From: a virus
Direction: 5' to 3' (one strand)
IMG/VR virus record: IMGVR_UViG_3300032093_000065
Coordinates: 1 to 64,000 of that record
DNA length: 64,000 nt
Numbering within the stretch: the first letter of the stretch is position 1; the number at the start of each line of letters is the position of its first letter. A model generated the notes under the pieces. It saw only the letters and a program-made list of their open reading frames with translations. It ran no database searches and was not told the DNA's origin. The position numbers were made by a program, and so were the translations under genes. Shown here in pieces: positions 1 through 64,000 of this stretch.

Positions 1-8081
<8,081 letters not shown>

Positions 8082-8095
8082 CTACGCGTCCTCTA

Positions 8096-8129
8096 TGAAA
8101 ACAACACGGGATTTACCGTCCCGTGTTGT
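8096..8129 (-). terminator. Rho-independent terminator
   Basis: An 11-bp stem (8101-8111 with 8119-8129) around a 7-nt loop, followed on the minus strand by a T-run. It sits between the 102-residue gene and the first fibre gene, so the fibres probably need their own promoter or rely on read-through. Confidence 0.75.
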
Positions 8130-8152
8130 CTCGGGAACAACGGCTATTTGAT

Positions 8153-8461
8153 TTACAGAATGCCTTTTTCCTTACCGTAACTTTCTAAAGCATTTTGAAC
8201 TGCAGCGAGGGCTGTAGCAAAGTCTTCTCTAGAAGATACTTCCGCCCAAAGGTCTGGAATAAATATATTCTTACGGCCTTCTGGGTACAGGTCCCACGAT
8301 CCGTCTTCTTTTCTGAAGCCTGGAACTAGAAAAGCTTCAGCGGCCATAGGACGAGTTATCCCGTCGCCTTCAAAAACAAGGCGTTCAGTGACCCACTTGT
8401 CGTACACTTTGGCTTCTGTAGCGGGTATTTCAATAGGGTTAGTTGCTTCTATATCTGCCAT
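8153..8461 (-). CDS. Hypothetical protein, possible small virion or neck protein
   Basis: 102 residues, not recognised. It is acidic and mixed in composition with Trp-Asp-Leu-Tyr and Asp-Leu-Trp segments; no membrane segment or metal site is visible. It starts at an ATG with GAGAAAG upstream and is followed by a clear terminator. Position between the 1344-residue protein and the fibres suggests a structural or assembly role, but only by context. Confidence 0.7.
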   Translation of the reverse strand: MADIEATNPIEIPATEAKVYDKWVTERLVFEGDGITRPMAAEAFLVPGFRKEDGSWDLYPEGRKNIFIPDLWAEVSSREDFATALAAVQNALESYGKEKGIL

Positions 8462-8486
8462 GGCTTTCTCCTTATAAAAAGCTTAA

Positions 8487-8654
8487 TCAAGTGTAACCCA
8501 AAGGTTGGTCTGTAGGTAGAGCAACCACAGACTCTAGTTCAAAAGAGTTTACGGTCATAGGATGAACCCAGGCCACAAAAGTCTGAATCATCTCTTCAGG
8601 AAAATTTACTACTTCTTCAACCTTTGAAACATCGCAGCTATAATCTGATAACAT
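8487..8654 (-). CDS. Small hypothetical protein (55 aa)
   Basis: A short frame encoding MLSDYSCDVSKVEEVVNF and ending LPTDQPLGYT, with a good ribosome-binding site (AAGGAA) upstream of the ATG. It fills the gap between two larger structural-region genes and has no better competing frame. Function unknown. Confidence 0.6.
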   Translation of the reverse strand: MLSDYSCDVSKVEEVVNFPEEMIQTFVAWVHPMTVNSFELESVVALPTDQPLGYT

Positions 8655-8670
8655 AACTCATTCCTTTCTG

Positions 8671-11600
8671 TTAATGAGTGATATTCAAAAGCTCTAATCC
8701 CTTGGCAATAGACTTAGTTGTAGAGTCAGCTTTTGGGCTTGCTGCCGCTGCTCTAATCTTTTCAACTGCGTCTTTAACTGAGTTTGCCTTGTGCATACTA
8801 GAAGCAAAAGGAACATACCAATAGTTTTTAGCTTCTTCATCTACTCTAGCGTTGTACGTATCTACTATACTGCTTCTTATTTTTTGAACCAGATCGGCTT
8901 TAACTGTCTGAGGCATGACAGAAACTATTCTTTCAATCATCTCAGGAGTTTTATTTTCAAAAGTGTATTTGCCGCTCTTATCTTTAAAGCCCAAACCAGC
9001 TAAGTCGTTAAACTCGTCAAAAGTTTTTGCCTTAGCCAGGACTGGAGCATTACCAAGGTTATTTATCATTTTATTGTCTTCGGCTACTCGGCTATCAAAT
9101 TTAGCCATAGCCGTTGAAGCCGTCGGGTATTTGTTATTTAGAGCAGTTAGCAAAGTTCCTCTGTTCTGAGGGTCTAACGTACCTAGCAGAGTAGCTGCTT
9201 CAGCGGCGGTTGCTCCTCCAGTCATTACTTTGTCGTATAGAGGTGAGTGCTTAACCTGGTCTATACTGTACTTTCCGTAATGATTGTCTTTACGCAGTTG
9301 GTTAAGGACCCTTTCAGTTGGATTGTCTTCTTCAACGCTACCTGTCAAAAAGCTCATGAATCCTTTTGGAGTTATCAAGTCTGAAGGAGACTGACCTGAG
9401 CTAAAGTAGTTATAGCCAGCCAGGCCCAGCGCGCCCAAGCCGCCAGCTAGACCTAGGCTAGGCAACCAGTCTCCTCCGTAGCCTGTGACCAAGCTTATAG
9501 CGCCTAAAGCGGCTAAGCCCAATCCGCCATACATAAACACTTTTTCTGTAGTGGACATGTTTGAATAAATGTTCTTAGTCATGTCCTTGGCGTATGGAGA
9601 ATCTGCTCCAACTATTTTGTCTACTTCGGAAGAAACTTTGGTAGCTACTTGAGTTTTAACTTCAGGAGTGTTTATAAGGTTAGAGACAGCTCCGACAGCC
9701 TTTTGAGAATCTGTAAAAAATTGAGGGTCTATGGGCTGGCCTGACTGGAACAGGTTAGTAGCAGCAGCTACACCAGACCAGGTAGTTATGTCTTTGACAT
9801 AGCCTTCAGCTTGTTTGATCGCTTGTTTTTCTTCCGCAGTTACTGTGTCCGGAGCTGTAGACATCTTTTGTCGTATGCCCGCTAGGTTTGCGGCGGAGTC
9901 TAGTAAATGTTGTTGTTTAGGAGCTATGTCGACTTTATATGAATGGTTAAGGTAGTCAGTAACAAAAGGAAGACCGTTTTTTCTAAAATCTGCATTAGCT
10001 TCATCGTACAGTTTTGTTACTCTATCCCTTTCTGACATGTTGCTTGATTGGTCAGACCTAGACGCAAAATCGGAATATTGCTTATTAGCGTCAGCAAACC
10101 TTGAAGCCGAGTCTTTAAAACTTTTGAATCTCTCAGGAGTGCTTCCATATTGTTGAGATATGTGAGTAGAAAGAACAGCCTGATTACTTGCTATCTCTGA
10201 CTTCACTTGATTTGCTTCAAGCGTGTTAGGCTGAAGGTATGAAAGCCTTTCTGACAAATTTTGAATGTTAGTTTCTGTTTGAGCTATTTCAGGCGACACG
10301 ACTAGAGCGTCAGCCACTCCTACGGAAACTAATGGAGCTATATTAGAAATTCCTGGGAATTTTGTTCTCAGACTCTCAGGAGTAACCACTTCATTGCTGG
10401 AGAAACCCCTGCTCTGCTCGTCGGCTATTTGAGCGGATGCTCTTTGCTTTTCTTCTAGAGAAGGAGGAACAACTTCTGGTCCGGACAAGTAATTAGAAAC
10501 AGGCTGGAAAAATGGAATAGTGCTGGCAGCTATAGTCGTTGCGCCTTGAATAAGGTTAGGTCCTTGGATTGCTTTTTCAGCAATGAAGGGTTTATTAGCG
10601 ACGTTCTGTATTGCTCTAGTTAATATGCTAGCAGGGTCTGGATGGGTCGTTCCTAAGGGAATAGGCCCTACAAAAGAAGCCCTGTCTGATTCTAGTATTC
10701 TTTGCATTTCATCTCGTACTGCGGCTCCCTCGTTTCTTACTATGGCACCAGGGTCTTTTAGAACCCCTGTAGAAGCATAAGGATTTTTAGCCCTAACTTG
10801 TTTAATAGCGTCAGCTATTTGCTTATACCCTTGTCTCATAAACATAGGTAAAGGGCCGTAGCCGCCAGACAGCTCACCCGCTTGAGCTGCTTGTTCTGGA
10901 GAAGCGCCAGCAAGGCCTGCGGCTATTTGAACAGGCGCGTTAAACAGAGGAGATAATCTGTAATTGTAATCAAATATACCTTTTGACAAATTTCCGGCTA
11001 CGGCTCCAGCTGTTTGTATGGGTTTTGGGATGCCCGCTGCAATTCTGGCTAAATTTGCTGAGTTAGTAGCGCCTCCTCTTTCTAAAGCCGTTCTAGCTGA
11101 GTTAAAAGCTTCAGACCAGGAAGGAACTTGCCTAGCCGAAACTGCTTGTTGGGCTTTTGAAGCAGAAGGGCCAAACAAACGAGAAAGGAAATTTTCAGTT
11201 AAAGTATTAGCGCCTGTAGCCGCCTGTTCTGCAGCCGCTCCCAGCCTTGGAGCTAAGTACCTATACGTTGCTGGAACAGTCGCCGTAGCAGACCTTATTG
11301 CAGGCATAATCGGCCTTAAAAATGGAAAAGCCATAGCAGCAACGTTAGGGGCTAAGCGAGCATAGTTGCCTAAATACGAATTATTTTCATTAACCCCTCC
11401 AGATAAAACATCAAGAGCCTGTCTGGCTATTTCAAGTTTTTTTTGGCTATCTCCTGTTCTTAAAAATTTTTCTCTGCCTAAAATATCGTTTTCGTCTATT
11501 TGCTTTGATAACTCGTAGATAGATTTAAAATGGTTTCTTGCGGCTTCTTGCTGCTCAGGTGTTCCGACTTTTCCAGAAGCAAGCTCAAATAAGTGCCCTG

Positions 11601-12705
11601 CGTTTCTATCGTATTTTAAATTATCTGCGTAAAACTTTTCTAAAGCAGGCCCTTCCAGCTCTCGACCTTCTGCGTCTGTTGGCAAAGCCTTTCCAGTTAA
11701 GTTGGCAGTTCTAGCCCAGTCTTTCTCTATCTGTTCGTTTGTGAATGGTTTAAAATTGTATTGGTTTACAAGATAAGGACTGCGCATATCCTCGGGTAAA
11801 ACTGGAACAGCTTTGCTAATCAAGTCTAGTCTTTCAAGATTTTGAGGAGATAGCTGTGCCGCTCTAGAACTAAATTCAGGGAAGATAGCTTTTCTAACGT
11901 CTGGCTTGCCTAAAGCGCCATAACGCCAATCGACATTAGTTTCAGGTTGAGGTTTACCAGAAAAAATACTTCTATCAAACCAAGAAGGGTCTATGCTCTG
12001 CATCTGCCTTTTTTGAACGCTTCCTGGAATAGCCGGCTGTAAAACTTTTAGTTTTGGACCAATCCCAAAAAATCTTCTGCCTCGGTCTAAGGCTTCTTCA
12101 GGCAACTTTATGTCCGTAGCGCCTTGAGCTTTTAGCTGTAAGTTTCTTGTTTCTTTATCCCTAGCCAACTGCTCTTCTTGAAGCTTTTTAAAAGCAGCGT
12201 CTTCTTTTGCAATTCTAGTTTCTACATGCGGCTCAGTTAAACTTTTAGGAATAACTTCTCCAGCGCTCTTACTAATATAAGAAGCTATAGCTTCTAACTT
12301 ATTTAAAGAACCAGTTTTTTTAATTCTGTTAAAGCTGCTGACTAAGTTGTCTTCAGCCTTTTTAGTTGAAATGATCTTGGCTATGGCGTTAGCGCCATAA
12401 CCCTGAGGTTGTACTATAGGACCAACAGCCGGGGCTACTGGAACAGCCGGTTGACCTGTGGCTGGGCCAGCTGCTCCTCCGGTGGCGCTTACATTAGGTT
12501 TAGGCAGAGCTTTGTTGTTGAAGTTAGTTAGAGCTTCTTTGACTATGGAATCGATAAGGTAGTTATCTACAAACTCATAAGCTCGCTTTTCTTTTTTCTT
12601 TTCAGGAAGGCTTTTTATGTCCTTAGTGTGCTTAGCCCACCTTTTAGCCATTTCTGGATGGTTAGCAAACATCCACCTTTGTTGAGCTTTGGACTGAAAA
12701 GGCAT
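8671..12705 (-). CDS. Large virion-associated protein, possibly an internal or injected protein
   Basis: 1344 residues. The N-terminus (MPFQSKAQQRWMFANHPEMA) is a motif I associate with phage proteins in structural regions. It is followed by a Pro/Ala/Gly-rich stretch, a charged helical stretch near 170-195, mostly helical sequence and a Gly/Ala-rich hydrophobic region near 1053-1105 that could be one or two membrane-crossing hairpins. Great length, helical nature and late hydrophobic segment fit an internal virion or ejection protein, or a tape-measure-like protein. The gene lies between an HNH gene (3-nt gap) and the fibres. Function is inferred, not recognised. Confidence 0.6.
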   Translation of the reverse strand: MPFQSKAQQRWMFANHPEMAKRWAKHTKDIKSLPEKKKEKRAYEFVDNYLIDSIVKEALTNFNNKALPKPNVSATGGAAGPATGQPAVPVAPAVGPIVQPQGYGANAIAKIISTKKAEDNLVSSFNRIKKTGSLNKLEAIASYISKSAGEVIPKSLTEPHVETRIAKEDAAFKKLQEEQLARDKETRNLQLKAQGATDIKLPEEALDRGRRFFGIGPKLKVLQPAIPGSVQKRQMQSIDPSWFDRSIFSGKPQPETNVDWRYGALGKPDVRKAIFPEFSSRAAQLSPQNLERLDLISKAVPVLPEDMRSPYLVNQYNFKPFTNEQIEKDWARTANLTGKALPTDAEGRELEGPALEKFYADNLKYDRNAGHLFELASGKVGTPEQQEAARNHFKSIYELSKQIDENDILGREKFLRTGDSQKKLEIARQALDVLSGGVNENNSYLGNYARLAPNVAAMAFPFLRPIMPAIRSATATVPATYRYLAPRLGAAAEQAATGANTLTENFLSRLFGPSASKAQQAVSARQVPSWSEAFNSARTALERGGATNSANLARIAAGIPKPIQTAGAVAGNLSKGIFDYNYRLSPLFNAPVQIAAGLAGASPEQAAQAGELSGGYGPLPMFMRQGYKQIADAIKQVRAKNPYASTGVLKDPGAIVRNEGAAVRDEMQRILESDRASFVGPIPLGTTHPDPASILTRAIQNVANKPFIAEKAIQGPNLIQGATTIAASTIPFFQPVSNYLSGPEVVPPSLEEKQRASAQIADEQSRGFSSNEVVTPESLRTKFPGISNIAPLVSVGVADALVVSPEIAQTETNIQNLSERLSYLQPNTLEANQVKSEIASNQAVLSTHISQQYGSTPERFKSFKDSASRFADANKQYSDFASRSDQSSNMSERDRVTKLYDEANADFRKNGLPFVTDYLNHSYKVDIAPKQQHLLDSAANLAGIRQKMSTAPDTVTAEEKQAIKQAEGYVKDITTWSGVAAATNLFQSGQPIDPQFFTDSQKAVGAVSNLINTPEVKTQVATKVSSEVDKIVGADSPYAKDMTKNIYSNMSTTEKVFMYGGLGLAALGAISLVTGYGGDWLPSLGLAGGLGALGLAGYNYFSSGQSPSDLITPKGFMSFLTGSVEEDNPTERVLNQLRKDNHYGKYSIDQVKHSPLYDKVMTGGATAAEAATLLGTLDPQNRGTLLTALNNKYPTASTAMAKFDSRVAEDNKMINNLGNAPVLAKAKTFDEFNDLAGLGFKDKSGKYTFENKTPEMIERIVSVMPQTVKADLVQKIRSSIVDTYNARVDEEAKNYWYVPFASSMHKANSVKDAVEKIRAAAASPKADSTTKSIAKGLELLNITH

Positions 12706-12708
12706 GGC

Positions 12709-13053
12709 TTAATCCTGCTTAGCTGATGTTTTTTTAGCATTTTCTCTCAGCTTGTTGAAATAATCAATAGTATCATCGATATCTGAGTTAACTGTTTGCC
12801 AGTTCCATAGATGGCCAAAAACAAAATGGCAGTTCCTTCCAGGATATCGGCAAAGGGCAATTAGATTACTTTCGTCAAGCTCCATGTCAGGATGTTCGTG
12901 AAAAGGGCGCTTGTGGTGTGCGACAAGCTTTTTGTCTATGCCGCACACCGCGCAAGTCTTACCGTAAAGAAACTTTTTGCTGAGAGCCTGCCACTTGCCA
13001 CTTCTAGGTTTCCCTAGAGTAAAGAAAGAAACTAGCTTAGCTATAAACTGCAT
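12709..13053 (-). CDS. HNH endonuclease-like protein
   Basis: 114 residues. A zinc-binding HNH core is visible: CAVCG, then LVAHHKRPFHEHP, ELDESNLIALC, and NCHFVFGH. Both cysteine pairs and the His-His and Asn positions of a beta-beta-alpha metal nuclease are present. Such proteins in structural regions can be homing endonucleases or packaging-associated nucleases. It ends 3 nt before the start of the 1344-residue gene. Confidence 0.8.
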   Translation of the reverse strand: MQFIAKLVSFFTLGKPRSGKWQALSKKFLYGKTCAVCGIDKKLVAHHKRPFHEHPDMELDESNLIALCRYPGRNCHFVFGHLWNWQTVNSDIDDTIDYFNKLRENAKKTSAKQD

Positions 13054-13073
13054 AGCTACTTATTCCAAAACAA

Positions 13074-13358
13074 CTACCTGGTCAAAGACACAACCATCTC
13101 AAGGTCGTACTCTATTTCATACTCAGCAAATATCTTCATGTTTACCTTTATGGCCTTGTCTGACCTGCTAGGTAAAACATCGACGTAGAGGAAATCAGTT
13201 TCTTCAAGGGCAGCTCTTATGGCCTTCTTTACTAAATGAAAAGCTTTCTTGTAGCTAAGCTTGTTAAATCCTGGAAGACACATGGCAGAGTTAACCCTGT
13301 CCATGATCACGTTAAAAGCCTTCTGGACTATCAACCCTTGATCTGAATTAACTTCCAT
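13074..13358 (-). CDS. Hypothetical protein (94 aa)
   Basis: I chose the ATG at 13358 (MEVNSDQGLIVQKAF): a longer frame would overlap the upstream gene and adds a low-quality Leu-rich extension. Mixed alpha/beta composition with FLYVDVLPSRSDKA and KVNMKIFAEYEIEYD segments suggests a small globular fold such as a head-tail connector component. No motif was recognised. Confidence 0.6.
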   Translation of the reverse strand: MEVNSDQGLIVQKAFNVIMDRVNSAMCLPGFNKLSYKKAFHLVKKAIRAALEETDFLYVDVLPSRSDKAIKVNMKIFAEYEIEYDLEMVVSLTR

Positions 13359-13365
13359 GGCTGCT

Positions 13366-13755
13366 TTACCCCGTGATTGGAATAGAAGTATCCACCTGTC
13401 TAAAAACAATAGGACCTCCTTGTCTAGAAGGAGCATTAATCTCAATAGAACTGGTCTTATCTTTATTAACAGTACTCTGATCAACAAACACTACCCTCGT
13501 ATAATCAGCGAACTGCAAAGCCAAGCCCTTGTCCAAATAAGTAAAAGTAGCTGGAGGGTTTTCCAAAAGCTTACTTTTTATAAAATGGACAAAAGCCTCT
13601 ACCTCCTGTTTTAGCTTCTTACTGGTCGGAGTTTCTTTTTTATCTTCCTTTGACTCCAAGTACTTTTTCAGCATCAAGTCAAAAAAATCAGGGTCTTCGT
13701 TCGTATACACTTTGAAGCCGGCGTTCTTGTATGCTTCAAGTTCTTTCTTTTCCAC
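13366..13755 (-). CDS. Hypothetical protein (129 aa)
   Basis: Starts MEKKELEAYKNAGFKVYT. The N-terminal half is charged and helical with a KEDKKETPTSKKLKQE linker; the C-terminal half is beta-rich. It ends 7 nt before the next start. It lies in the structural region near the portal and no family was recognised. Confidence 0.6.
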   Translation of the reverse strand: MEKKELEAYKNAGFKVYTNEDPDFFDLMLKKYLESKEDKKETPTSKKLKQEVEAFVHFIKSKLLENPPATFTYLDKGLALQFADYTRVVFVDQSTVNKDKTSSIEINAPSRQGGPIVFRQVDTSIPITG

Positions 13756-13860
13756 AACCCACCTTACTTTCTTTTCTAGTGTCTATACGCACTGACCCTG
13801 CGCGGTACCTCTTCAGTATATACGCGAACGACCAAATGTCTAAGAGAATGATTTTTGCTT

Positions 13861-14928
13861 TTACTTGCTAAGCTGGGCGTCTATGACTTCGGCCCATAAA
13901 GCTGAGAATTGTTTACGCCTGGCCTCAAGTCCTACAGAAGTTGAAGCTCGCATCTTGTTCAAAATGCTTTTGTTATTAAAAACAAAACTTAATGTTTTAC
14001 GTATGGAACTGTCGCTGTGAAGAGCGTAGCTTACTCCCAGGTCTGTACTGCTCGACCCACATTCCAAAAGAAATCCATTAATGGAATTGCTGACTATTTC
14101 GTTCATTGGAGGAAAGTCGTAACAAACTACCGGTGTTCCCATAGTTAATGATTCTAAAACAACTGAACCAAAGCTTTCTATCTGGCCTGGGTATACAGTT
14201 ATATCGTGTTCTCCATATATAAGCGGGGTTTCAAACCAGCCAGTAGGATCATCTATAGCGATTATAGAACTGCCGTTTTCTTTGGCTACCGTTAAGGCTT
14301 TTAATTGATTTTTTGAAAGCTTTGCAACTTTATTGCTAAACAAAAAAGTTATTTTGATTCCTGGGTTATCGTCCAGTACAGCTATTAAAGTTTCATACAG
14401 CTTTGTGACATCTACTCTTTTGATTTGAAAACCAGGACAAGCTACTAGCACCTTTAAAGGCTCAGAGTCGGTTCTGTCTATTTGAGAAAACGCCCAGTTG
14501 CAGTCCCAAGGAATATGCACAACGTTTTTAAGCCTCCAGTAGGACTGGAAGTATTTAGCCTGTTGAGCAGAAGGAGTTACTACAGTAGTGCCTTGTTTAA
14601 GAGAAGAAACTATATCCGCGTCTACGCTATCCCACGTTGCTACACAGGTTACTGGCGTTCCTCTTTTCTTTATGGCTTTTATTTCTTGTGCGTCTGAGTA
14701 ACTAAAAAATATCAGCCTGTCTACAGAAGCGCTCCAGGTTTCAAAGCTTACTTGCTTTGAACTTTTGACAAACTCGTCCCAGTAGTCATGCAGAGCTATT
14801 CTTGTTGTAGGCTCTAGCCTATTATATATAGTGACATCATAACCTAAATTTTCCAACACTTCAGCTGTTTTTAAAGCCGCGTAAGTGAAGTCATGCCTCG
14901 CGTAATTTAGCGATATGCCTACTTTCAT
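13861..14928 (-). CDS. Glycosyltransferase, GT-B fold (GT4-like)
   Basis: 355 residues. The N-terminal Rossmann half (MKVGISLNYARHDFTYAA...) is followed by a C-terminal half with VLVACPGFQIKRVDV, ITFLFSNK, and the GT4-type nucleotide-sugar region IESFGSVVLESLTMGTPVVC with the conserved Glu, then a Pro-rich turn and GFLLECG. It would transfer a sugar from an activated donor in the cytoplasm. First of a run of three glycosyltransferases and a methyltransferase; donor and acceptor are unknown. Confidence 0.8.
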   Translation of the reverse strand: MKVGISLNYARHDFTYAALKTAEVLENLGYDVTIYNRLEPTTRIALHDYWDEFVKSSKQVSFETWSASVDRLIFFSYSDAQEIKAIKKRGTPVTCVATWDSVDADIVSSLKQGTTVVTPSAQQAKYFQSYWRLKNVVHIPWDCNWAFSQIDRTDSEPLKVLVACPGFQIKRVDVTKLYETLIAVLDDNPGIKITFLFSNKVAKLSKNQLKALTVAKENGSSIIAIDDPTGWFETPLIYGEHDITVYPGQIESFGSVVLESLTMGTPVVCYDFPPMNEIVSNSINGFLLECGSSSTDLGVSYALHSDSSIRKTLSFVFNNKSILNKMRASTSVGLEARRKQFSALWAEVIDAQLSK

Positions 14929-14942
14929 TTACGTGGCCTCTA

Positions 14943-15563
14943 TCAGTTGTGAACATACAGATATCCGTCTACTTTCGATATTTTACCTTTAACAGCCAAG
15001 AACAGTTTTTTTATAAAAAACCAGTCTGCTGCGAAAGAGTAGTCTGTCCAGTTTACCAGTTTTACTACTTCAGTAGAAGCCATCCAGCAACCTACGTCTA
15101 CTTTTCCTCTAGCCATTTCTGTATTAAGTGGCTGCCAAAGTTTATGACTGTGTATCATGTTGCATATGCACATTTTGGTAGAGTCTTTTTGCATTTTATA
15201 TAACATGTTTTCAAAATAATTAGGAGTATACCAACAGTCTCCATTAGTAGTACATAAGTGAGTACAGCCAAGACTGGCTAAATAGGAGAACCCAGGATAA
15301 CGCATGTCGTGGCCAAATTTATTTTGTCTTTCTCTGGTTTCTATAAAAATAAATCTATCGTCTTTTCCTACTAAAACATTAACTGCCGCTTTTACTTCGG
15401 GAGTTGCGGGTCCGTCGTGAGATATGGCTATTTTAAAATTTTTCCACGTTTGAGCTTTTAAGCTAGCTAGCAAAGATTGAAGAGGTTCTATTTGATTGTA
15501 TGTTACGACAACCATACCTACTAAAGGATTGTCGTTAATACTTTTAAGTTTCCAAAAACGCAT
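14943..15563 (-). CDS. Glycosyltransferase family 2-like protein
   Basis: 206 residues. A GT-A fold is indicated by VGMVVVTYNQIEPLQSLL near residue 15, FKIAISHDGPAT (first acidic motif), CTTNGDCWYTPNYFE in place of the usual DxD region, and a C-terminal SFAADWFF segment. Short for the family (usually 230-300 residues). Lies 14 nt from the GT4-like gene in the same direction, suggesting a shared glycan pathway. Confidence 0.75.
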   Translation of the reverse strand: MRFWKLKSINDNPLVGMVVVTYNQIEPLQSLLASLKAQTWKNFKIAISHDGPATPEVKAAVNVLVGKDDRFIFIETRERQNKFGHDMRYPGFSYLASLGCTHLCTTNGDCWYTPNYFENMLYKMQKDSTKMCICNMIHSHKLWQPLNTEMARGKVDVGCWMASTEVVKLVNWTDYSFAADWFFIKKLFLAVKGKISKVDGYLYVHN

Positions 15564-15564
15564 T

Positions 15565-16329
15565 TTAGCCCTTACTTTTTCGGTACCATCCTTGGTATTG
15601 CTTGCCTGTTTTTACAGCTCTGCTGACACTTCTGTAGTGCCATACAAAGCTGTAAGGGCAGTATCCTACTTTTCTACCCATGCCTAGCCATCTACCTATG
15701 AGCTCATCTTCATTCCTCATCATTTTATTTTTTGGGTTAAAAACACAAGAAGAATCAAACGCTCCGGACCACCAAGTATCTGTAAGTGCAGCCATGCAAA
15801 ATCCGTTTATAAGCGTTTGAACAAAATCCTCGTCCTTTCTTTCCATAAGCTTTTCTTGCACTTGGTCTATGTAATCGTCTGAATCATCAAGATTATAATC
15901 AGGAATCAAGGTCGTTATCTGCTGTTTCTGACGATGCCCCGGAGCGTTTGTTGCGGGACCTACGAGGTCTGCGCGATTTTCTCTTAGAAGTTGAAATATC
16001 TTCATCGACCAGTTCTTCGGAAACTTCAAGTCGCTGTTCGCTGGTACCGCTATCGGTATTCTCAGTTCCTTTGCCTTCTGAAGTCCCCAGTTCCAGCTCC
16101 TGGTCAGGTTCTGGTCGTTCTGAGGAAACCTGTGTATTATCAACCGGTCCTGCGGTAGGCAACTCCAGATTGACGAATCCCACTCCGGACTCGCATCGTC
16201 TACTACCATCACAATGCTGTTTGGCGTATTCGCAAGAGCTGTCTTTGCAGATAACAGTGCATAATCCAGGTGATTGTAAGTCGGGATTATCACAGCTGCT
16301 TCCAGGTTGGCTGCAAGGCTGCTCGACAT
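15565..16329 (-). CDS. Glycosyltransferase family 2-like protein
   Basis: 254 residues from the ATG at 16329, chosen because AGAGG lies just upstream and because the GT2 core begins soon after (AAVIIPTYNHLDYALLSAK). MVVDDASPEWDSS provides the nucleotide-binding Asp pair, IAVPANSDLKFPKNW the metal-site region, and RNEDELIGRWLGMGRKVGYC the late acceptor-side motif. It ends 2 nt before the next gene. The first 431 nt are also read out of frame as the tail of the upstream methyltransferase-like gene. Confidence 0.75.
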   Translation of the reverse strand: MSSSLAANLEAAVIIPTYNHLDYALLSAKTALANTPNSIVMVVDDASPEWDSSIWSCLPQDRLIIHRFPQNDQNLTRSWNWGLQKAKELRIPIAVPANSDLKFPKNWSMKIFQLLRENRADLVGPATNAPGHRQKQQITTLIPDYNLDDSDDYIDQVQEKLMERKDEDFVQTLINGFCMAALTDTWWSGAFDSSCVFNPKNKMMRNEDELIGRWLGMGRKVGYCPYSFVWHYRSVSRAVKTGKQYQGWYRKSKG

Positions 16330-17020
16330 TTTCAACCTCTGTCTTGGGTTCTTCTTTAGGTACGACAAATTCTGGAACAGGTACGGAATCATTAGTGTCT
16401 AGCGTGCCCGTTTTAGTTATCTTAACCATTTGAACAGACAGACCAAACTCTGGATAGGCATCTACAGGTTCAAGTATTTCTACTTTCAAACCTGACCTCT
16501 TTACAAGTTCATTTATAACTAAGAAAGCGCAACCAGAGAAATGACTACTAGCGTAATAACCGTCTACTAAAATTACAGAATCTTCTCCAGTCAGTTTTAT
16601 AGCGTACTCTATATCTGACTGTACCGTAGCCAAAGACTTTCCTCCGTCTATAAAAATAACATCCATTTTTGGTAATTTTTTTACAGCTTCAGGCAATGTT
16701 TTTTTACTATCGCCTTTGAATAAGTTAATTGCTTTAACTTTAGCTTTACCTTTTAAATAATCCATGACTTCAGAATAAGATGGAGCAAAAGGTCTACGGC
16801 AGCCTTCTACTTCGCTAACTTCATGGGTCATGTCTTCAAATAAATCAAAACCATAATACTCAATATTTTTTCTTCCATTAGCGTAGGCCCTGTTGGCCAT
16901 TAGTTTTCCTTGGATGCCGTGGAAACAGCCTATTTCCATAATTTTAAAAGGCTTATGTTTCTGGCCTTTTACAGAAGTTTCATCCACGGCGGTCATAAGA
17001 TGTTGATAACGCAAAGTCAT
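15899..17020 (-). CDS. SAM-dependent methyltransferase-like protein with overprinted disordered tail
   Basis: 373 residues. Residues about 25-205 look like a class I Rossmann methyltransferase: FKIMEIGCFHGIQGKLMANR, YYGFDLFEDM, INLFKGDSKKTLPEA, MDVIFIDGGKSLATVQSDIE and VILVDGYY. This order fits the methyltransferase type often found in sugar biosynthesis clusters. Residues about 208-373 differ in kind: rich in Glu, Ser, Thr, Pro and Cys and ending in Arg/Lys (SKRKSRRPRRSRNKR), and encoded over the start of the downstream GT2 gene in another frame. Nucleic-acid or lipid binding by the basic end is only a guess. Confidence 0.7.
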   Translation of the reverse strand: MTLRYQHLMTAVDETSVKGQKHKPFKIMEIGCFHGIQGKLMANRAYANGRKNIEYYGFDLFEDMTHEVSEVEGCRRPFAPSYSEVMDYLKGKAKVKAINLFKGDSKKTLPEAVKKLPKMDVIFIDGGKSLATVQSDIEYAIKLTGEDSVILVDGYYASSHFSGCAFLVINELVKRSGLKVEILEPVDAYPEFGLSVQMVKITKTGTLDTNDSVPVPEFVVPKEEPKTEVENVEQPCSQPGSSCDNPDLQSPGLCTVICKDSSCEYAKQHCDGSRRCESGVGFVNLELPTAGPVDNTQVSSERPEPDQELELGTSEGKGTENTDSGTSEQRLEVSEELVDEDISTSKRKSRRPRRSRNKRSGASSETADNDLDS

Positions 17021-17090
17021 AAAGCACCCCCTTTAGATAAAGCAATTTACTATTAAGTTTTTAACAAAGCAACCCTAGATATGCTTATAT

Positions 17091-17123
17091 AAGTAAAGCA
17101 AGCCGGTTAAGCTTGCTTTACTT
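17091..17123. other. Strong hairpin in intergenic gap
   Basis: A perfect 13-bp stem (17091-17103 with 17111-17123) with a 7-nt loop, in the 130-bp gap between the methyltransferase-like gene and the 69-residue gene. No clean T-run follows on the minus strand, so it could be a weak terminator or an RNA-processing stem. Confidence 0.5.
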
Positions 17124-17152
17124 AATTTAAAAATTTTACAGGCGTATCTTAT

Positions 17153-17362
17153 TTACATTTTATTTTCTATGAGCTTTTTATAGTGTTTTTCACAATACCA
17201 AACGTCCATAGTTTCTAAACAGTCCTGTCCTGTTTCACTCGAGGAATTAGCCGAAATACTTAAATGATGCGTACCATTTTTATTGCACTTAGCAAAAGCG
17301 CATCTTTGCACAGCAACGCAAAAAGAGCCGCTATTGCCCGCAGCAGTTGATTTTGACGCCAT
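17153..17362 (-). CDS. Small Cys/His-rich protein, possible zinc finger
   Basis: 69 residues with CAFAKC, GTHHL, DCLE, WYCEKHYKK: enough Cys and His to bind zinc. The 5' end overlaps the preceding gene by 32 nt in another frame. No family recognised; small zinc proteins of this type are common phage accessory proteins. Confidence 0.55.
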   Translation of the reverse strand: MASKSTAAGNSGSFCVAVQRCAFAKCNKNGTHHLSISANSSSETGQDCLETMDVWYCEKHYKKLIENKM

Positions 17363-17543
17363 GGTATTTCCTCGAGTCGTTAACTATAAGCAAAGAAGAA
17401 TCACCATCAGCTTGAGTAATCTCCAGGCTTAAATCGACAGGAGTATTCCATTCTGTAGATTGTATAGCCTCGTTCAAATTTTTCAAAATATCTAAAACAG
17501 CTTCGCTATTCTCTGCTTTTATGTTTATAGATATTTCAATCAT
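17331..17543 (-). CDS. Hypothetical protein (70 aa)
   Basis: Encodes MIEISINIKAENSEAVLDIL followed by NLNEAIQSTEWNTPVDLSLE. Alternating beta and alpha segments look like a small ferredoxin-like domain. It begins 20 nt after the portal stop and overlaps the next gene by 32 nt. Function unknown. Confidence 0.55.
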   Translation of the reverse strand: MIEISINIKAENSEAVLDILKNLNEAIQSTEWNTPVDLSLEITQADGDSSLLIVNDSRKYHGVKINCCGQ

Positions 17544-17563
17544 ATTATCTTTCTTAGTTAAAT

Positions 17564-19477
17564 TTATTGCCCGCCAAATTGCTGCTGCATTACCATCTGA
17601 CCTCCAGCTGTTCTAGCCTGCTGCCGGATGTTTTCAATAGTTTGTTTAACCGCAGCGTGCAAAGTTGGATCTTGCCCTTTTAGCTTTGTCATTTCTGACT
17701 GTCTTTGAGATTCAGGGACGCTAAGAAGCTGAGAAGCTATAGCCTCGGCTTTAGCCTGCAGCTCTTGAGGTGTTATTTTTTGGCCTGGCTGCGTTGGCGT
17801 AGTCAGAGACATCTGCTGAGCCGCCGCGTCCATTGGCCCTGCTGGAGGTTGGTTTGGAGGAGTTGCTCCTCCAGGTGCCGGAGCTCCGCCGGTAGCTGGG
17901 GCTGCTCCGGGTGCGGGAGGAGCCTGCGGAGGTGGCGCGGCCATCTGATCCATGATAGAAGCAGTATCCATTTCTTCTTGAAGTTTGGCCTGCTCTTCTT
18001 GTTTGAACCTCTGCTCTTCCAGAGTTTGTCTTGTTTCTTCCTTGAAATCCAAACCCATACCGCGAAGAGCTGTGGTCTGGCTGATTTGCTGAGCTTGCAT
18101 TAGCTGCAGCTTTGCCATCACGTTGTTCATGTCGTCGGTCAAAGTAGGAGGCAATAGAGAAGCTCTGGCCGGTTCCCAGCCCATAGAGTCAGCTGTCCGC
18201 ATGGTAACGAACGTCAAGAAGTCGTTCATGTAATGAGTTAAATAAGTCCAGCTAGACTGGAAAAGTCTAATAGCTGGAAGCATAGCTTGAAGACTTAGGG
18301 TGCCGTTGTACAGCTCTGCCGGCATGCCGAACCCGTTCAACAAAGTAGTTATGCCTTGTTGCATTAATTCTGTAGGTGCGAGCTTGCTGGCTTCTCCGCC
18401 TAGCATTTGATACTGGATAGGATGGCTCAAGAAATGCCAAGCTGCTGGGTCTCTGCGCCTTTTACGTAGCATACTTTGTACTTGAGACGAGAACCCGCCC
18501 AAGTCCATGTTCATCAAAGGGTCTCCAGCTTCTGGGTTACTGGAACTGCTGGGAGCTGGGGTTAAAACCCTAAAAGGCACAACGTAGTCCAAGGCTATGG
18601 CTTCGTTATATCTGTGAAGAACTTGGCAGTACCAAGCCTGACGGAAATTAACCAGAGTTCTAGATATGCCCCATCCTCTAGACCTTACACCTGCAAGAGT
18701 TGGCTCGTGCATGTGGAAAACAACGTCTTTATCAAAAAGCAAGTAGCCGTTTGACTGTATGGCTTCGACAACTTCCCAAGGAACTGTAGGCAGTACTTGC
18801 GGATCGCCTCTTCTAACTTGCAGTCTGTAGTCTTCAGGTATTCTCCAGATATATTCTCTGAAGTCATTTATCATGTCATACCGTATTTCCATTTCATACG
18901 GAGACCAGCGTTTGATTGTTATTTGTTTTTCGTCAGTAAGACGTCTGTCTACCCTGTGCCATTTACCGGAATATCCGCATTTAGGATTGGGGCATTTAGC
19001 GACAAAATCAGGCATCTGCCATTTAAAAGAAAAAACAGGGTTTTTCATCATCTCTGTTAGAGGGACGTCAAAATAACATTTTGGGCAACTTAGATAACGT
19101 CTAAAAGGCAAAACTAAACTTGTAAAGCTATTTCCGTAGCACAAAAAGTCTAAAGCAACAGAGTGTAGAACTTGCTTTACTTTTAAAACGTTATTTAAAA
19201 ATATCTCGTACTTCTGTCTTTCGTCGTCTCCTAACTTTTCTCCATCTTGAGATTCAACTTTTATGTCAGTAATGAAATAAGAAACTATGCGCCTGGCTGC
19301 TTCTCTGATCATTGAGTTTACGTGAAAAGTAAACTCACAAAACCTAAGGGCATCGCGGATATTTTCCGGCATCACCGTGGACGCGTAGTCCATGAACGGA
19401 TCTGGAAAAGGCTCTTCGCCCCTGTTCAGGTTCCAGTTCTTGCCTATAGAACTTTCAAAAAGGTCGCCGGATGGCAT
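17564..19477 (-). CDS. Portal protein
   Basis: 637 residues. The central portion matches the phage portal pattern: NSMIREAARRIVSYFITDI near the start, a WHRVDRR region, YMLFD-type segment YLLFDKDVVFHMHEP, RGWGISRTLVNFRQAWY, and a helical section ending in NGFGMPAELYNGTLS. The C-terminal 135 residues are Gln, Pro and Ala rich and probably disordered. An unusual insert near 130-165 has two Cys pairs (CPKC, CPNPKC), a possible zinc site. In known phages portals form the dodecameric DNA gate of the head and lie near terminase and capsid genes, which are not in this window. Confidence 0.8.
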   Translation of the reverse strand: MPSGDLFESSIGKNWNLNRGEEPFPDPFMDYASTVMPENIRDALRFCEFTFHVNSMIREAARRIVSYFITDIKVESQDGEKLGDDERQKYEIFLNNVLKVKQVLHSVALDFLCYGNSFTSLVLPFRRYLSCPKCYFDVPLTEMMKNPVFSFKWQMPDFVAKCPNPKCGYSGKWHRVDRRLTDEKQITIKRWSPYEMEIRYDMINDFREYIWRIPEDYRLQVRRGDPQVLPTVPWEVVEAIQSNGYLLFDKDVVFHMHEPTLAGVRSRGWGISRTLVNFRQAWYCQVLHRYNEAIALDYVVPFRVLTPAPSSSSNPEAGDPLMNMDLGGFSSQVQSMLRKRRRDPAAWHFLSHPIQYQMLGGEASKLAPTELMQQGITTLLNGFGMPAELYNGTLSLQAMLPAIRLFQSSWTYLTHYMNDFLTFVTMRTADSMGWEPARASLLPPTLTDDMNNVMAKLQLMQAQQISQTTALRGMGLDFKEETRQTLEEQRFKQEEQAKLQEEMDTASIMDQMAAPPPQAPPAPGAAPATGGAPAPGGATPPNQPPAGPMDAAAQQMSLTTPTQPGQKITPQELQAKAEAIASQLLSVPESQRQSEMTKLKGQDPTLHAAVKQTIENIRQQARTAGGQMVMQQQFGGQ

Positions 19478-19481
19478 TTTT

Positions 19482-19667
19482 CTAGTCTCGTTTTAAAAGC
19501 TTAGATGAAACAGCGTCGGATAAAGACTTGGTCACATGAGTCTCCAAATCAGAGAACTCCGCCGAAGCCTCCTTCAACGCTTTCGTAGTCTGGCTCTCCC
19601 GAGTCGACTCCGGAAAATTCTGGGGAGTTATCCCCTTCGCTATCACCGCTCTCTTTTCCATTTTCAA
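19482..19667 (-). CDS. Small hypothetical protein overlapping upstream gene
   Basis: 61 residues from a TTG start (MKMEKRAVIAKG). It overlaps the end of the preceding gene by 119 nt in another frame and stops 4 nt before the portal start. The helical, polar composition (TKALKEASAEFSDLETHV) looks protein-like, and the overlapped part of the upstream gene is low-complexity, so either frame may be the one under selection. Confidence 0.35.
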   Translation of the reverse strand: MKMEKRAVIAKGITPQNFPESTRESQTTKALKEASAEFSDLETHVTKSLSDAVSSKLLKRD

Positions 19668-20349
19668 GTTCCCCTGTGGCTATGTCGACTATACCAAGCT
19701 CCTTGGCCATTTCAGAAGTAAGATTTTTAGAGCTTCCGACGGGAACTACGCAAATTTCAAAAGGATCGCATTCAAACTTTATAGGAAAATTTTTAACAGA
19801 AGGATCTAGTAAGAATAAGCTTTTAGTACCCTGCACGTAAACACCTACTGGTTTTCTTTCTTCATTAGGACGCATGTTACAATAAGGATAAAACTCAGCG
19901 GATCCTCCAAAACGTTTGTCAGTTACAAATATTAAATAATTGCTAACAACTTTAACTTCATGGTATTTAAAAGATATAGAGCCGCAGCCTGGCATATCAA
20001 AATAAACTTTTGTTTGAGGTGACGTTACAGCTGCTTTGGGCAAAACGGCTGCGGGATGCGCGTGATTAATTTCATTGATGTTAGGTATAGCCCTTCCTAC
20101 TTTAATAACGTCTCTGGGTAAATCTTCTGAAGAAGCTAGTTTGAACAAGTTACTAGCAATCTCTTCCCTGTTAACCACGTTGTTCCCCTTTTTGTCAGGT
20201 CCTGAAGTCTTACCGCTTAATCTATCAAGGCTGATAGTAAACGACTCGCCCAAATGCGCCCTGTCAGGGTCAACAACTATCTCAGTGATTTGTTTGTTGT
20301 GAAAAATAGTAGACTGAGATTTGCCCGATACTGCGGAGTCAACGCTCAT
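19549..20349 (-). CDS. Hypothetical protein, probable structural or portal-associated
   Basis: 266 residues. The middle section is beta-rich (KVYFDMPGCGSISFKYHEVK, VYVQGTKSLFLLDPS) and the C-terminus is acidic and Ser/Gly-rich (about the last 45 residues). It immediately precedes the portal gene. The sequence recalls structural proteins that sit near portals but I did not recognise a family. Confidence 0.6.
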   Translation of the reverse strand: MSVDSAVSGKSQSTIFHNKQITEIVVDPDRAHLGESFTISLDRLSGKTSGPDKKGNNVVNREEIASNLFKLASSEDLPRDVIKVGRAIPNINEINHAHPAAVLPKAAVTSPQTKVYFDMPGCGSISFKYHEVKVVSNYLIFVTDKRFGGSAEFYPYCNMRPNEERKPVGVYVQGTKSLFLLDPSVKNFPIKFECDPFEICVVPVGSSKNLTSEMAKELGIVDIATGELENGKESGDSEGDNSPEFSGVDSGEPDYESVEGGFGGVL

Positions 20350-20430
20350 GGCTTTCCTTTCATGTAAATCTGTCTTATGAAAATACTATATCCAATCTTA
20401 TCTTATTAACCAGACCTTTACCCAATAGCT

Positions 20431-20467
20431 AAAAAAAACCCGGCCTGACTCTAACGAGTCAAGCCGG
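20431..20467 (-). terminator. Rho-independent terminator
   Basis: GC-rich 12-bp stem with one mismatch (20440-20451 with 20456-20467), a 4-nt loop, and eight T in a row on the minus strand at 20438-20431. It ends the transcript of the 302-residue gene and separates it from the portal cluster. Confidence 0.85.
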
Positions 20468-20481
20468 ATCAGGCATCAGGT

Positions 20482-21390
20482 TCATAAGTTGGCCTTAGCC
20501 CACTCGAACCTCAAATGCCTTGCTAGGTCGGTGGGGTTAGACACCCCATCTCGAAGGGTGGTGTTGTTGACAGCCACTATCTGCGGCTGTCTGTTGAAGG
20601 GCACAAACTCGAACATGTCGAGCACAGCGCCTCCAGCCTGGATAGGCCTCCGGAGGTGGCGAGGAGCTATCCGAATATCGAACAGCTGCACGTCGTCCTC
20701 AGAAATCATGGAGTGAGCCTCCATGGTCTCCTCGAAGATTCTCTTTAGAGTTTCTGGTGGGAGAGCCATGAACTCTTCCTTGCTCCTAGTCTTCCTAGGA
20801 ACAAGTTCAGCCACAACCGTGCCTGGCTCCGTGGCCACCCCGGGCTGTACCCATTCCAAGACTTTGGCTTCGGGAGGAAGCTCTAGCACGTCTTGGTTCT
20901 CAAATTCAATAAAGATGTTTCCATCTTTAACGATTTGAGAAATTTTCCCGCCGGTTGATACGGTGCCAGGGTGAGGCGGGCCGCGCCAACCAGGGGAAGT
21001 TGAAGCCATGGCTGTTTCAATAAGCCATGGCTGTGGGAGCGGGTTAGCCCACTCAAATTGCTTCCCGAAGGAAGCAAGAAGAATAGGTCCTCTAATCTCA
21101 GGTGCCATTTTTGGTGGCCTCTGAGAGTACAGGTATCGGAACATGACGCCCGCCACGTCTTGTTCCTCTGAGGAAAACCTACAGTTTATAGCTGTAGGGT
21201 CCTCGGCCCGCTCGTTGTAGAGAGTCAGCCCCCTGTGGTCAAAGCAGTATCGGTGTACTGCTAGGACATGCCCATCTGGGCGAGGTCCGCCCTGCCACAT
21301 GGTCATGAACCTGCCGGTTCCTACCGGCTGGAGGCCTCCCTTGAAAGGGGCTTTTGGGTGACAGGAGTAAAACACAGAAACCTTCTTCAT
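20482..21390 (-). CDS. Hypothetical protein (302 aa), GC-richer than neighbours
   Basis: Start chosen at the ATG at 21390 (MKKVSVFYSCHPKAPF) because GGAG lies 7 nt upstream; a longer frame begins with an unlikely leader. The protein is rich in Pro, Arg and Trp, with WRGPPHPGTVSTGG, a beta-rich centre (GNIFIEFENQDVLELPPEAK) and APRHLRRPIQAGGA. Base composition and codon use are visibly richer in G and C than either side. It has its own terminator. Function not recognised; possible recent acquisition. Confidence 0.65.
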   Translation of the reverse strand: MKKVSVFYSCHPKAPFKGGLQPVGTGRFMTMWQGGPRPDGHVLAVHRYCFDHRGLTLYNERAEDPTAINCRFSSEEQDVAGVMFRYLYSQRPPKMAPEIRGPILLASFGKQFEWANPLPQPWLIETAMASTSPGWRGPPHPGTVSTGGKISQIVKDGNIFIEFENQDVLELPPEAKVLEWVQPGVATEPGTVVAELVPRKTRSKEEFMALPPETLKRIFEETMEAHSMISEDDVQLFDIRIAPRHLRRPIQAGGAVLDMFEFVPFNRQPQIVAVNNTTLRDGVSNPTDLARHLRFEWAKANL

Positions 21391-21467
21391 CGCTAGACTC
21401 CATTCCAGAATCACCGCTGACCAATAGATGCGGTGCATATGATTATGACGTTTTCCTTAACTGTTAT

Positions 21468-21761
21468 TTAACTGTTCAAGTATTCGCCATCATTAACAAA
21501 AGACTCTTCTTGATTAAACAAAGGAAAGCGTGACGAGCCGTCTAAAGAAATAAGATACTTAGCCGGACCTTTAGTTATGTTCCACTTCTCGCCGTAAAAC
21601 ACGCCTCCATACATTCTTTTGTTAGCCTCAAGTAAACGAGTCAAAGACTCAGCTGCCAGCTGCGCTGAGTCAAACTCTGTAATGCTAGGAGGTTCTCCTT
21701 CGTTTACAGCTAACACATAGAATTTAAAGTTGTCTGGATAGTCGCTGCTTGTGTTACTCAT
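21468..21761 (-). CDS. Hypothetical protein (97 aa)
   Basis: Begins MSNTSSDYPDNFKFYVLAV and continues with NEGEPPSITEFDSAQLAAES, a mixed alpha/beta pattern. It overlaps the end of the next upstream gene by 8 nt, suggesting translational coupling. No family recognised. Confidence 0.6.
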   Translation of the reverse strand: MSNTSSDYPDNFKFYVLAVNEGEPPSITEFDSAQLAAESLTRLLEANKRMYGGVFYGEKWNITKGPAKYLISLDGSSRFPLFNQEESFVNDGEYLNS

Positions 21762-22020
21762 TTTCTGAAGCCTCAGGTTCTACATACAAAACTGTTACAG
21801 AAGACGTGATCATCTTTACTGTGTTTTCTTTATCCATCCATTCCATGTGTATGGATGGCGGAGATGCGTACACTAACTGGTTTGAAGTCTGCTCTACCCA
21901 ATCGTTTATAAGCTTGTCTACTTCAGTAGTTTTATCTAGCAGGTCCCAGCCAGTCAGCGAGTTCTCTGAAGTTTTTCGCATAAGTATCTGACCGAAAAAA
22001 ACTTTGCTCTTAGTTAACAA
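21754..22020 (-). CDS. Hypothetical protein (88 aa)
   Basis: Begins MLTKSKVFFGQILMRKTSEN and ends in an acidic tail (PEASENE). Overlaps genes on both sides by about 8-11 nt, typical of a coupled operon. Function unknown. Confidence 0.6.
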   Translation of the reverse strand: MLTKSKVFFGQILMRKTSENSLTGWDLLDKTTEVDKLINDWVEQTSNQLVYASPPSIHMEWMDKENTVKMITSSVTVLYVEPEASENE

Positions 22021-22702
22021 CTGGCACCATCACTTTCTGCATTTGAATAGTTTCTTGTTCAGGAGGCGCAAAAGACACGTAAGGGTAAAGGCAAGATTTA
22101 ATATAAGCCAAGCGCTTTGGCCCCGACACTCCTGAAACGTGTATTTTAAATGGAGTAGGGCTTACTGGAAAAGAAAACCCTTCAAAAGACATATCTCCTT
22201 GAGCTAACCTTTCCGCGTTTTCACAGTTGATTCCCCAATCTCTTGGAGGACATGAGCACAGACTAGGATCACTAGACCATTCGTTAGGATCAGGTATATA
22301 AGCTGTGTGCATAAAACAAGATAGAACTAGCTGTCTCACTTTACAGCAAGCTATAACCCCGTTTAGTAGATTATATATTTCAGGCCAGAATTCTATTTTG
22401 CAGCCGTACAAAGTTTTATTCCAAAAATGGTCTAACCCTTTAAACAAAGGTCTGTCGTAGATTAAAGCAAACACGGCTTCACTATTGTCTTTCTTAAGCA
22501 TCCATTCTTCTACAGGGTCCGTTGTCAAATTAGCTTCAGTGAATAACAAGCCATGGTTAAAAAAAACAAACTCCGAAGAGAGTTCAGACAGCTTGTGGGC
22601 CATCTGAACTCTCTTCACTGGAGGCAGTTTCCTGATCTCTTCGGCAGAAAGAGTTTCACTTTTGTAAAAGCCTTCCTGCCTTGGAAAATCAGAATGAATC
22701 AT
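22010..22702 (-). CDS. Hypothetical protein (230 aa)
   Basis: A Cys-rich central part (VIACCKVRQLVLSC, LCSCPPRDWGINC) is followed by a Pro-rich beta segment. No known motif recognised. Overlaps the following gene by 11 nt and the preceding one by 14 nt, so it belongs to the same operon as its neighbours. Confidence 0.65.
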   Translation of the reverse strand: MIHSDFPRQEGFYKSETLSAEEIRKLPPVKRVQMAHKLSELSSEFVFFNHGLLFTEANLTTDPVEEWMLKKDNSEAVFALIYDRPLFKGLDHFWNKTLYGCKIEFWPEIYNLLNGVIACCKVRQLVLSCFMHTAYIPDPNEWSSDPSLCSCPPRDWGINCENAERLAQGDMSFEGFSFPVSPTPFKIHVSGVSGPKRLAYIKSCLYPYVSFAPPEQETIQMQKVMVPVVN

Positions 22703-23315
22703 CTCTTACTTCCGAAGATGTCATTACGTCTAAACCTGTGGCAGCGCAGAAGTCTCTAACGGCTTCAGACTGCTTTTTAGTGTTAGACAAATCAACAGTA
22801 GACAAGTCTAAACCAAAATACTTGAATATGCCCGACAAAGAAATCCTAGACTGCTCGTCAGCAGAAGAAAGGAAAACCCTGGTCGGATCCATGAAAATAT
22901 TCTTGACCGTGTGATCACCGAAAAGCCAGTAATACACAAAGTCAATACGCGCTATGTCGGCCTTTGGGCATTCTTTGATGACCTGAGCTGACACAGAACG
23001 CATAAAATTCTTGGCGTTAAAACCATAGACCCTTATACGGCTATAGTCTAAGTTGCCAATATATTTAACGAAGTCATGAGCAGCGTTTCCACCTGAAAAG
23101 TCAAAAGTTTCTCCCATTGAACTGATCATATGTATGTCAGTTACAAGACTGGTGATTGGTTTGGAAGAAGCTGTGCTCCTAATTTCGGAATAAGCTTTTT
23201 CCAAATACTCTTCTATGACCTTTGGGTCTTTGTAGTTCTTGGGAGCTTTTGGTGCAGACACGTAGCTCTGGAACTCTGGAGCAGCAACGCTGGTGTAACC
23301 GATGTAATAAATCAT
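22689..23315 (-). CDS. Hypothetical protein (208 aa)
   Basis: Begins MIYYIGYTSVAAPEF. Contains LVTDIHMISS with GETFDFSGGNAAHDFVKYIG and RIRVYGFNAKNF, then ARIDFVYYWLFGD and FKYFGLDL. The arrangement of Asp residues faintly recalls a DEDD exonuclease/RNase H fold, but catalytic motifs are not clear enough to name it. Function unknown. Confidence 0.6.
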   Translation of the reverse strand: MIYYIGYTSVAAPEFQSYVSAPKAPKNYKDPKVIEEYLEKAYSEIRSTASSKPITSLVTDIHMISSMGETFDFSGGNAAHDFVKYIGNLDYSRIRVYGFNAKNFMRSVSAQVIKECPKADIARIDFVYYWLFGDHTVKNIFMDPTRVFLSSADEQSRISLSGIFKYFGLDLSTVDLSNTKKQSEAVRDFCAATGLDVMTSSEVRDDSF

Positions 23316-23326
23316 TGGATCCTTCC

Positions 23327-23551
23327 TTAGTCTTGAGAATCTACAAACCTAACAGACTCAAAGGGCACTTTGACCTTCAAAGGCCCACTAACGCCTCTGT
23401 CGTCCAATAGTGTAAGCAAGGCATACTCCACACCTTCTTCCACCACAGGCAAACAGCCGGCATTGAAAAACACTCCCTTTCTTATAACCCTCCCGTCAGG
23501 TAACTTGATAATACCCCTAGATTTAAAAACAAAAACTCTGTCAGTTTTCAT
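23327..23551 (-). CDS. Hypothetical protein (74 aa)
   Basis: Beta-rich small protein (MKTDRVFVFKSRGIIKLPDG, then RVIRKGVFFNAG). Sits 2 nt downstream of the acyl carrier protein gene. Not recognised. Confidence 0.6.
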   Translation of the reverse strand: MKTDRVFVFKSRGIIKLPDGRVIRKGVFFNAGCLPVVEEGVEYALLTLLDDRGVSGPLKVKVPFESVRFVDSQD

Positions 23552-23553
23552 TC

Positions 23554-23802
23554 TTAAACCCCAACAGCAAGTTTGCAGACAGCTTCGCTAATAGCGTTGA
23601 CTGACAAGTCGCAGCTATTCTTTGGAAGGCTCTCCGCTAACTTGGTTAGATCAAATCTTCCCTCGATCGTGTAAACGATATCGAGGTAGTCCAGGCTGTC
23701 TAAGCCCAGAGAGCTCAAAGGCTCGTCATGAGAAATGTTTTTTAAACCAGTAACCTCCTGTATGCACGCAGACACTTCATTCTTTACATCATCCTGAGAC
23801 AT
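23554..23802 (-). CDS. acpP: Acyl carrier protein
   Basis: 82 residues from the ATG at 23802, chosen because GGAG precedes it and the ACP fold begins at once (MSQDDVKNEVSACIQEV). The phosphopantetheine attachment motif is LGLDSLDYLDIVYTIEGRF, with the modifiable Ser in DSL followed by a second acidic helix. Length matches ordinary ACP (about 80). It would need a holo-ACP synthase, presumably from the host. No fatty-acid or polyketide gene is nearby, so the acyl group and partner are unknown. Confidence 0.85.
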   Translation of the reverse strand: MSQDDVKNEVSACIQEVTGLKNISHDEPLSSLGLDSLDYLDIVYTIEGRFDLTKLAESLPKNSCDLSVNAISEAVCKLAVGV

Positions 23803-23815
23803 GACCACTCCGTGC

Positions 23816-24037
23816 CTATGGGTACTCGCAAACTTGTGACCATAGTGTTTCATCCGCCGGGGTCACAGACCAGCGGTTGAGCCCAAGCTTATCTTGCTGG
23901 TGCCTTCTTATACTATCTACGACTCTTCTGAGTTCAAGTAGAAGTGAGTCTATTTCTTTTAAAGTTTCTTTGTCCGCACAATCTTGTTTTTGTTCTACGT
24001 ACTTGCCTATTATCTTTCTTACGTCTTCATACGCCAT
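23816..24037 (-). CDS. Hypothetical helical protein (73 aa)
   Basis: MAYEDVRKIIGKYVEQKQ then a charged helix (LKEIDSLLLELRRVVDSIRR) typical of a short coiled coil. It starts 3 nt after the resolvase-like gene stops and lies upstream of the ACP gene. Unknown function. Confidence 0.6.
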   Translation of the reverse strand: MAYEDVRKIIGKYVEQKQDCADKETLKEIDSLLLELRRVVDSIRRHQQDKLGLNRWSVTPADETLWSQVCEYP

Positions 24038-24040
24038 AGC

Positions 24041-24703
24041 TTAGTCCTCTGCAGAATCATCCTTAGGTTCAGCGAAACTTAAACCTTTAGCATAATTCTC
24101 CAGGGCAAGCAAACAAACAAAAGCAGAGTCGGCAGCGTTATCAAACCCGGCTGACTCGTAGTTAACCGGATCGTAGTCTGTTTTAAACATTTCATTACAA
24201 GCTTTTATCATGTCTGACTTGTTGGCATTTCCTTTTCCCGTGGCTCTTTTCTTTATTGTGCCTATCGGGAAACTTCCACAAGGAATTCCATTTTCTTCTG
24301 CCCAGGTGCATACCGTTGCCTTGAGGGCTCCAAAAAATTCACAAGAGGTAGCTGCCCTAGCCAGTATAGAGTGCATGTTGAACTTGGTTAACTTTTCAGA
24401 AGGCGTGTACTTGACGTCTTCAAAAGCAATTATGTCTGGTTTAAGAATAGACAAAAATTGCCTTAAACGAACAAATCTGAGCGCGCCGCTGTCATAGGAG
24501 CCGGCTGAAAGATCCCACTGACCTATGTGCATTTCTATATTTTCAGGAGCTACTAGCTGCTTTTCTTTTATGTAACAGTAGCTGTACCCACAGTTAGTGC
24601 CTAAGTCTAAACCTAATACTATATTTGTTTTAGGTTCGGCTGGTGGTTTTATAAAAAATTCTTTAAAAACCCACGGGTCACTACACATGTTGTACTTACG
24701 CAC
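24041..24703 (-). CDS. RuvC-like Holliday junction resolvase (RNase H fold)
   Basis: 220 residues; a start at the MCSDP Met five codons later is possible. Catalytic acidic positions are visible in order: Asp in VLGLDLGTNCGYS, Glu in IIAFEDVKYTP, and Asp in the C-terminal GFDNAADSAFVCLLAL. The spacing matches RuvC-type endonucleases that cut four-way junctions as dimers. In a phage it would resolve recombination intermediates before packaging, working with the SbcCD- and RecA-like proteins of the replication block. Confidence 0.75.
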   Translation of the reverse strand: MRKYNMCSDPWVFKEFFIKPPAEPKTNIVLGLDLGTNCGYSYCYIKEKQLVAPENIEMHIGQWDLSAGSYDSGALRFVRLRQFLSILKPDIIAFEDVKYTPSEKLTKFNMHSILARAATSCEFFGALKATVCTWAEENGIPCGSFPIGTIKKRATGKGNANKSDMIKACNEMFKTDYDPVNYESAGFDNAADSAFVCLLALENYAKGLSFAEPKDDSAED

Positions 24704-24717
24704 TGGCTGGCTCTTTC

Positions 24718-25467
24718 TTAATTGCGTTCCAATTCCTTATATTCCTGGAACAAGTAATGAGTCAGTAAACAGTCAAAGTCTGCTTCGTGCGCTTTATTCA
24801 TGTCCAGGTTATGCTTTTTAGCCAAGTCGTATTTAACCGAGCAATGGTTATCCAAAGAGCCTTTTACAGAAGACCCTCCAAGCCTGTAAGCTCTTTTGCA
24901 AAAGTCTAACCAAGTCTCTTCGTCCGATATCTCTGGGAAAAGCTGAACGCTTTTTTCTATGCTCAAAGTGTCCAGGTACTCGTCAGGTTTGAACTTTAAA
25001 CGCATACCTCCTTCAGATATTTCGCTGAGTATTCTGTCTAACATTGGTTGGTCTAATCTTAAACCGTTATGCGCTATAAACTTAAATCCGTTTTTCTTGC
25101 ATTCATTAACTAAGCTGTGAAATTCTCTAAGAACTTTTTCTGGGATATCCCCTTGTCTCAACCTGTCTACTGATATTCCGTATACCTTGCCTGTAGCTAC
25201 ACCTTTTTTGTATTCAAACTGATTTTTAGTCCTAGCTATTCTATCGGATATCCAGTAATGAAACTCAGGCGGTTGACCCCTTAACCAGTTTAAAGTCCTA
25301 GAGCCAGAGTCAACCACCTTGTTGTTTTCAACTACTGCCCAGCCTATTTGGCCAGGAATGTCTATTGTCAAATCCAGGCCCGTAGTCTCTATGTCAAAAA
25401 CTAGATAGCTATCTGGAAGCTTACCTAATTTTTCAGAGGCGTATTTGAGCCACGAGCCAGGATTCAT
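24718..25467 (-). CDS. DnaQ-type 3'-5' exonuclease (DEDDh)
   Basis: 249 residues. Exo I motif YLVFDIETTGLDL near residue 20, Exo II FKFIAHNGLRLDQPMLDRIL, and Exo III with His and Asp (NKAHEADFDCLLTHYLF) identify the DEDDh family. It is longer than a minimal DnaQ domain, with an insert before Exo II. A free exonuclease of this kind may proofread, trim ends or degrade host DNA. Confidence 0.85.
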   Translation of the reverse strand: MNPGSWLKYASEKLGKLPDSYLVFDIETTGLDLTIDIPGQIGWAVVENNKVVDSGSRTLNWLRGQPPEFHYWISDRIARTKNQFEYKKGVATGKVYGISVDRLRQGDIPEKVLREFHSLVNECKKNGFKFIAHNGLRLDQPMLDRILSEISEGGMRLKFKPDEYLDTLSIEKSVQLFPEISDEETWLDFCKRAYRLGGSSVKGSLDNHCSVKYDLAKKHNLDMNKAHEADFDCLLTHYLFQEYKELERN

Positions 25468-25479
25468 CGCTTCTCCAAA

Positions 25480-25989
25480 CTATCGTCGCTTGAAAATTTT
25501 CCAAGGCCTGACGATGTAATCGTACCAGCGAATCCTAGCTTTGTTTATAAAAGCTTGCTTTGCTTTAAAGCCCGCTTCAATTATATGCGCGTCGTTAAAA
25601 GGAGGATCGTCTGAATCGACGTGGACGTCTCTTATCGCATAGAAAAAAGCGCCTGTGATGACTTGCCCCATACGCACAAGAATTACGGCTTGATGCGAAG
25701 GAGGCAAGTCAAAAAAGCCACAGGCTGCGATAGCTTCTTCTGGAGACTTGTAACCTTTGTCTCCTTGGTCTAAACAAGCTTTAAAATAATTAGCATATCT
25801 CTCAACCAGAACACCAAGGTCATTTTCAGAAATGTTGAACTTTTCTATTAGCTCTTTAGCTATAGGTTCCGACACTTCATTCTCATAAGCCATCAAAGCA
25901 GACTTCATGAGGTTAGGCCAAGCGTAAGCAATGTCCCTACTAGGGTTGTACCTGCGCCTGTCTACATGACCTTTGATGTTCATACCCAT
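25480..25989 (-). CDS. Hypothetical protein (169 aa)
   Basis: Mostly helical (SPEEAIAACGFFDLPPSHQA, VILVRMGQVITGAFFYAIRD). A second Met two codons in may be the true start. It is 2 nt from the ThyX gene, in the nucleotide-metabolism neighbourhood. Not recognised. Confidence 0.65.
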   Translation of the reverse strand: MGMNIKGHVDRRRYNPSRDIAYAWPNLMKSALMAYENEVSEPIAKELIEKFNISENDLGVLVERYANYFKACLDQGDKGYKSPEEAIAACGFFDLPPSHQAVILVRMGQVITGAFFYAIRDVHVDSDDPPFNDAHIIEAGFKAKQAFINKARIRWYDYIVRPWKIFKRR

Positions 25990-25991
25990 GT

Positions 25992-26693
25992 CTACTGTCC
26001 TTTCTCTCCCTCAGGGTTATATCCGTGCTTTTCACGCCAGTTACTTATGCTAACAGGAAAAACAGGCTCGGCAAGCTTGAGTAGAGCTTTAGCGTACTGC
26101 CGTATTTCCCATTGGGCATCAGAACCTAGCCTAAGTTTAAGGAAGTGCAATAGAGATCGCAAGTTGCATGAAGCCCACATAGCGCTATACATGCCTACGG
26201 GTAAAACAGACCTAGCTAATTCCTTAGCTAGCCCTCCAGCTATAAGTTTTTTATAACTTACAACAGACATGACGTAAGAATTTATAATCACATCTGTCAG
26301 CTCCTGGTTCTCGAAAGATTCTCCAGAAGCCTGCTTGTTTACCTTAGCCTGTCTCCTAAGCTCTTTAGGCACATAGCATTCAATGTCTATATCTTTACCG
26401 CCTTCCAAATACCTCATGCTCCATTCATTATAAGACCATCCAACTCTATGCCTGTGCCACTCCCTAAAAACAAATATGGGAGCTTTTATTTCAAAAGTGA
26501 GAATGTTGTGCTCCATGGGTGTTCCATGGTCGTGGTCTGCCAAATAAGCTATTAGCTTTTTGTCTCTTTCAGAAACTTCATCAACTCTTTTTGCGTAAGA
26601 TACTCTAGCTGAGTTTACTACGCTCAAGTCTCCGCCTGTCTTTTGAATAAGCCTTACTTCTGAAACACCGTCTCCCAAAGGATCAATCGTCAT
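25992..26693 (-). CDS. thyX: Flavin-dependent thymidylate synthase ThyX
   Basis: 233 residues. The ThyX signature RHRVGWSYNEWSMRY is present after FVFREWHR; VNSARVSYAKR, DHGTPMEHNILTFEIKAP and a C-terminal SLLHFLKLRLGSDAQWEIRQ are all family features. It makes dTMP from dUMP using methylene-tetrahydrofolate, FAD and NADPH, typically as a tetramer. With the dCTP deaminase at 34 kb it forms a dCTP-to-dTMP route for phage DNA synthesis. Starts within the last 4 nt of the upstream gene. Confidence 0.92.
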   Translation of the reverse strand: MTIDPLGDGVSEVRLIQKTGGDLSVVNSARVSYAKRVDEVSERDKKLIAYLADHDHGTPMEHNILTFEIKAPIFVFREWHRHRVGWSYNEWSMRYLEGGKDIDIECYVPKELRRQAKVNKQASGESFENQELTDVIINSYVMSVVSYKKLIAGGLAKELARSVLPVGMYSAMWASCNLRSLLHFLKLRLGSDAQWEIRQYAKALLKLAEPVFPVSISNWREKHGYNPEGEKGQ

Positions 26694-27604
26694 AACACTT
26701 CCTTTCTTGACATCTCACGTCCTGTTGTGTCTTCGTACCTTACGCAGTTTAAACACTTGTCAGAAGAAGAACTTGGGCTAAACAAAGAATCTGAACCGCA
26801 ATAACCACAAACATCAACAACATAAGTCTCACCGTGTGTTGCCGCCGAGCACCTGTCCTTTCCCATCCAGCAGTTATAGCAAGGAAGTTTAGCCTCAGGT
26901 TGCGATATCGGGCAGTTAAACCCAATACGCTTCCTTAGCTTTATTAGGTTTTTATTCCAGTTCTTCATGGCAGAAGACACAACAACTTCAGAAAAAGAAG
27001 GCTTGTTGTCTCTAGCCAACTCTGGAGAAAACCACCCCGCAAACCTCATCCAGAACAATTCCCTTTCATCTTTAAAAGGAGTTTTCTTGTAAGGAGCAGA
27101 AAATCCTAAAGCTTTTGAAATGCCTTTTAGGTACTTAAGCCCCAAAAACTTTTCAATAGTTTTGCCGGCTGCTGGGCCTGTCAAAACAAATAGAGTGTAA
27201 ATGCAGCCCCTGTTGCGCGTGTGCCTAGAAGAAGGATTCAACAAGAAAGGTCTGCAGCTCTTAACTTGGACAACTCCCCATCCTGAGTGCGTCATTGAAA
27301 TAGTGGAGCACACAGGGACACCTTGTTTCAACAAAGGTATATTCCCCGCAATCCTCCAAGCTGTTTCACCGACTTCGTTATCCGTAACTAAGCCGCCTTT
27401 CAAGTGGCTTATCGAATCAACGATGACTTGGTCCGACAAGCCCGCAGGTAAACACTTGCGAACTTGTCGGACCAGATCAAAGAACTCCCTAGACGAAGAG
27501 TCTTCCTGGAAGTATCCAGAAAAGGCAGCCTTTAGACATTTAGCTCTGGTAATAGCGTCAGAAATGTCAAAGTAGACTCCTTTAGGAAGCTCTCCTAAAC
27601 TCAT
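26690..27604 (-). CDS. Hypothetical protein with C-terminal zinc ribbon
   Basis: 304 residues. The C-terminal third has CYNCWMGKDRC, VCGYCGSD and KCLNCVRYED, three Cys pairs that can form one or two zinc sites. The N-terminal two thirds are mixed alpha/beta (SDQVIVDSISHLKGGLVTDN) without a recognised motif. The ATG overlaps the stop of the upstream H1-like gene (ATGA). A DNA- or RNA-binding role is possible. Confidence 0.65.
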   Translation of the reverse strand: MSLGELPKGVYFDISDAITRAKCLKAAFSGYFQEDSSSREFFDLVRQVRKCLPAGLSDQVIVDSISHLKGGLVTDNEVGETAWRIAGNIPLLKQGVPVCSTISMTHSGWGVVQVKSCRPFLLNPSSRHTRNRGCIYTLFVLTGPAAGKTIEKFLGLKYLKGISKALGFSAPYKKTPFKDERELFWMRFAGWFSPELARDNKPSFSEVVVSSAMKNWNKNLIKLRKRIGFNCPISQPEAKLPCYNCWMGKDRCSAATHGETYVVDVCGYCGSDSLFSPSSSSDKCLNCVRYEDTTGREMSRKEVL

Positions 27605-27813
27605 CGTTTGGTAGCCGCCTTGGCCTTACTGGCCATCTTAGTATTGGTAGACTTGGCGCGAGTCTTTGTAGTCGCCTTGCTTGTTGTAGCTTTAGCCGGC
27701 TTAGACTTAGCCTTAGTCTTAGCAGGCATAGTAGCCTTGGCCTTGCTGGCGCAGACAGGCTTTGTTTTATTGACAATCTTAGTCATAACCGTATCCATCT
27801 TAGCATTCTTCAT
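27601..27813 (-). CDS. Histone H1-like Lys/Ala/Thr-rich basic protein
   Basis: 70 residues, dominated by Lys, Ala and Thr repeats (KAKATMPAKTKAKSKPAKA, TTSKATTKTRAKS) with few hydrophobic residues. This resembles bacterial H1-like proteins (for example Chlamydia Hc1 and Bordetella BpH1 tails) that bind DNA without sequence preference. It could condense phage DNA or bind the host nucleoid. The other frame over this stretch is Leu/Arg-rich and less credible. Confidence 0.65.
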   Translation of the reverse strand: MKNAKMDTVMTKIVNKTKPVCASKAKATMPAKTKAKSKPAKATTSKATTKTRAKSTNTKMASKAKAATKR

Positions 27814-27870
27814 ATTAACCCTTTTCTGATGCCTTCGTTAAAAACCTAAATAGCGATAGAAGGCGTAACG

Positions 27871-28590
27871 CTACTTAGTGGTCTGATTTGGAGTAAAGCC
27901 TTTTCCTATGGGCCTCTCGGTTTTACTCGCTCCTCTCCTTTGAGCAGCAGATTCTTTTCCAAAAGAGTCTGCGTTTATAGCCACTCCTTCCTTGGTGTGT
28001 CTAAGTTTAAGATCGTTTTGAGCCAGGAGTATGCCCAAAGCCACATCTCCACCGCAGTGTTTTAACTCCTTTATAGGCCAATCGTAAGTTCTTAAAACAT
28101 CGGTTCTAATGCACCACCATCCTCCAGTAGCGAATCTAGGAAACTGAGGAATAGGCTTACCTCTATACCAAGGTTGAGTTTCACACCAAGCCCTTTGATC
28201 TGCGCCGTACTTTATACCGTAGACAGATCCCAGCATGTCGCAGCTTTCCATGTCTTTTTCAATACTAGAAAGCCACAAAGGCAAGTTGTCGGCTTTGATG
28301 TAGCTGTCATCATCAAACCACATTAGGTAATCAGTTGTTATTGGTTTGCTGTAAAACAGCTCACGCATCATTGGATACTTAAATATTTGTGGGTTTGCCT
28401 CCCTGGTGGTTATTGAATCTCTTCTAGACAATACGTAATTTGAAGTCTCGTCGCAGACTTCGTTTAAGCCTACGCGAAGTTCTATAAGACCTAGCTCGTT
28501 CAACTTGAAAAGAGGTTCCAAGCATCTGCGAGCTAGATCTGGGTAGTCACCATATAAGAGGGCGCAGACTGTAAACTTAATATCAGCCAT
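27871..28590 (-). CDS. GT-A fold glycosyltransferase
   Basis: 239 residues from the ATG at 28590 (MADIKFTVCALLYGDYPDLA). The metal-binding motif is DYLMWFDDDSYIKADNLPLW; FATGGWWCIRTDVL and KHCGGDVALGILL are the acceptor-side motifs of GT2/GT27-type enzymes. It overlaps the preceding gene end by 8 nt. It is about 12 kb from the other three glycosyltransferases, so it may act on another acceptor. Confidence 0.75.
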   Translation of the reverse strand: MADIKFTVCALLYGDYPDLARRCLEPLFKLNELGLIELRVGLNEVCDETSNYVLSRRDSITTREANPQIFKYPMMRELFYSKPITTDYLMWFDDDSYIKADNLPLWLSSIEKDMESCDMLGSVYGIKYGADQRAWCETQPWYRGKPIPQFPRFATGGWWCIRTDVLRTYDWPIKELKHCGGDVALGILLAQNDLKLRHTKEGVAINADSFGKESAAQRRGASKTERPIGKGFTPNQTTK

Positions 28591-29485
28591 CTTTGTTCTT
28601 TTCTTTCTTTTCAGATACAAGCCTGTCGTAAGATTGCTTGAACTGAGGAATGAATTCTGCGCATTGCCGCTTTATAGTGTCTAGGGTGTCCTGGCACAAC
28701 GTCAAGCCTTCAAACACTTCTTTCCTAGCTGATTCTCCGCTAGTGTCTGCCAAGCCTACACAGGCGTTTCCTACCAGCTCGACCATCTTGTCGCTAAACT
28801 TGCAAGCTGCCTGGTACAACTTTTTCAAAGTTTTAGGGACATCCATAGATATTTCTGAGTCGCCTGAAGGCGGATGAGAGACTGACTGAGTTGAAGGCTC
28901 AGGCTGGTCTTCTATGTCTTGCTGTGTTTCTATTACTACCACTCCAGTCGATTCAGATTCTTTTGGAGTGTCTTCAGTAATAAAACTGCTTTCGTCAGGA
29001 TTGATGGTTATGTTGTTTGAAGCCATCAATTCTTGCAGTTTCCTTACTGACATCTTTTTTTCTACTGCTTCAGCAATCAAATTTTCTCTAGTCTGATCGT
29101 CCACGTGGACTAAAAGATTGAAATGACTCCAGCTCAAGCTGAAGTCGTTGTCTGAAAAGAATTCCATCAAATCTTGAAACTTAGCTATGTCTTCGTACAT
29201 CTCGTAGAAAGAACATAGTTTGTAAGCGTAGCTGATACTGATTTCCAAAGCCTGAGCTAGAGTTGGCACAGCGTTTTTGCCGTAGTCCACTTTCTCTTTA
29301 CCGTCAAGACTTAAGCCATTCTTTACCAGGTGTATTGTCTTGCCCCTGGCGCGGTGAAACCTAAGGCTGTTCTTAAAGTGAGTGTTGCTAGCTTCGACTT
29401 CGCTGTAGTACACCTCTTTGAGCGGAGTGTTCATCATTGAGAAAGCTTGTTCCGTGCCTGATACAATTTGAACCTCTGACATCAC
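28583..29485 (-). CDS. DUF1016 N-terminal-like DNA-binding protein
   Basis: 300 residues. The region SLSWSHFNLLVHVDDQTREN followed by EAVEKKMSVRKLQELM closely follows the DUF1016_N pattern (helix-turn-helix part of YhcG-type proteins); the upstream ALEISISYAYKLCSFYEMY fits too. The PDDEXK nuclease half of YhcG is absent. In its place are an acidic Ser/Pro linker and a C-terminal helical region. Likely a regulator or DNA-binding adaptor (inference). Confidence 0.55.
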   Translation of the reverse strand: MMSEVQIVSGTEQAFSMMNTPLKEVYYSEVEASNTHFKNSLRFHRARGKTIHLVKNGLSLDGKEKVDYGKNAVPTLAQALEISISYAYKLCSFYEMYEDIAKFQDLMEFFSDNDFSLSWSHFNLLVHVDDQTRENLIAEAVEKKMSVRKLQELMASNNITINPDESSFITEDTPKESESTGVVVIETQQDIEDQPEPSTQSVSHPPSGDSEISMDVPKTLKKLYQAACKFSDKMVELVGNACVGLADTSGESARKEVFEGLTLCQDTLDTIKRQCAEFIPQFKQSYDRLVSEKKEKNKDG

Positions 29486-30627
29486 AACCTCATCTTTCCT
29501 GAAAGAAGCCTAAACGAAGACTGCTCAAGGTGATCCCTGACAGTCAGACTGTTACTGCCGTTATTCCCTTCGGCAAGTAACGCGATAAAAACATCCAAAG
29601 CCGTCTTTGAGTTTATATCAATTTTGTTTTCCAAATTGAAAGTTCTCAAAGACCCGTCACCCGACTGAGAATACATGAACCTTTGTAAAACCCTCCTGGA
29701 AGTGGAACCGTTAACCTTGTTTACTGCCATCTTTCTTTTAAACTCAGAAGCCCAGTTTTCTAAGTTTATGGTTCCCTCTGAAATAGGCAGTCTGGAACAA
29801 TACAGGGAAGACAACATGTCTGCAACCTTAGTTTCTGTTATTTCAAGTCTTTTAACTTGAACAGATTTTAAGAGGCTGCTCAGTCTAGCTGAGAAATCTT
29901 TTCCTTTATGATCCAAGCACCAAGAGTTAGTGTATGGAACCATGGTGCTGCCGATATTACCAAAAGACATAAACAGAGTTACTTTTACAGAGCTGTCTCC
30001 GCTCTCGCTGTTTGAGAACAGTAGGCCTACGCGAACAGGGGATAGAACATCGCTGTGACCTAGAGAGTCAAGGGTCATAGGTTCGCAAAAAGCAAACCTA
30101 GCCTGCATCTTTCTTCCGCTTATTGAACTTCTGAAAAAGGTATAAGACTCACCGAAACTTTTAAAGACTTTTTCTATTTTTTCAAGAAGCTCAAAGTTTG
30201 GGAGTCTTTGGTATCTTGGCCCCACCAAACAGTCCAGTGTACCTGTCTGATTGTTCTTTATTGCTTTTTTACCTAAAAGATGAGTATTGAAGCGCCTTCT
30301 TACAAAAGTGTTATACAAGACGCACGCGTCATAGTCAGAATAAGCCTCATTAAACTTTTTGTTTGTTGAGCTGTTCACTGACATATTGCTTACTACGGTG
30401 TACAAGCCATTACACAAGAATCCACAAGCCTGCCTTAAGGCTTGCCAGCTGAGCTTGTACCCTCCGCTTATTGTTTTAAACCTGTCGTTAAGAGCCAACT
30501 GAGACGCATTGTCTACCGGAAACACTAGAGTGTTTTTTTCAATATTACTCAAATGATCTTTAAATAGCTTGTGCTGGCTTTCGCTAAAGTGAATTGTTTT
30601 TAGATCAGAAGCTATTTTTGACAGCAT
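29482..30627 (-). CDS. DUF932/phage-plasmid-like protein (tentative)
   Basis: 381 residues. The pattern LSWQALRQACGFLCNGLY followed by LVGPRYQRLPNFELLEKIEK and a long beta-rich middle resembles the DUF932 family of phage and plasmid proteins of unknown function. The start overlaps the stop of the next gene by 4 nt. Situated at the low-coordinate end of the replication block. Confidence 0.5.
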   Translation of the reverse strand: MLSKIASDLKTIHFSESQHKLFKDHLSNIEKNTLVFPVDNASQLALNDRFKTISGGYKLSWQALRQACGFLCNGLYTVVSNMSVNSSTNKKFNEAYSDYDACVLYNTFVRRRFNTHLLGKKAIKNNQTGTLDCLVGPRYQRLPNFELLEKIEKVFKSFGESYTFFRSSISGRKMQARFAFCEPMTLDSLGHSDVLSPVRVGLLFSNSESGDSSVKVTLFMSFGNIGSTMVPYTNSWCLDHKGKDFSARLSSLLKSVQVKRLEITETKVADMLSSLYCSRLPISEGTINLENWASEFKRKMAVNKVNGSTSRRVLQRFMYSQSGDGSLRTFNLENKIDINSKTALDVFIALLAEGNNGSNSLTVRDHLEQSSFRLLSGKMRL

Positions 30628-30636
30628 GGCTTATAC

Positions 30637-31155
30637 TCACAAGCTGGGAAACTCCCAAGAAATAGTTTCTAGCAGTTGAGTAAACGGCTCTATTACAAAC
30701 GGCATCTCTTCTTTTGACAATCTTTTTTTTATCCAAAAACCATTTGGTGTCTTATCGTCAAGAGTAGGCATTCTGTGAATGCAACAAACTCCAAATCTCG
30801 GCCAGGTAAAAACACAACCAGTGACCCTGGAGTCATACTCTGGTTTCAAGCTGTCTATCTCTACCCATCCTTCAAAGCATGGAGTTTTTGTAAACCTGTT
30901 TTTAAGTTCTCCGAAGATATCCCTCTGGTATTGAACTTTTCTTCTGCCGATAAAAATAGGGAAGCTTTGAAATTTGGTAACAAACCACAACAAACTTGGT
31001 TTTGACCCTGTTTCTGATTTGCACATTGAAACAAGCATTCCGTAGGAAGGAGCTCCTACGGAATGCTTTAATATCGTCTTTATGACGGTCTCGTCAGTGT
31101 CGAACGATTCATCTGAAGCGTTTCCAACATTCAAGACTTCGTCATAAAAACTCAT
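30637..31155 (-). CDS. Hypothetical protein (172 aa)
   Basis: Globular alpha/beta protein (SLLWFVTKFQSFPIFIGRRK, CVFTWPRFGVCCIHRM). It begins 2 nt after the RecA-like stop and is probably cotranscribed. Not recognised. Confidence 0.6.
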   Translation of the reverse strand: MSFYDEVLNVGNASDESFDTDETVIKTILKHSVGAPSYGMLVSMCKSETGSKPSLLWFVTKFQSFPIFIGRRKVQYQRDIFGELKNRFTKTPCFEGWVEIDSLKPEYDSRVTGCVFTWPRFGVCCIHRMPTLDDKTPNGFWIKKRLSKEEMPFVIEPFTQLLETISWEFPSL

Positions 31156-31157
31156 TG

Positions 31158-32453
31158 TTATTCCTCTTCTACAACGTTTGAGAAACCGCCAGGCATACTA
31201 ATCTCACCAGTTTCAGGATTAGTAGACAAAGCTTCTTGGATCTGATCTTTGTATGGAACGCCCATTTCAAACGGTCTTCTGGGGCATACTCCAAATACCT
31301 TGTCTAGTTCTTTGACTAGCTCAGGAGATTCAGAAATAGCCTTGCCTACTTCGTGCCAAGATCCTTTGGATATACCAAGAACCGGACAGTCAGCAGTCCT
31401 TCGCGTCTTGTCTATGTTTTCAATAGAGCAAGCGTTGTGGACAGCCTTTCTTTGCCAAGCTTCTTGGAAAGAATCAAACAAGGCCACCGTAGCGTCGTGC
31501 CAATCCCACATAGAAGTTTGAACCAGGTTTTCATCTTTGGTCCAAAGAAGCTTTACTTCTATGTACCTCCTGTCTCCAGCTGAAGACAGGCTGTTCTTGT
31601 CGCTGTGGATTCTGATCAGTCTTCCTTGCTCACTCTTTGTGTGAATGTCCGCTTTTCTAGCCATCCTAAGAATGAACGTAGAAGTAAATCCAAGACTAGC
31701 TCCTCCAGGAACTCTTCTGATAATAGGCTTGCCTGGAGAATGCTCTTCTTTCATATGGTTAATACCTATGAAAGAAATGGGCCAGTACTGCATCTTTGGG
31801 AAGAATACTTTTACCCACATGTTCAAGTTCTTGGCGATGTTACTAAAAGTAGGAGTAGCATAGCCGTTCTTCCACGTATCGTCTGTCTCACTTTTTGTAG
31901 TGGCTGCTGTGATGCTATCGACTCCTAGAGCCATAGGCATCTCCATACCTCCCCTACAATCGTAGTGAGCCTCCGCAGCTTTTACGTACTCACTGCACAT
32001 CTTTTGCCAAGATTCTACAGTCAAACAAGAGTGGCTTTTAAAAGGCAAAGGAGCCTTTATAAAAGATTCCCTGAAATCTGGAGAATCCTTAGCCTCTACT
32101 TGAATATGACCAAAAAGCCCGTGAGGCATACCTGGGTCAAACTTAACTATCTTGCTGCCGTTGTATATGTGCCATCTATACATTTCATAAAGAAGAGCTG
32201 TTTTACAACTTTCAGGTATGCCTATAATTTCTGTCATTCTTGAGTACGGAAAAACGCTGTTGCAGAATAAGTACCTCAGACTGATCGCGTCTAGAGGTGC
32301 TCCAATGATAACCTTTGTGCTATCGTCACAAAGATAATCATTGCCCGGGCCATTCTCGACTTGCCTCATATTCAGCACTTGCTGAAAAAAGGAGTCTGGG
32401 CCTGTCTTGACTGCAGGCCTGGCGTCTTCAACAACAGCTTTCTTCCTACCCAT
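31158..32453 (-). CDS. RecA/UvsX-type recombinase with altered Walker A
   Basis: 431 residues from the ATG at 32453 (MGRKKAVVEDARPAVK), chosen because CAGGAG lies just upstream; a longer frame runs back through regulatory hairpins. The P-loop is GIPESCKTALL, with Cys where RecA has Gly (GPESSGKT); T4 UvsX has Phe at this place, so departure from Gly is tolerated. MALGVDSITAATTKS is the Walker B-like strand; WPISFIGINHMKEEH and RRVPGGASLGFTSTFILRM follow as in the L1/L2 region. It should form filaments on ssDNA. It is downstream of a candidate ssDNA-binding protein and a structured leader. Confidence 0.7.
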   Translation of the reverse strand: MGRKKAVVEDARPAVKTGPDSFFQQVLNMRQVENGPGNDYLCDDSTKVIIGAPLDAISLRYLFCNSVFPYSRMTEIIGIPESCKTALLYEMYRWHIYNGSKIVKFDPGMPHGLFGHIQVEAKDSPDFRESFIKAPLPFKSHSCLTVESWQKMCSEYVKAAEAHYDCRGGMEMPMALGVDSITAATTKSETDDTWKNGYATPTFSNIAKNLNMWVKVFFPKMQYWPISFIGINHMKEEHSPGKPIIRRVPGGASLGFTSTFILRMARKADIHTKSEQGRLIRIHSDKNSLSSAGDRRYIEVKLLWTKDENLVQTSMWDWHDATVALFDSFQEAWQRKAVHNACSIENIDKTRRTADCPVLGISKGSWHEVGKAISESPELVKELDKVFGVCPRRPFEMGVPYKDQIQEALSTNPETGEISMPGGFSNVVEEE

Positions 32454-32456
32454 GAC

Positions 32457-32605
32457 ATCAATCTCCTGATTAAAAACTAAACAAACAAAGAAATAAAAAA
32501 GTGACAAAAAATGCGCGTACGTAAAAATACGCGCATTTAAAACAAACGAACGTGCAACAGGAGATTGATAAAACAAACGCCTGTTGCACGTTTGCTTTAT
32601 CAATC
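32457..32605 (-). promoter_or_regulatory. Candidate RNA switch in the recA-like leader
   Basis: Written in RNA order (decreasing coordinates), segments 32605-32589, 32590-32580, 32579-32563 and 32561-32551 can pair 1:3 (17 positions, one mismatch) or 2:4 (11 perfect pairs), and the two are mutually exclusive. Segment 1 overlaps the last codons and stop of the upstream gene. In addition, 32569-32558 is a perfect 12-nt complement of the Shine-Dalgarno region of the recA-like gene (32468-32457). These facts are read directly; regulation is inferred. Confidence 0.5.
32504..32538 (-). terminator. Rho-independent terminator between ssDNA-binding and RecA-like genes
   Basis: 11-bp stem (32509-32519 with 32528-32538), 8-nt loop and six T on the minus strand. 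It lies after the alternative hairpins, in the position of an attenuator. Confidence 0.7.
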
Positions 32606-33943
32606 TTCTGAAGGATTAGGTAACCGTGACTTTACAGCCTTACGGGCGTTCTGGATGTTTTGCCAAACTTTGTTATTAGCATCATTAGTAGCTTCTTCAG
32701 GAACAAACTCGCCAGACGTGGGAGGACTAATAGCCTCACTAGAGATTGTCTTGGCTGGAGTAAGAGAAAAAGACTTTAAAGCAGGCTTGGCAAAAGCAGG
32801 CGCTGGAGGCGCTTCAGCCACGACAGCAGCAGGCACAGCCACATCAGCCCAAGAAGGTTCAGGAGCTGAAATAGACGTAACTTTAGTCTTACCCAGCTGC
32901 TGCAACCCTTCTGCCCTGATCTTTGGATTCAGGTACTGCCCGTAACGGTCATCCAGAGCATACACCAGCAAAGAAGGGTAGCCTGAATAAAGGTCTTGAA
33001 CAAGCAAAACCTGCTCCTCATTGCTCATGATGTTTACACAAGAAGACCAGTCTTTGATCTTCTGTGTAACAGCTTCAGCAACGGAAGACAAATCTGCGGA
33101 GAAACCTTTGTACTCCTTTTCAAGGAACACATCAAAACCTTTGATAGTCTTATCGTTGCGACCGGCTGCCTCCAGCATTCCTGGAGTAAACTGGTTTGTA
33201 CGCTTAAGACCTGCACGGCGAGGGTCTTGACCTTCCGTGAAGATAGTTACGTAGCTGCCTTCGTCTAGAGCTATGGGGTCGCCACATACGAAGTGAGCAG
33301 ACACATTACTGCTGTCTCCGCGATAATCAGTCCTTTCGTCCATGGCGCTTCTCAGGTTCTTATACACTGAGGGCTTTAAGAGCATGAACTGAGCACTGTC
33401 GTCTGGAGCCAAACCCTTAGGAGTTTGGAAGTCCTCACCCTTGTAGGACATCAACAGACACTGCACTAGCCAGCAAAGCTTGGGCTTTGCCGGAATAGCC
33501 GGAGAGTTGTAAGGCCCAGAAGGCAGAAGCAAACTAGCCCAACCCACAGAAAAAGGAAGACCTTTTTTGGTTCCCTCATCAGCAGCGCTGCGAATCATCA
33601 TGAGAGGATTGCTGCTAATGTCATAGAACCTATCATACGGGTCGTGCATAACCCAGGTTCTAGCCCTTTCACTCTTTGGGTCTTTGACAGACTCTGCTAC
33701 TTGAATAGGGAAAAACCACTGACCAAATTCATTCATGTTGGTCGGCAGTCGCCACGGATCAAGCATAGTTGGATTGTCAGGATTAACGCCTGGAAGAATC
33801 CTGATCACAGTAGACTGATTCATTGGCGGGCTGTACAGCTTTCCAGCACCCGGCTTAAGAATCATGTTGAGATACTTTCCGTCACCTCCAGAAAGATTGG
33901 CGCTGACAGAATTAACAGAGATACGGCGAGAGCTACCTTGCAT
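32600..33943 (-). CDS. Candidate single-stranded DNA-binding protein
   Basis: 447 residues from the ATG at 33943 (MQGSSRRISVNSVSANL), preceded by AAAGGA. The N-terminal region (YLNMILKPGAGKLYSPPMNQ, then RILPGVNPDNP) and large beta-rich middle with few Cys resemble the gp32-type/phage SSB arrangement, but no OB-fold signature is certain. The C-terminal 120 residues are Ala/Pro/Ser-rich and disordered, ending acidic, as many SSB tails do. Its place directly before a RecA-like gene and after dCTP deaminase and polymerase supports the call. Confidence 0.5.
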   Translation of the reverse strand: MQGSSRRISVNSVSANLSGGDGKYLNMILKPGAGKLYSPPMNQSTVIRILPGVNPDNPTMLDPWRLPTNMNEFGQWFFPIQVAESVKDPKSERARTWVMHDPYDRFYDISSNPLMMIRSAADEGTKKGLPFSVGWASLLLPSGPYNSPAIPAKPKLCWLVQCLLMSYKGEDFQTPKGLAPDDSAQFMLLKPSVYKNLRSAMDERTDYRGDSSNVSAHFVCGDPIALDEGSYVTIFTEGQDPRRAGLKRTNQFTPGMLEAAGRNDKTIKGFDVFLEKEYKGFSADLSSVAEAVTQKIKDWSSCVNIMSNEEQVLLVQDLYSGYPSLLVYALDDRYGQYLNPKIRAEGLQQLGKTKVTSISAPEPSWADVAVPAAVVAEAPPAPAFAKPALKSFSLTPAKTISSEAISPPTSGEFVPEEATNDANNKVWQNIQNARKAVKSRLPNPSED

Positions 33944-34006
33944 GACAGTCCTTTCAAACTTGAAATTAAAAACGCCAAACGGCAAATGCCTAGCGGCATC
34001 GATATA

Positions 34007-34528
34007 CTACGCGTAGTCTTGGAAAAGGCAACTGGGAACTGCACCGTTTTGCCCTAAGTACCTGCCTGAGTAAGCACTTATTTTTCCAAAAGTTTTTTGA
34101 TAAGCTACCTGGCACACTTCTGTGCCGTGGTACACTTTCAACGGATGAACCACAGTTATCTCCAAAGTCCATTTACCGCGAAATCCGGTATCCCCGAATC
34201 CTGCAGTAATATGCACTTGCATACCCAGTCTGCCTATTGAACTTCTTCCTTCAATGTGCGGAACATGGTTTGGAGTTTCTGTGTATTCTTCTGTCTCTCC
34301 CAGATAAAGAACACCAGGGTTAAGGTAAAGTCCATCATCAGGAATAATCAACTCTTGGGTCTTGTTCTCCTTTCGCATATCTAGTGGGAAATTGTTGTAA
34401 ACCAGCAACCTCTTACCCAGCTTGAGGTTGTAGCTGTTGGGATTAACCTGTTTCATGTTGAATGGGGTTATAACAATATTTCCCATTTCAACTTCTTTTA
34501 TAATTTGATCTCCAGTCAAAATAGACAT
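34007..34528 (-). CDS. dcd: dCTP deaminase
   Basis: 173 residues. The family core EGRSSIGRLGMQVHITAG followed by FGDTGFRGKWTLEI is intact, with the catalytic Glu in LEI and Ser/Arg in RSSIGR. NPNSYNLKLGKRLLVY is the N-terminal signature. It converts dCTP to dUTP (trimer in known members). The start codon overlaps the polymerase stop (TGATG). With ThyX it supplies thymidylate. Confidence 0.92.
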   Translation of the reverse strand: MSILTGDQIIKEVEMGNIVITPFNMKQVNPNSYNLKLGKRLLVYNNFPLDMRKENKTQELIIPDDGLYLNPGVLYLGETEEYTETPNHVPHIEGRSSIGRLGMQVHITAGFGDTGFRGKWTLEITVVHPLKVYHGTEVCQVAYQKTFGKISAYSGRYLGQNGAVPSCLFQDYA

Positions 34529-37500
34529 CAGCCTGCTCCGTAAAATTCGTTAATACCCAACTTTGCGCACTCTTCTTTTGTAATAGGTACAGACCATCTA
34601 GTGAATACGTCTGGAGGAGGAACCTGTAAATGATACGGACCTCCAGACCCTTTCCTGGTTCCGTCTAGGTTGCATGGCCACACATCAACCCTATCGCTCA
34701 TGCACTCCGGTATGACGCTGTTTACAACCCAATCGACGCAGTTAACCGGAACCTCAAGAACTACGGCGTCATGTACCTGAAGAACTATGTCGTACCATAA
34801 CTCAGGGTCTTCTGCCTCAAGCCTGTACCAGTACAGATGGTCAAGCGCCCTGGACATGGCGTCAGCCACAGCTGACTGGACAGGGAAGTTCATGGCTTGC
34901 CTTTGCTGTTCCCCTGCAACATCTCTTTCAGAAGTTTTTGTAAACCTTCTGTACCTTCCAAAACAGTTTACTATGTAACCAGGATCTTGGCTCCTTTCAC
35001 GGCATTCTTCAAAATACTTAGGAAGAGCTGGATACATTGAAACCAAGCCTTCAATAAGCTGACGAGCTTGATCAACAGTTACGTCAGCTCCTTCTTGTTT
35101 TGCTTTTCTTGCTGTAGCCTCAGCCTGTTGCCCGTAGGCGTAACCAAAAACCACGGCCTTGGCAGCACTTCTAAGCGCGCTTTTACCGATTGACTTTAAG
35201 CCTTGCTTGGTTGGCGGACAGCTTAGACCGAAAGTATTCACAGCCACGTTGCTGTGAATGTCGTAATAGTCTGGGTCGTCTTCAGGTAAACCGCTGCGCC
35301 TGACGTGTTCAGACATGTTTAAGTCGCCAGACTGCCAAGCCATGATAGCCAGCTCTGCGCCAGTGTAGTCTGCATCCACAAACACATGCCCAGGCTTGGC
35401 CCTTATTATGGACCTGAGAGGCATCTTGTACTCTAGCTGTATCTCTGATCCGTATCTTTTGAATACAGCCTTGTATTTTTCTTCAGCCGTCTTCCCCAAA
35501 TTTTGCAAGGGAGGTCTTGCTGAGGAGGCTCTTCCTGTTTCTTTGGTTTGGAAGAACTGACTCCTGACGCGATTGTCAGCATGAAGATAAGAAAGAAGGC
35601 CGGACTCATACTCAATACGTCCATCCTCATCCCTCACAGCAGAACCTTCTTCTACACCTTTTCCTGGCCTCAAGACGTACCTAGTAAGCTGAGCTACGTA
35701 CCTTAAGTCTCGCAATAGCTCAACGCACGGATGCTTGTCAGAAAGTATTTGAAGTACTTCTTTGTCCGTGGAAACAGCGTAGTCACTTTCTATGTTCTTG
35801 GCTTTTATTTCCTTCCACATCTTAGGCCTTTTGCCTGTAGACTTGTATGGCTCCAAGTACAAAGACAAAGCTCCCTCGGGCCTGACGCTCTTTGGTTTAA
35901 AAGTTTCTTTGTCTATAACGCCGTTGTACTGCTCACCAAACATCATCTCTCGACAATGTTGAACGGAGCTGGTGTTGAACTCAGGCCAGTTTAGTTCTTT
36001 ACGCAATATCTCAAGAAGCCTGTTCTTAGCTTTTAGATAATGCTCTGTTAGAGTTTCTGCTGTTTCCAAGTCTACTTGCAAACCAGTCATGTGCATTTCA
36101 CCAAACGCAGAGCTGGCTCTCATGGATACCCAGAAAGGTTTCCTGGAGTTATTGCCATAAGAATCTCTATCTAAAGCTCCTGGCTGATCTTCTTTTCCGT
36201 TAAAAAAATCAAAAAGACGCCTGGTGCAGTCAGCGTCATAGTTGCCGTAAGGTATTAGTATTTCATCAGGGCAATCGCCGTAACCTTCCAACTGCTCTGA
36301 GTTTATCTTGTTTTGTTCACAATAAGATTTTTTCCATTTCTGTAAATCTACGTCGTATCTTGGTACGCCTACATACCTTGTACCCAAGACTTCTAGCTTG
36401 AAATCTCCAGTCTCATTGACGGAGTGCGCGGCAAGAAGTGTGTCAAAACCTCCAAACTTTTTTGTCTTTTGATAACCAAACAATTTTTCTTTTCCGTTAG
36501 CCCCTGGAGAATCCATTGGAGCCACGAAGTTACTTCTTATGTCCAGTCCTACATGCATAAGCCAAGGCATGTCAGCGTTTAGGTAATGCCCTACTACTCT
36601 TACTTTTCTTTTAGGCGTATTAGTAAAAACCTTGCTCAACTCTTCTATGACCGCAGGTATTCCTCCCTCTATCTCGGACTCTCCTCCTTGGTTGTGCAAA
36701 ACAAAACAAGCAGCTTTTCCAGGTTTCCAGGAAATCTGTATTGTTCTGACGTACGCGTTTTTTTCAGTAGGGTACGAGCCGTGCCACTCAGCATCTACAG
36801 CTACAACGTTTGAGTCAGGCTCGTTTAATATTTCCTGTACTAAGATTTTCGCCTCGTCAAGACCTTTGATCGTCCTGTGGTCTATTACCTCTTCAGCCTT
36901 CTCCTGTCCTAAGATCGTGTTTAGAAAAACTCTGACAACTCCCTTAAGATCATCAGACCTTTCAGGCTTTTTCAGTACTGCAGCAGGGCTTATACCAGTT
37001 ATAACTTTTGCTGTAAAAAACTCATCTTCGCCTTTGCCGTCTTTTACTTTTATCTCCATCACCCTTCCTTGGGTGTTTGAAGTGGTATGGCCTTTACCAA
37101 GAACAGCAGTTATAGCTTCAGAGCCCAAAGCAAGTATGAAGCTTGGCCGAACAAGCTTTATCTCTTGCTGCAGTATCAGAGAACAGTTTTTAATCCAAGA
37201 AGCTTTGAAAACTCCTCCCTTAGTGTCTGGGTGGTCATGCTTTATGACTGACGTGATGTAAAACTGTTGTTTGTCAAAAAATCCTTCTTCTTCAAAACAA
37301 TTAGCCAGTATCTCTCCCGCGTTACCGACTAGAACTTTTCTGTTGTAGTGGTTCTTAACGTGAGGCTGCTTTACTACGATCATGACGGGAGACGGAACAG
37401 GCCCTGTAGCCTGCTCCGTCCACAGCCCGCCAAGAACAAAATTAACAGTAACTTTTTTATTTAAATACGATAACGGCAATACGAAATTGTCGTCGTACAA

Positions 37501-37722
37501 AGCTCTGTAGTATAAGGCTTCAAGCTCAAAGTCGTGAGTCTTGTAGTCTATACCGTCTTTTTTTAGCAGCTCAGCGTACTCAACAAAGTCTGGACCCGGC
37601 GCGGGCAAGCCTTCAAAATTCTTTCTGTAAAAAGGAAAATTTTTGAATAGCTCTGTGTCACCGAATCTCAAAGTTTCTAAGAACCTGAGTTCGCTGTACA
37701 TCTTTCTAAAATTATCGCTCAT
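34528..37722 (-). CDS. polA: DNA polymerase I with N-terminal UDG-like and 3'-5' exonuclease domains
   Basis: 1064 residues. Residues about 95-260 follow the family 4 uracil-DNA glycosylase pattern (VLVGNAGEIL, FYITSVIKHDHP, LVRPSFILALGSEAITAVLG) but the catalytic Gly-Glu-x-Pro-Gly motif is replaced by VVKQPHV and most iron-sulphur Cys are missing, so the domain is probably not catalytic. Then comes a DEDD exonuclease (VVAVDAEWHG, VVGHYLNADMPWL, DADCTRRLFDFF). The A-family polymerase follows: motif A FVDADYTGAELAIMAW, motif B RSAAKAVVFGYAYGQ, motif C LQVHDAVVLEV, with HDA in place of the usual HDE. This is the main replicative polymerase of the phage. Confidence 0.88.
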   Translation of the reverse strand: MSDNFRKMYSELRFLETLRFGDTELFKNFPFYRKNFEGLPAPGPDFVEYAELLKKDGIDYKTHDFELEALYYRALYDDNFVLPLSYLNKKVTVNFVLGGLWTEQATGPVPSPVMIVVKQPHVKNHYNRKVLVGNAGEILANCFEEEGFFDKQQFYITSVIKHDHPDTKGGVFKASWIKNCSLILQQEIKLVRPSFILALGSEAITAVLGKGHTTSNTQGRVMEIKVKDGKGEDEFFTAKVITGISPAAVLKKPERSDDLKGVVRVFLNTILGQEKAEEVIDHRTIKGLDEAKILVQEILNEPDSNVVAVDAEWHGSYPTEKNAYVRTIQISWKPGKAACFVLHNQGGESEIEGGIPAVIEELSKVFTNTPKRKVRVVGHYLNADMPWLMHVGLDIRSNFVAPMDSPGANGKEKLFGYQKTKKFGGFDTLLAAHSVNETGDFKLEVLGTRYVGVPRYDVDLQKWKKSYCEQNKINSEQLEGYGDCPDEILIPYGNYDADCTRRLFDFFNGKEDQPGALDRDSYGNNSRKPFWVSMRASSAFGEMHMTGLQVDLETAETLTEHYLKAKNRLLEILRKELNWPEFNTSSVQHCREMMFGEQYNGVIDKETFKPKSVRPEGALSLYLEPYKSTGKRPKMWKEIKAKNIESDYAVSTDKEVLQILSDKHPCVELLRDLRYVAQLTRYVLRPGKGVEEGSAVRDEDGRIEYESGLLSYLHADNRVRSQFFQTKETGRASSARPPLQNLGKTAEEKYKAVFKRYGSEIQLEYKMPLRSIIRAKPGHVFVDADYTGAELAIMAWQSGDLNMSEHVRRSGLPEDDPDYYDIHSNVAVNTFGLSCPPTKQGLKSIGKSALRSAAKAVVFGYAYGQQAEATARKAKQEGADVTVDQARQLIEGLVSMYPALPKYFEECRERSQDPGYIVNCFGRYRRFTKTSERDVAGEQQRQAMNFPVQSAVADAMSRALDHLYWYRLEAEDPELWYDIVLQVHDAVVLEVPVNCVDWVVNSVIPECMSDRVDVWPCNLDGTRKGSGGPYHLQVPPPDVFTRWSVPITKEECAKLGINEFYGAG

Positions 37723-37728
37723 GATCCT

Positions 37729-38769
37729 TCACCTTTCGGGCCAAAACTCATCTAGGCCAGCAAGGGTCCTTCCCTTGTTTATCAATGCCCAACAGTCTTT
37801 GAAAGTCAAAGACCCAGGGTCTTTGACTCCCTCATGACAGATATTGAACACAGGAGCCTTTGTGATCAACCTCAGTTGTCTTACAATTTCTTCAGATTTA
37901 TGCTGAGCGTCAGAGTCTAAAAATACAGCTATCGGTTTGTCGCTCCAAGCCCCGTAAACCAAAGTTCCTTGGTCGTCTGCCAAGTCAGAACCCAGAAGCC
38001 CAGCACCGCAAGACCCTACCCTCCAAACATCAGCAGCTCCTTCGCATAAAACAACCATAGGCTGTTCTTTGGCAACGTCATAGTTGTAGAGCATTTGCCT
38101 TTTAGACATGCCTCTCAAATTGTAATACTTTTTTATTCCCGTGGTCTTCCAGTCTACATCGCCAATGAACCTACCTTGCCACCCAACAAGGTTTTGGCTC
38201 ATAAACAACGGTATAAAAATTCTGTCTTTAAGAAGGTAATCCGCTCTATCAAAAACATAATTGCAATACCCTACACCAAAATTAAAAGACAGGTCGTTAG
38301 GAGAATAGCCCCTAGACGACAAGTAGTTAACGGCTGGGTGGTTTGGCTGTAACTCATTCAACATGAGTATGTCGCCAGGAAGGGATATAGGCTCCAAAGG
38401 TTTTCTAGCGTCAACTATAGTACCTTCTATGACTGGAAGCTTTATAGGCTCTGAAGAATTAAACAAGCTGGTGAAAAGCCTATCCCTGTTTAACTTTCCT
38501 TCCAGACCGTCCAAGCATCTAGTTTCGTTATAGCAAACAGACAACCACCTATGGTCAGTGAACCTGTGGTTTATCCATAGGCGATTACGCTGGTCTCCAC
38601 AAAAAGGGCAATTAACGCAATAGTACTCTCCTGGAGATACTATCTTTAAACGCAACTTGCCGTTTTCTTTTCTGTTAACCAGCTGAAGACTTTGACCCTG
38701 ATTAGCTACTTTTACGCGACCAAACAACTGACCTAGCCTTTCATACAAGGCTGGACACAAAACTTTCAT
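37729..38769 (-). CDS. DNA primase, DnaG type
   Basis: 346 residues. A zinc-binding region near residues 50-85 (YYCVNCPFCGDQRNRLWINH, with a later C in RC) and a Toprim domain: MVVLCEGAADVWRVG (Glu) and PIAVFLDSDAQHKSEE (DxD). The order zinc finger, catalytic core, Toprim is that of DnaG, though shorter than the bacterial 600 residues because the helicase-binding C-terminus is missing. It primes lagging-strand synthesis; the helicase gene is 10 nt upstream. Confidence 0.85.
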   Translation of the reverse strand: MKVLCPALYERLGQLFGRVKVANQGQSLQLVNRKENGKLRLKIVSPGEYYCVNCPFCGDQRNRLWINHRFTDHRWLSVCYNETRCLDGLEGKLNRDRLFTSLFNSSEPIKLPVIEGTIVDARKPLEPISLPGDILMLNELQPNHPAVNYLSSRGYSPNDLSFNFGVGYCNYVFDRADYLLKDRIFIPLFMSQNLVGWQGRFIGDVDWKTTGIKKYYNLRGMSKRQMLYNYDVAKEQPMVVLCEGAADVWRVGSCGAGLLGSDLADDQGTLVYGAWSDKPIAVFLDSDAQHKSEEIVRQLRLITKAPVFNICHEGVKDPGSLTFKDCWALINKGRTLAGLDEFWPER

Positions 38770-38778
38770 GACTACCTC

Positions 38779-40398
38779 TCAATCTATGTCCGCTGGAGAC
38801 GCTACCGGTTGTCTTCTTTGTGGCCCTTGTGCTGAGTCTGGAAGAGACAGCCCTGGGGCGTAGCCTCTTGTTGAGGATATGTTTTCAGAAATTCTGAACC
38901 CACTGATTACCTGCGTGTCGCTGAGAGATAATGCCCCGTAATGCCCTACGTGAACCAGCTCAGGAATTATGCTGGGAGGAGCTACGTCTCTAGACTTTGA
39001 CACGTGTAATTTTATAGCTTTGCTTTCTGGGTTAGCCCTAGATAGCGCGAAACAGAAATGACAGTTCTCGCCAAAGTCAGAAGCTTCAGAAGAGTCTGTG
39101 TGGCTTATCAAGTCATTAGCGCTTCTCTTGTTAGCCTCCTTATTTACCTGTTGAAGAATCAAAGCCGCGCAGTCGTACTTTGAAGCTATGTTGGCTCTGA
39201 CCATGTCTGGAAAAGCACCCAGCAAATGCCTTAGATGGTCTATCTTCATGTTGTTTAAAAGTATGTATCTTTTTACAAACAACTTGGCATAGTCCAGAAG
39301 AAACAAAGACATGCCCTTTCCAGTTATGCTTCTTATGTGCTCTATATTTGAATCTATCTCAGACACAAAATTTTTACCGGCTTTAGGGTTATTATCTGAG
39401 CCGGAAAAATCTATTATGAAAAAATGATCCTCAACTTGTTCAACAGCCATCTCTAACCTATTCAAGGCAGGAACGTCTAATCCAAGTATGTTTTCATACT
39501 CGTAGTGCCTAGGAGAACCGCTTAGAGCGCACCTTTCTTCATAGTGGTCCTTTATGTGCTTTACTGGAATCTTCGATAAGGCAGAGATAACTCTGTACTT
39601 TATTTCGTCAGGCTGGCCTTCGCAGTTAGCATATACAACAAACTCGCTAGAGTAACCGGCTGCCGCTTTTGCGTATTCAAGTCTTATTCTGCTTGCAGCC
39701 ATCTGACACGCTAGAGTTGTCTTGCACCCTCCGAATACCCCAAACAAACCATTTACTGATTTTCTAGGAAGACCTCCTTCAGTTACAGCGTTCATAAAAT
39801 CAACGTCTACATCAAAATCGACCCTGGCGTTTGAGACTTGCTTAAACCTTGGAACGCCTGAAACAACGGAGTTGCTTACAAGGAGCTGTATTCCTTGTAT
39901 CTCTGATTGAGACCTGGCTATTAGGTCTGATATGTTATTAACTTCTAAACTGCCAGAGCTGGCCATCGCCTCTCTTAAGCGTCTGGTTACCTTTCTATCC
40001 AACATTATTCTTCGCACATAGCTAAGAGCCAGATCTTCACAAGCCCTTAAGTCTTGGTCAGTGGAAGTTTCTTCAGTCAGATAGATTGATAGAATTTCGT
40101 CTCTGGCTAAGTCTTTTATTGCAGGGTTTACCCTAGCGCCTACTTCAACCAAAGCGCTTGCCTTTGGAAGTTTAACCGTAGGGTTAGAGTCGTAGTGCTC
40201 GTAAAGAAGGGATATGAACACTCTATAAACATCTTCTCCAATTCCATTAAGAGTGTCTGGAACGAACATTTGTTTTATTCGCAGCATGAAGCTAGTGTTA
40301 TGTAGCATTACGCTACACAACAAAGCCAGCTGGTCGTTGGTTATTGGAGATTCTACTTCTGCAACAAACTGACCTGAGTATCCTGGAAGCCCCGACAT
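38779..40398 (-). CDS. Replicative helicase, DnaB type, with altered Walker A
   Basis: 539 residues. N-terminal helical part (NDQLALLCSVMLHNTSFMLR...) as in DnaB; then the RecA-fold ATPase with P-loop GVFGGCKTTLACQMA, Walker B GMSLFLLDYAKLF and DNA/ring motif AALILQQVNKEANKR. The P-loop has Cys where DnaB has Gly (consensus GxxxxGKT), the same change as in the RecA-like protein. The C-terminus is Pro/Ser/Gln-rich. Replication fork helicase, working with the primase just downstream. Confidence 0.82.
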   Translation of the reverse strand: MSGLPGYSGQFVAEVESPITNDQLALLCSVMLHNTSFMLRIKQMFVPDTLNGIGEDVYRVFISLLYEHYDSNPTVKLPKASALVEVGARVNPAIKDLARDEILSIYLTEETSTDQDLRACEDLALSYVRRIMLDRKVTRRLREAMASSGSLEVNNISDLIARSQSEIQGIQLLVSNSVVSGVPRFKQVSNARVDFDVDVDFMNAVTEGGLPRKSVNGLFGVFGGCKTTLACQMAASRIRLEYAKAAAGYSSEFVVYANCEGQPDEIKYRVISALSKIPVKHIKDHYEERCALSGSPRHYEYENILGLDVPALNRLEMAVEQVEDHFFIIDFSGSDNNPKAGKNFVSEIDSNIEHIRSITGKGMSLFLLDYAKLFVKRYILLNNMKIDHLRHLLGAFPDMVRANIASKYDCAALILQQVNKEANKRSANDLISHTDSSEASDFGENCHFCFALSRANPESKAIKLHVSKSRDVAPPSIIPELVHVGHYGALSLSDTQVISGFRISENISSTRGYAPGLSLPDSAQGPQRRQPVASPADID

Positions 40399-40411
40399 CG
40401 CATCCTCCTTG

Positions 40412-41098
40412 TTAACTTCTGCCTTCCGTGACGCTAACCATCTCTGTGTCAGCTGCGTCCATAAGCTGACTTGTCAAAATGTTTTTCCAGAAAGATCCGT
40501 CATAGGCTTCCCTATTTCTTATGTATTGAAGACAAGCATCTTTTAAGAAATGATCCTTTATGTCAGAAAAACCCAGCCTAGACGCCAAGCAGTGACGGTA
40601 CAAAGGCGTCATAGGCAGGGTCATGTCTGACAGTATAGATCGTAGAAGCCTTTCGCCAGTCCATCCTTTCTTGACTACAAAAAAATTCCTTGTGTTCACT
40701 TCGTTGATGAAAACGTCTTCAAGTTTTGCCAAGTACTGATTCAGAAATTCTGCAGAAACGTCTGATTGGCAAAGCTTCAAAGCTGCCCTGGATATCATGT
40801 CTCCAGGCTCTGGAGGTCTAACTCCGCGAGTGTTGGAAAAAACAGAGCGTATCAAAAACAAAGGGTCTACTTTATTTTTGAAAGCAAACTCTGCTATTTT
40901 AGGCCATACTGGTTTAAACTCCCTGCCGTACTTGTCAGGTTTTATTTTTCCGTAAAAACCTTGAGACGCCGTACCGTCCCATTTTTGTATATGACCTTTT
41001 CCGTACTCGCTTTCAACGCCTGTCAACCTTGATTCAAATTTTCTCCTTTCTTGAATATAGGTTTCTCTGACAGCTGCAGCTATTGAGTTTTCCATCAC
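40412..41098 (-). CDS. Hypothetical protein, possible helicase loader or assembly factor
   Basis: 228 residues, mainly helical and basic (VRETYIQERRKFESRL, FLIRSVFSNTRGVRPPEPGD, FVVKKGWTGERLLRSIL). It lies between the UvsW-like and DnaB-type helicases, the place a loader such as T4 gp59 would be expected, but no sequence motif proves it. Overlaps the UvsW-like gene stop by 4 nt. Confidence 0.5.
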   Translation of the reverse strand: MMENSIAAAVRETYIQERRKFESRLTGVESEYGKGHIQKWDGTASQGFYGKIKPDKYGREFKPVWPKIAEFAFKNKVDPLFLIRSVFSNTRGVRPPEPGDMISRAALKLCQSDVSAEFLNQYLAKLEDVFINEVNTRNFFVVKKGWTGERLLRSILSDMTLPMTPLYRHCLASRLGFSDIKDHFLKDACLQYIRNREAYDGSFWKNILTSQLMDAADTEMVSVTEGRS

Positions 41099-42579
41099 TT
41101 TTTTCTCTTTGGAAAAGTCTGCTCCCAGCCTTGTTCGTCGTAAGTCTTCTTCCTTTCAAAACTTCTTTTCTTGAACCCTGGGTCAAAACTGTCCAAACAG
41201 TCTATGACTATACCATGTTCTTTTCCAGAAGCGTCATGCCTACGAACGACACGGCCCGGTGCTTGTATATCCATAATCTCACTAGCCCTGGCGTCTGCGC
41301 GAATTAAAACTGAAAGCATCGGAAAGTCTACGCCTGTAGACCATACATCCGTGGCTATTACTTTTTTAAGAGTTCCAGCTTCAAAATCTTTTGACATTTT
41401 GTCTCGGATAGCTGGAGTCATCGCGGGCTCATTTACAGTATCCAGCATTCCCTTGTTCACGCACTTTTCGTAATCAGAAGGGTCTATGCTGTCATAACAA
41501 AGTTTAAATTCAGGAAGCTCCTGTTTTAAATGAATAGCGTGGTCTAAAGTTCTTACCAATATAAGTATTTGATCGTCGTCGCTGAACTGTCTGGCTTTAG
41601 CTGCAATCATAGAGTTCCTGGTTTTATTGCGCCAAATACCCCACCTTTCTTTTACAACTTCTTTCATTCCTTCACACGGATTCTGCATCGATATGTCTAG
41701 CCACTCGACCTTGACCGGAAGAACTAAACCATTAGAAACAGCTTCCTGATAAGACATCTTGAAAATGTGAGGTCCAAACAAACCTTCAAGCACAAAATGC
41801 GCGTTATCAAACCTGCCTTCTGGAGTCGCTGTAAAACCGTACATCCTGGCATGTTGGTACTTAGACAGTTCATCCTTATAACTAGGAGCTGCCGCTTCGT
41901 GAACTTCGTCATACAAAACTATGTCGGCACAATTAGAAACCCTGTGGTCTACCAAGTGCAGGCTATCCGCCGTTATTACTGTGACCCTTCCCCATTCTTT
42001 TTTGCCGGCTCCAACTTGCCCAACGTTTGGAACAAATTTAACCAGATGCCTAAGAAGCCTTTTCATTACGTCCTTGCGTCTAGTGACAATGTGTATTCTT
42101 GCGTTGTAGAACAAAAGACAAATAGCGGCAAACAAAAACGATTTACCAAAACCTGTAGGGGCTACGATTATACCGCAGTCGTTTGATACTATCGAAGCGA
42201 GGCACTCATCTTGTTTGGCTTTTAACTCCATTCGTTCAAAGATTCTCTCAAATGAATAAGCAAATCTTTCAGGGTTAAGGCCGTTGTTTACAAAATTGCG
42301 CACCTCAACTTCAAAACCAAATTTCTCACAAATACCTTTTATCTTCTTAAGAAACCCACGCATAAAAACCAGATTTCCAGTTTGACCGTATTTGTACAGA
42401 GATCTTTCTTCGTAAACAAAAGGTTGATAAGATCCTCCCTTGTACGCGGCAACTCCTCTGTTTTGAACAACGTGAGTATATGTCAAACTTCTTTCAAGCT
42501 CTGCTTTTAGATTTTCAGTAAAATCTCCTTGAATATCGGCCAGGTTTCCTTGACTACGAATCAGAAAACTTCCAGACAT
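41095..42579 (-). CDS. UvsW-like SF2 DNA helicase
   Basis: 494 residues from the ATG at 42579 (MSGSFLIRSQGNLADIQ), preceded by AGGAA; a longer frame is possible but lacks a good ribosome site. Motif I GIIVAPTGFGKSFLFA, Ia HIVTRRKDVMKRL, II IVLYDEVHEAAA, III YGFTATPEG, then motifs IV-VI (QILILVRTLDHA, KVIATDVWSTGVDFP, DIQAPGRVVRRHD). This is the family of T4 UvsW and RadD/XPB-type helicases that remodel R-loops and branched DNA. The ATPase sites look intact, including a normal Gly-Lys-Ser. Confidence 0.85.
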   Translation of the reverse strand: MSGSFLIRSQGNLADIQGDFTENLKAELERSLTYTHVVQNRGVAAYKGGSYQPFVYEERSLYKYGQTGNLVFMRGFLKKIKGICEKFGFEVEVRNFVNNGLNPERFAYSFERIFERMELKAKQDECLASIVSNDCGIIVAPTGFGKSFLFAAICLLFYNARIHIVTRRKDVMKRLLRHLVKFVPNVGQVGAGKKEWGRVTVITADSLHLVDHRVSNCADIVLYDEVHEAAAPSYKDELSKYQHARMYGFTATPEGRFDNAHFVLEGLFGPHIFKMSYQEAVSNGLVLPVKVEWLDISMQNPCEGMKEVVKERWGIWRNKTRNSMIAAKARQFSDDDQILILVRTLDHAIHLKQELPEFKLCYDSIDPSDYEKCVNKGMLDTVNEPAMTPAIRDKMSKDFEAGTLKKVIATDVWSTGVDFPMLSVLIRADARASEIMDIQAPGRVVRRHDASGKEHGIVIDCLDSFDPGFKKRSFERKKTYDEQGWEQTFPKRKK

Positions 42580-42649
42580 GACATGACTTCCTTTCATGGC
42601 AAGGACTGAACTTACCATCTTATTGAAACCATTGGAGGTGGGTAAGAGC

Positions 42650-43633
42650 TTACTTGAAAAATTTTCTGTAAGCTTCAAGTTGCTCTTTAGACTTAAAGAA
42701 CAACTCAGGAACGAAAACGCTTTCTTTCCAAGGCGTTGGGTCAGGATACATGTACATAAGCCACTTTCTATAAACGAATTCTAAAAATTTTCTGCTGGCA
42801 AATTTTTCAGCCATGTCTTCAGAATGTCCTGTTCCGTCTTTGCCGGCTTTAGCGACTATCTCTGAGTCCATAGCTGCCCAATAAGCTTGAGCTATAAAGT
42901 TTTCTGGACTCTTATCTTCAGTGTCAAAATAGTTTTTCCAACAAGCTATAACTATTTTTCTTTTTGAAGCTTTTGAAAATATGGAGTTTGGAGCGTCTAA
43001 AACCCCATCGTCTTTTTTGCTGGAATTAAAATCCAAACCAAAATACTTATACAAATCTGTGAGACCGTCTGGGTGAGCCGGAGAAAAGAACCATCTAGGG
43101 TCAATGATTAGACCAGCCAACAAAGCGCAAGATTGATGATCTATACCAGGCACGAATGACGCTATCTCGTGCAAAGGGTGTCGGCTGTACAACAACTTAA
43201 CTTTTTCAGAAACTTTTGACAAATCCTCTGAAGTCATCATGTTAGTAAGAGTGTAAATATAAAACTCATCCTGTGAAACTTCGTGGAAACCTCCGGCAGA
43301 AGCGGCGTACTGCCATCTACGCATGTTCAATAAAACGTTTTCAGGAGAGTAGTTAGGCAAGTTGATGTATTCAACTTTTGGACTGCACACCTGCAATTTG
43401 CCTAGCTTTTTTACTCTTTTACGTATGTACAAGTTGTAAATCAATTCTGAATTTTTATGGTCTCCGCAAGTCATTACGGTGTCGCAGGACTTTAAAAGCT
43501 TGCTTGTGTTGCAAAATTCAGAAGCTTTACGGTCTGAACACTCAGGCATACCTTTCTTGTTTATATACCAGACTGTTCCTTGATAATCTGTGTAGAGTTT
43601 GAGCGCTGTAGTTTCTTCCACCTTGTCGCTCAT
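42650..43633 (-). CDS. Hypothetical protein (327 aa)
   Basis: Start at the ATG at 43633 (MSDKVEETTALKLYTDYQ) because GGAG is 7 nt upstream. Contains several Cys (MPECSDRKASEFCNTS, TVMTCGDHKNS) and Trp-rich segments near the C-terminus. Lies between the SbcC and UvsW homologues in the recombination operon, so a replication or recombination accessory role is plausible by context only. Confidence 0.6.
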   Translation of the reverse strand: MSDKVEETTALKLYTDYQGTVWYINKKGMPECSDRKASEFCNTSKLLKSCDTVMTCGDHKNSELIYNLYIRKRVKKLGKLQVCSPKVEYINLPNYSPENVLLNMRRWQYAASAGGFHEVSQDEFYIYTLTNMMTSEDLSKVSEKVKLLYSRHPLHEIASFVPGIDHQSCALLAGLIIDPRWFFSPAHPDGLTDLYKYFGLDFNSSKKDDGVLDAPNSIFSKASKRKIVIACWKNYFDTEDKSPENFIAQAYWAAMDSEIVAKAGKDGTGHSEDMAEKFASRKFLEFVYRKWLMYMYPDPTPWKESVFVPELFFKSKEQLEAYRKFFK

Positions 43634-43647
43634 GGTGTTCTCCAGGC

Positions 43648-45780
43648 TCAACCTAGGTCTATGGTGTTATTAAACAGGTGGCTTATTCCTTTCTCGTGGC
43701 TAACCACGATAATTTGAATGTCGTTAGCTGCGGAAAACTCTTTTAGCCTTTCAAAAGCCATCTCCATAGCGTGCAAGTTTATCTCGTCAAGACCCACTGT
43801 TGGCTCGTCTAGGCAGAGCAGCCCAAGATTTGAAGCAAAAGTCGCGTTGACTGCAAGCCTGAAGGCTATAGTCAATATTATCTTTTGACCTCCTGAAAGC
43901 CTGCTGGCAGAAATCTTAAAGTCTCTAAACTTGGCTTCAAATCCTAAGTTTGCGTCTAGCTCTATTGTAAAGGGTAAACCGATATAACTCAAAGTATTGT
44001 TTAACTCAATTACCACCCTTTCCATGTGCTTTCTGGATATGGCCATGGGAAGAGCGTCGTGCTTGAAAACCTTCTTTAGTCGGTCAAGACGGCTGTTCCA
44101 ACTTACTTGCCTTTCAGCCATCTGCCTTTCTAGATTAGCGTTTGATATTTTTTCTTTTATGCTCTTAACCTCAGCGGCCATGGTGGCGTGTTCCAGCCTG
44201 GCGTCTCCTACTTTTAGCTTTTCAGCTTTAAAAAATTCCAGCTCCGTTTCAAGGTCTGCGAGTTTGTTTTCGTCAACTCTTTCATAATTTTTTTGCAGCT
44301 CTAGATCTTTTTCTATTTCAGCAGACTGTTGCTCTATTCCGCTGAGTAAACCTTTTATTGTTAAATTAGTTTCGTTAATAGCCTTGTTTATTGCTTCTAT
44401 TTCTTTATTCAAAACCTGAGCTTCTGAAATTATTTTCTTAGAGTCTTCCATGGATATGGAAGGAATAGAAACTTCAATCAACTTTGATTTTTCAAAGTTA
44501 AGTTGATTAAGTCTGTCGTCATAAGTTTTCTTCCAAACAAGATAAGAGTTCATGCTCTTGTCAAAAGACATGGTTACTCTAAGCGCGTCTGTAAGCGCGT
44601 CTACCTGAGGGGATATCTGCTTTATCTGCTCTTCAGCTTCTTTTAAATTACTTGCTAAGTTTTCTGCCGGAGTGGCGCATACCGGGCATCTGCTTTTCTT
44701 GTCGTTAACGTCTATAGACTTAACCATGTTCTTGTAGAAAGCAAGATAGTATTTGAAGCTATCTAGCTTGGTATTAGCTTCATTCTCGTCCTCTATGTAA
44801 TTCTCTGGCTTTTGGGGAGTAGGGTTTAAAGCTTTTTCTTTTTCAAGATTAGCTATTGCAGTACTAATCCTGTTCTTAGATCCGACGTAATTGCTGTATT
44901 TGTTCCAGAGTAATTCAGCTTGTTCAGCCTGAACCCTGAGAGCTGAGCCCTCAGAGTAAGAAGTCATCTTGGCTGCTAACTCTTCTTTTTTGTGATTTAA
45001 CCTTTTCTCATGCCCTGACATTTGAGTAGTGTAGTTATCTATATAAGACAAGCGAGAAGAAATGCTAGCGGCAAGCCTGATCTTTTCTTTGCAGGCGTTG
45101 ACGTCGTTGACTATTGAAATAATCTTGTCGTCAAGACTTTCTATCGTTGGGTAGTCTTCAACGACTTTTTTCAAAGTTTCTAAACTGGCCTGCTTGTCTG
45201 CCAGCTCTTTTTCTAAGTCTGTTTTGTTATAACTAAAATTTAAAATAGCGGCTTTGTAATCGCTTTTACCTATTTGCTCACATACGTTGTTTAGCTGGTC
45301 TATTCTAAAAAGTTTTTGGAAAGCGCTAATACGTTTAGCCGGGGTTAGGTTAAAGGGGCCAAAATGATCCCACTGCTCTACAAAGCAATACTGGTCAAGT
45401 ATCACCTCGTCGACGTCCAGAACTTCAAGCAATTTCTTTTTGAACTCTGCCTCAGACGTGTAAGTGTTTCCAGCCAGGGTCAGTTCTCTTTTTGATGGGT
45501 CTATCCATCTAACAATCTTGATGTCTTCTGAACCGTGGGATAGCTGAAGCTCAACTGAGCATTCTTTTCCAGCTATCCTGTTAATGCTAACGTTGTCGGA
45601 CAAAACGCCCGCGTTTCTTGAGAAGTTTCCAGTTATTCCGCCGTATATCGCAGTAAGTATGTTGGACTTTCCTGAGCCGTTAGGACCTACTATCGCGTTT
45701 AGTCCTTTCTCGAAAGTTATAGTCTTATCCGTATGTTGACAAAAATTTGAAAGCTTGACGCTCTTGATGAACATGATCAA
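43648..45780 (-). CDS. sbcC: SbcC/Rad50-type ATPase, T4 gp46-like
   Basis: 710 residues. Walker A IVGPNGSGKSNILTA at the start, long coiled coils either side of a zinc-hook motif CPVC near residue 360, ABC signature LSGGQK and Walker B LLCLDEPTVGLDE near the end. This is the Rad50-like subunit that, with the SbcD homologue whose gene precedes it in transcription, processes DNA ends for recombination. Shorter than E. coli SbcC (1048) but close to phage gp46 proteins. Overlaps the SbcD stop by 4 nt. Confidence 0.9.
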   Translation of the reverse strand: MIMFIKSVKLSNFCQHTDKTITFEKGLNAIVGPNGSGKSNILTAIYGGITGNFSRNAGVLSDNVSINRIAGKECSVELQLSHGSEDIKIVRWIDPSKRELTLAGNTYTSEAEFKKKLLEVLDVDEVILDQYCFVEQWDHFGPFNLTPAKRISAFQKLFRIDQLNNVCEQIGKSDYKAAILNFSYNKTDLEKELADKQASLETLKKVVEDYPTIESLDDKIISIVNDVNACKEKIRLAASISSRLSYIDNYTTQMSGHEKRLNHKKEELAAKMTSYSEGSALRVQAEQAELLWNKYSNYVGSKNRISTAIANLEKEKALNPTPQKPENYIEDENEANTKLDSFKYYLAFYKNMVKSIDVNDKKSRCPVCATPAENLASNLKEAEEQIKQISPQVDALTDALRVTMSFDKSMNSYLVWKKTYDDRLNQLNFEKSKLIEVSIPSISMEDSKKIISEAQVLNKEIEAINKAINETNLTIKGLLSGIEQQSAEIEKDLELQKNYERVDENKLADLETELEFFKAEKLKVGDARLEHATMAAEVKSIKEKISNANLERQMAERQVSWNSRLDRLKKVFKHDALPMAISRKHMERVVIELNNTLSYIGLPFTIELDANLGFEAKFRDFKISASRLSGGQKIILTIAFRLAVNATFASNLGLLCLDEPTVGLDEINLHAMEMAFERLKEFSAANDIQIIVVSHEKGISHLFNNTIDLG

Positions 45781-46904
45781 TCCTTTCCTTCAATGGCCAA
45801 ATGCTCTTCTTTCATTGACGTCAATTCTAGGGAAACGTTTTCAGATCCGTACACCCTTATTACGTCTTTATAGGTATTGGGGTCGTCAGTGAATTTGCTT
45901 ACGCACTCGGCTATGTCTATAGCCGCCATTTCACCTCTACCGTTTGGATCAGATACCATACGCTCGTGATCAAAGTCTGTCGATACTAGTTCATAGACCC
46001 AATCGCCCAGCTTGTCAGCCAGCAAAGAATGGCAATTCGGTAAATTTCTATTGTATTTTATTTTGATCAAAGGCTTAGTGATGCCTTCAGGCAAATCTTT
46101 AATAGGCCAGTTATCCAATACGACTTGCAGGTTTCTATCCAAAAACATCTGTAGTGATTCATGGTCTTCTATGGACTCAGAAAAACACGGCCTAGTTTTC
46201 AAGCTATATTTTGTTATAGACAAATCATCGTTTAAAATAATCACAAACTTTCTTGGGTTTTCGTCATGGCTTTGCATACAAGTAGAGCCGGTAGAAAGAA
46301 CCCTGACTTTGCCGAAGTTACTATCAACATACCTGTGGTAATCTCCTGTGTATAAAATTTTGCAGAACTTAACAGCGTCCAAAGAAAACTCGCTGCTTGT
46401 ATTTATAGTGAAGTCTTTCCAGACTTGGTGAGTTATAAACAAATCAAAAGTACCGTGATTCTGAGCGTACGCGTGCGCACTTTCAAGACAATCAACAAAA
46501 TAGCTAGGCTTAGCTATATCCATGGCACAGCAACGTAAGCCGTTTATTTCTATAGGAGAAACAGCTCCGTAAGAATCAAAGCTGTGTATGTTTACGGCGT
46601 TATCAAACAACGTCATCCAAGGCGGGTCAGAGAGCTCATGCTGGCCTTGAATGAAATAAACTTTTTGCCCAGCACTTGCCAATTTACGCATTTCATGTAA
46701 ACAAATACTTACGCTTAAGCTGTCTGGAGTTTTGTTGTCAAACAAATCTCCAGCTGCTACAAGCGGAACTTCAAGGGATACAGCTAGATCTACGATTTGC
46801 TGCAGAGAGTAATACGCGTCTCCTCTAATAGCCGGATACTTCTTCCAAGCCGCTGGAAGAAGGTGCCAATCTGAAGAAAGGACGGCTATAGGTTTTGACG
46901 GCAT
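45777..46904 (-). CDS. sbcD: SbcD/Mre11-type nuclease, T4 gp47-like
   Basis: 375 residues from the ATG at 46904 (MPSKPIAVLSSDWHL), preceded by AAGGAGAG. Metallophosphoesterase motifs in order: SSDWHL (DxH), AAGDLFDNKTP (GD), FIQGQHELSD (GNH-type, Gln for Asn), LFITHQVW, and KILYTGDYHRYV. It is the nuclease partner of the SbcC homologue. The first gene of its operon; its start is 69 bp from the divergent csrA gene. Confidence 0.88.
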   Translation of the reverse strand: MPSKPIAVLSSDWHLLPAAWKKYPAIRGDAYYSLQQIVDLAVSLEVPLVAAGDLFDNKTPDSLSVSICLHEMRKLASAGQKVYFIQGQHELSDPPWMTLFDNAVNIHSFDSYGAVSPIEINGLRCCAMDIAKPSYFVDCLESAHAYAQNHGTFDLFITHQVWKDFTINTSSEFSLDAVKFCKILYTGDYHRYVDSNFGKVRVLSTGSTCMQSHDENPRKFVIILNDDLSITKYSLKTRPCFSESIEDHESLQMFLDRNLQVVLDNWPIKDLPEGITKPLIKIKYNRNLPNCHSLLADKLGDWVYELVSTDFDHERMVSDPNGRGEMAAIDIAECVSKFTDDPNTYKDVIRVYGSENVSLELTSMKEEHLAIEGKD

Positions 46905-46973
46905 GTTTCTCTCCTTGAAAACAAGAATGTTAGTGTCTAGAGTATAGCCAGTCAACCAGGAAAGGAGACCTTC
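46905..46973. promoter_or_regulatory. Divergent intergenic region sbcD/csrA
   Basis: This 69-bp gap must hold promoters for both directions, since it divides the long minus-strand operon from the only plus-strand genes. An AT-rich stretch with TATAG-like elements is visible, but I cannot assign -35 and -10 boxes with confidence. The csrA Shine-Dalgarno (GGAAAGGAGA) contains two GGA cores of the kind CsrA binds. Confidence 0.4.
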
Positions 46974-47162
46974 ATGTTAGTTTTATCTAGAAAGCCCAAC
47001 CAGGTTATCAGGATTGGGGACAACATCTCAATAACCATCGTGAAAGTAGATGGGTTGAAAGTAAGTATAGGAATAGAAGCTCCAAGGGAAATCCCAGTGA
47101 TGAGAGAAGAGTTGATAAAGGACGGAGTTTTTACTAAGCCTAACAACAACAAAAAGGACTAA
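46974..47162 (+). CDS. csrA: CsrA/RsmA-type RNA-binding regulator
   Basis: 62 residues, the usual length. [19 protein letters not shown] is the family N-terminus with Arg6; [20 protein letters not shown] includes the Arg44-type RNA-contact residue in APREI. The dimer binds ANGGA sites, often over ribosome-binding sites, to change translation or stability. Strong ribosome site AAAGGAGA. It could redirect host carbon or motility control or act on phage messages. It is one of only two plus-strand genes, 3 nt before the sulfotransferase-like gene. Confidence 0.92.
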
Positions 47163-47165
47163 GTC

Positions 47166-47792
47166 ATGGCTGACAAGACTTGCATTTTGATTTTAAACAC
47201 TCCCTACTCCGGAGGCAGTGTAGTAGCAGGAATACTTAACAACCTTGGAGTTCCTGTTGGAGAAGACCCGTCAAGGGGGATCATCGACTATCACGCATGG
47301 CAGCTAAACACCATGCTTTGCGGTCAGGTGGAGAATCCAAAAATAAGTTACAGCGCGCCTAGAAATTCTCAAGGGTCTATAAAGTATTATCTCACTGAAA
47401 AAAAAGAAACAATGTGGGGAGCGTGCGATGTAAGATTTTGCATGACTGCTCCTGACTACATGGACGCAGCTGAGGCTGTAGGGGTAGAGCTGCTAGTAAT
47501 AATTCCAGTAAGAACTCCGCACCACAGCGTGTTAAACATGCTTAAAGCTGAAAAAGATTTAAGGATGGAAAGAGCAGCTGATCTTTTTGGCAGGTATTCT
47601 ACTGCCAGGTCTATGAACACTGAAAGATTTTTGTTGTTGAACAAAGACAACAAAGAAAAAGTTTTGTACGTAAGTTTTGAACAGATGATTGAAAACCCTA
47701 AAGAAGTTGTAGACTCTATAGTTTCTTTTTTGAAACTAGAGCCCAGCCAAGAACAAAAAGACGCAGCTACAGCGTCTGTGAAGAAGAGCTAA
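47166..47792 (+). CDS. Sulfotransferase-like protein
   Basis: 208 residues. The N-terminal loop LILNTPYSGGSVVAGILNNL resembles the PAPS 5'-phosphosulfate loop; VELLVIIPVRTPHHSVLNML matches the 3'-phosphate-binding strand (RxPxxxxxS pattern); KVLYVSFEQMIENPKEVVDS is the typical later motif. It would transfer sulfate to a sugar or protein, or it may have lost activity. It follows csrA with an AAAGGAC ribosome site and ends convergently over the last 26 nt of the hldE-like gene. Confidence 0.7.
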   Translation: MADKTCILILNTPYSGGSVVAGILNNLGVPVGEDPSRGIIDYHAWQLNTMLCGQVENPKISYSAPRNSQGSIKYYLTEKKETMWGACDVRFCMTAPDYMDAAEAVGVELLVIIPVRTPHHSVLNMLKAEKDLRMERAADLFGRYSTARSMNTERFLLLNKDNKEKVLYVSFEQMIENPKEVVDSIVSFLKLEPSQEQKDAATASVKKS

Positions 47793-49245
47793 GTATTTTA
47801 AGAATGGTGGAGGTTGTACTCTTGCCCTCAGTCATGGGGACAAGTTTTACATCTCCACCATTCTTTTTTGTTTCAGCTGCTCCAGGTATGTCACAGCCCG
47901 CGTACTCTGAACCTTTTACAAGATAAGAAGGTTTAATTCCTGAAATCAGAGGAACAAGCTGGTCTTGTTCAAAAGGAACAACAGCGTCAACCACGGACAA
48001 AGAAGCAAGAAGCCTCAATCGCAAAGACAAAGGATTAAAAGGCCTTCCATCGCCTTTAAGCTGTTTTATGCTTTCATCTGTGTTTACTGCGACTATAAGG
48101 CTGCCGCCTAGGCTCTTGGCTTCTTCTAAAAGACTTATGTGTCCGTCATGTAGTATGTCAAAGCATCCGTTAGTAAACACTATTGGATTTTGAACAGTCT
48201 TGTTAGCCCTGGCCCAAGACACAGCCTGTTGTACTGTAAGTATTTTAGACTCTGATTTTTTAGGAACACAGTCGTGTGTTTCTGCGCATATAGCGGCTAT
48301 CTCATCAACGCTTACTACAGAAGTATTTTCTTTTGTGACGGCAACGCTGGAAGCGGCATTAGCGTAAGCTACCGAAGTTTTAATTGGATAGTTACATTTC
48401 AAAGCAGAAGCCAGAGCCGAAACAAAAACGTCTCCAGCGCCAGTTACGTTAGCGGGCCTTTTAGTTAAAGCTTTTATGCTGGAGCACTCACCGCTAAATC
48501 TGTCATAGTAAGAACAACCGTGCTGTGATCTAGTTATTACTATAAGAGGTAAACTGGGCATAAGCCTAGACAAAGCCAAGGTCAAAGATTCACAATACGC
48601 GTCATCTCCAAGTAAGTCTGGAGAGTAGTTTATTTTTAGTATTTGACAGGCTTCTTTAAAATTAGGAGTTATGCAAAAGCATTCAGACCACAGTCTGGCT
48701 GTATTCGGCTTAGCGTCAACAAAAACTTTTATACCTTTTAAAGCGCAGACCCTTTGCAAACCTTCGGCCAAAGCTGACGATATAGTTTTTTTGTTGTAGT
48801 CTGACACAACCAAACAATCAAAGTTTGCCGCTTGGCTTTTAAACCTATTAAAAAGAGTTTCAGTTAAATTTTTGTAATCAGAAGAAGTAGATATATCTTT
48901 TTCTAAATCAAATCTAAATAGATGATGCTGCCAGGATACTATCCTTGTTTTAACAGGTGTGTTCCAGTCAGATAACTTGACCAAGTCACTCTTGACGCCA
49001 ACAGAAGAAAGATGGTCTTCCAGGTAAGAGCCTTCTTGATCTTTTCCAACTGCCGAAAAAAGAGTTACGTTTTCACCCAGCTCTTTTAAGCAAGCTGCTA
49101 CGTGCGCCGCGCCTCCTGGGCACTGGCTTTGCCTGTTTATCAAGGCTAGCGGTACCGGGGCTTCTGGAGATATCCTGGAGACTTCTCCAAAAAGATACCT
49201 GTCCAACATCACATCCCCGATAACCGCTACGCCTTTAAAAGACAT
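47767..49245 (-). CDS. hldE: Bifunctional heptose-7-phosphate kinase / heptose-1-phosphate adenylyltransferase
   Basis: 492 residues from the ATG at 49245 (MSFKGVAVIGDVMLDRY). Residues about 1-320 are a PfkB/ribokinase-type kinase with PGGAAHVAACLKELGENVT and the signature NVTGAGDVFVSALASAL. Residues about 350-492 are a nucleotidyltransferase with FTNGCFDILHDGHISLLEEA and MTEGKSTTSTILKIL. The full order and length equal E. coli HldE (477). In bacteria it makes ADP-heptose precursors for lipopolysaccharide core. No phage heptosyltransferase is firmly identified here, so the use of the product is unknown. Confidence 0.9.
   Translation of the reverse strand: MSFKGVAVIGDVMLDRYLFGEVSRISPEAPVPLALINRQSQCPGGAAHVAACLKELGENVTLFSAVGKDQEGSYLEDHLSSVGVKSDLVKLSDWNTPVKTRIVSWQHHLFRFDLEKDISTSSDYKNLTETLFNRFKSQAANFDCLVVSDYNKKTISSALAEGLQRVCALKGIKVFVDAKPNTARLWSECFCITPNFKEACQILKINYSPDLLGDDAYCESLTLALSRLMPSLPLIVITRSQHGCSYYDRFSGECSSIKALTKRPANVTGAGDVFVSALASALKCNYPIKTSVAYANAASSVAVTKENTSVVSVDEIAAICAETHDCVPKKSESKILTVQQAVSWARANKTVQNPIVFTNGCFDILHDGHISLLEEAKSLGGSLIVAVNTDESIKQLKGDGRPFNPLSLRLRLLASLSVVDAVVPFEQDQLVPLISGIKPSYLVKGSEYAGCDIPGAAETKKNGGDVKLVPMTEGKSTTSTILKILSSSSQTL
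47800..47868 (+). terminator. Terminator for the csrA operon inside hldE
   Basis: A perfect 13-bp stem (47800-47812 with 47853-47865) with a 40-nt loop followed on the plus strand by six T. It begins 8 nt after the sulfotransferase stop and lies within the 3' coding part of hldE, so one sequence serves two purposes. Confidence 0.6.
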
Positions 49246-49253
49246 CGTGCACC

Positions 49254-49433
49254 TCACTGACCTGAATCTATATTTGAATGGTTTTTAACAGGTCTTGGAT
49301 TTCTTTCCTTGGAGTTAGTCTCGTTGCAAGGGCCACAAACTCTGTTGGTTAACTTATTGACCGACTTGAATACCTTGCCGCACTTTATACAAGGTCTGTT
49401 GCCGGGTCTATCGTCAGGGTAATAACCAGCCAT
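49254..49433 (-). CDS. Small zinc-ribbon protein (59 aa)
   Basis: Encodes MAGYYPDDRPGNRPCIKCGK and VCGPCNETNSKERNPRP: two CxxC pairs separated by about 15 residues, a typical zinc ribbon. GAGG is upstream of the ATG. It lies between a 148-residue gene and hldE. Likely binds nucleic acid or a protein partner. Confidence 0.65.
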   Translation of the reverse strand: MAGYYPDDRPGNRPCIKCGKVFKSVNKLTNRVCGPCNETNSKERNPRPVKNHSNIDSGQ

Positions 49434-49440
49434 AGGTACC

Positions 49441-49887
49441 TCAAGTTAAATCTAAAACGTCATCGTCTGTGTCACTCTGATCGTCTTCATCTTGTTTTGA
49501 TGAAAACATCCTTCCTCCCAGTCCTTCTTTTCTTTTTCTATTTTTACAAAATTTAAGAAGCAAGTCCTCAGCGTCTTCGGTGCTCTTAAACTCCATAAGA
49601 GTAAAAGTAACAGAAGAGTCAGAAATAGCTTTAGCATAAGGCTCTGTAAGAGGGTCGCAACGTCCTAGCTGCCACCTAGACGTGAATATCTCTAAAACGT
49701 CAATCGCCTCTTCATAAGAGTAAGAAGCGTCGTCCAAAGGGAAGGACTTTAATTTTATATATTGGAAAACAGGTTTATCGTCATTTACGCGCTGATAGCT
49801 GACAGGCAAATCTTGGTCAGAGGGTAAATAGGGTATGTGAGGAACTACTACTTTGAACCTTACGCCTTCTTCTTTTATTTTTGGCAT
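49441..49887 (-). CDS. Hypothetical protein (148 aa)
   Basis: MPKIKEEGVRFKVVVPHIPY, a beta-rich middle (VFQYIKLKSFPLDDASYSYE) and an acidic end (DQSDTDDDVLDL). The competing frame at 49452-49637 is Leu-rich and less credible. Not recognised. Confidence 0.6.
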   Translation of the reverse strand: MPKIKEEGVRFKVVVPHIPYLPSDQDLPVSYQRVNDDKPVFQYIKLKSFPLDDASYSYEEAIDVLEIFTSRWQLGRCDPLTEPYAKAISDSSVTFTLMEFKSTEDAEDLLLKFCKNRKRKEGLGGRMFSSKQDEDDQSDTDDDVLDLT

Positions 49888-49932
49888 GTTTAACCTCTAT
49901 GCGCGCATATCTCAATAATAAAAATAATACAC

Positions 49933-49963
49933 GCGTTTGGCGTGCTTGCAACACGCCAAACGC
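49933..49963 (-). terminator. Hairpin terminator
   Basis: Perfect 12-bp GC-rich stem (49933-49944 with 49952-49963) and 7-nt loop just after the stop of the 256-residue gene; an AT-rich, T-rich stretch follows on the minus strand within a few bases. Confidence 0.65.
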
Positions 49964-49968
49964 AAAAA

Positions 49969-50739
49969 TCACAAGTAAAAAGAACCAAAAGTAAAAAAGT
50001 ACTTTGACTTCTTAGGCCTATGTCTTATGAGGTCAGACATAAACTTTGAAGAGTAAGCTGGAGAAAGGCAACCGTAAGGATAAGATATTTGCGATGCTAC
50101 CTTAACAAATGCGGATCTACCTTTAAAAACAAGTTTGTTACTATAACTAAAATCAATTGCTTTGCTGGTGTGCAGAACTATTTTAGTTACAACAAACGCT
50201 TTGTTTTCTGACGGAAAAGCGTAACACAAGCACGCTCCGCCCTCTATGCCAACCCTCCTTTTCAGTCTAGATACTGCCTTATTGGCTTCGGCGGTTTTCA
50301 GAGACAGTAGCTCTGAAGCCTCCTTGCCATTACATGAAGTCTCAAATCTTTCCGTAATTACATAAAATAAACTTTCTGGATTAAGAGCAGCTGCTCTCTT
50401 GGCTTTACGATATATCTTTTGGGTATACCTTCTAGACCAACACCATGGACACATAAAACTAAGTTTACAACTTTTAGGGCTATAGCTTCCAGAGGAGAAA
50501 GAACCAACACTAGGAGGGCAGTTTCTAAGATATTGCATTCTAGATTCAACACCCATTCCCAAAATGGTTTTGTCTATTCTCCTAAGGTCTTCTAGCTTAA
50601 GCCGCCAAAACCTTACAAACTTTTTTGTTTTGTTTTTTATTTTTTCAAAGTCAAAAACGCTAAGTCTAAAAAGGCTCTGGATCAAACACCTGGTAAGCCT
50701 AGTCTTGTTGAGACTAGTTATTTTAAAACGTACGTCCAT
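49969..50739 (-). CDS. Hypothetical basic protein with Cys pair (256 aa)
   Basis: Strongly basic N-terminus (KIKNKTKKFVRFWRLKLEDL) followed by SCKLSFMCPWCWSRRYTQK, a CPxC motif next to Arg/Lys resembling the zinc site at the start of some replication initiator (Rep) proteins. No rolling-circle catalytic Tyr or HUH motif is evident, so the Rep link is weak. Ends 6 nt before a terminator. Confidence 0.5.
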   Translation of the reverse strand: MDVRFKITSLNKTRLTRCLIQSLFRLSVFDFEKIKNKTKKFVRFWRLKLEDLRRIDKTILGMGVESRMQYLRNCPPSVGSFSSGSYSPKSCKLSFMCPWCWSRRYTQKIYRKAKRAAALNPESLFYVITERFETSCNGKEASELLSLKTAEANKAVSRLKRRVGIEGGACLCYAFPSENKAFVVTKIVLHTSKAIDFSYSNKLVFKGRSAFVKVASQISYPYGCLSPAYSSKFMSDLIRHRPKKSKYFFTFGSFYL

Positions 50740-51020
50740 TACCAGGTATTAGCCGTTAAGTCTTCTAAGTCATATTTATCAATCATAAAACTTACAGCCT
50801 CGCTTGGAGTCATCTTACAATTAAAGTACTTCATTGATACCTCGACGTCACCACAAGCGTCATTCCAATCTATTCCGCATCTTTTTTTTAACTCTGCATC
50901 AAATTTTTTAAACCAAGATTCGTAAGTATCTGCGGCGACCACGCGACTGCTCCATTGAAAAAAAGTAACTAAAATAACAGTCATAACAAAAGAAGCAACA
51001 GAAAGCAGTAATACTCGCAT
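50739..51020 (-). CDS. Small secreted or membrane-anchored protein
   Basis: 93 residues. The N-terminus RVLLLSVASFVMTVILVTFF is a hydrophobic segment followed by a short polar stretch (VVAADTYES), a signal peptide or anchor. The rest has three Cys (RCGIDWNDAC, FNC) that could form disulfides outside the cytoplasm. A role at the host envelope, such as superinfection exclusion, is possible but not shown. Its stop overlaps the next start. Confidence 0.6.
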   Translation of the reverse strand: MRVLLLSVASFVMTVILVTFFQWSSRVVAADTYESWFKKFDAELKKRCGIDWNDACGDVEVSMKYFNCKMTPSEAVSFMIDKYDLEDLTANTW

Positions 51021-51089
51021 GTTACACCTTGTTGTATGCTGTTTTTAAATACAATATTTAATTTTTTAATAAAACAAACGGATAAGCTC

Positions 51090-51338
51090 TCACTTGTTAA
51101 ACCAGCACTTTCCGCAACCGTTGCATCGCGCTAGCCCGTCTACGTCGTCGTCTTCAAATACTTCAGACGTGGAGCAGTAAGGACAGGTGTCGTCAAACTC
51201 AACGGCACTTTGCGCTGAAATAGCTTCTTGATCAGAAATCATTTTTCCTACGGCTTTTAAAATAGTGGTTAAGGCGTTTATTTTTTCTTTTAAATGTTGG
51301 TTTTCTTTTTCCAATTCCTCTATCCGCGCATCAATCAT
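51090..51338 (-). CDS. Coiled-coil zinc-ribbon protein (82 aa)
   Basis: From the ATG at 51338: MIDARIEELEKENQHLKEKI is a short coiled coil, then CPYCSTSEVFEDDDVDGLAR and CNGCGKCWF give two CxxC pairs of a zinc ribbon. The upstream in-frame leader has no good ribosome site. Perhaps a nucleic-acid or protein adaptor. Confidence 0.6.
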   Translation of the reverse strand: MIDARIEELEKENQHLKEKINALTTILKAVGKMISDQEAISAQSAVEFDDTCPYCSTSEVFEDDDVDGLARCNGCGKCWFNK

Positions 51339-51342
51339 GCTG

Positions 51343-51651
51343 TTACTCCTCTTTGTTTGAATCCGGCCCTTTAGGCTTAAACCCAAGAGCTTCTGTAACC
51401 CACTTATCGGGAACCCAGCATCTTAGGCCGTATCCTGGATCGTACCAGTGCCCGCAGTTTTTCTGAACTGCCAGCCTTAGCTTTTTCAACTTGTCAGCAT
51501 TGTCGTGAGCTATGTCTTGAAACGACAACACCAGAGACTCAAGAGCCTTTATCCTTTCGTCGTCTGTCAAAACTTTACTCCCCTGGTTCGACGTGTACTT
51601 ACTTCCCGTAATACTGAAAAAGAACAGCATTACAGTAGCAATGAACTGCAC
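51343..51651 (-). CDS. Hypothetical protein with hydrophobic N-terminus (102 aa)
   Basis: MQFIATVMLFFFSITGSKYT may be a signal or anchor; alternatively translation starts later. The remainder has a helical stretch (ERIKALESLVLSFQDIAHDN) and a Trp/Cys region (NCGHWYDPGYGLRCW). Overlaps the upstream HNH-like gene by 53 nt. Confidence 0.5.
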   Translation of the reverse strand: MQFIATVMLFFFSITGSKYTSNQGSKVLTDDERIKALESLVLSFQDIAHDNADKLKKLRLAVQKNCGHWYDPGYGLRCWVPDKWVTEALGFKPKGPDSNKEE

Positions 51652-51880
51652 CGACGGTCATTCCTGTGTCGTGGCAGTGGTGTAAATGGACCGGATACTT
51701 TAGAAAACCTTTTGGAAAAATCTTGAGGTTTATTTGTTTTTCCATTACTTCAAAAGAAGCTGGACCGTCTAAAGCCTCCCCGCAGTGACTGCACCTGCCT
51801 TCTTGAAGTAGAACATACTCTTCTCTAACTTTTTTTCTTTGCACTCTGCTTAATATCGTATAGTCAACTGGAAGATCCAT
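51599..51880 (-). CDS. HNH / endonuclease VII-like protein
   Basis: 93 residues. CSHCGEAL and VHLHHCHDTGMTVGAVHCYC form the beta-beta-alpha metal core seen in recombination endonuclease VII-type proteins (HxHxTG...GLLCxxCN), and YCNAVLFQYYG ends it in the same way. Short for the family (157 in T4). It may be an active junction or nicking nuclease or a remnant. Confidence 0.65.
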   Translation of the reverse strand: MDLPVDYTILSRVQRKKVREEYVLLQEGRCSHCGEALDGPASFEVMEKQINLKIFPKGFLKYPVHLHHCHDTGMTVGAVHCYCNAVLFQYYGK

Positions 51881-51882
51881 AA

Positions 51883-52185
51883 TTAACCTACTTCTCCCGG
51901 AAGTTCACCGATTGGTCGCCAATGCGATATAGCCCGGAGTGGCCATCTTCCATTCCAATGCAGAACCATGAGTTCAGCCCCACCGTAAAATTCGTGCCGC
52001 TGAACAAGGTAATTGCCGTGCCCTGTCGGCGGTTCGCCCCACGCATCACGCCAGCGAAGCAAATCTTCCAGATTCCTGCACTTCTGACATTTCCCAAGCT
52101 GGTTAAGTGCCTCGGTTATTTCTTCCTCTGTTTCATCTCCCGGCCACTTGCCGATAATCCGGCCTATTGGCGTGTCACTCATCAC
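51883..52185 (-). CDS. DUF551-like protein (copy 1)
   Basis: 100 residues. The pattern LLRWRDAWGEPPTGHGNYLV, LMVLHWNGRWP, then HWRPIGELPGE matches the short DUF551 family common in phages (W-x-PL/I-x-E-x-P ending). Function of the family is unknown. Overlaps the next gene by 4 nt. The stretch is richer in G and C than surrounding genes. Confidence 0.7.
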   Translation of the reverse strand: MMSDTPIGRIIGKWPGDETEEEITEALNQLGKCQKCRNLEDLLRWRDAWGEPPTGHGNYLVQRHEFYGGAELMVLHWNGRWPLRAISHWRPIGELPGEVG

Positions 52186-52472
52186 TCCCCTCCTTCGCCC
52201 GGCAGCGGGCCGATTGGTCGCCAGTAATCCACCGGCTTAATTTCCCAACGGTCATTTTCCCAGTAATTATCCGACCATGATACAATATTATTTCGACAGG
52301 TGGCTACTATATATCGGCCTTCAAGGGTAGGCGGCTCGGTGTGAGCATTCCGCCAGCGATTCAGGTCTTCCAGTTTTACGAGTTGCTCCAGCAGTCTGGA
52401 GTTTTCCCATATAAGGTTTTTGAACATCCTTTCCCAGTAGAAAGCTGGGTCATTGTCATCCTCACTCATCAC
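52182..52472 (-). CDS. DUF551-like protein (copy 2, in direct repeat)
   Basis: 96 residues. Helical start (DPAFYWERMFKNLIWENSRL), then DLNRWRNAHTEPPTLEGRYI and VDYWRPIGPLPGEGGE. Nearly the whole gene is duplicated at 53169-53453. Overlaps both neighbours by 4 nt. Confidence 0.7.
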   Translation of the reverse strand: MMSEDDNDPAFYWERMFKNLIWENSRLLEQLVKLEDLNRWRNAHTEPPTLEGRYIVATCRNNIVSWSDNYWENDRWEIKPVDYWRPIGPLPGEGGE

Positions 52473-52513
52473 TCACCTCCTTCGCCCGGCAGCGGGCCGA
52501 TTGGTCGCCAGTA
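52198..52513. repeat. 316-bp direct repeat, copy A
   Basis: Matches 53179-53494 at an offset of 981 bases with about two differences near the end. It spans the DUF551 gene and the 3' end of the next DUF551 gene. Confidence 0.9.
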
Positions 52514-52747
52514 TGGAACCGTAAAACCGATTGGCCACTTGCCTTTCCAGTAAGTGGCGTGGATGCTTGTGCAACCATCGAAGTCGTTATTTATCACAAG
52601 GTAGATGCCTTCCTCCGTTGGCGATTCACCATACGCGTCACGCCAGCGGAGCTGTTCACGCAGCTTGGCGTTCTCCGACTCAAGCTCAGCAATTTTCTCG
52701 TCCGCTTCGCACAACTGGTCGAGCCAGTCCACATCACGGTCGCCCAT
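52469..52747 (-). CDS. DUF551-like protein (copy 3)
   Basis: 92 residues from the ATG at 52747 (MGDRDVDWLDQLCEADEK), with GGGAGG just upstream; the longer frame is unlikely. A charged coiled coil (EKIAELESENAKLREQL) precedes RWRDAYGESPTEEGIYLV and PYWRPIGPLPGEGGE. Same ending as copy 2. Confidence 0.65.
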   Translation of the reverse strand: MGDRDVDWLDQLCEADEKIAELESENAKLREQLRWRDAYGESPTEEGIYLVINNDFDGCTSIHATYWKGKWPIGFTVPYWRPIGPLPGEGGE

Positions 52748-52806
52748 TGCATCCTCCCGCTGAACGCCCAGCCAGTCGCAAAGACTAGCTGGGCACAAAC
52801 AACCGT

Positions 52807-53103
52807 TTAGCCACCAACTCTGCCGTTGTACCAAGCAGTCACAACCGACATCGCTGCCTTAATAGCAGCCTCAGCAACAGCGTCTGGAACATCGTAAAAC
52901 TTGATGTTTTTGCCATCTTCGCCAGAAATCGCACCAACTTGCAGGGATGCCTTGTTGTCCTTGAACGAAAGGTACTTCAAGTACCCGTACCTGCTGCTGT
53001 CGCCGTTTGGCTCAGCAGCTAGTACAGGCATCCTCTGGTGGCTGTCGGAATAAGCACAGCACGAACTAGTCCAGAAACCCGGAACACTCTTATCGTCAGT
53101 CAT
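52807..53103 (-). CDS. Hypothetical protein (98 aa)
   Basis: From the ATG at 53103 (MTDDKSVPGFWTSSCCAYSD). Globular alpha/beta sequence (YLKYLSFKDNKASLQVGAI, KFYDVPDAVAEAAIKAAM). Lies between DUF551 genes and shares their higher GC, so it may have arrived with them. Not recognised. Confidence 0.6.
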   Translation of the reverse strand: MTDDKSVPGFWTSSCCAYSDSHQRMPVLAAEPNGDSSRYGYLKYLSFKDNKASLQVGAISGEDGKNIKFYDVPDAVAEAAIKAAMSVVTAWYNGRVGG

Positions 53104-53168
53104 GTTGTCACCTCGTAGCATTCCATCTCTCTGGAGTCACACCACAGAACGGCAGGTGTCGCCGTGGT

Positions 53169-53453
53169 TCACTCGCCTCCCGGCAGCGGGCCGATTGGTC
53201 GCCAGTAATCCACCGGCTTAATTTCCCAACGGTCATTTTCCCAGTAATTATCCGACCATGATACAATATTATTTCGACAGGTGGCTACTATATATCGGCC
53301 TTCAAGGGTAGGCGGCTCGGTGTGAGCATTCCGCCAGCGATTCAGGTCTTCCAGTTTTACGAGTTGCTCCAGCAGTCTGGAGTTTTCCCATATAAGGTTT
53401 TTGAACATCCTTTCCCAGTAGAAAGCTGGGTCATTGTCATCCTCACTCATCAC
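53169..53453 (-). CDS. DUF551-like protein (copy 4, duplicate of copy 2)
   Basis: 94 residues, identical to copy 2 over almost its whole length but ending GPLPGGE rather than GPLPGEGGE. It lies in the second copy of the 316-bp direct repeat. Probably a recent duplication. Confidence 0.65.
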   Translation of the reverse strand: MMSEDDNDPAFYWERMFKNLIWENSRLLEQLVKLEDLNRWRNAHTEPPTLEGRYIVATCRNNIVSWSDNYWENDRWEIKPVDYWRPIGPLPGGE

Positions 53454-53494
53454 TCCCCTCCTTCGCCCGGCAACGGGCCGATTGGTCGCCAGTA
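53179..53494. repeat. 316-bp direct repeat, copy B
   Basis: Partner of 52198-52513. Its high-coordinate end falls inside an unrelated gene, whose tail it replaces. Confidence 0.9.
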
Positions 53495-53634
53495 GTAAGA
53501 TTTTCGGGATAAGGCAAACTAGGGTCCCAAGACCCGTAAGCCCAATACCCTACAACTTTACCGTTCTCGTCCAAGGCAGCCATCTCAGAGACCGCTCCTC
53601 CTATAGTGTCTTTAACAACAAATCTAATCTGCAT
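53443..53634 (-). CDS. Chimeric hypothetical protein with DUF551-derived tail out of frame
   Basis: 63 residues from the ATG at 53634 (MQIRFVVKDTIGGAVSEMAA), with GGAGGT upstream. The last 17 residues are a frame-shifted reading of the DUF551 end: the same DNA in the other frame encodes YYWRPIGPLPGEGGE. The original end of this gene therefore seems to have been lost to recombination at the repeat boundary. Confidence 0.5.
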   Translation of the reverse strand: MQIRFVVKDTIGGAVSEMAALDENGKVVGYWAYGSWDPSLPYPENLTTGDQSARCRAKEGSDE

Positions 53635-53650
53635 AAACTTACCTCCTACC

Positions 53651-53914
53651 TCAGTTGCTACCAGACCTGTCCTGAACGGCAAGGCTGTCAGCAAAAGCCC
53701 ACAACTCAATGTCAAAAAAAGCAGAGTCGTGTTCCTCCATCGCTTTTCTGTGCTTGGCTATAGCCGATATAAGTTCAGAGTTTTGAAGCCCAAGATACGT
53801 CACAGTTTCTACAAGGTTTTGTTTCTCCTCTTCCAAGGCGGAAACCCTTTTACGCAAACCGTCAATAACCCAGCCAGCCTCTCCGCCATCTGCGTCATAA
53901 TTGTCTTTGCTCAC
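53651..53914 (-). CDS. Coiled-coil protein (87 aa)
   Basis: MSKDNYDADGGEAGWVIDGL then RKRVSALEEEKQNLVETV, a heptad-type coiled coil, and a helical end. No motif recognised. Precedes the chimeric gene by 16 nt. Confidence 0.6.
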   Translation of the reverse strand: MSKDNYDADGGEAGWVIDGLRKRVSALEEEKQNLVETVTYLGLQNSELISAIAKHRKAMEEHDSAFFDIELWAFADSLAVQDRSGSN

Positions 53915-53934
53915 AGACTTTCTCCTTTATAGGT

Positions 53935-55059
53935 TTAAAATATGTACCTGATCTGGCAGTAAGGTAGGAATAAAGAAAGTATGGACTTTAAGTTATCTAC
54001 GGCTTCTGCCTTAAAATTATTCTTGTATCTAAGGTTGACCATGCCGTTTTGAGACAACTTTCTCTGTTGTATAACAGGAAGTCCAAATTTATTTTTGGAC
54101 TTGTCGTTCTCGTCATCCCAGTGCCTCCAAAGGTACTTCTCTTCAGCTTGAGGATGCCATTGCATGTTTAACTCATGCAACTTTTCGTTGTGAGTTAAAA
54201 ATATTACTTCAGCTTTTAGTTGCTCCTTTGCCTTAGAAGACAAAACGTCGTCGAGCTGTGTAAACAAATCCGCGTAGTCTCTTTGCCATCCTTCATAGAG
54301 TATTACGGGGCTAAGGTTTATGTGTACCTCGTACCCAGCGTCTACGAAATCGTTTATAGCGGATATTCGTTCAGCTATTGAGCTGGTACGAACATCAACT
54401 ACTTTAGAAACGCTCTCAGGCATGAGGCTAAACCTAACCCTAGTTTTTAGCTGAGGGTCATACCCAAGAAGTTGCCTGTTTACAAACTTAGTGGCAAAGC
54501 TGGCTTTGCCGTTGGGGGTGCTGACAAAAGACTTGATCAAATCTTTTACGTTATCGCTTACAAGATCATCGACAGAACAATCATTGTTCTCTCCGATATC
54601 CCAAGTCCAATAAACGGGGTCACACTGGGTGTTTTCAGGCGTAAGTATTTTTGCGCCTAGCTTTTCACACTTACGCCTTATGTGCGCTATAACTTTGCAT
54701 ATATTAGCGAAAACGGCTATAGGGTTAGCGTAGCCTTTACGCCTAGCTACGTAACAATAAGAACAAGCCATGGCGCAGCCAGAGCTGTGAGACGGGGCGA
54801 TCCAGTCCGTAGACCTGGAGTTGGGCCTAGAAGCTATAGCAGTCTTTACGCCAAGAACAAGAGTTTGAGCTTTTGTCTTGTTCCACTCTCTAACCATGTC
54901 TGGGTTATTGTTGAGTTCTTCGATACGCCAATGGCTATCTACAAGTATTTTGTTTTCTACGTCTTTGTACTTGTTGAATATTTCTTTTCCCCTAGGAAAG
55001 TTTAAAGCTTTAGCGTCATAGTAAAGGGTGTTGATATTCAAAAGGCTAGCGGCATCCAT
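53935..55059 (-). CDS. Radical SAM protein, spore photoproduct lyase-like
   Basis: 374 residues from the ATG at 55059 (MDAASLLNINTLYYDAKAL), preceded by AAGGAGA. The iron-sulphur motif CAMACSYCY (CxxxCxxC) follows SHSSG; later GYEVHINLSPVILYEGWQRD and AEVIFLTHNEKLHELNMQW match the spore photoproduct lyase family (SplB, about 340 residues). SplB reverses a UV thymine lesion in spores. In a phage this could be DNA repair or a different radical reaction on nucleic acid. Terminator upstream isolates it from the previous gene. Confidence 0.78.
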   Translation of the reverse strand: MDAASLLNINTLYYDAKALNFPRGKEIFNKYKDVENKILVDSHWRIEELNNNPDMVREWNKTKAQTLVLGVKTAIASRPNSRSTDWIAPSHSSGCAMACSYCYVARRKGYANPIAVFANICKVIAHIRRKCEKLGAKILTPENTQCDPVYWTWDIGENNDCSVDDLVSDNVKDLIKSFVSTPNGKASFATKFVNRQLLGYDPQLKTRVRFSLMPESVSKVVDVRTSSIAERISAINDFVDAGYEVHINLSPVILYEGWQRDYADLFTQLDDVLSSKAKEQLKAEVIFLTHNEKLHELNMQWHPQAEEKYLWRHWDDENDKSKNKFGLPVIQQRKLSQNGMVNLRYKNNFKAEAVDNLKSILSLFLPYCQIRYIF

Positions 55060-55092
55060 GTCAGTGTCTCCTTGTAAAAAATAAACAAAAAA

Positions 55093-55130
55093 CAAAAGGT
55101 TGGTACTTAGCGATAAGTACCAACCTTTTG
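55093..55130 (-). terminator. Rho-independent terminator
   Basis: Perfect 17-bp stem (55093-55109 with 55114-55130) with a tetraloop, T-rich on the minus strand after the stem. It ends the transcript of the 159-residue gene. Confidence 0.85.
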
Positions 55131-55146
55131 TACGTAAAAGTTTTAG

Positions 55147-55626
55147 TTACTGCGCCTCCTTCCGTAAACGCCTGATTTCTTCAATAAGCCTGGGTATAGC
55201 GGCTTTAGCCTCACATATGAACAACAGGTTGCTGTCATGGGTGTCAGCTGTATCCGCTAGCCTTGGAGACTGCAGCAAGGTTATCGCCACAGTCTTGGTG
55301 GAGTCCTGGTCATAGATATACCCGTCGTGTTGAAACCCTTTACCGGGGTCAACGCTTATCCAACGGGCGTTCATGCACATGTCATCGTCACCAGCCCTGG
55401 GATACCACAGGCCTGGCGTTGTCTGGTTGTGCAGCTTTTCCAAAAGAACCAAGTAATCCTCGTCCATCTTGTCTCGATGAAATTGGATGTTAACCTGGTC
55501 TGTCTCTTCTGGTGTTAACTTTAAAAAATCATTGAAGTCGCCACTGACCCAGCCTTTAGCTTCATCTTTACTAATTGGGTCGTCTACGTTGTATTCAACT
55601 TTCAAATAAAGCTTATCGTTGCTCAT
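55147..55626 (-). CDS. Hypothetical protein (159 aa)
   Basis: MSNDKLYLKVEYNVDDPISK, then TDQVNIQFHRDKMDEDYLVL, WYPRAGDDDMCMNARWISVD and a helical basic end. Not recognised, though it looks like a globular phage protein. Confidence 0.6.
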   Translation of the reverse strand: MSNDKLYLKVEYNVDDPISKDEAKGWVSGDFNDFLKLTPEETDQVNIQFHRDKMDEDYLVLLEKLHNQTTPGLWYPRAGDDDMCMNARWISVDPGKGFQHDGYIYDQDSTKTVAITLLQSPRLADTADTHDSNLLFICEAKAAIPRLIEEIRRLRKEAQ

Positions 55627-55680
55627 GCCAGACCCTTCCTGGTTCTGATTAAACCTTTTTGAAAGCCATAGAAACTTATA

Positions 55681-55797
55681 AAGCCCTGGAGGGACTCAAA
55701 CCCTCATTTCCCCTTACGCACTGGGGGTGTCCTCGTTGCAACTATTAAACGGTGCGCACGCTTATTTGCAACAGGCCTCAATTAGACGACAGGGCGT
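55681..55797 (-). tRNA. tRNA-like RNA of unusual length (candidate)
   Basis: On the minus strand: acceptor 5' half near 55797-55790 and 3' half at 55688-55681 pair over 7 of 8 positions; D-arm-like GTCTAATTGAGGC; a canonical-looking anticodon loop TTGCAAA (GCA, Cys) with a poor 3' stem; a T-arm GAGGG-TTTGAGT-CCCTC. The span is about 117 nt because about 50 extra bases lie between anticodon and T-arm, including a CCCC/GGGG hairpin. No encoded CCA. It could be a degenerate or intervening-sequence tRNA, or another structured RNA. It occupies the only noncoding stretch here. Confidence 0.35.
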
Positions 55798-55802
55798 TTT
55801 GG

Positions 55803-55994
55803 TTATTCTTCGGTAGCGCAGACTACCTTGCGCACCCGAAACTCAGAGCGGTACAGGCCTGTTAGCCGTTCCAAGTCCGACAGTGCTTTTTTCTCAGCAT
55901 CTTCGGGGGAAGCCGCTTTTAAAAACAAAACTTTTTGAGGGTTTTGCACAAAAGGCATTCTTTGCCACACAACCTTCCATTCTAAGTCACCCAT
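55803..55994 (-). CDS. Hypothetical protein (63 aa)
   Basis: MGDLEWKVVWQRMPFVQNPQ with VLFLKAASPEDAEKKALSDL: a beta-strand, loop, helix pattern like a small host-interaction protein. Function unknown. Confidence 0.55.
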   Translation of the reverse strand: MGDLEWKVVWQRMPFVQNPQKVLFLKAASPEDAEKKALSDLERLTGLYRSEFRVRKVVCATEE

Positions 55995-56004
55995 CAGGAT
56001 CCTC

Positions 56005-56331
56005 CTAAAGCATAGAACAATACTCTGGCTTTAGACGCCATTCCATAAGCCGCCTTGCGTGATTTGAAACACGGGAAGACTTTAAGAATCGACCTGTGTG
56101 TTCAAACTCACAAGAACGGAATAAAGACCCCGCAGCTGGACCGAGGGTCTTTATTCCGTGTCTTTCAAAAAGAACTTCGCCAACATCGTCTGCGGTGCAT
56201 GAACCTCTGCTTCGACATAGCTCCATGGCTATAGCTCTAGCTAGCTGAAGGGGAACAACGCTATTAGCGGCTCCGGCTCTCATTCCTGAAATTTTTAAAG
56301 ATTCAGAAACGCCAGCGTCGAACATAGTCAT
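56005..56331 (-). CDS. Hypothetical protein, possible winged helix (108 aa)
   Basis: Residues about 30-90 (ARAIAMELCRSRGSCTADDV, GEVLFERHGIKTLGPAAG, SLFRSCEFEHTGRFLKSSR) have the helix-turn-helix-wing pattern I associate with short phage proteins that may bind DNA. Catalytic motifs are absent. Confidence 0.5.
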   Translation of the reverse strand: MTMFDAGVSESLKISGMRAGAANSVVPLQLARAIAMELCRSRGSCTADDVGEVLFERHGIKTLGPAAGSLFRSCEFEHTGRFLKSSRVSNHARRLMEWRLKPEYCSML

Positions 56332-56384
56332 GGTACTTACCTCACGCCAGGGTGTGCCCGTGACATGATAGTAGAAACAGCACG

Positions 56385-56942
56385 TCAGTCAAGCGCTCGG
56401 AAAAGTTGATTGATGGCTTCCTCAAAACCATCAGACGAAAAGTCTGACAAGATCTGCTCTTCTTTAACAGAAGGCAGGTACGTGTCTTCAGCTGGCGAAG
56501 ACACAACGGCTTCTTGCTTTGGTGCCTCTGTTTTGCGGGGTCTTCCGCGCTTTCTGGTCAAAACTGGGAGTTGAGTCGGTTTTTGTTTAGGGCTCGAGGA
56601 AGGTCGTGTTTTGCAAGACCCCGTGAGGGCCGCGTGCTTTGCCATAAGCAAAGATGCGAGCATGTCGTTCATTACGATGACATTCCTAAGACGAGAACCG
56701 TTTGGCTCCCTCAAGGAATGCAGCACAGGCTCTGGAAGCATGACTCCGCTGGATTTCAAAGCATTGAACCTTTTGATGACTGCCGTCCTGGTCATGTGTA
56801 AAGCCTCCGCTACAGCCTCAATACCAAGGTCGTGGAATAATATCCAAGCCGCCGCAAAGATACCAACCGGCTTTGTCTTTTCTTTCTTATCTGGGTAATA
56901 ACCAAGATAAAGACAAAGGTCTTGGTAAATCTTCTTACTCAC
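56385..56942 (-). CDS. Helix-turn-helix and AT-hook DNA-binding protein
   Basis: 185 residues. Residues about 30-65 (LGIEAVAEALHMTRTAVIKR) are a helix-turn-helix. The later segment VLTRKRGRPRKTEAPKQE contains a clear AT-hook (KRGRPRK), a motif that binds the minor groove of AT-rich DNA. The C-terminus is acidic. The gene starts 54 bp from a large inverted repeat with an AT-rich core, which it may bind as autoregulator or replication initiator. Confidence 0.65.
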   Translation of the reverse strand: MSKKIYQDLCLYLGYYPDKKEKTKPVGIFAAAWILFHDLGIEAVAEALHMTRTAVIKRFNALKSSGVMLPEPVLHSLREPNGSRLRNVIVMNDMLASLLMAKHAALTGSCKTRPSSSPKQKPTQLPVLTRKRGRPRKTEAPKQEAVVSSPAEDTYLPSVKEEQILSDFSSDGFEEAINQLFRALD

Positions 56943-56996
56943 GTTCGTCTCCTTTCAAAAAGGGGATGAAAGACCTAATCCAAAAGATAGTAGTTT

Positions 56997-57077
56997 ATAT
57001 ACCCGGTATCATGTAGACCTTGTTCGTCTCTTTCTTCTTTTTAAGAAGAAAGAATACACCTAAAAAAAAATTTACTC
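56997..57077 (+). repeat. Inverted repeat, left arm (nested palindrome)
   Basis: 81 bp matching the reverse complement of 57140-57218 with about 10 differences including a 2-nt length change. The arm contains its own hairpin (TTTCTTCT...AGAAGAAA). Confidence 0.9.
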
Positions 57078-57139
57078 TAAACAAGTTAACTTTCTAAACA
57101 TTACTTATTTGATAAACATTAAATTAAAAAAGCATTTTT

Positions 57140-57218
57140 GAGTAAATTTTTTTTTGAGTATATTCTTTCTTCTATAAGAAGAAAGAAACGAACAAGGTCT
57201 ACATGATACCGGGTATAT
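57140..57218 (-). repeat. Inverted repeat, right arm (nested palindrome)
   Basis: 79 bp, partner of 56997-57077; the 62-bp spacer (57078-57139) is almost wholly A and T. Confidence 0.9.
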
Positions 57219-57240
57219 CTTAACATATACTTAGTTTAAA

Positions 57241-57290
57241 CAAAATAACCCGCGTGAAAACTTTTACGCTCTCACGCGGGCTATTGTTTG
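57241..57290 (-). terminator. Rho-independent terminator
   Basis: GC-rich 9-bp core stem (57249-57257 with 57272-57280), extended by AT pairs, and T-rich sequence after it on the minus strand. Directly follows the stop of the 95-residue gene. Confidence 0.8.
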
Positions 57291-57291
57291 T

Positions 57292-57579
57292 TTACGACTC
57301 TAGAACTTCTAGAAACTTCCAGAGGACTTTCTTTAGGTCTTCGATCTCAGCGTCACCGTTCAACCTTATTGAGACGGTGTCGACAGGGCTGGCTTTGAAA
57401 GCCGAGTTATCTGCAGGAGGAAAAGCCCGCACGTAAGAAGCTGCCGAAGACCCAGGGTGAAAGATAAACGTGATCAACGTAGCAGAGTCTTCTCCGCCGG
57501 TCTTTCCGGTTGTCTGGATCCTTGCTCCTAGGACGTCTCCGTCAAAGTGCCCCTTCTTTATCAGCTGGTTTATCCGCAC
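57292..57579 (-). CDS. Hypothetical protein (95 aa)
   Basis: GTG start at 57579 with AAGGAGCC upstream, overlapping the preceding gene's stop by 10 nt. RINQLIKKGHFDGDVLGARI then a beta-rich middle and a C-terminal helix. Not recognised. Confidence 0.6.
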   Translation of the reverse strand: MRINQLIKKGHFDGDVLGARIQTTGKTGGEDSATLITFIFHPGSSAASYVRAFPPADNSAFKASPVDTVSIRLNGDAEIEDLKKVLWKFLEVLES

Positions 57580-57766
57580 TGCTGGGCTCCTTCCTCTTTA
57601 AACTTTTTTGCTTTGACTTTGGTAAAGTCACGGTCATTAGTACCTCGACCTTTACTTTTAACTCTTCTACCTCCTTTTCCAGAATTATTATCCTTGCCAG
57701 CGCCGAGTGTAACCTTTCTGTCGCATCCAGAGCCAACTTGGCTGCATCCAGGTTCGTCGTTGCCAT
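57542..57766 (-). CDS. Coiled-coil protein overlapping another gene (74 aa)
   Basis: MATTNLDAAKLALDATERLH then ILEKEVEELKVKVEVL, a heptad coiled coil, and a Lys/Ser/Pro tail. A strong AAAGGAAAG site precedes the ATG. The frame overlaps the 3' half of the 141-residue gene; both look usable. Confidence 0.5.
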   Translation of the reverse strand: MATTNLDAAKLALDATERLHSALARIIILEKEVEELKVKVEVLMTVTLPKSKQKSLKRKEPSSADKPADKEGAL

Positions 57767-57992
57767 TTCTTTCCTTTATGACTACCACTTTGCTATCCGT
57801 TTCAACCCAGACAGTAGCCCCGCAAGACAGCGGTTTGTCAGGGCTGTACACAACGACAGAAGGGCCAAGTATAGCCACTTTTTTGGCGTATACGTTGGCC
57901 CCTTTTGACTTGACTGTTATTACTGGCTTACTTTCCCCTTTCTTCTTGTTTGACCTTATCACGTGCTGATTCACATGAATCTTGGTCACCAC
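57570..57992 (-). CDS. Conserved-type hypothetical protein (141 aa)
   Basis: GTG start at 57992 with AAGGAGG 7 nt upstream; the GTG at 57989 is the alternative and overlaps the preceding stop as GTGA. The N-terminal half (KIHVNQHVIRSNKKKGESKP, KVAILGPSVVVYSPDKPLSC) is a pattern I have seen in short conserved phage and bacterial proteins of unknown function. The C-terminal half is Gly/Lys-rich and overprinted by the coiled-coil gene. Confidence 0.6.
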   Translation of the reverse strand: MVTKIHVNQHVIRSNKKKGESKPVITVKSKGANVYAKKVAILGPSVVVYSPDKPLSCGATVWVETDSKVVVIKERNGNDEPGCSQVGSGCDRKVTLGAGKDNNSGKGGRRVKSKGRGTNDRDFTKVKAKKFKEEGAQQCG

Positions 57993-58180
57993 TTCAACTC
58001 CTCCTTGTCGCACTCGTCCAAAGCTTTTTCAAGCTTGTCTACCTTTTCCAAAAGAACCTCTATCGCGGCAATGGCTTCACTCCTGTAGTAGGCGTCTATA
58101 GACGGCCAGTTACCAGAATTGTCCACCTTGGCGTCTTTCAAACTTTGCAAAACTTTTTTTGGGTCTGTTCCTGCAGGCAT
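57986..58180 (-). CDS. Hypothetical helical protein (64 aa)
   Basis: MPAGTDPKKVLQSLKDAKVD and a C-terminal coiled coil (IEVLLEKVDKLEKALDECDK). Overlaps the next start by a few nt. Unknown function. Confidence 0.55.
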   Translation of the reverse strand: MPAGTDPKKVLQSLKDAKVDNSGNWPSIDAYYRSEAIAAIEVLLEKVDKLEKALDECDKEELKW

Positions 58181-58191
58181 GTGGTTCCTCC

Positions 58192-58494
58192 TTAAACTTT
58201 TAGCCCTACTTTACTGGCTACCTTCTCTAAGGTCTTCCAGTACTCGCCCTGCTTCTTCCTTATACTTTTGTCCACCTCCTTGCCTATCTTGTTAACTGTC
58301 CTGTCATCAAAGTCCGCGTCCTTCACGGCTGTGACAGTTTCAGTCAAGTCTTCCATGACTGTAGGGTTCGCGCCAGAAAACACGACAACCGTGAAAGCTA
58401 CTTTTATTTCACGGTTGTCGTGATACACCCAGGACTTTATTCCTTTCTTATTGTGACTGGTCCTGTGCAGTCTCTGCCACTTTCCGCTTAGCAC
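58192..58494 (-). CDS. Hypothetical protein (100 aa)
   Basis: GTG start at 58494 with AAGGAGATTGC upstream, inside the end of the preceding gene (47-nt overlap). Basic N-terminus (GKWQRLHRTSHNKKGIKSW), beta hairpin, then helices. Not recognised. Confidence 0.55.
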   Translation of the reverse strand: MLSGKWQRLHRTSHNKKGIKSWVYHDNREIKVAFTVVVFSGANPTVMEDLTETVTAVKDADFDDRTVNKIGKEVDKSIRKKQGEYWKTLEKVASKVGLKV

Positions 58495-60190
58495 GCAATC
58501 TCCTTTTAAGTATCAAAGTTTTGTTTGTTTTTAGTACCTGTATAAGTTCTTTATAAGCTTCCCAGTCGCTGTTTTCCATACCGATAACTAGCATAAAATA
58601 CTCTATCTGTTTGTTCCTTTCAAAAATGTAACTAAATGGACGAGTGGAAACGACCTGCTTTATCAAAGGCTCAGCCGTGTCATAAAAAGTTTTTAGCCTT
58701 CTCGCCACAAGAACGGTCAACGTGTGCCTTTCTCCTTGTTGTTCTGAAGTGGCTGACGCTCCATTACCTATACTCTCTTCAAACTTTTGAAGCTCTGTCT
58801 TTTTTTCTATATACTTAGATAAATTTTTTGATGCTCCTTCTATAGCTGCTTGCAAAATTCTTTCTTTAAAACCAAAACCAAAATCTTCACCATCGATCTC
58901 TGCGCAGCTATTGTCGTAAAAGCCTAAGCCGTCTCTAAGCCTTCTTTCTGCTTTTTCTAGTTCTTCTAGAACGCTTTCTCTAAACTTTGGATTCTCTTCA
59001 AACAATTTTTTTATTAAAATTCGTTCTTGCCTGTTGTTGTCTATAAACAAGTTGTGCAATAAAAATATGCTCCTCTCTCCTTCTTGCTTCAACTTGCTGT
59101 GAACCAAATACCATCTAGCGTACGCCAGCGTACTTTCTTTGTTTTCTTTTTTTCCATTTTCTGACAGCCAGGCTCTTCTGAAATAGAAAAGCATGTCATG
59201 CAACTCAGACTCTATACGGTTAATAACATTTTGTCTTTCTGTCTTGTAATTTTCAGGGACAGAGCAGCTGACTATTTTTTCTATGACTGAGTCCAAAATA
59301 TTCTTGTCAAAGAAAAGAAAAACTTGGATAACCAAATGACTAAACACACAGCTGTGCCTAGTCTTTTCTATGTAGTTAAACAACGTGTTAAATTGTGCAA
59401 GAAAACTTGACCTGTCATCGTCGTTTTCTTTTACCCAAGCATATTTATCTAAAGCCTCTTTTAACTCCTGCAGCTTTTCTTCAATAACCTGGTTTTGAAA
59501 TTTAACTAAAACATTTGGTCTTATGCAATCAACACAGGTTATTAAAATTTTTAGTCCTTCTATGTCGATGTGGTTTTCTATTCCAAAAATTTCTCTTATT
59601 GCTTTTTCATCTCCAATCACTCCTTTGTTGTGAAGGTATTTATGCACATCCGACGTAGTTATACCTCTGTATTTATACTCAAATCGACTATAGAAAAATT
59701 GTTTTATAAGAGACTCAAGGCCTGGCCATCTTTCTTTTATTACGTCTATGCCATATTCCACGGCCCCGCTTTCAAACTTTAAGATTACTTCTTCTATCTC
59801 CTCTAAACGACTTCCTGTTTTTTTGGCGTACTCTGTAGCCGCTTTTATAAGAGGCCAAGGAACGTCAAATACAGTTTCGTTTTTATCCATAACTTCCTTT
59901 ATTCTTTTTACTATCTCTTCTTTTATGGCGTTTGACCCTTCTTTACCCATTCTTCTTAAAACAAATTGATACAAACCTCTTGGTAGGTATTCATTCCTGT
60001 TTTCTTCTGTTGCCTTTGTCATACCTAAGAGCCTTAGAAAATCTTCTCCAGACATGATCATATTTTCAATAAACGTTTCAAACTCAAATATCCCCATTTC
60101 TTCAAATTTTTCTTCCATTACCTCCTTGGGTTTTTGCGCCTTCTCAAGCTTTTCCAGAAACTCCATACCCTGGCTTGTTATCTCCAACAT
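58448..60190 (-). CDS. Large helical protein of unknown function (580 aa)
   Basis: Begins MLEITSQGMEFLEKLEKA and is dominated by Glu, Lys and hydrophobic residues in helical repeats. No Walker, nuclease or metal motif could be read. Two segments (FKERILQAAIEGASKNLSKY, FSYIFERNKQIEYFMLVIG) end the protein. It is 3 nt downstream of a second large helical protein; the pair is the largest unexplained block of the accessory region. Confidence 0.65.
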   Translation of the reverse strand: MLEITSQGMEFLEKLEKAQKPKEVMEEKFEEMGIFEFETFIENMIMSGEDFLRLLGMTKATEENRNEYLPRGLYQFVLRRMGKEGSNAIKEEIVKRIKEVMDKNETVFDVPWPLIKAATEYAKKTGSRLEEIEEVILKFESGAVEYGIDVIKERWPGLESLIKQFFYSRFEYKYRGITTSDVHKYLHNKGVIGDEKAIREIFGIENHIDIEGLKILITCVDCIRPNVLVKFQNQVIEEKLQELKEALDKYAWVKENDDDRSSFLAQFNTLFNYIEKTRHSCVFSHLVIQVFLFFDKNILDSVIEKIVSCSVPENYKTERQNVINRIESELHDMLFYFRRAWLSENGKKENKESTLAYARWYLVHSKLKQEGERSIFLLHNLFIDNNRQERILIKKLFEENPKFRESVLEELEKAERRLRDGLGFYDNSCAEIDGEDFGFGFKERILQAAIEGASKNLSKYIEKKTELQKFEESIGNGASATSEQQGERHTLTVLVARRLKTFYDTAEPLIKQVVSTRPFSYIFERNKQIEYFMLVIGMENSDWEAYKELIQVLKTNKTLILKRRLRAKRKVAETAQDQSQ

Positions 60191-60193
60191 GGC

Positions 60194-61393
60194 TCACTCT
60201 CCTTTTTTGAATTTGACCAGGTGCCTGGCGTAAACTTCCGCCAGGCTAACACGACCAGACGCCACTATCATTTTCTCTACGTACTCTGTTCCTCCTTTTG
60301 TGGCTTTGATGAATTTTTCAATTGTCCAACCAAATTGCCAGCGATAGAAAGCTGTACAATTATCAGCTTTCATGGCCTGGACCATCCAAAAGAAACATTC
60401 TTCTTTGTTTTCTTCTTTTATGTCGTGACCTTCCGCTATAAGATCAAACAAAGTTGACATAAAAGCATAAGGATGTTTTTCTAGTTCATCCCTGTACTCT
60501 TGCCAGTTTCCTTCTTTGCAATTTTCTTCATACCTTCCATAAAGCCACTCGTTAGTCAAAGAGTTGCTTCTAGGTATTTCTATCTCTCTCCCTTCTTCCC
60601 TAGCTTTTAGAATTTTATTCTTCCTAATAGCTTCTTCTTTTAAACCTTTTATAAGAACAGTCTCTATCCTTTCATTAGGCTTTCTTATAACTTTTACGTA
60701 ATAAAAAAGAATTGCGGCTATTTTTTTGTCATAAACTTTGTCTTCATGATTTCTATAGCTTTCTAGATTTAAGCTAAGAACTATTGTTTCTAAAACACTT
60801 AGAAACTTGTTTTTAGCTTCGACGCTATTAATCGACTCAACGTAATCTTCCAAAAACTCTAGTATAATTTCAGCGGCTTCTAGCTCGTTTATCTGTAGAT
60901 TATTATTCCTAACCTCCAGTTGCTTACTTAAAAACAGCTCTGTTGTCCTTACAAGCTCTGCTTCTAACTCCTCCCATCTATCTTCATTTTCTGAGTTCTC
61001 GTCGGCATGTTTAAGAACCGAAGTGTATCGCGTGGCGTGCGCTACTGTACTCTTAAACGCTGTTTTATTATGAAACATTACTTCATAGTCAATTTCTCTA
61101 AGCTCTTTTATGATGAGGTCTTCTACAGGCTTAAACCTTTTATGCAAGATATAATTTGCATAGTCTGTAGCTATGTTTATAGACGTCAGAATTAATTCTT
61201 CGTAATGCGGATTTCCTACATAACTTCTGTTTTTATGGATTCGTCTATAGGCTTCGTACGCTGACATGCCCTTGTCTGGTTTTTTAGCTTTAAATCTGCT
61301 TTCTCCTTCTTTGACAGCAACTTTTGGTTTGTACTTTTTAGCCTTATCTATGATCTGAGCCGCCTCGATCATCTTGTCAGCTACGTCTGTCAT
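60194..61393 (-). CDS. Large helical protein of unknown function (399 aa)
   Basis: MTDVADKMIEAAQIIDKAKK, then Lys-rich VAVKEGESRFKAKKPDKGMS and long helices with HEAT/TPR-like rhythm (LNLESYRNHEDKVYDKKIAA). No enzymatic motif. Overlaps the 98-residue gene by 4 nt. Probably acts with the 580-residue partner. Confidence 0.65.
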   Translation of the reverse strand: MTDVADKMIEAAQIIDKAKKYKPKVAVKEGESRFKAKKPDKGMSAYEAYRRIHKNRSYVGNPHYEELILTSINIATDYANYILHKRFKPVEDLIIKELREIDYEVMFHNKTAFKSTVAHATRYTSVLKHADENSENEDRWEELEAELVRTTELFLSKQLEVRNNNLQINELEAAEIILEFLEDYVESINSVEAKNKFLSVLETIVLSLNLESYRNHEDKVYDKKIAAILFYYVKVIRKPNERIETVLIKGLKEEAIRKNKILKAREEGREIEIPRSNSLTNEWLYGRYEENCKEGNWQEYRDELEKHPYAFMSTLFDLIAEGHDIKEENKEECFFWMVQAMKADNCTAFYRWQFGWTIEKFIKATKGGTEYVEKMIVASGRVSLAEVYARHLVKFKKGE

Positions 61394-61686
61394 TTCTTGC
61401 TCCTGTCCTTGGTTAGTTCAAACTCAATCCTTGCCTTGATCTTGTCTACAACTTTTGAGATAGTCTCGGCATTTGGTGACTCATCTCCTTTAGGGCTTTC
61501 TCCTGGAATGACCCCAAGCTCTCTTAAGATCGACATGCAAAAATTCAAATCGTAATAGAGCTCAAAAAGATACTTGTCAGTCTTGCCTGACCCTATAGTT
61601 CTTCTTAGATACACCTCCTTCAATCTTTCTCTTATGTTTGCCAGCCGTTTGAACGGGTCTTTTATGTGATTACGACCTATCGCCAT
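61390..61686 (-). CDS. Hypothetical protein (98 aa)
   Basis: MAIGRNHIKDPFKRLANIRE, helical and basic with a YLFELYYDLNFCMSILRELG centre. Overlaps both neighbours (4 and 17 nt). Not recognised. Confidence 0.6.
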   Translation of the reverse strand: MAIGRNHIKDPFKRLANIRERLKEVYLRRTIGSGKTDKYLFELYYDLNFCMSILRELGVIPGESPKGDESPNAETISKVVDKIKARIEFELTKDRSKK

Positions 61687-62152
61687 CTTCGCTCCTCCAC
61701 CAAAAAGGTTTTTCCCTGCCCTTCCAAGAAGCTATATTTTTCTTTCCTCCTATGTAATAAGCCCTGTATGCCTCTATTACACTTTCCCTTTTGTACTCGT
61801 CAGGCATAGCCTGAGGAGGTTCGGAGAAAGGGAACTCCGGAAGAAGAACCGACTGCTTTTTGCAATCGTCTAGCACTTCTAAACACTTGTGTGTTTTTCC
61901 GTACCTGTATTGGTACTCAGAACACAAAGAAAACCCGAGAGCCACCAACCAATTAAAATTGGCCTGTGACTCTCGGGTCCATAAATTGCACGGATGGTTC
62001 TTATGAGCTTTTTTGTAGAGGGGCTTACCGCCGTGATACCACAGCGCCGTGCAAAGCAACTGCGCGGTTTCAAGCGGCATCTTGACTACATGTTTATCAA
62101 GATGCCACTTGGCGCATTCCTCTACGTCATAAGAAAGAACGAATATATTCAT
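61670..62152 (-). CDS. Conserved phage protein, HLDKHVVKM family
   Basis: 160 residues. The chain HLDKHVVKMPLETAQLL, HKNHPCNLWTRESQANFNWL, YQYRYGKTHKCLEVL and AYRAYYIGGKKN matches a family found in many phages. I recognise the pattern but cannot give a function. His, Glu and Trp positions suggest a metal or nucleotide site. Confidence 0.7.
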   Translation of the reverse strand: MNIFVLSYDVEECAKWHLDKHVVKMPLETAQLLCTALWYHGGKPLYKKAHKNHPCNLWTRESQANFNWLVALGFSLCSEYQYRYGKTHKCLEVLDDCKKQSVLLPEFPFSEPPQAMPDEYKRESVIEAYRAYYIGGKKNIASWKGREKPFWWRSEDGDRS

Positions 62153-62322
62153 TCGTCTGTCGGCTTCATCTTCTCCTCCATGGTCTTCAAATACACCATC
62201 ACAAATTCGTCAACCACTTGAGTGCTGTCAGAACCCTCGTATTTCTCCTTCATTCTCTTAAGCGTCTTAATCGCTTCGTCTCTGAGCTGCTCGTATGTCA
62301 CAACCACTGTCAGCTTGACCAT
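62149..62322 (-). CDS. Hypothetical protein (57 aa)
   Basis: From the ATG at 62322 (MVKLTVVVTYEQLRDEAIKT), with AGGAGAG upstream. A beta strand then helices; not recognised. Overlaps the next gene by 4 nt. Confidence 0.55.
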   Translation of the reverse strand: MVKLTVVVTYEQLRDEAIKTLKRMKEKYEGSDSTQVVDEFVMVYLKTMEEKMKPTDE

Positions 62323-62332
62323 ATAAACTCTC

Positions 62333-62605
62333 CTAGTCGCAACTAAGCCAACGATCCAGAACCAAAACAAAATTGTTGTTAGAGTCTTTCTTGTCCATAG
62401 CCTCGGACATGTATCCGCATGGCGGATACCAGCTCAAGAAAGCTTCTTTTATTTTCTCTTTGTTTTCTTCTACTCCTTGTCCCTGCATGGAAACTGTCGA
62501 CTTTGAGCTGTCTCTGTACTCAAAAACCTTCCAGTCTTTTGTTTCTTCCGGCGTGAAAATTTCGTTGAGATACCCAAGGCTTTTCAACTGTATAGGTAAA
62601 CCCAT
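62333..62605 (-). CDS. Hypothetical protein (90 aa)
   Basis: MGLPIQLKSLGYLNEIFTPE, a polar middle (VSMQGQGVEENKEKIKEAFL) and WYPPCGYM near the C-terminus. Function unknown. Confidence 0.55.
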   Translation of the reverse strand: MGLPIQLKSLGYLNEIFTPEETKDWKVFEYRDSSKSTVSMQGQGVEENKEKIKEAFLSWYPPCGYMSEAMDKKDSNNNFVLVLDRWLSCD

Positions 62606-62619
62606 GACTCTTTCCTTTC

Positions 62620-62820
62620 TTAAAACAACTCTGGAAAATTAGCCTTGAGCGTGTCGTCTGATACACTTTCAAGTCTGTCAGTTCCAACTAAGAAATCTTC
62701 CATCTTGTCTTCTGAAAGTTCTATTCCTGGCACCAACCTTTCTGTTTCAGAAATCTTTCTCCAACATTTTTGTTTTGCCTCTAGCGCTTCTCTTAATAAT
62801 CGAAGCTTCTCTTGGGACAT
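62620..62820 (-). CDS. Hypothetical protein (66 aa)
   Basis: Start placed at 62820 (MSQEKLRLLREALEAKQK) with AGGAGGG about 12 nt upstream; a longer form from 62868 is possible. Acidic helical C-terminal half. Overlaps the deaminase-like gene by 74 nt, so the start is uncertain. Confidence 0.45.
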   Translation of the reverse strand: MSQEKLRLLREALEAKQKCWRKISETERLVPGIELSEDKMEDFLVGTDRLESVSDDTLKANFPELF

Positions 62821-63202
62821 ACGATAAAAACCCTCCTGGGAAACTGTAGTAAAATTTGCTGCAGCCAAGTGCGGTCATCATCTTGGTGCAAGCAGCACAG
62901 GGCTTGCTTATTCGCAAATCCCCTTGTTTGTTCATCCTCACGTTCACTATTTGAAAAGGAGGTTTAACTGGAGACTTTCTATAAGCCGCCAGTTCTGAGT
63001 GCCACTTAGGTCTAAACCCTTTGTCCCAGTTTCGGTGATACCCGTAATGCCTGGGAGGTTCTTTCTTTGAGTTGGTTGCCCAACTTACCAAAACACCGTC
63101 TTTTATTACGAAACTGTAATGCGGGAAATTTTTTAGCTCTGGATGCTTACTTAATTTTTTTAAACAAGTAGACAGTATCTTATCCACAAGTTTCTTCTTC
63201 AT
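62747..63202 (-). CDS. Cytidine/dCMP deaminase-like protein
   Basis: 151 residues from the ATG at 63202 (MKKKLVDKILSTCLKKL), preceded by AAAGGAA. Zinc and catalytic residues are visible: WHSELAAYRKS (HxE) and KPCAACTKMMTALGC (PCxxC). The fold fits the CDA family; substrate unknown. If it acts on dCMP it would add to the dUMP pool used by ThyX. It lies next to the second inverted repeat, whose AT-rich core may hold its promoter. Confidence 0.7.
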   Translation of the reverse strand: MKKKLVDKILSTCLKKLSKHPELKNFPHYSFVIKDGVLVSWATNSKKEPPRHYGYHRNWDKGFRPKWHSELAAYRKSPVKPPFQIVNVRMNKQGDLRISKPCAACTKMMTALGCSKFYYSFPGGFLSYVPREASIIKRSARGKTKMLEKDF

Positions 63203-63238
63203 AGCGTTCCTTTCTTTAAACACAAACTTAGCTAGGTT

Positions 63239-63400
63239 AAATCGCTTGTCTTTTTTGAAAAAAGTCAAGTGATTGGCTTTGCTAAGAAGTTTAGTAAAGA
63301 AAAGTTAACTAACTTGTTTTTAAATTTTTGTATAAAAAATTTACAAAAATTATAGCAAATGCCAAATCGCTTGACTTTTTTAAAAAAAGTCAAGCGATTT
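63239..63400. repeat. Inverted repeat of self-palindromic arms around an AT-rich core
   Basis: Left arm about 63239-63284, right arm about 63354-63400, related as inverted copies (about 40 of 47 positions). Each arm is itself a near-perfect hairpin; the right one is a 17-bp perfect stem (63364-63380 with 63384-63400). A TATAAT reads on the minus strand near 63349-63355. Confidence 0.8.
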
Positions 63401-63435
63401 GAACTCATACAACTTTGCGTGACAGCGTGACAAAC

Positions 63436-64000
63436 TTATTGTATTAACACGGTTATACTAAAGTCGTTAGCAGCGTTAATTAGCCTGTTAAGCATGTTAG
63501 ACCAGTTCCAATCGTACTGACCTATTGTCCTTTCGGCCTTGTTTATTACAATTGTTCCGCAGTCTTCCTTAACTGCCCAGTCTACCAATCTTCTTACCCA
63601 AGCCTTGTTGTAGTCTTCTATCACCCTTTCTCGGTTTAAAGTATTCCTGTCTCGTACAGCTTGGTGCCTAAGCCAGGCTCTCCTGTGTCCCCAAGGTCTT
63701 GTCTTACTACCGCAGGCTGACACCCTCTTGTCTAAAGCTTTAGACCTTTGTTGATGCTGAGCCAGCCAGGCCAGCACAGCCTCCTGGTCTATGAGTAAAG
63801 GCTTTATTTTTTTCTCTCCTTTCATTTCAGTCTTCGCTGAAATTAAATACTGTTTATTAGTTTCTAGCTTGTTGTTTATATCTATTCTTAAAGTGTTAGG
63901 CCTTTCTGTTGTATCCTTTTTGTTTCGCTCATAGGCTATTCTTAAACAAAGCTGGTCAGGCTTTGAATCCTTTCTCTTGTAATTTATGTCCACAGACAAA
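63436..64000 (-). CDS. RuvC-like protein resembling TnpB/Cas12 (5' end beyond window)
   Basis: About 188 residues visible. SVDINYKRKDSKPDQLCLRI resembles RuvC-I (Asp in VDIN); a helical stretch rich in Arg and His (WGHRRAWLRHQAVRDRN) leads to DCGTIVINKAERTIGQ and WNWSNMLNRLINAANDFSIT, which follow the RuvC-II region of TnpB/Cas12 (IVIExL ... W). The expected Glu is replaced by Asn, and a stop follows before the zinc finger and RuvC-III Asp. So it looks inactive as a nuclease or is a truncated relic. The upstream end and any guide RNA lie outside the window. Confidence 0.5.
   Translation of the reverse strand, partial: LSVDINYKRKDSKPDQLCLRIAYERNKKDTTERPNTLRIDINNKLETNKQYLISAKTEMKGEKKIKPLLIDQEAVLAWLAQHQQRSKALDKRVSACGSKTRPWGHRRAWLRHQAVRDRNTLNRERVIEDYNKAWVRRLVDWAVKEDCGTIVINKAERTIGQYDWNWSNMLNRLINAANDFSITVLIQ

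Follow-up and report, generated by a model that had tools for sequence, protein, structure and literature searches.

A maintained base-paired element upstream of a helix-turn-helix gene in a phage of about 190 kb and its distant relative

Phage early mRNAs, for example those of phage T7, have RNase III processing hairpins, which are paired stems between the genes of phage operons, and structured 5′ leaders of regulator genes are placed between a promoter-like sequence and the regulator start. The origin of plasmid pT181 forms a cruciform from an inverted repeat with hairpins (PMC3176155). A 222-bp inverted-repeat element at positions 56997-57218 (minus strand) of the 64,000-nucleotide virus sequence analysed here (the window, to which all unprefixed coordinates refer) invites comparison with each of these. 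It shares with the T7 sites the paired stem between operon genes, although those sites are much shorter than this putative leader. As with structured leaders, it lies between a promoter-like sequence and a regulator start, but it belongs to no Rfam family: no Rfam covariance model scored above its gathering cut-off, and a loose threshold returned mostly hairpin-shaped miRNA precursors, including plant ones, reflecting the long hairpin shape. In common with the pT181 origin it is an inverted repeat containing hairpins, and it adjoins a gene for a DNA-binding protein; however, skew or initiator evidence is absent for the phage element.

The window belongs to an 87,195-base virus record. A second record of the phage (G001, 189,675 bases) matches it at 100% identity over most of the stretch that they share, with short-piece differences in repeat regions, and because both of its ends flank the window repeat region at 52.2-53.4 kb, we infer a circular map of about 190 kb for the phage. 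In the same repeat region (52198-53269), where the copies are 91-316 bp long with 98-100% identity, the assemblies of two other records are broken. Nearly all genes of the phage are carried on the minus strand. A DNA similarity search against 50,697 phage records gave zero matches. The window also contains repair-like genes: a spore photoproduct lyase (PF20903; 53935-55095), a gene akin to proteins of which some are labelled pyrimidine-dimer glycosylase (61670-62152), and the polymerase gene, which encodes an A-family DNA polymerase joined to a uracil-glycosylase domain (34528-37722).

Read along the gene strand, the intrinsic terminator of the upstream operon (57285-57244, minus strand) is followed by AACTAAGTA (57228-57236, minus strand), an instance of the 9-mer AACTAARTA, and then by the extended -10-like sequence TGTTAAGAT (57217-57225, minus strand), a putative promoter that abuts the 5′ end of the element. 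This class of extended -10-like sequences is 4-fold enriched in the intergenic regions of the phage and lacks enrichment in the relative described below. The repeat comes next and, after about 55 nt in which no terminator was found, the downstream gene (56385-56942, minus strand), which has a GTG start directly preceded by the Shine-Dalgarno-like AAAGGAG. In its 185-aa product, residues about 25-64 form a three-helix HTH region, and residues 129-139 give a weak AT-hook match that falls under the curated cut-off. The predicted structure is of low confidence (mean pLDDT 55), and Foldseek returned matches to the model of which none was significant. Single-sequence scans of viral contigs with this protein and a 399-aa protein recovered relatives from the same phage alone, and neither the 185-aa protein nor a 580-aa protein had relatives in phage records.

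The element aligns with its reverse complement across its full span, exactly the interval delimited in the first-pass annotation. Its outer stem pairs the 5′ arm ATATACCCGGTATCATGTAGACCTTGTTCGT (57188-57218, minus strand) with the 3′ arm (56997-57027, minus strand) over 31 bp with zero mismatches. Moving inward, each arm contains one hairpin (about 57163-57187 on the 5′ side and about 57029-57053 on the 3′ side, both minus strand), confirming the nested palindromes noted previously, and these are followed by an A/T-rich inner stem and an AT-rich core at 57082-57134. The sequence TTTTTGAGTAwATTyT recurs in the repeat. Ungapped, the arms extend over 72 nt at 82%, and the highest inverted-repeat score without gaps is 40.5, compared with 9.7 ± 1.2 for shuffled sequences (shuffle maximum 13). 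Relative to dinucleotide shuffles, the fold z is -17.1 as DNA, -18.9 as minus-strand RNA and -17.1 as plus-strand RNA. With both strands considered, this is the top composition-corrected fold of the 190-kb genome (z about -9.3); the inverted repeat is genuine and far beyond chance. Further strong folds are clustered at L016:9600-12900 (G001 about 109.6-112.9 kb), second only to the repeat among minus-strand sites (z about -6).

A three-way cruciform had been proposed for this DNA. The branched form has instead a four-way junction joining the outer stem, the two hairpins and the inner stem, and it is less stable than the unbroken long hairpin, by 17-29 kcal/mol when folded as RNA and by 9-20 kcal/mol as DNA, where on the plus strand the right-hand nested hairpin alone was forced and the other arose unforced.

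A polymerase search identified a second lineage (records G004 and G005, 66% identity) in which gene order is largely preserved over the shared part. The HTH gene of this relative lies between orthologues of window 55147-55626 and 57570-58013 and is the positional orthologue of the window HTH gene; the two proteins have 40% identity across 45 residues. Scans with conserved proteins for more relatives returned the same two lineages and nothing further. Named phages with a phrog_8676 neighbour were too distant for synteny, as were the portal homologues (Salmonella phage Arash and Vibrio phages D69, D148 and D181; 27-29% identity) for use in comparison.

Located 5′ of the relative's HTH gene is an element (L036:515-700) with an outer stem about 30 pairs long and three internal hairpins, the fold z of which is -11.6 as minus-strand RNA, -8.5 as DNA and -8.6 as plus-strand RNA. 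Its architecture differs from that of the window element, and the stem encloses an intrinsic-terminator-like hairpin. In a scan of 220-base windows corrected for dinucleotide composition, the repeat spot is the top-ranked gene-strand site of each genome, G005 being a partial record. The outer arms of G005, chosen after inspection, pair better than 2000 of 2000 shuffles, and when the arms are freely chosen the pairing is matched by 8 of 1000.

The two elements appear to be homologous, with the relative carrying its base-paired element at the same place. Each record has a single minus-strand copy of the 9-mer AACTAARTA, in the same place before both elements, and -10-like sequences adjoin both. 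Their 5′ arms align (AUGUAGAnnUUGUnCG) in the pattern AACTAArTA ... TAT.ACCC ... GG ... ATGTAGAnnTTGTnCGTTT, and ACCC and ATGTAGAnnTTGTnCG within the outer-stem 5′ arm are common to the phage and its relative. The score of this alignment, which had been seen by eye before testing, is matched by 7 of 1000 shuffles, or by 2 of 1000 with softer scoring; a global MAFFT alignment of both intergenic regions did not recover it. The 3′ arms have no significant likeness by sequence alone, which fits if pairing, and not sequence, is maintained. When the separately folded stems are placed in register, they have 13 pairs in common, of which 10 are unchanged and three have changed on both sides (C-G to G-U, C-G to G-C and U-A to G-C); two pairs of the window element do not form in the relative's stem. 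The covariation consists of these three changed pairs in two independent lineages, and such preservation of pairing by two-sided changes in a homologue is expected of a structured leader. A base-paired element before the HTH gene has been maintained, with compensatory changes, in a distantly related phage. This shows that the phage's most prominent repeat is a maintained element and not the debris of a mobile element, and it provides a testable structured element ahead of a regulator gene in a phage lineage where few genes can be recognised.

Given that a mobile element is very unlikely and that an origin lacks support from GC skew (both discussed below), a control function is the best-supported reading, and 56997-57218 is probably a genuine cis-acting control element of the HTH/AT-hook-like gene. 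The annotation had suggested a regulatory hub for early genes; the part of this claim that concerns a regulatory element is strengthened by the homologous paired element before the orthologous HTH gene in the distant relative.

We tentatively prefer an RNA form of this control over a DNA form, and place the chance that the element is a structured 5′ leader of the regulator gene close to, but short of, even. Minus-strand transcription would start at the edge of the repeat from TGTTAAGAT and would turn almost all of the repeat into a long double-stranded 5′ leader hairpin ending about 55 nt before the gene start. Such a leader may tune the output of the operon through stabilisation of the 5′ end, RNase III-type cleavage of the double strand, or refolding. 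Slight evidence for an RNA read in the gene direction comes from G-U pairs, which are in excess on the minus strand. For the long-range pairs of the window element and that of the relative, respectively, the minus strand has 3 + 4 and the plus strand 1 + 0, a small excess (7 vs 1, one-sided binomial about 0.035) compared with 2 vs 2 in a second large repeat of the window. In both elements the minimum free energy is also better for the minus strand than for the plus strand.

If the element acts as RNA, it is a candidate for a new RNA family. It is conceivable, with less confidence than the leader itself, that the two elements are long-stem leader RNAs of a new family and control a regulator operon, with the same conserved block also carrying a tRNA-like RNA. 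The latter (55683-55795, minus strand; L035:19370-19490, minus strand, in the relative's lineage) lies 1.2 kb from the repeat and has no normal anticodon loop. It comprises an acceptor stem (GCCCTG/CAGGGC), a D-like arm, a T-like arm (GAGGGTTTGAGTCCCTC), a C4/G4 hairpin and, where the anticodon arm would be, a large-looped arm of 8 bp. It was detected by neither ARAGORN nor Rfam and had no match in phage records; it is strongly conserved across the two lineages, and four pairs of the tRNA-like part have changed on both sides.

The main competitor to an RNA leader is a DNA operator or cruciform, in which the repeat and its AT-rich core would bind the HTH/AT-hook-like protein of the next gene, repressing or activating its own promoter and perhaps others. 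The HTH region and AT-hook-like motif of the downstream product are consistent with such a role, as are the AT-rich core and the repeated TTTTTGAGTAwATTyT, and an AT-rich gap favours cruciform formation (PMC3176155). A further point in its favour is the second large inverted repeat (63236-63405), which is built in the same style. This repeat is smaller. The promoter-like TGCTATAAT lies between its arms, each in itself a near-perfect palindrome (AAATCGCTTGACTTTTTTTAAAAAAGTCAAGCGATTT), and on sequence grounds the repeat looks more like an operator-flanked promoter; no counterpart was found when it was looked for in the relative. However, an operator would need neither a perfect 31-bp stem nor compensatory changes at the same pairs, and in operators it is sequence that is conserved, whereas in this element pairing is kept better than sequence and the G-U bias is toward the transcribed strand. 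We consider an operator at 56997-57218 rather unlikely. Within the window, GC skew is strongest (-0.19 to -0.28) and GC content lowest (0.36-0.42) at 57000-62000, between the two large repeats.

A replication origin, at which the AT core would melt or a cruciform would form with the HTH protein as initiator, had also been put forward and is improbable. The element is AT-rich, intergenic and adjacent to a gene for a DNA-binding protein, and the cruciform at the pT181 origin provides a precedent (PMC3176155). On the 190-kb map the detrended GC skew nevertheless has its extremes at about 32 kb and about 159 kb, with a value near zero and no turning point at the repeat (3.7 kb), the skew being a weak indicator where nearly all genes share one strand; the polymerase and helicase genes are 15-20 kb away. 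The origin thus gains no positive support.

A miniature inverted-repeat mobile element (MITE), also suggested by the first-pass annotation, can be dismissed as extremely improbable despite long terminal inverted repeats and TA-rich ends, since the element is present in a single copy in the phage (identical in three records of it), a search of 84,980 prokaryotic genomes for a 23-mer of the arm found no exact match, the only ones of 2.9 million viral contigs to contain an 18-mer of the arm are records of this same phage, and the relative has a homologous element at the same place. Beyond the palindromic TA ends there is no clear target-site duplication, and the relative does not offer an empty site.

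Outside the window, the same phage contains three CRISPR mini-arrays (L011:13579-13793, L012:8934-9084 and L012:10278-10490; about 66.9-67.2, 82.3 and 83.8-84.0 kb in G000). A 24-mer of their repeat had no exact match in the 84,980 genomes, and targets of the spacers were not found among the loci examined. The arrays have a shared leader of about 60 nt and 8 spacers of 32-33 nt, and the last repeats are degenerate. Their 29-nt repeat, GTCTCACCCACGCGTGCGTGGATAAGGGG, is one that we take to resemble type I-E repeats.
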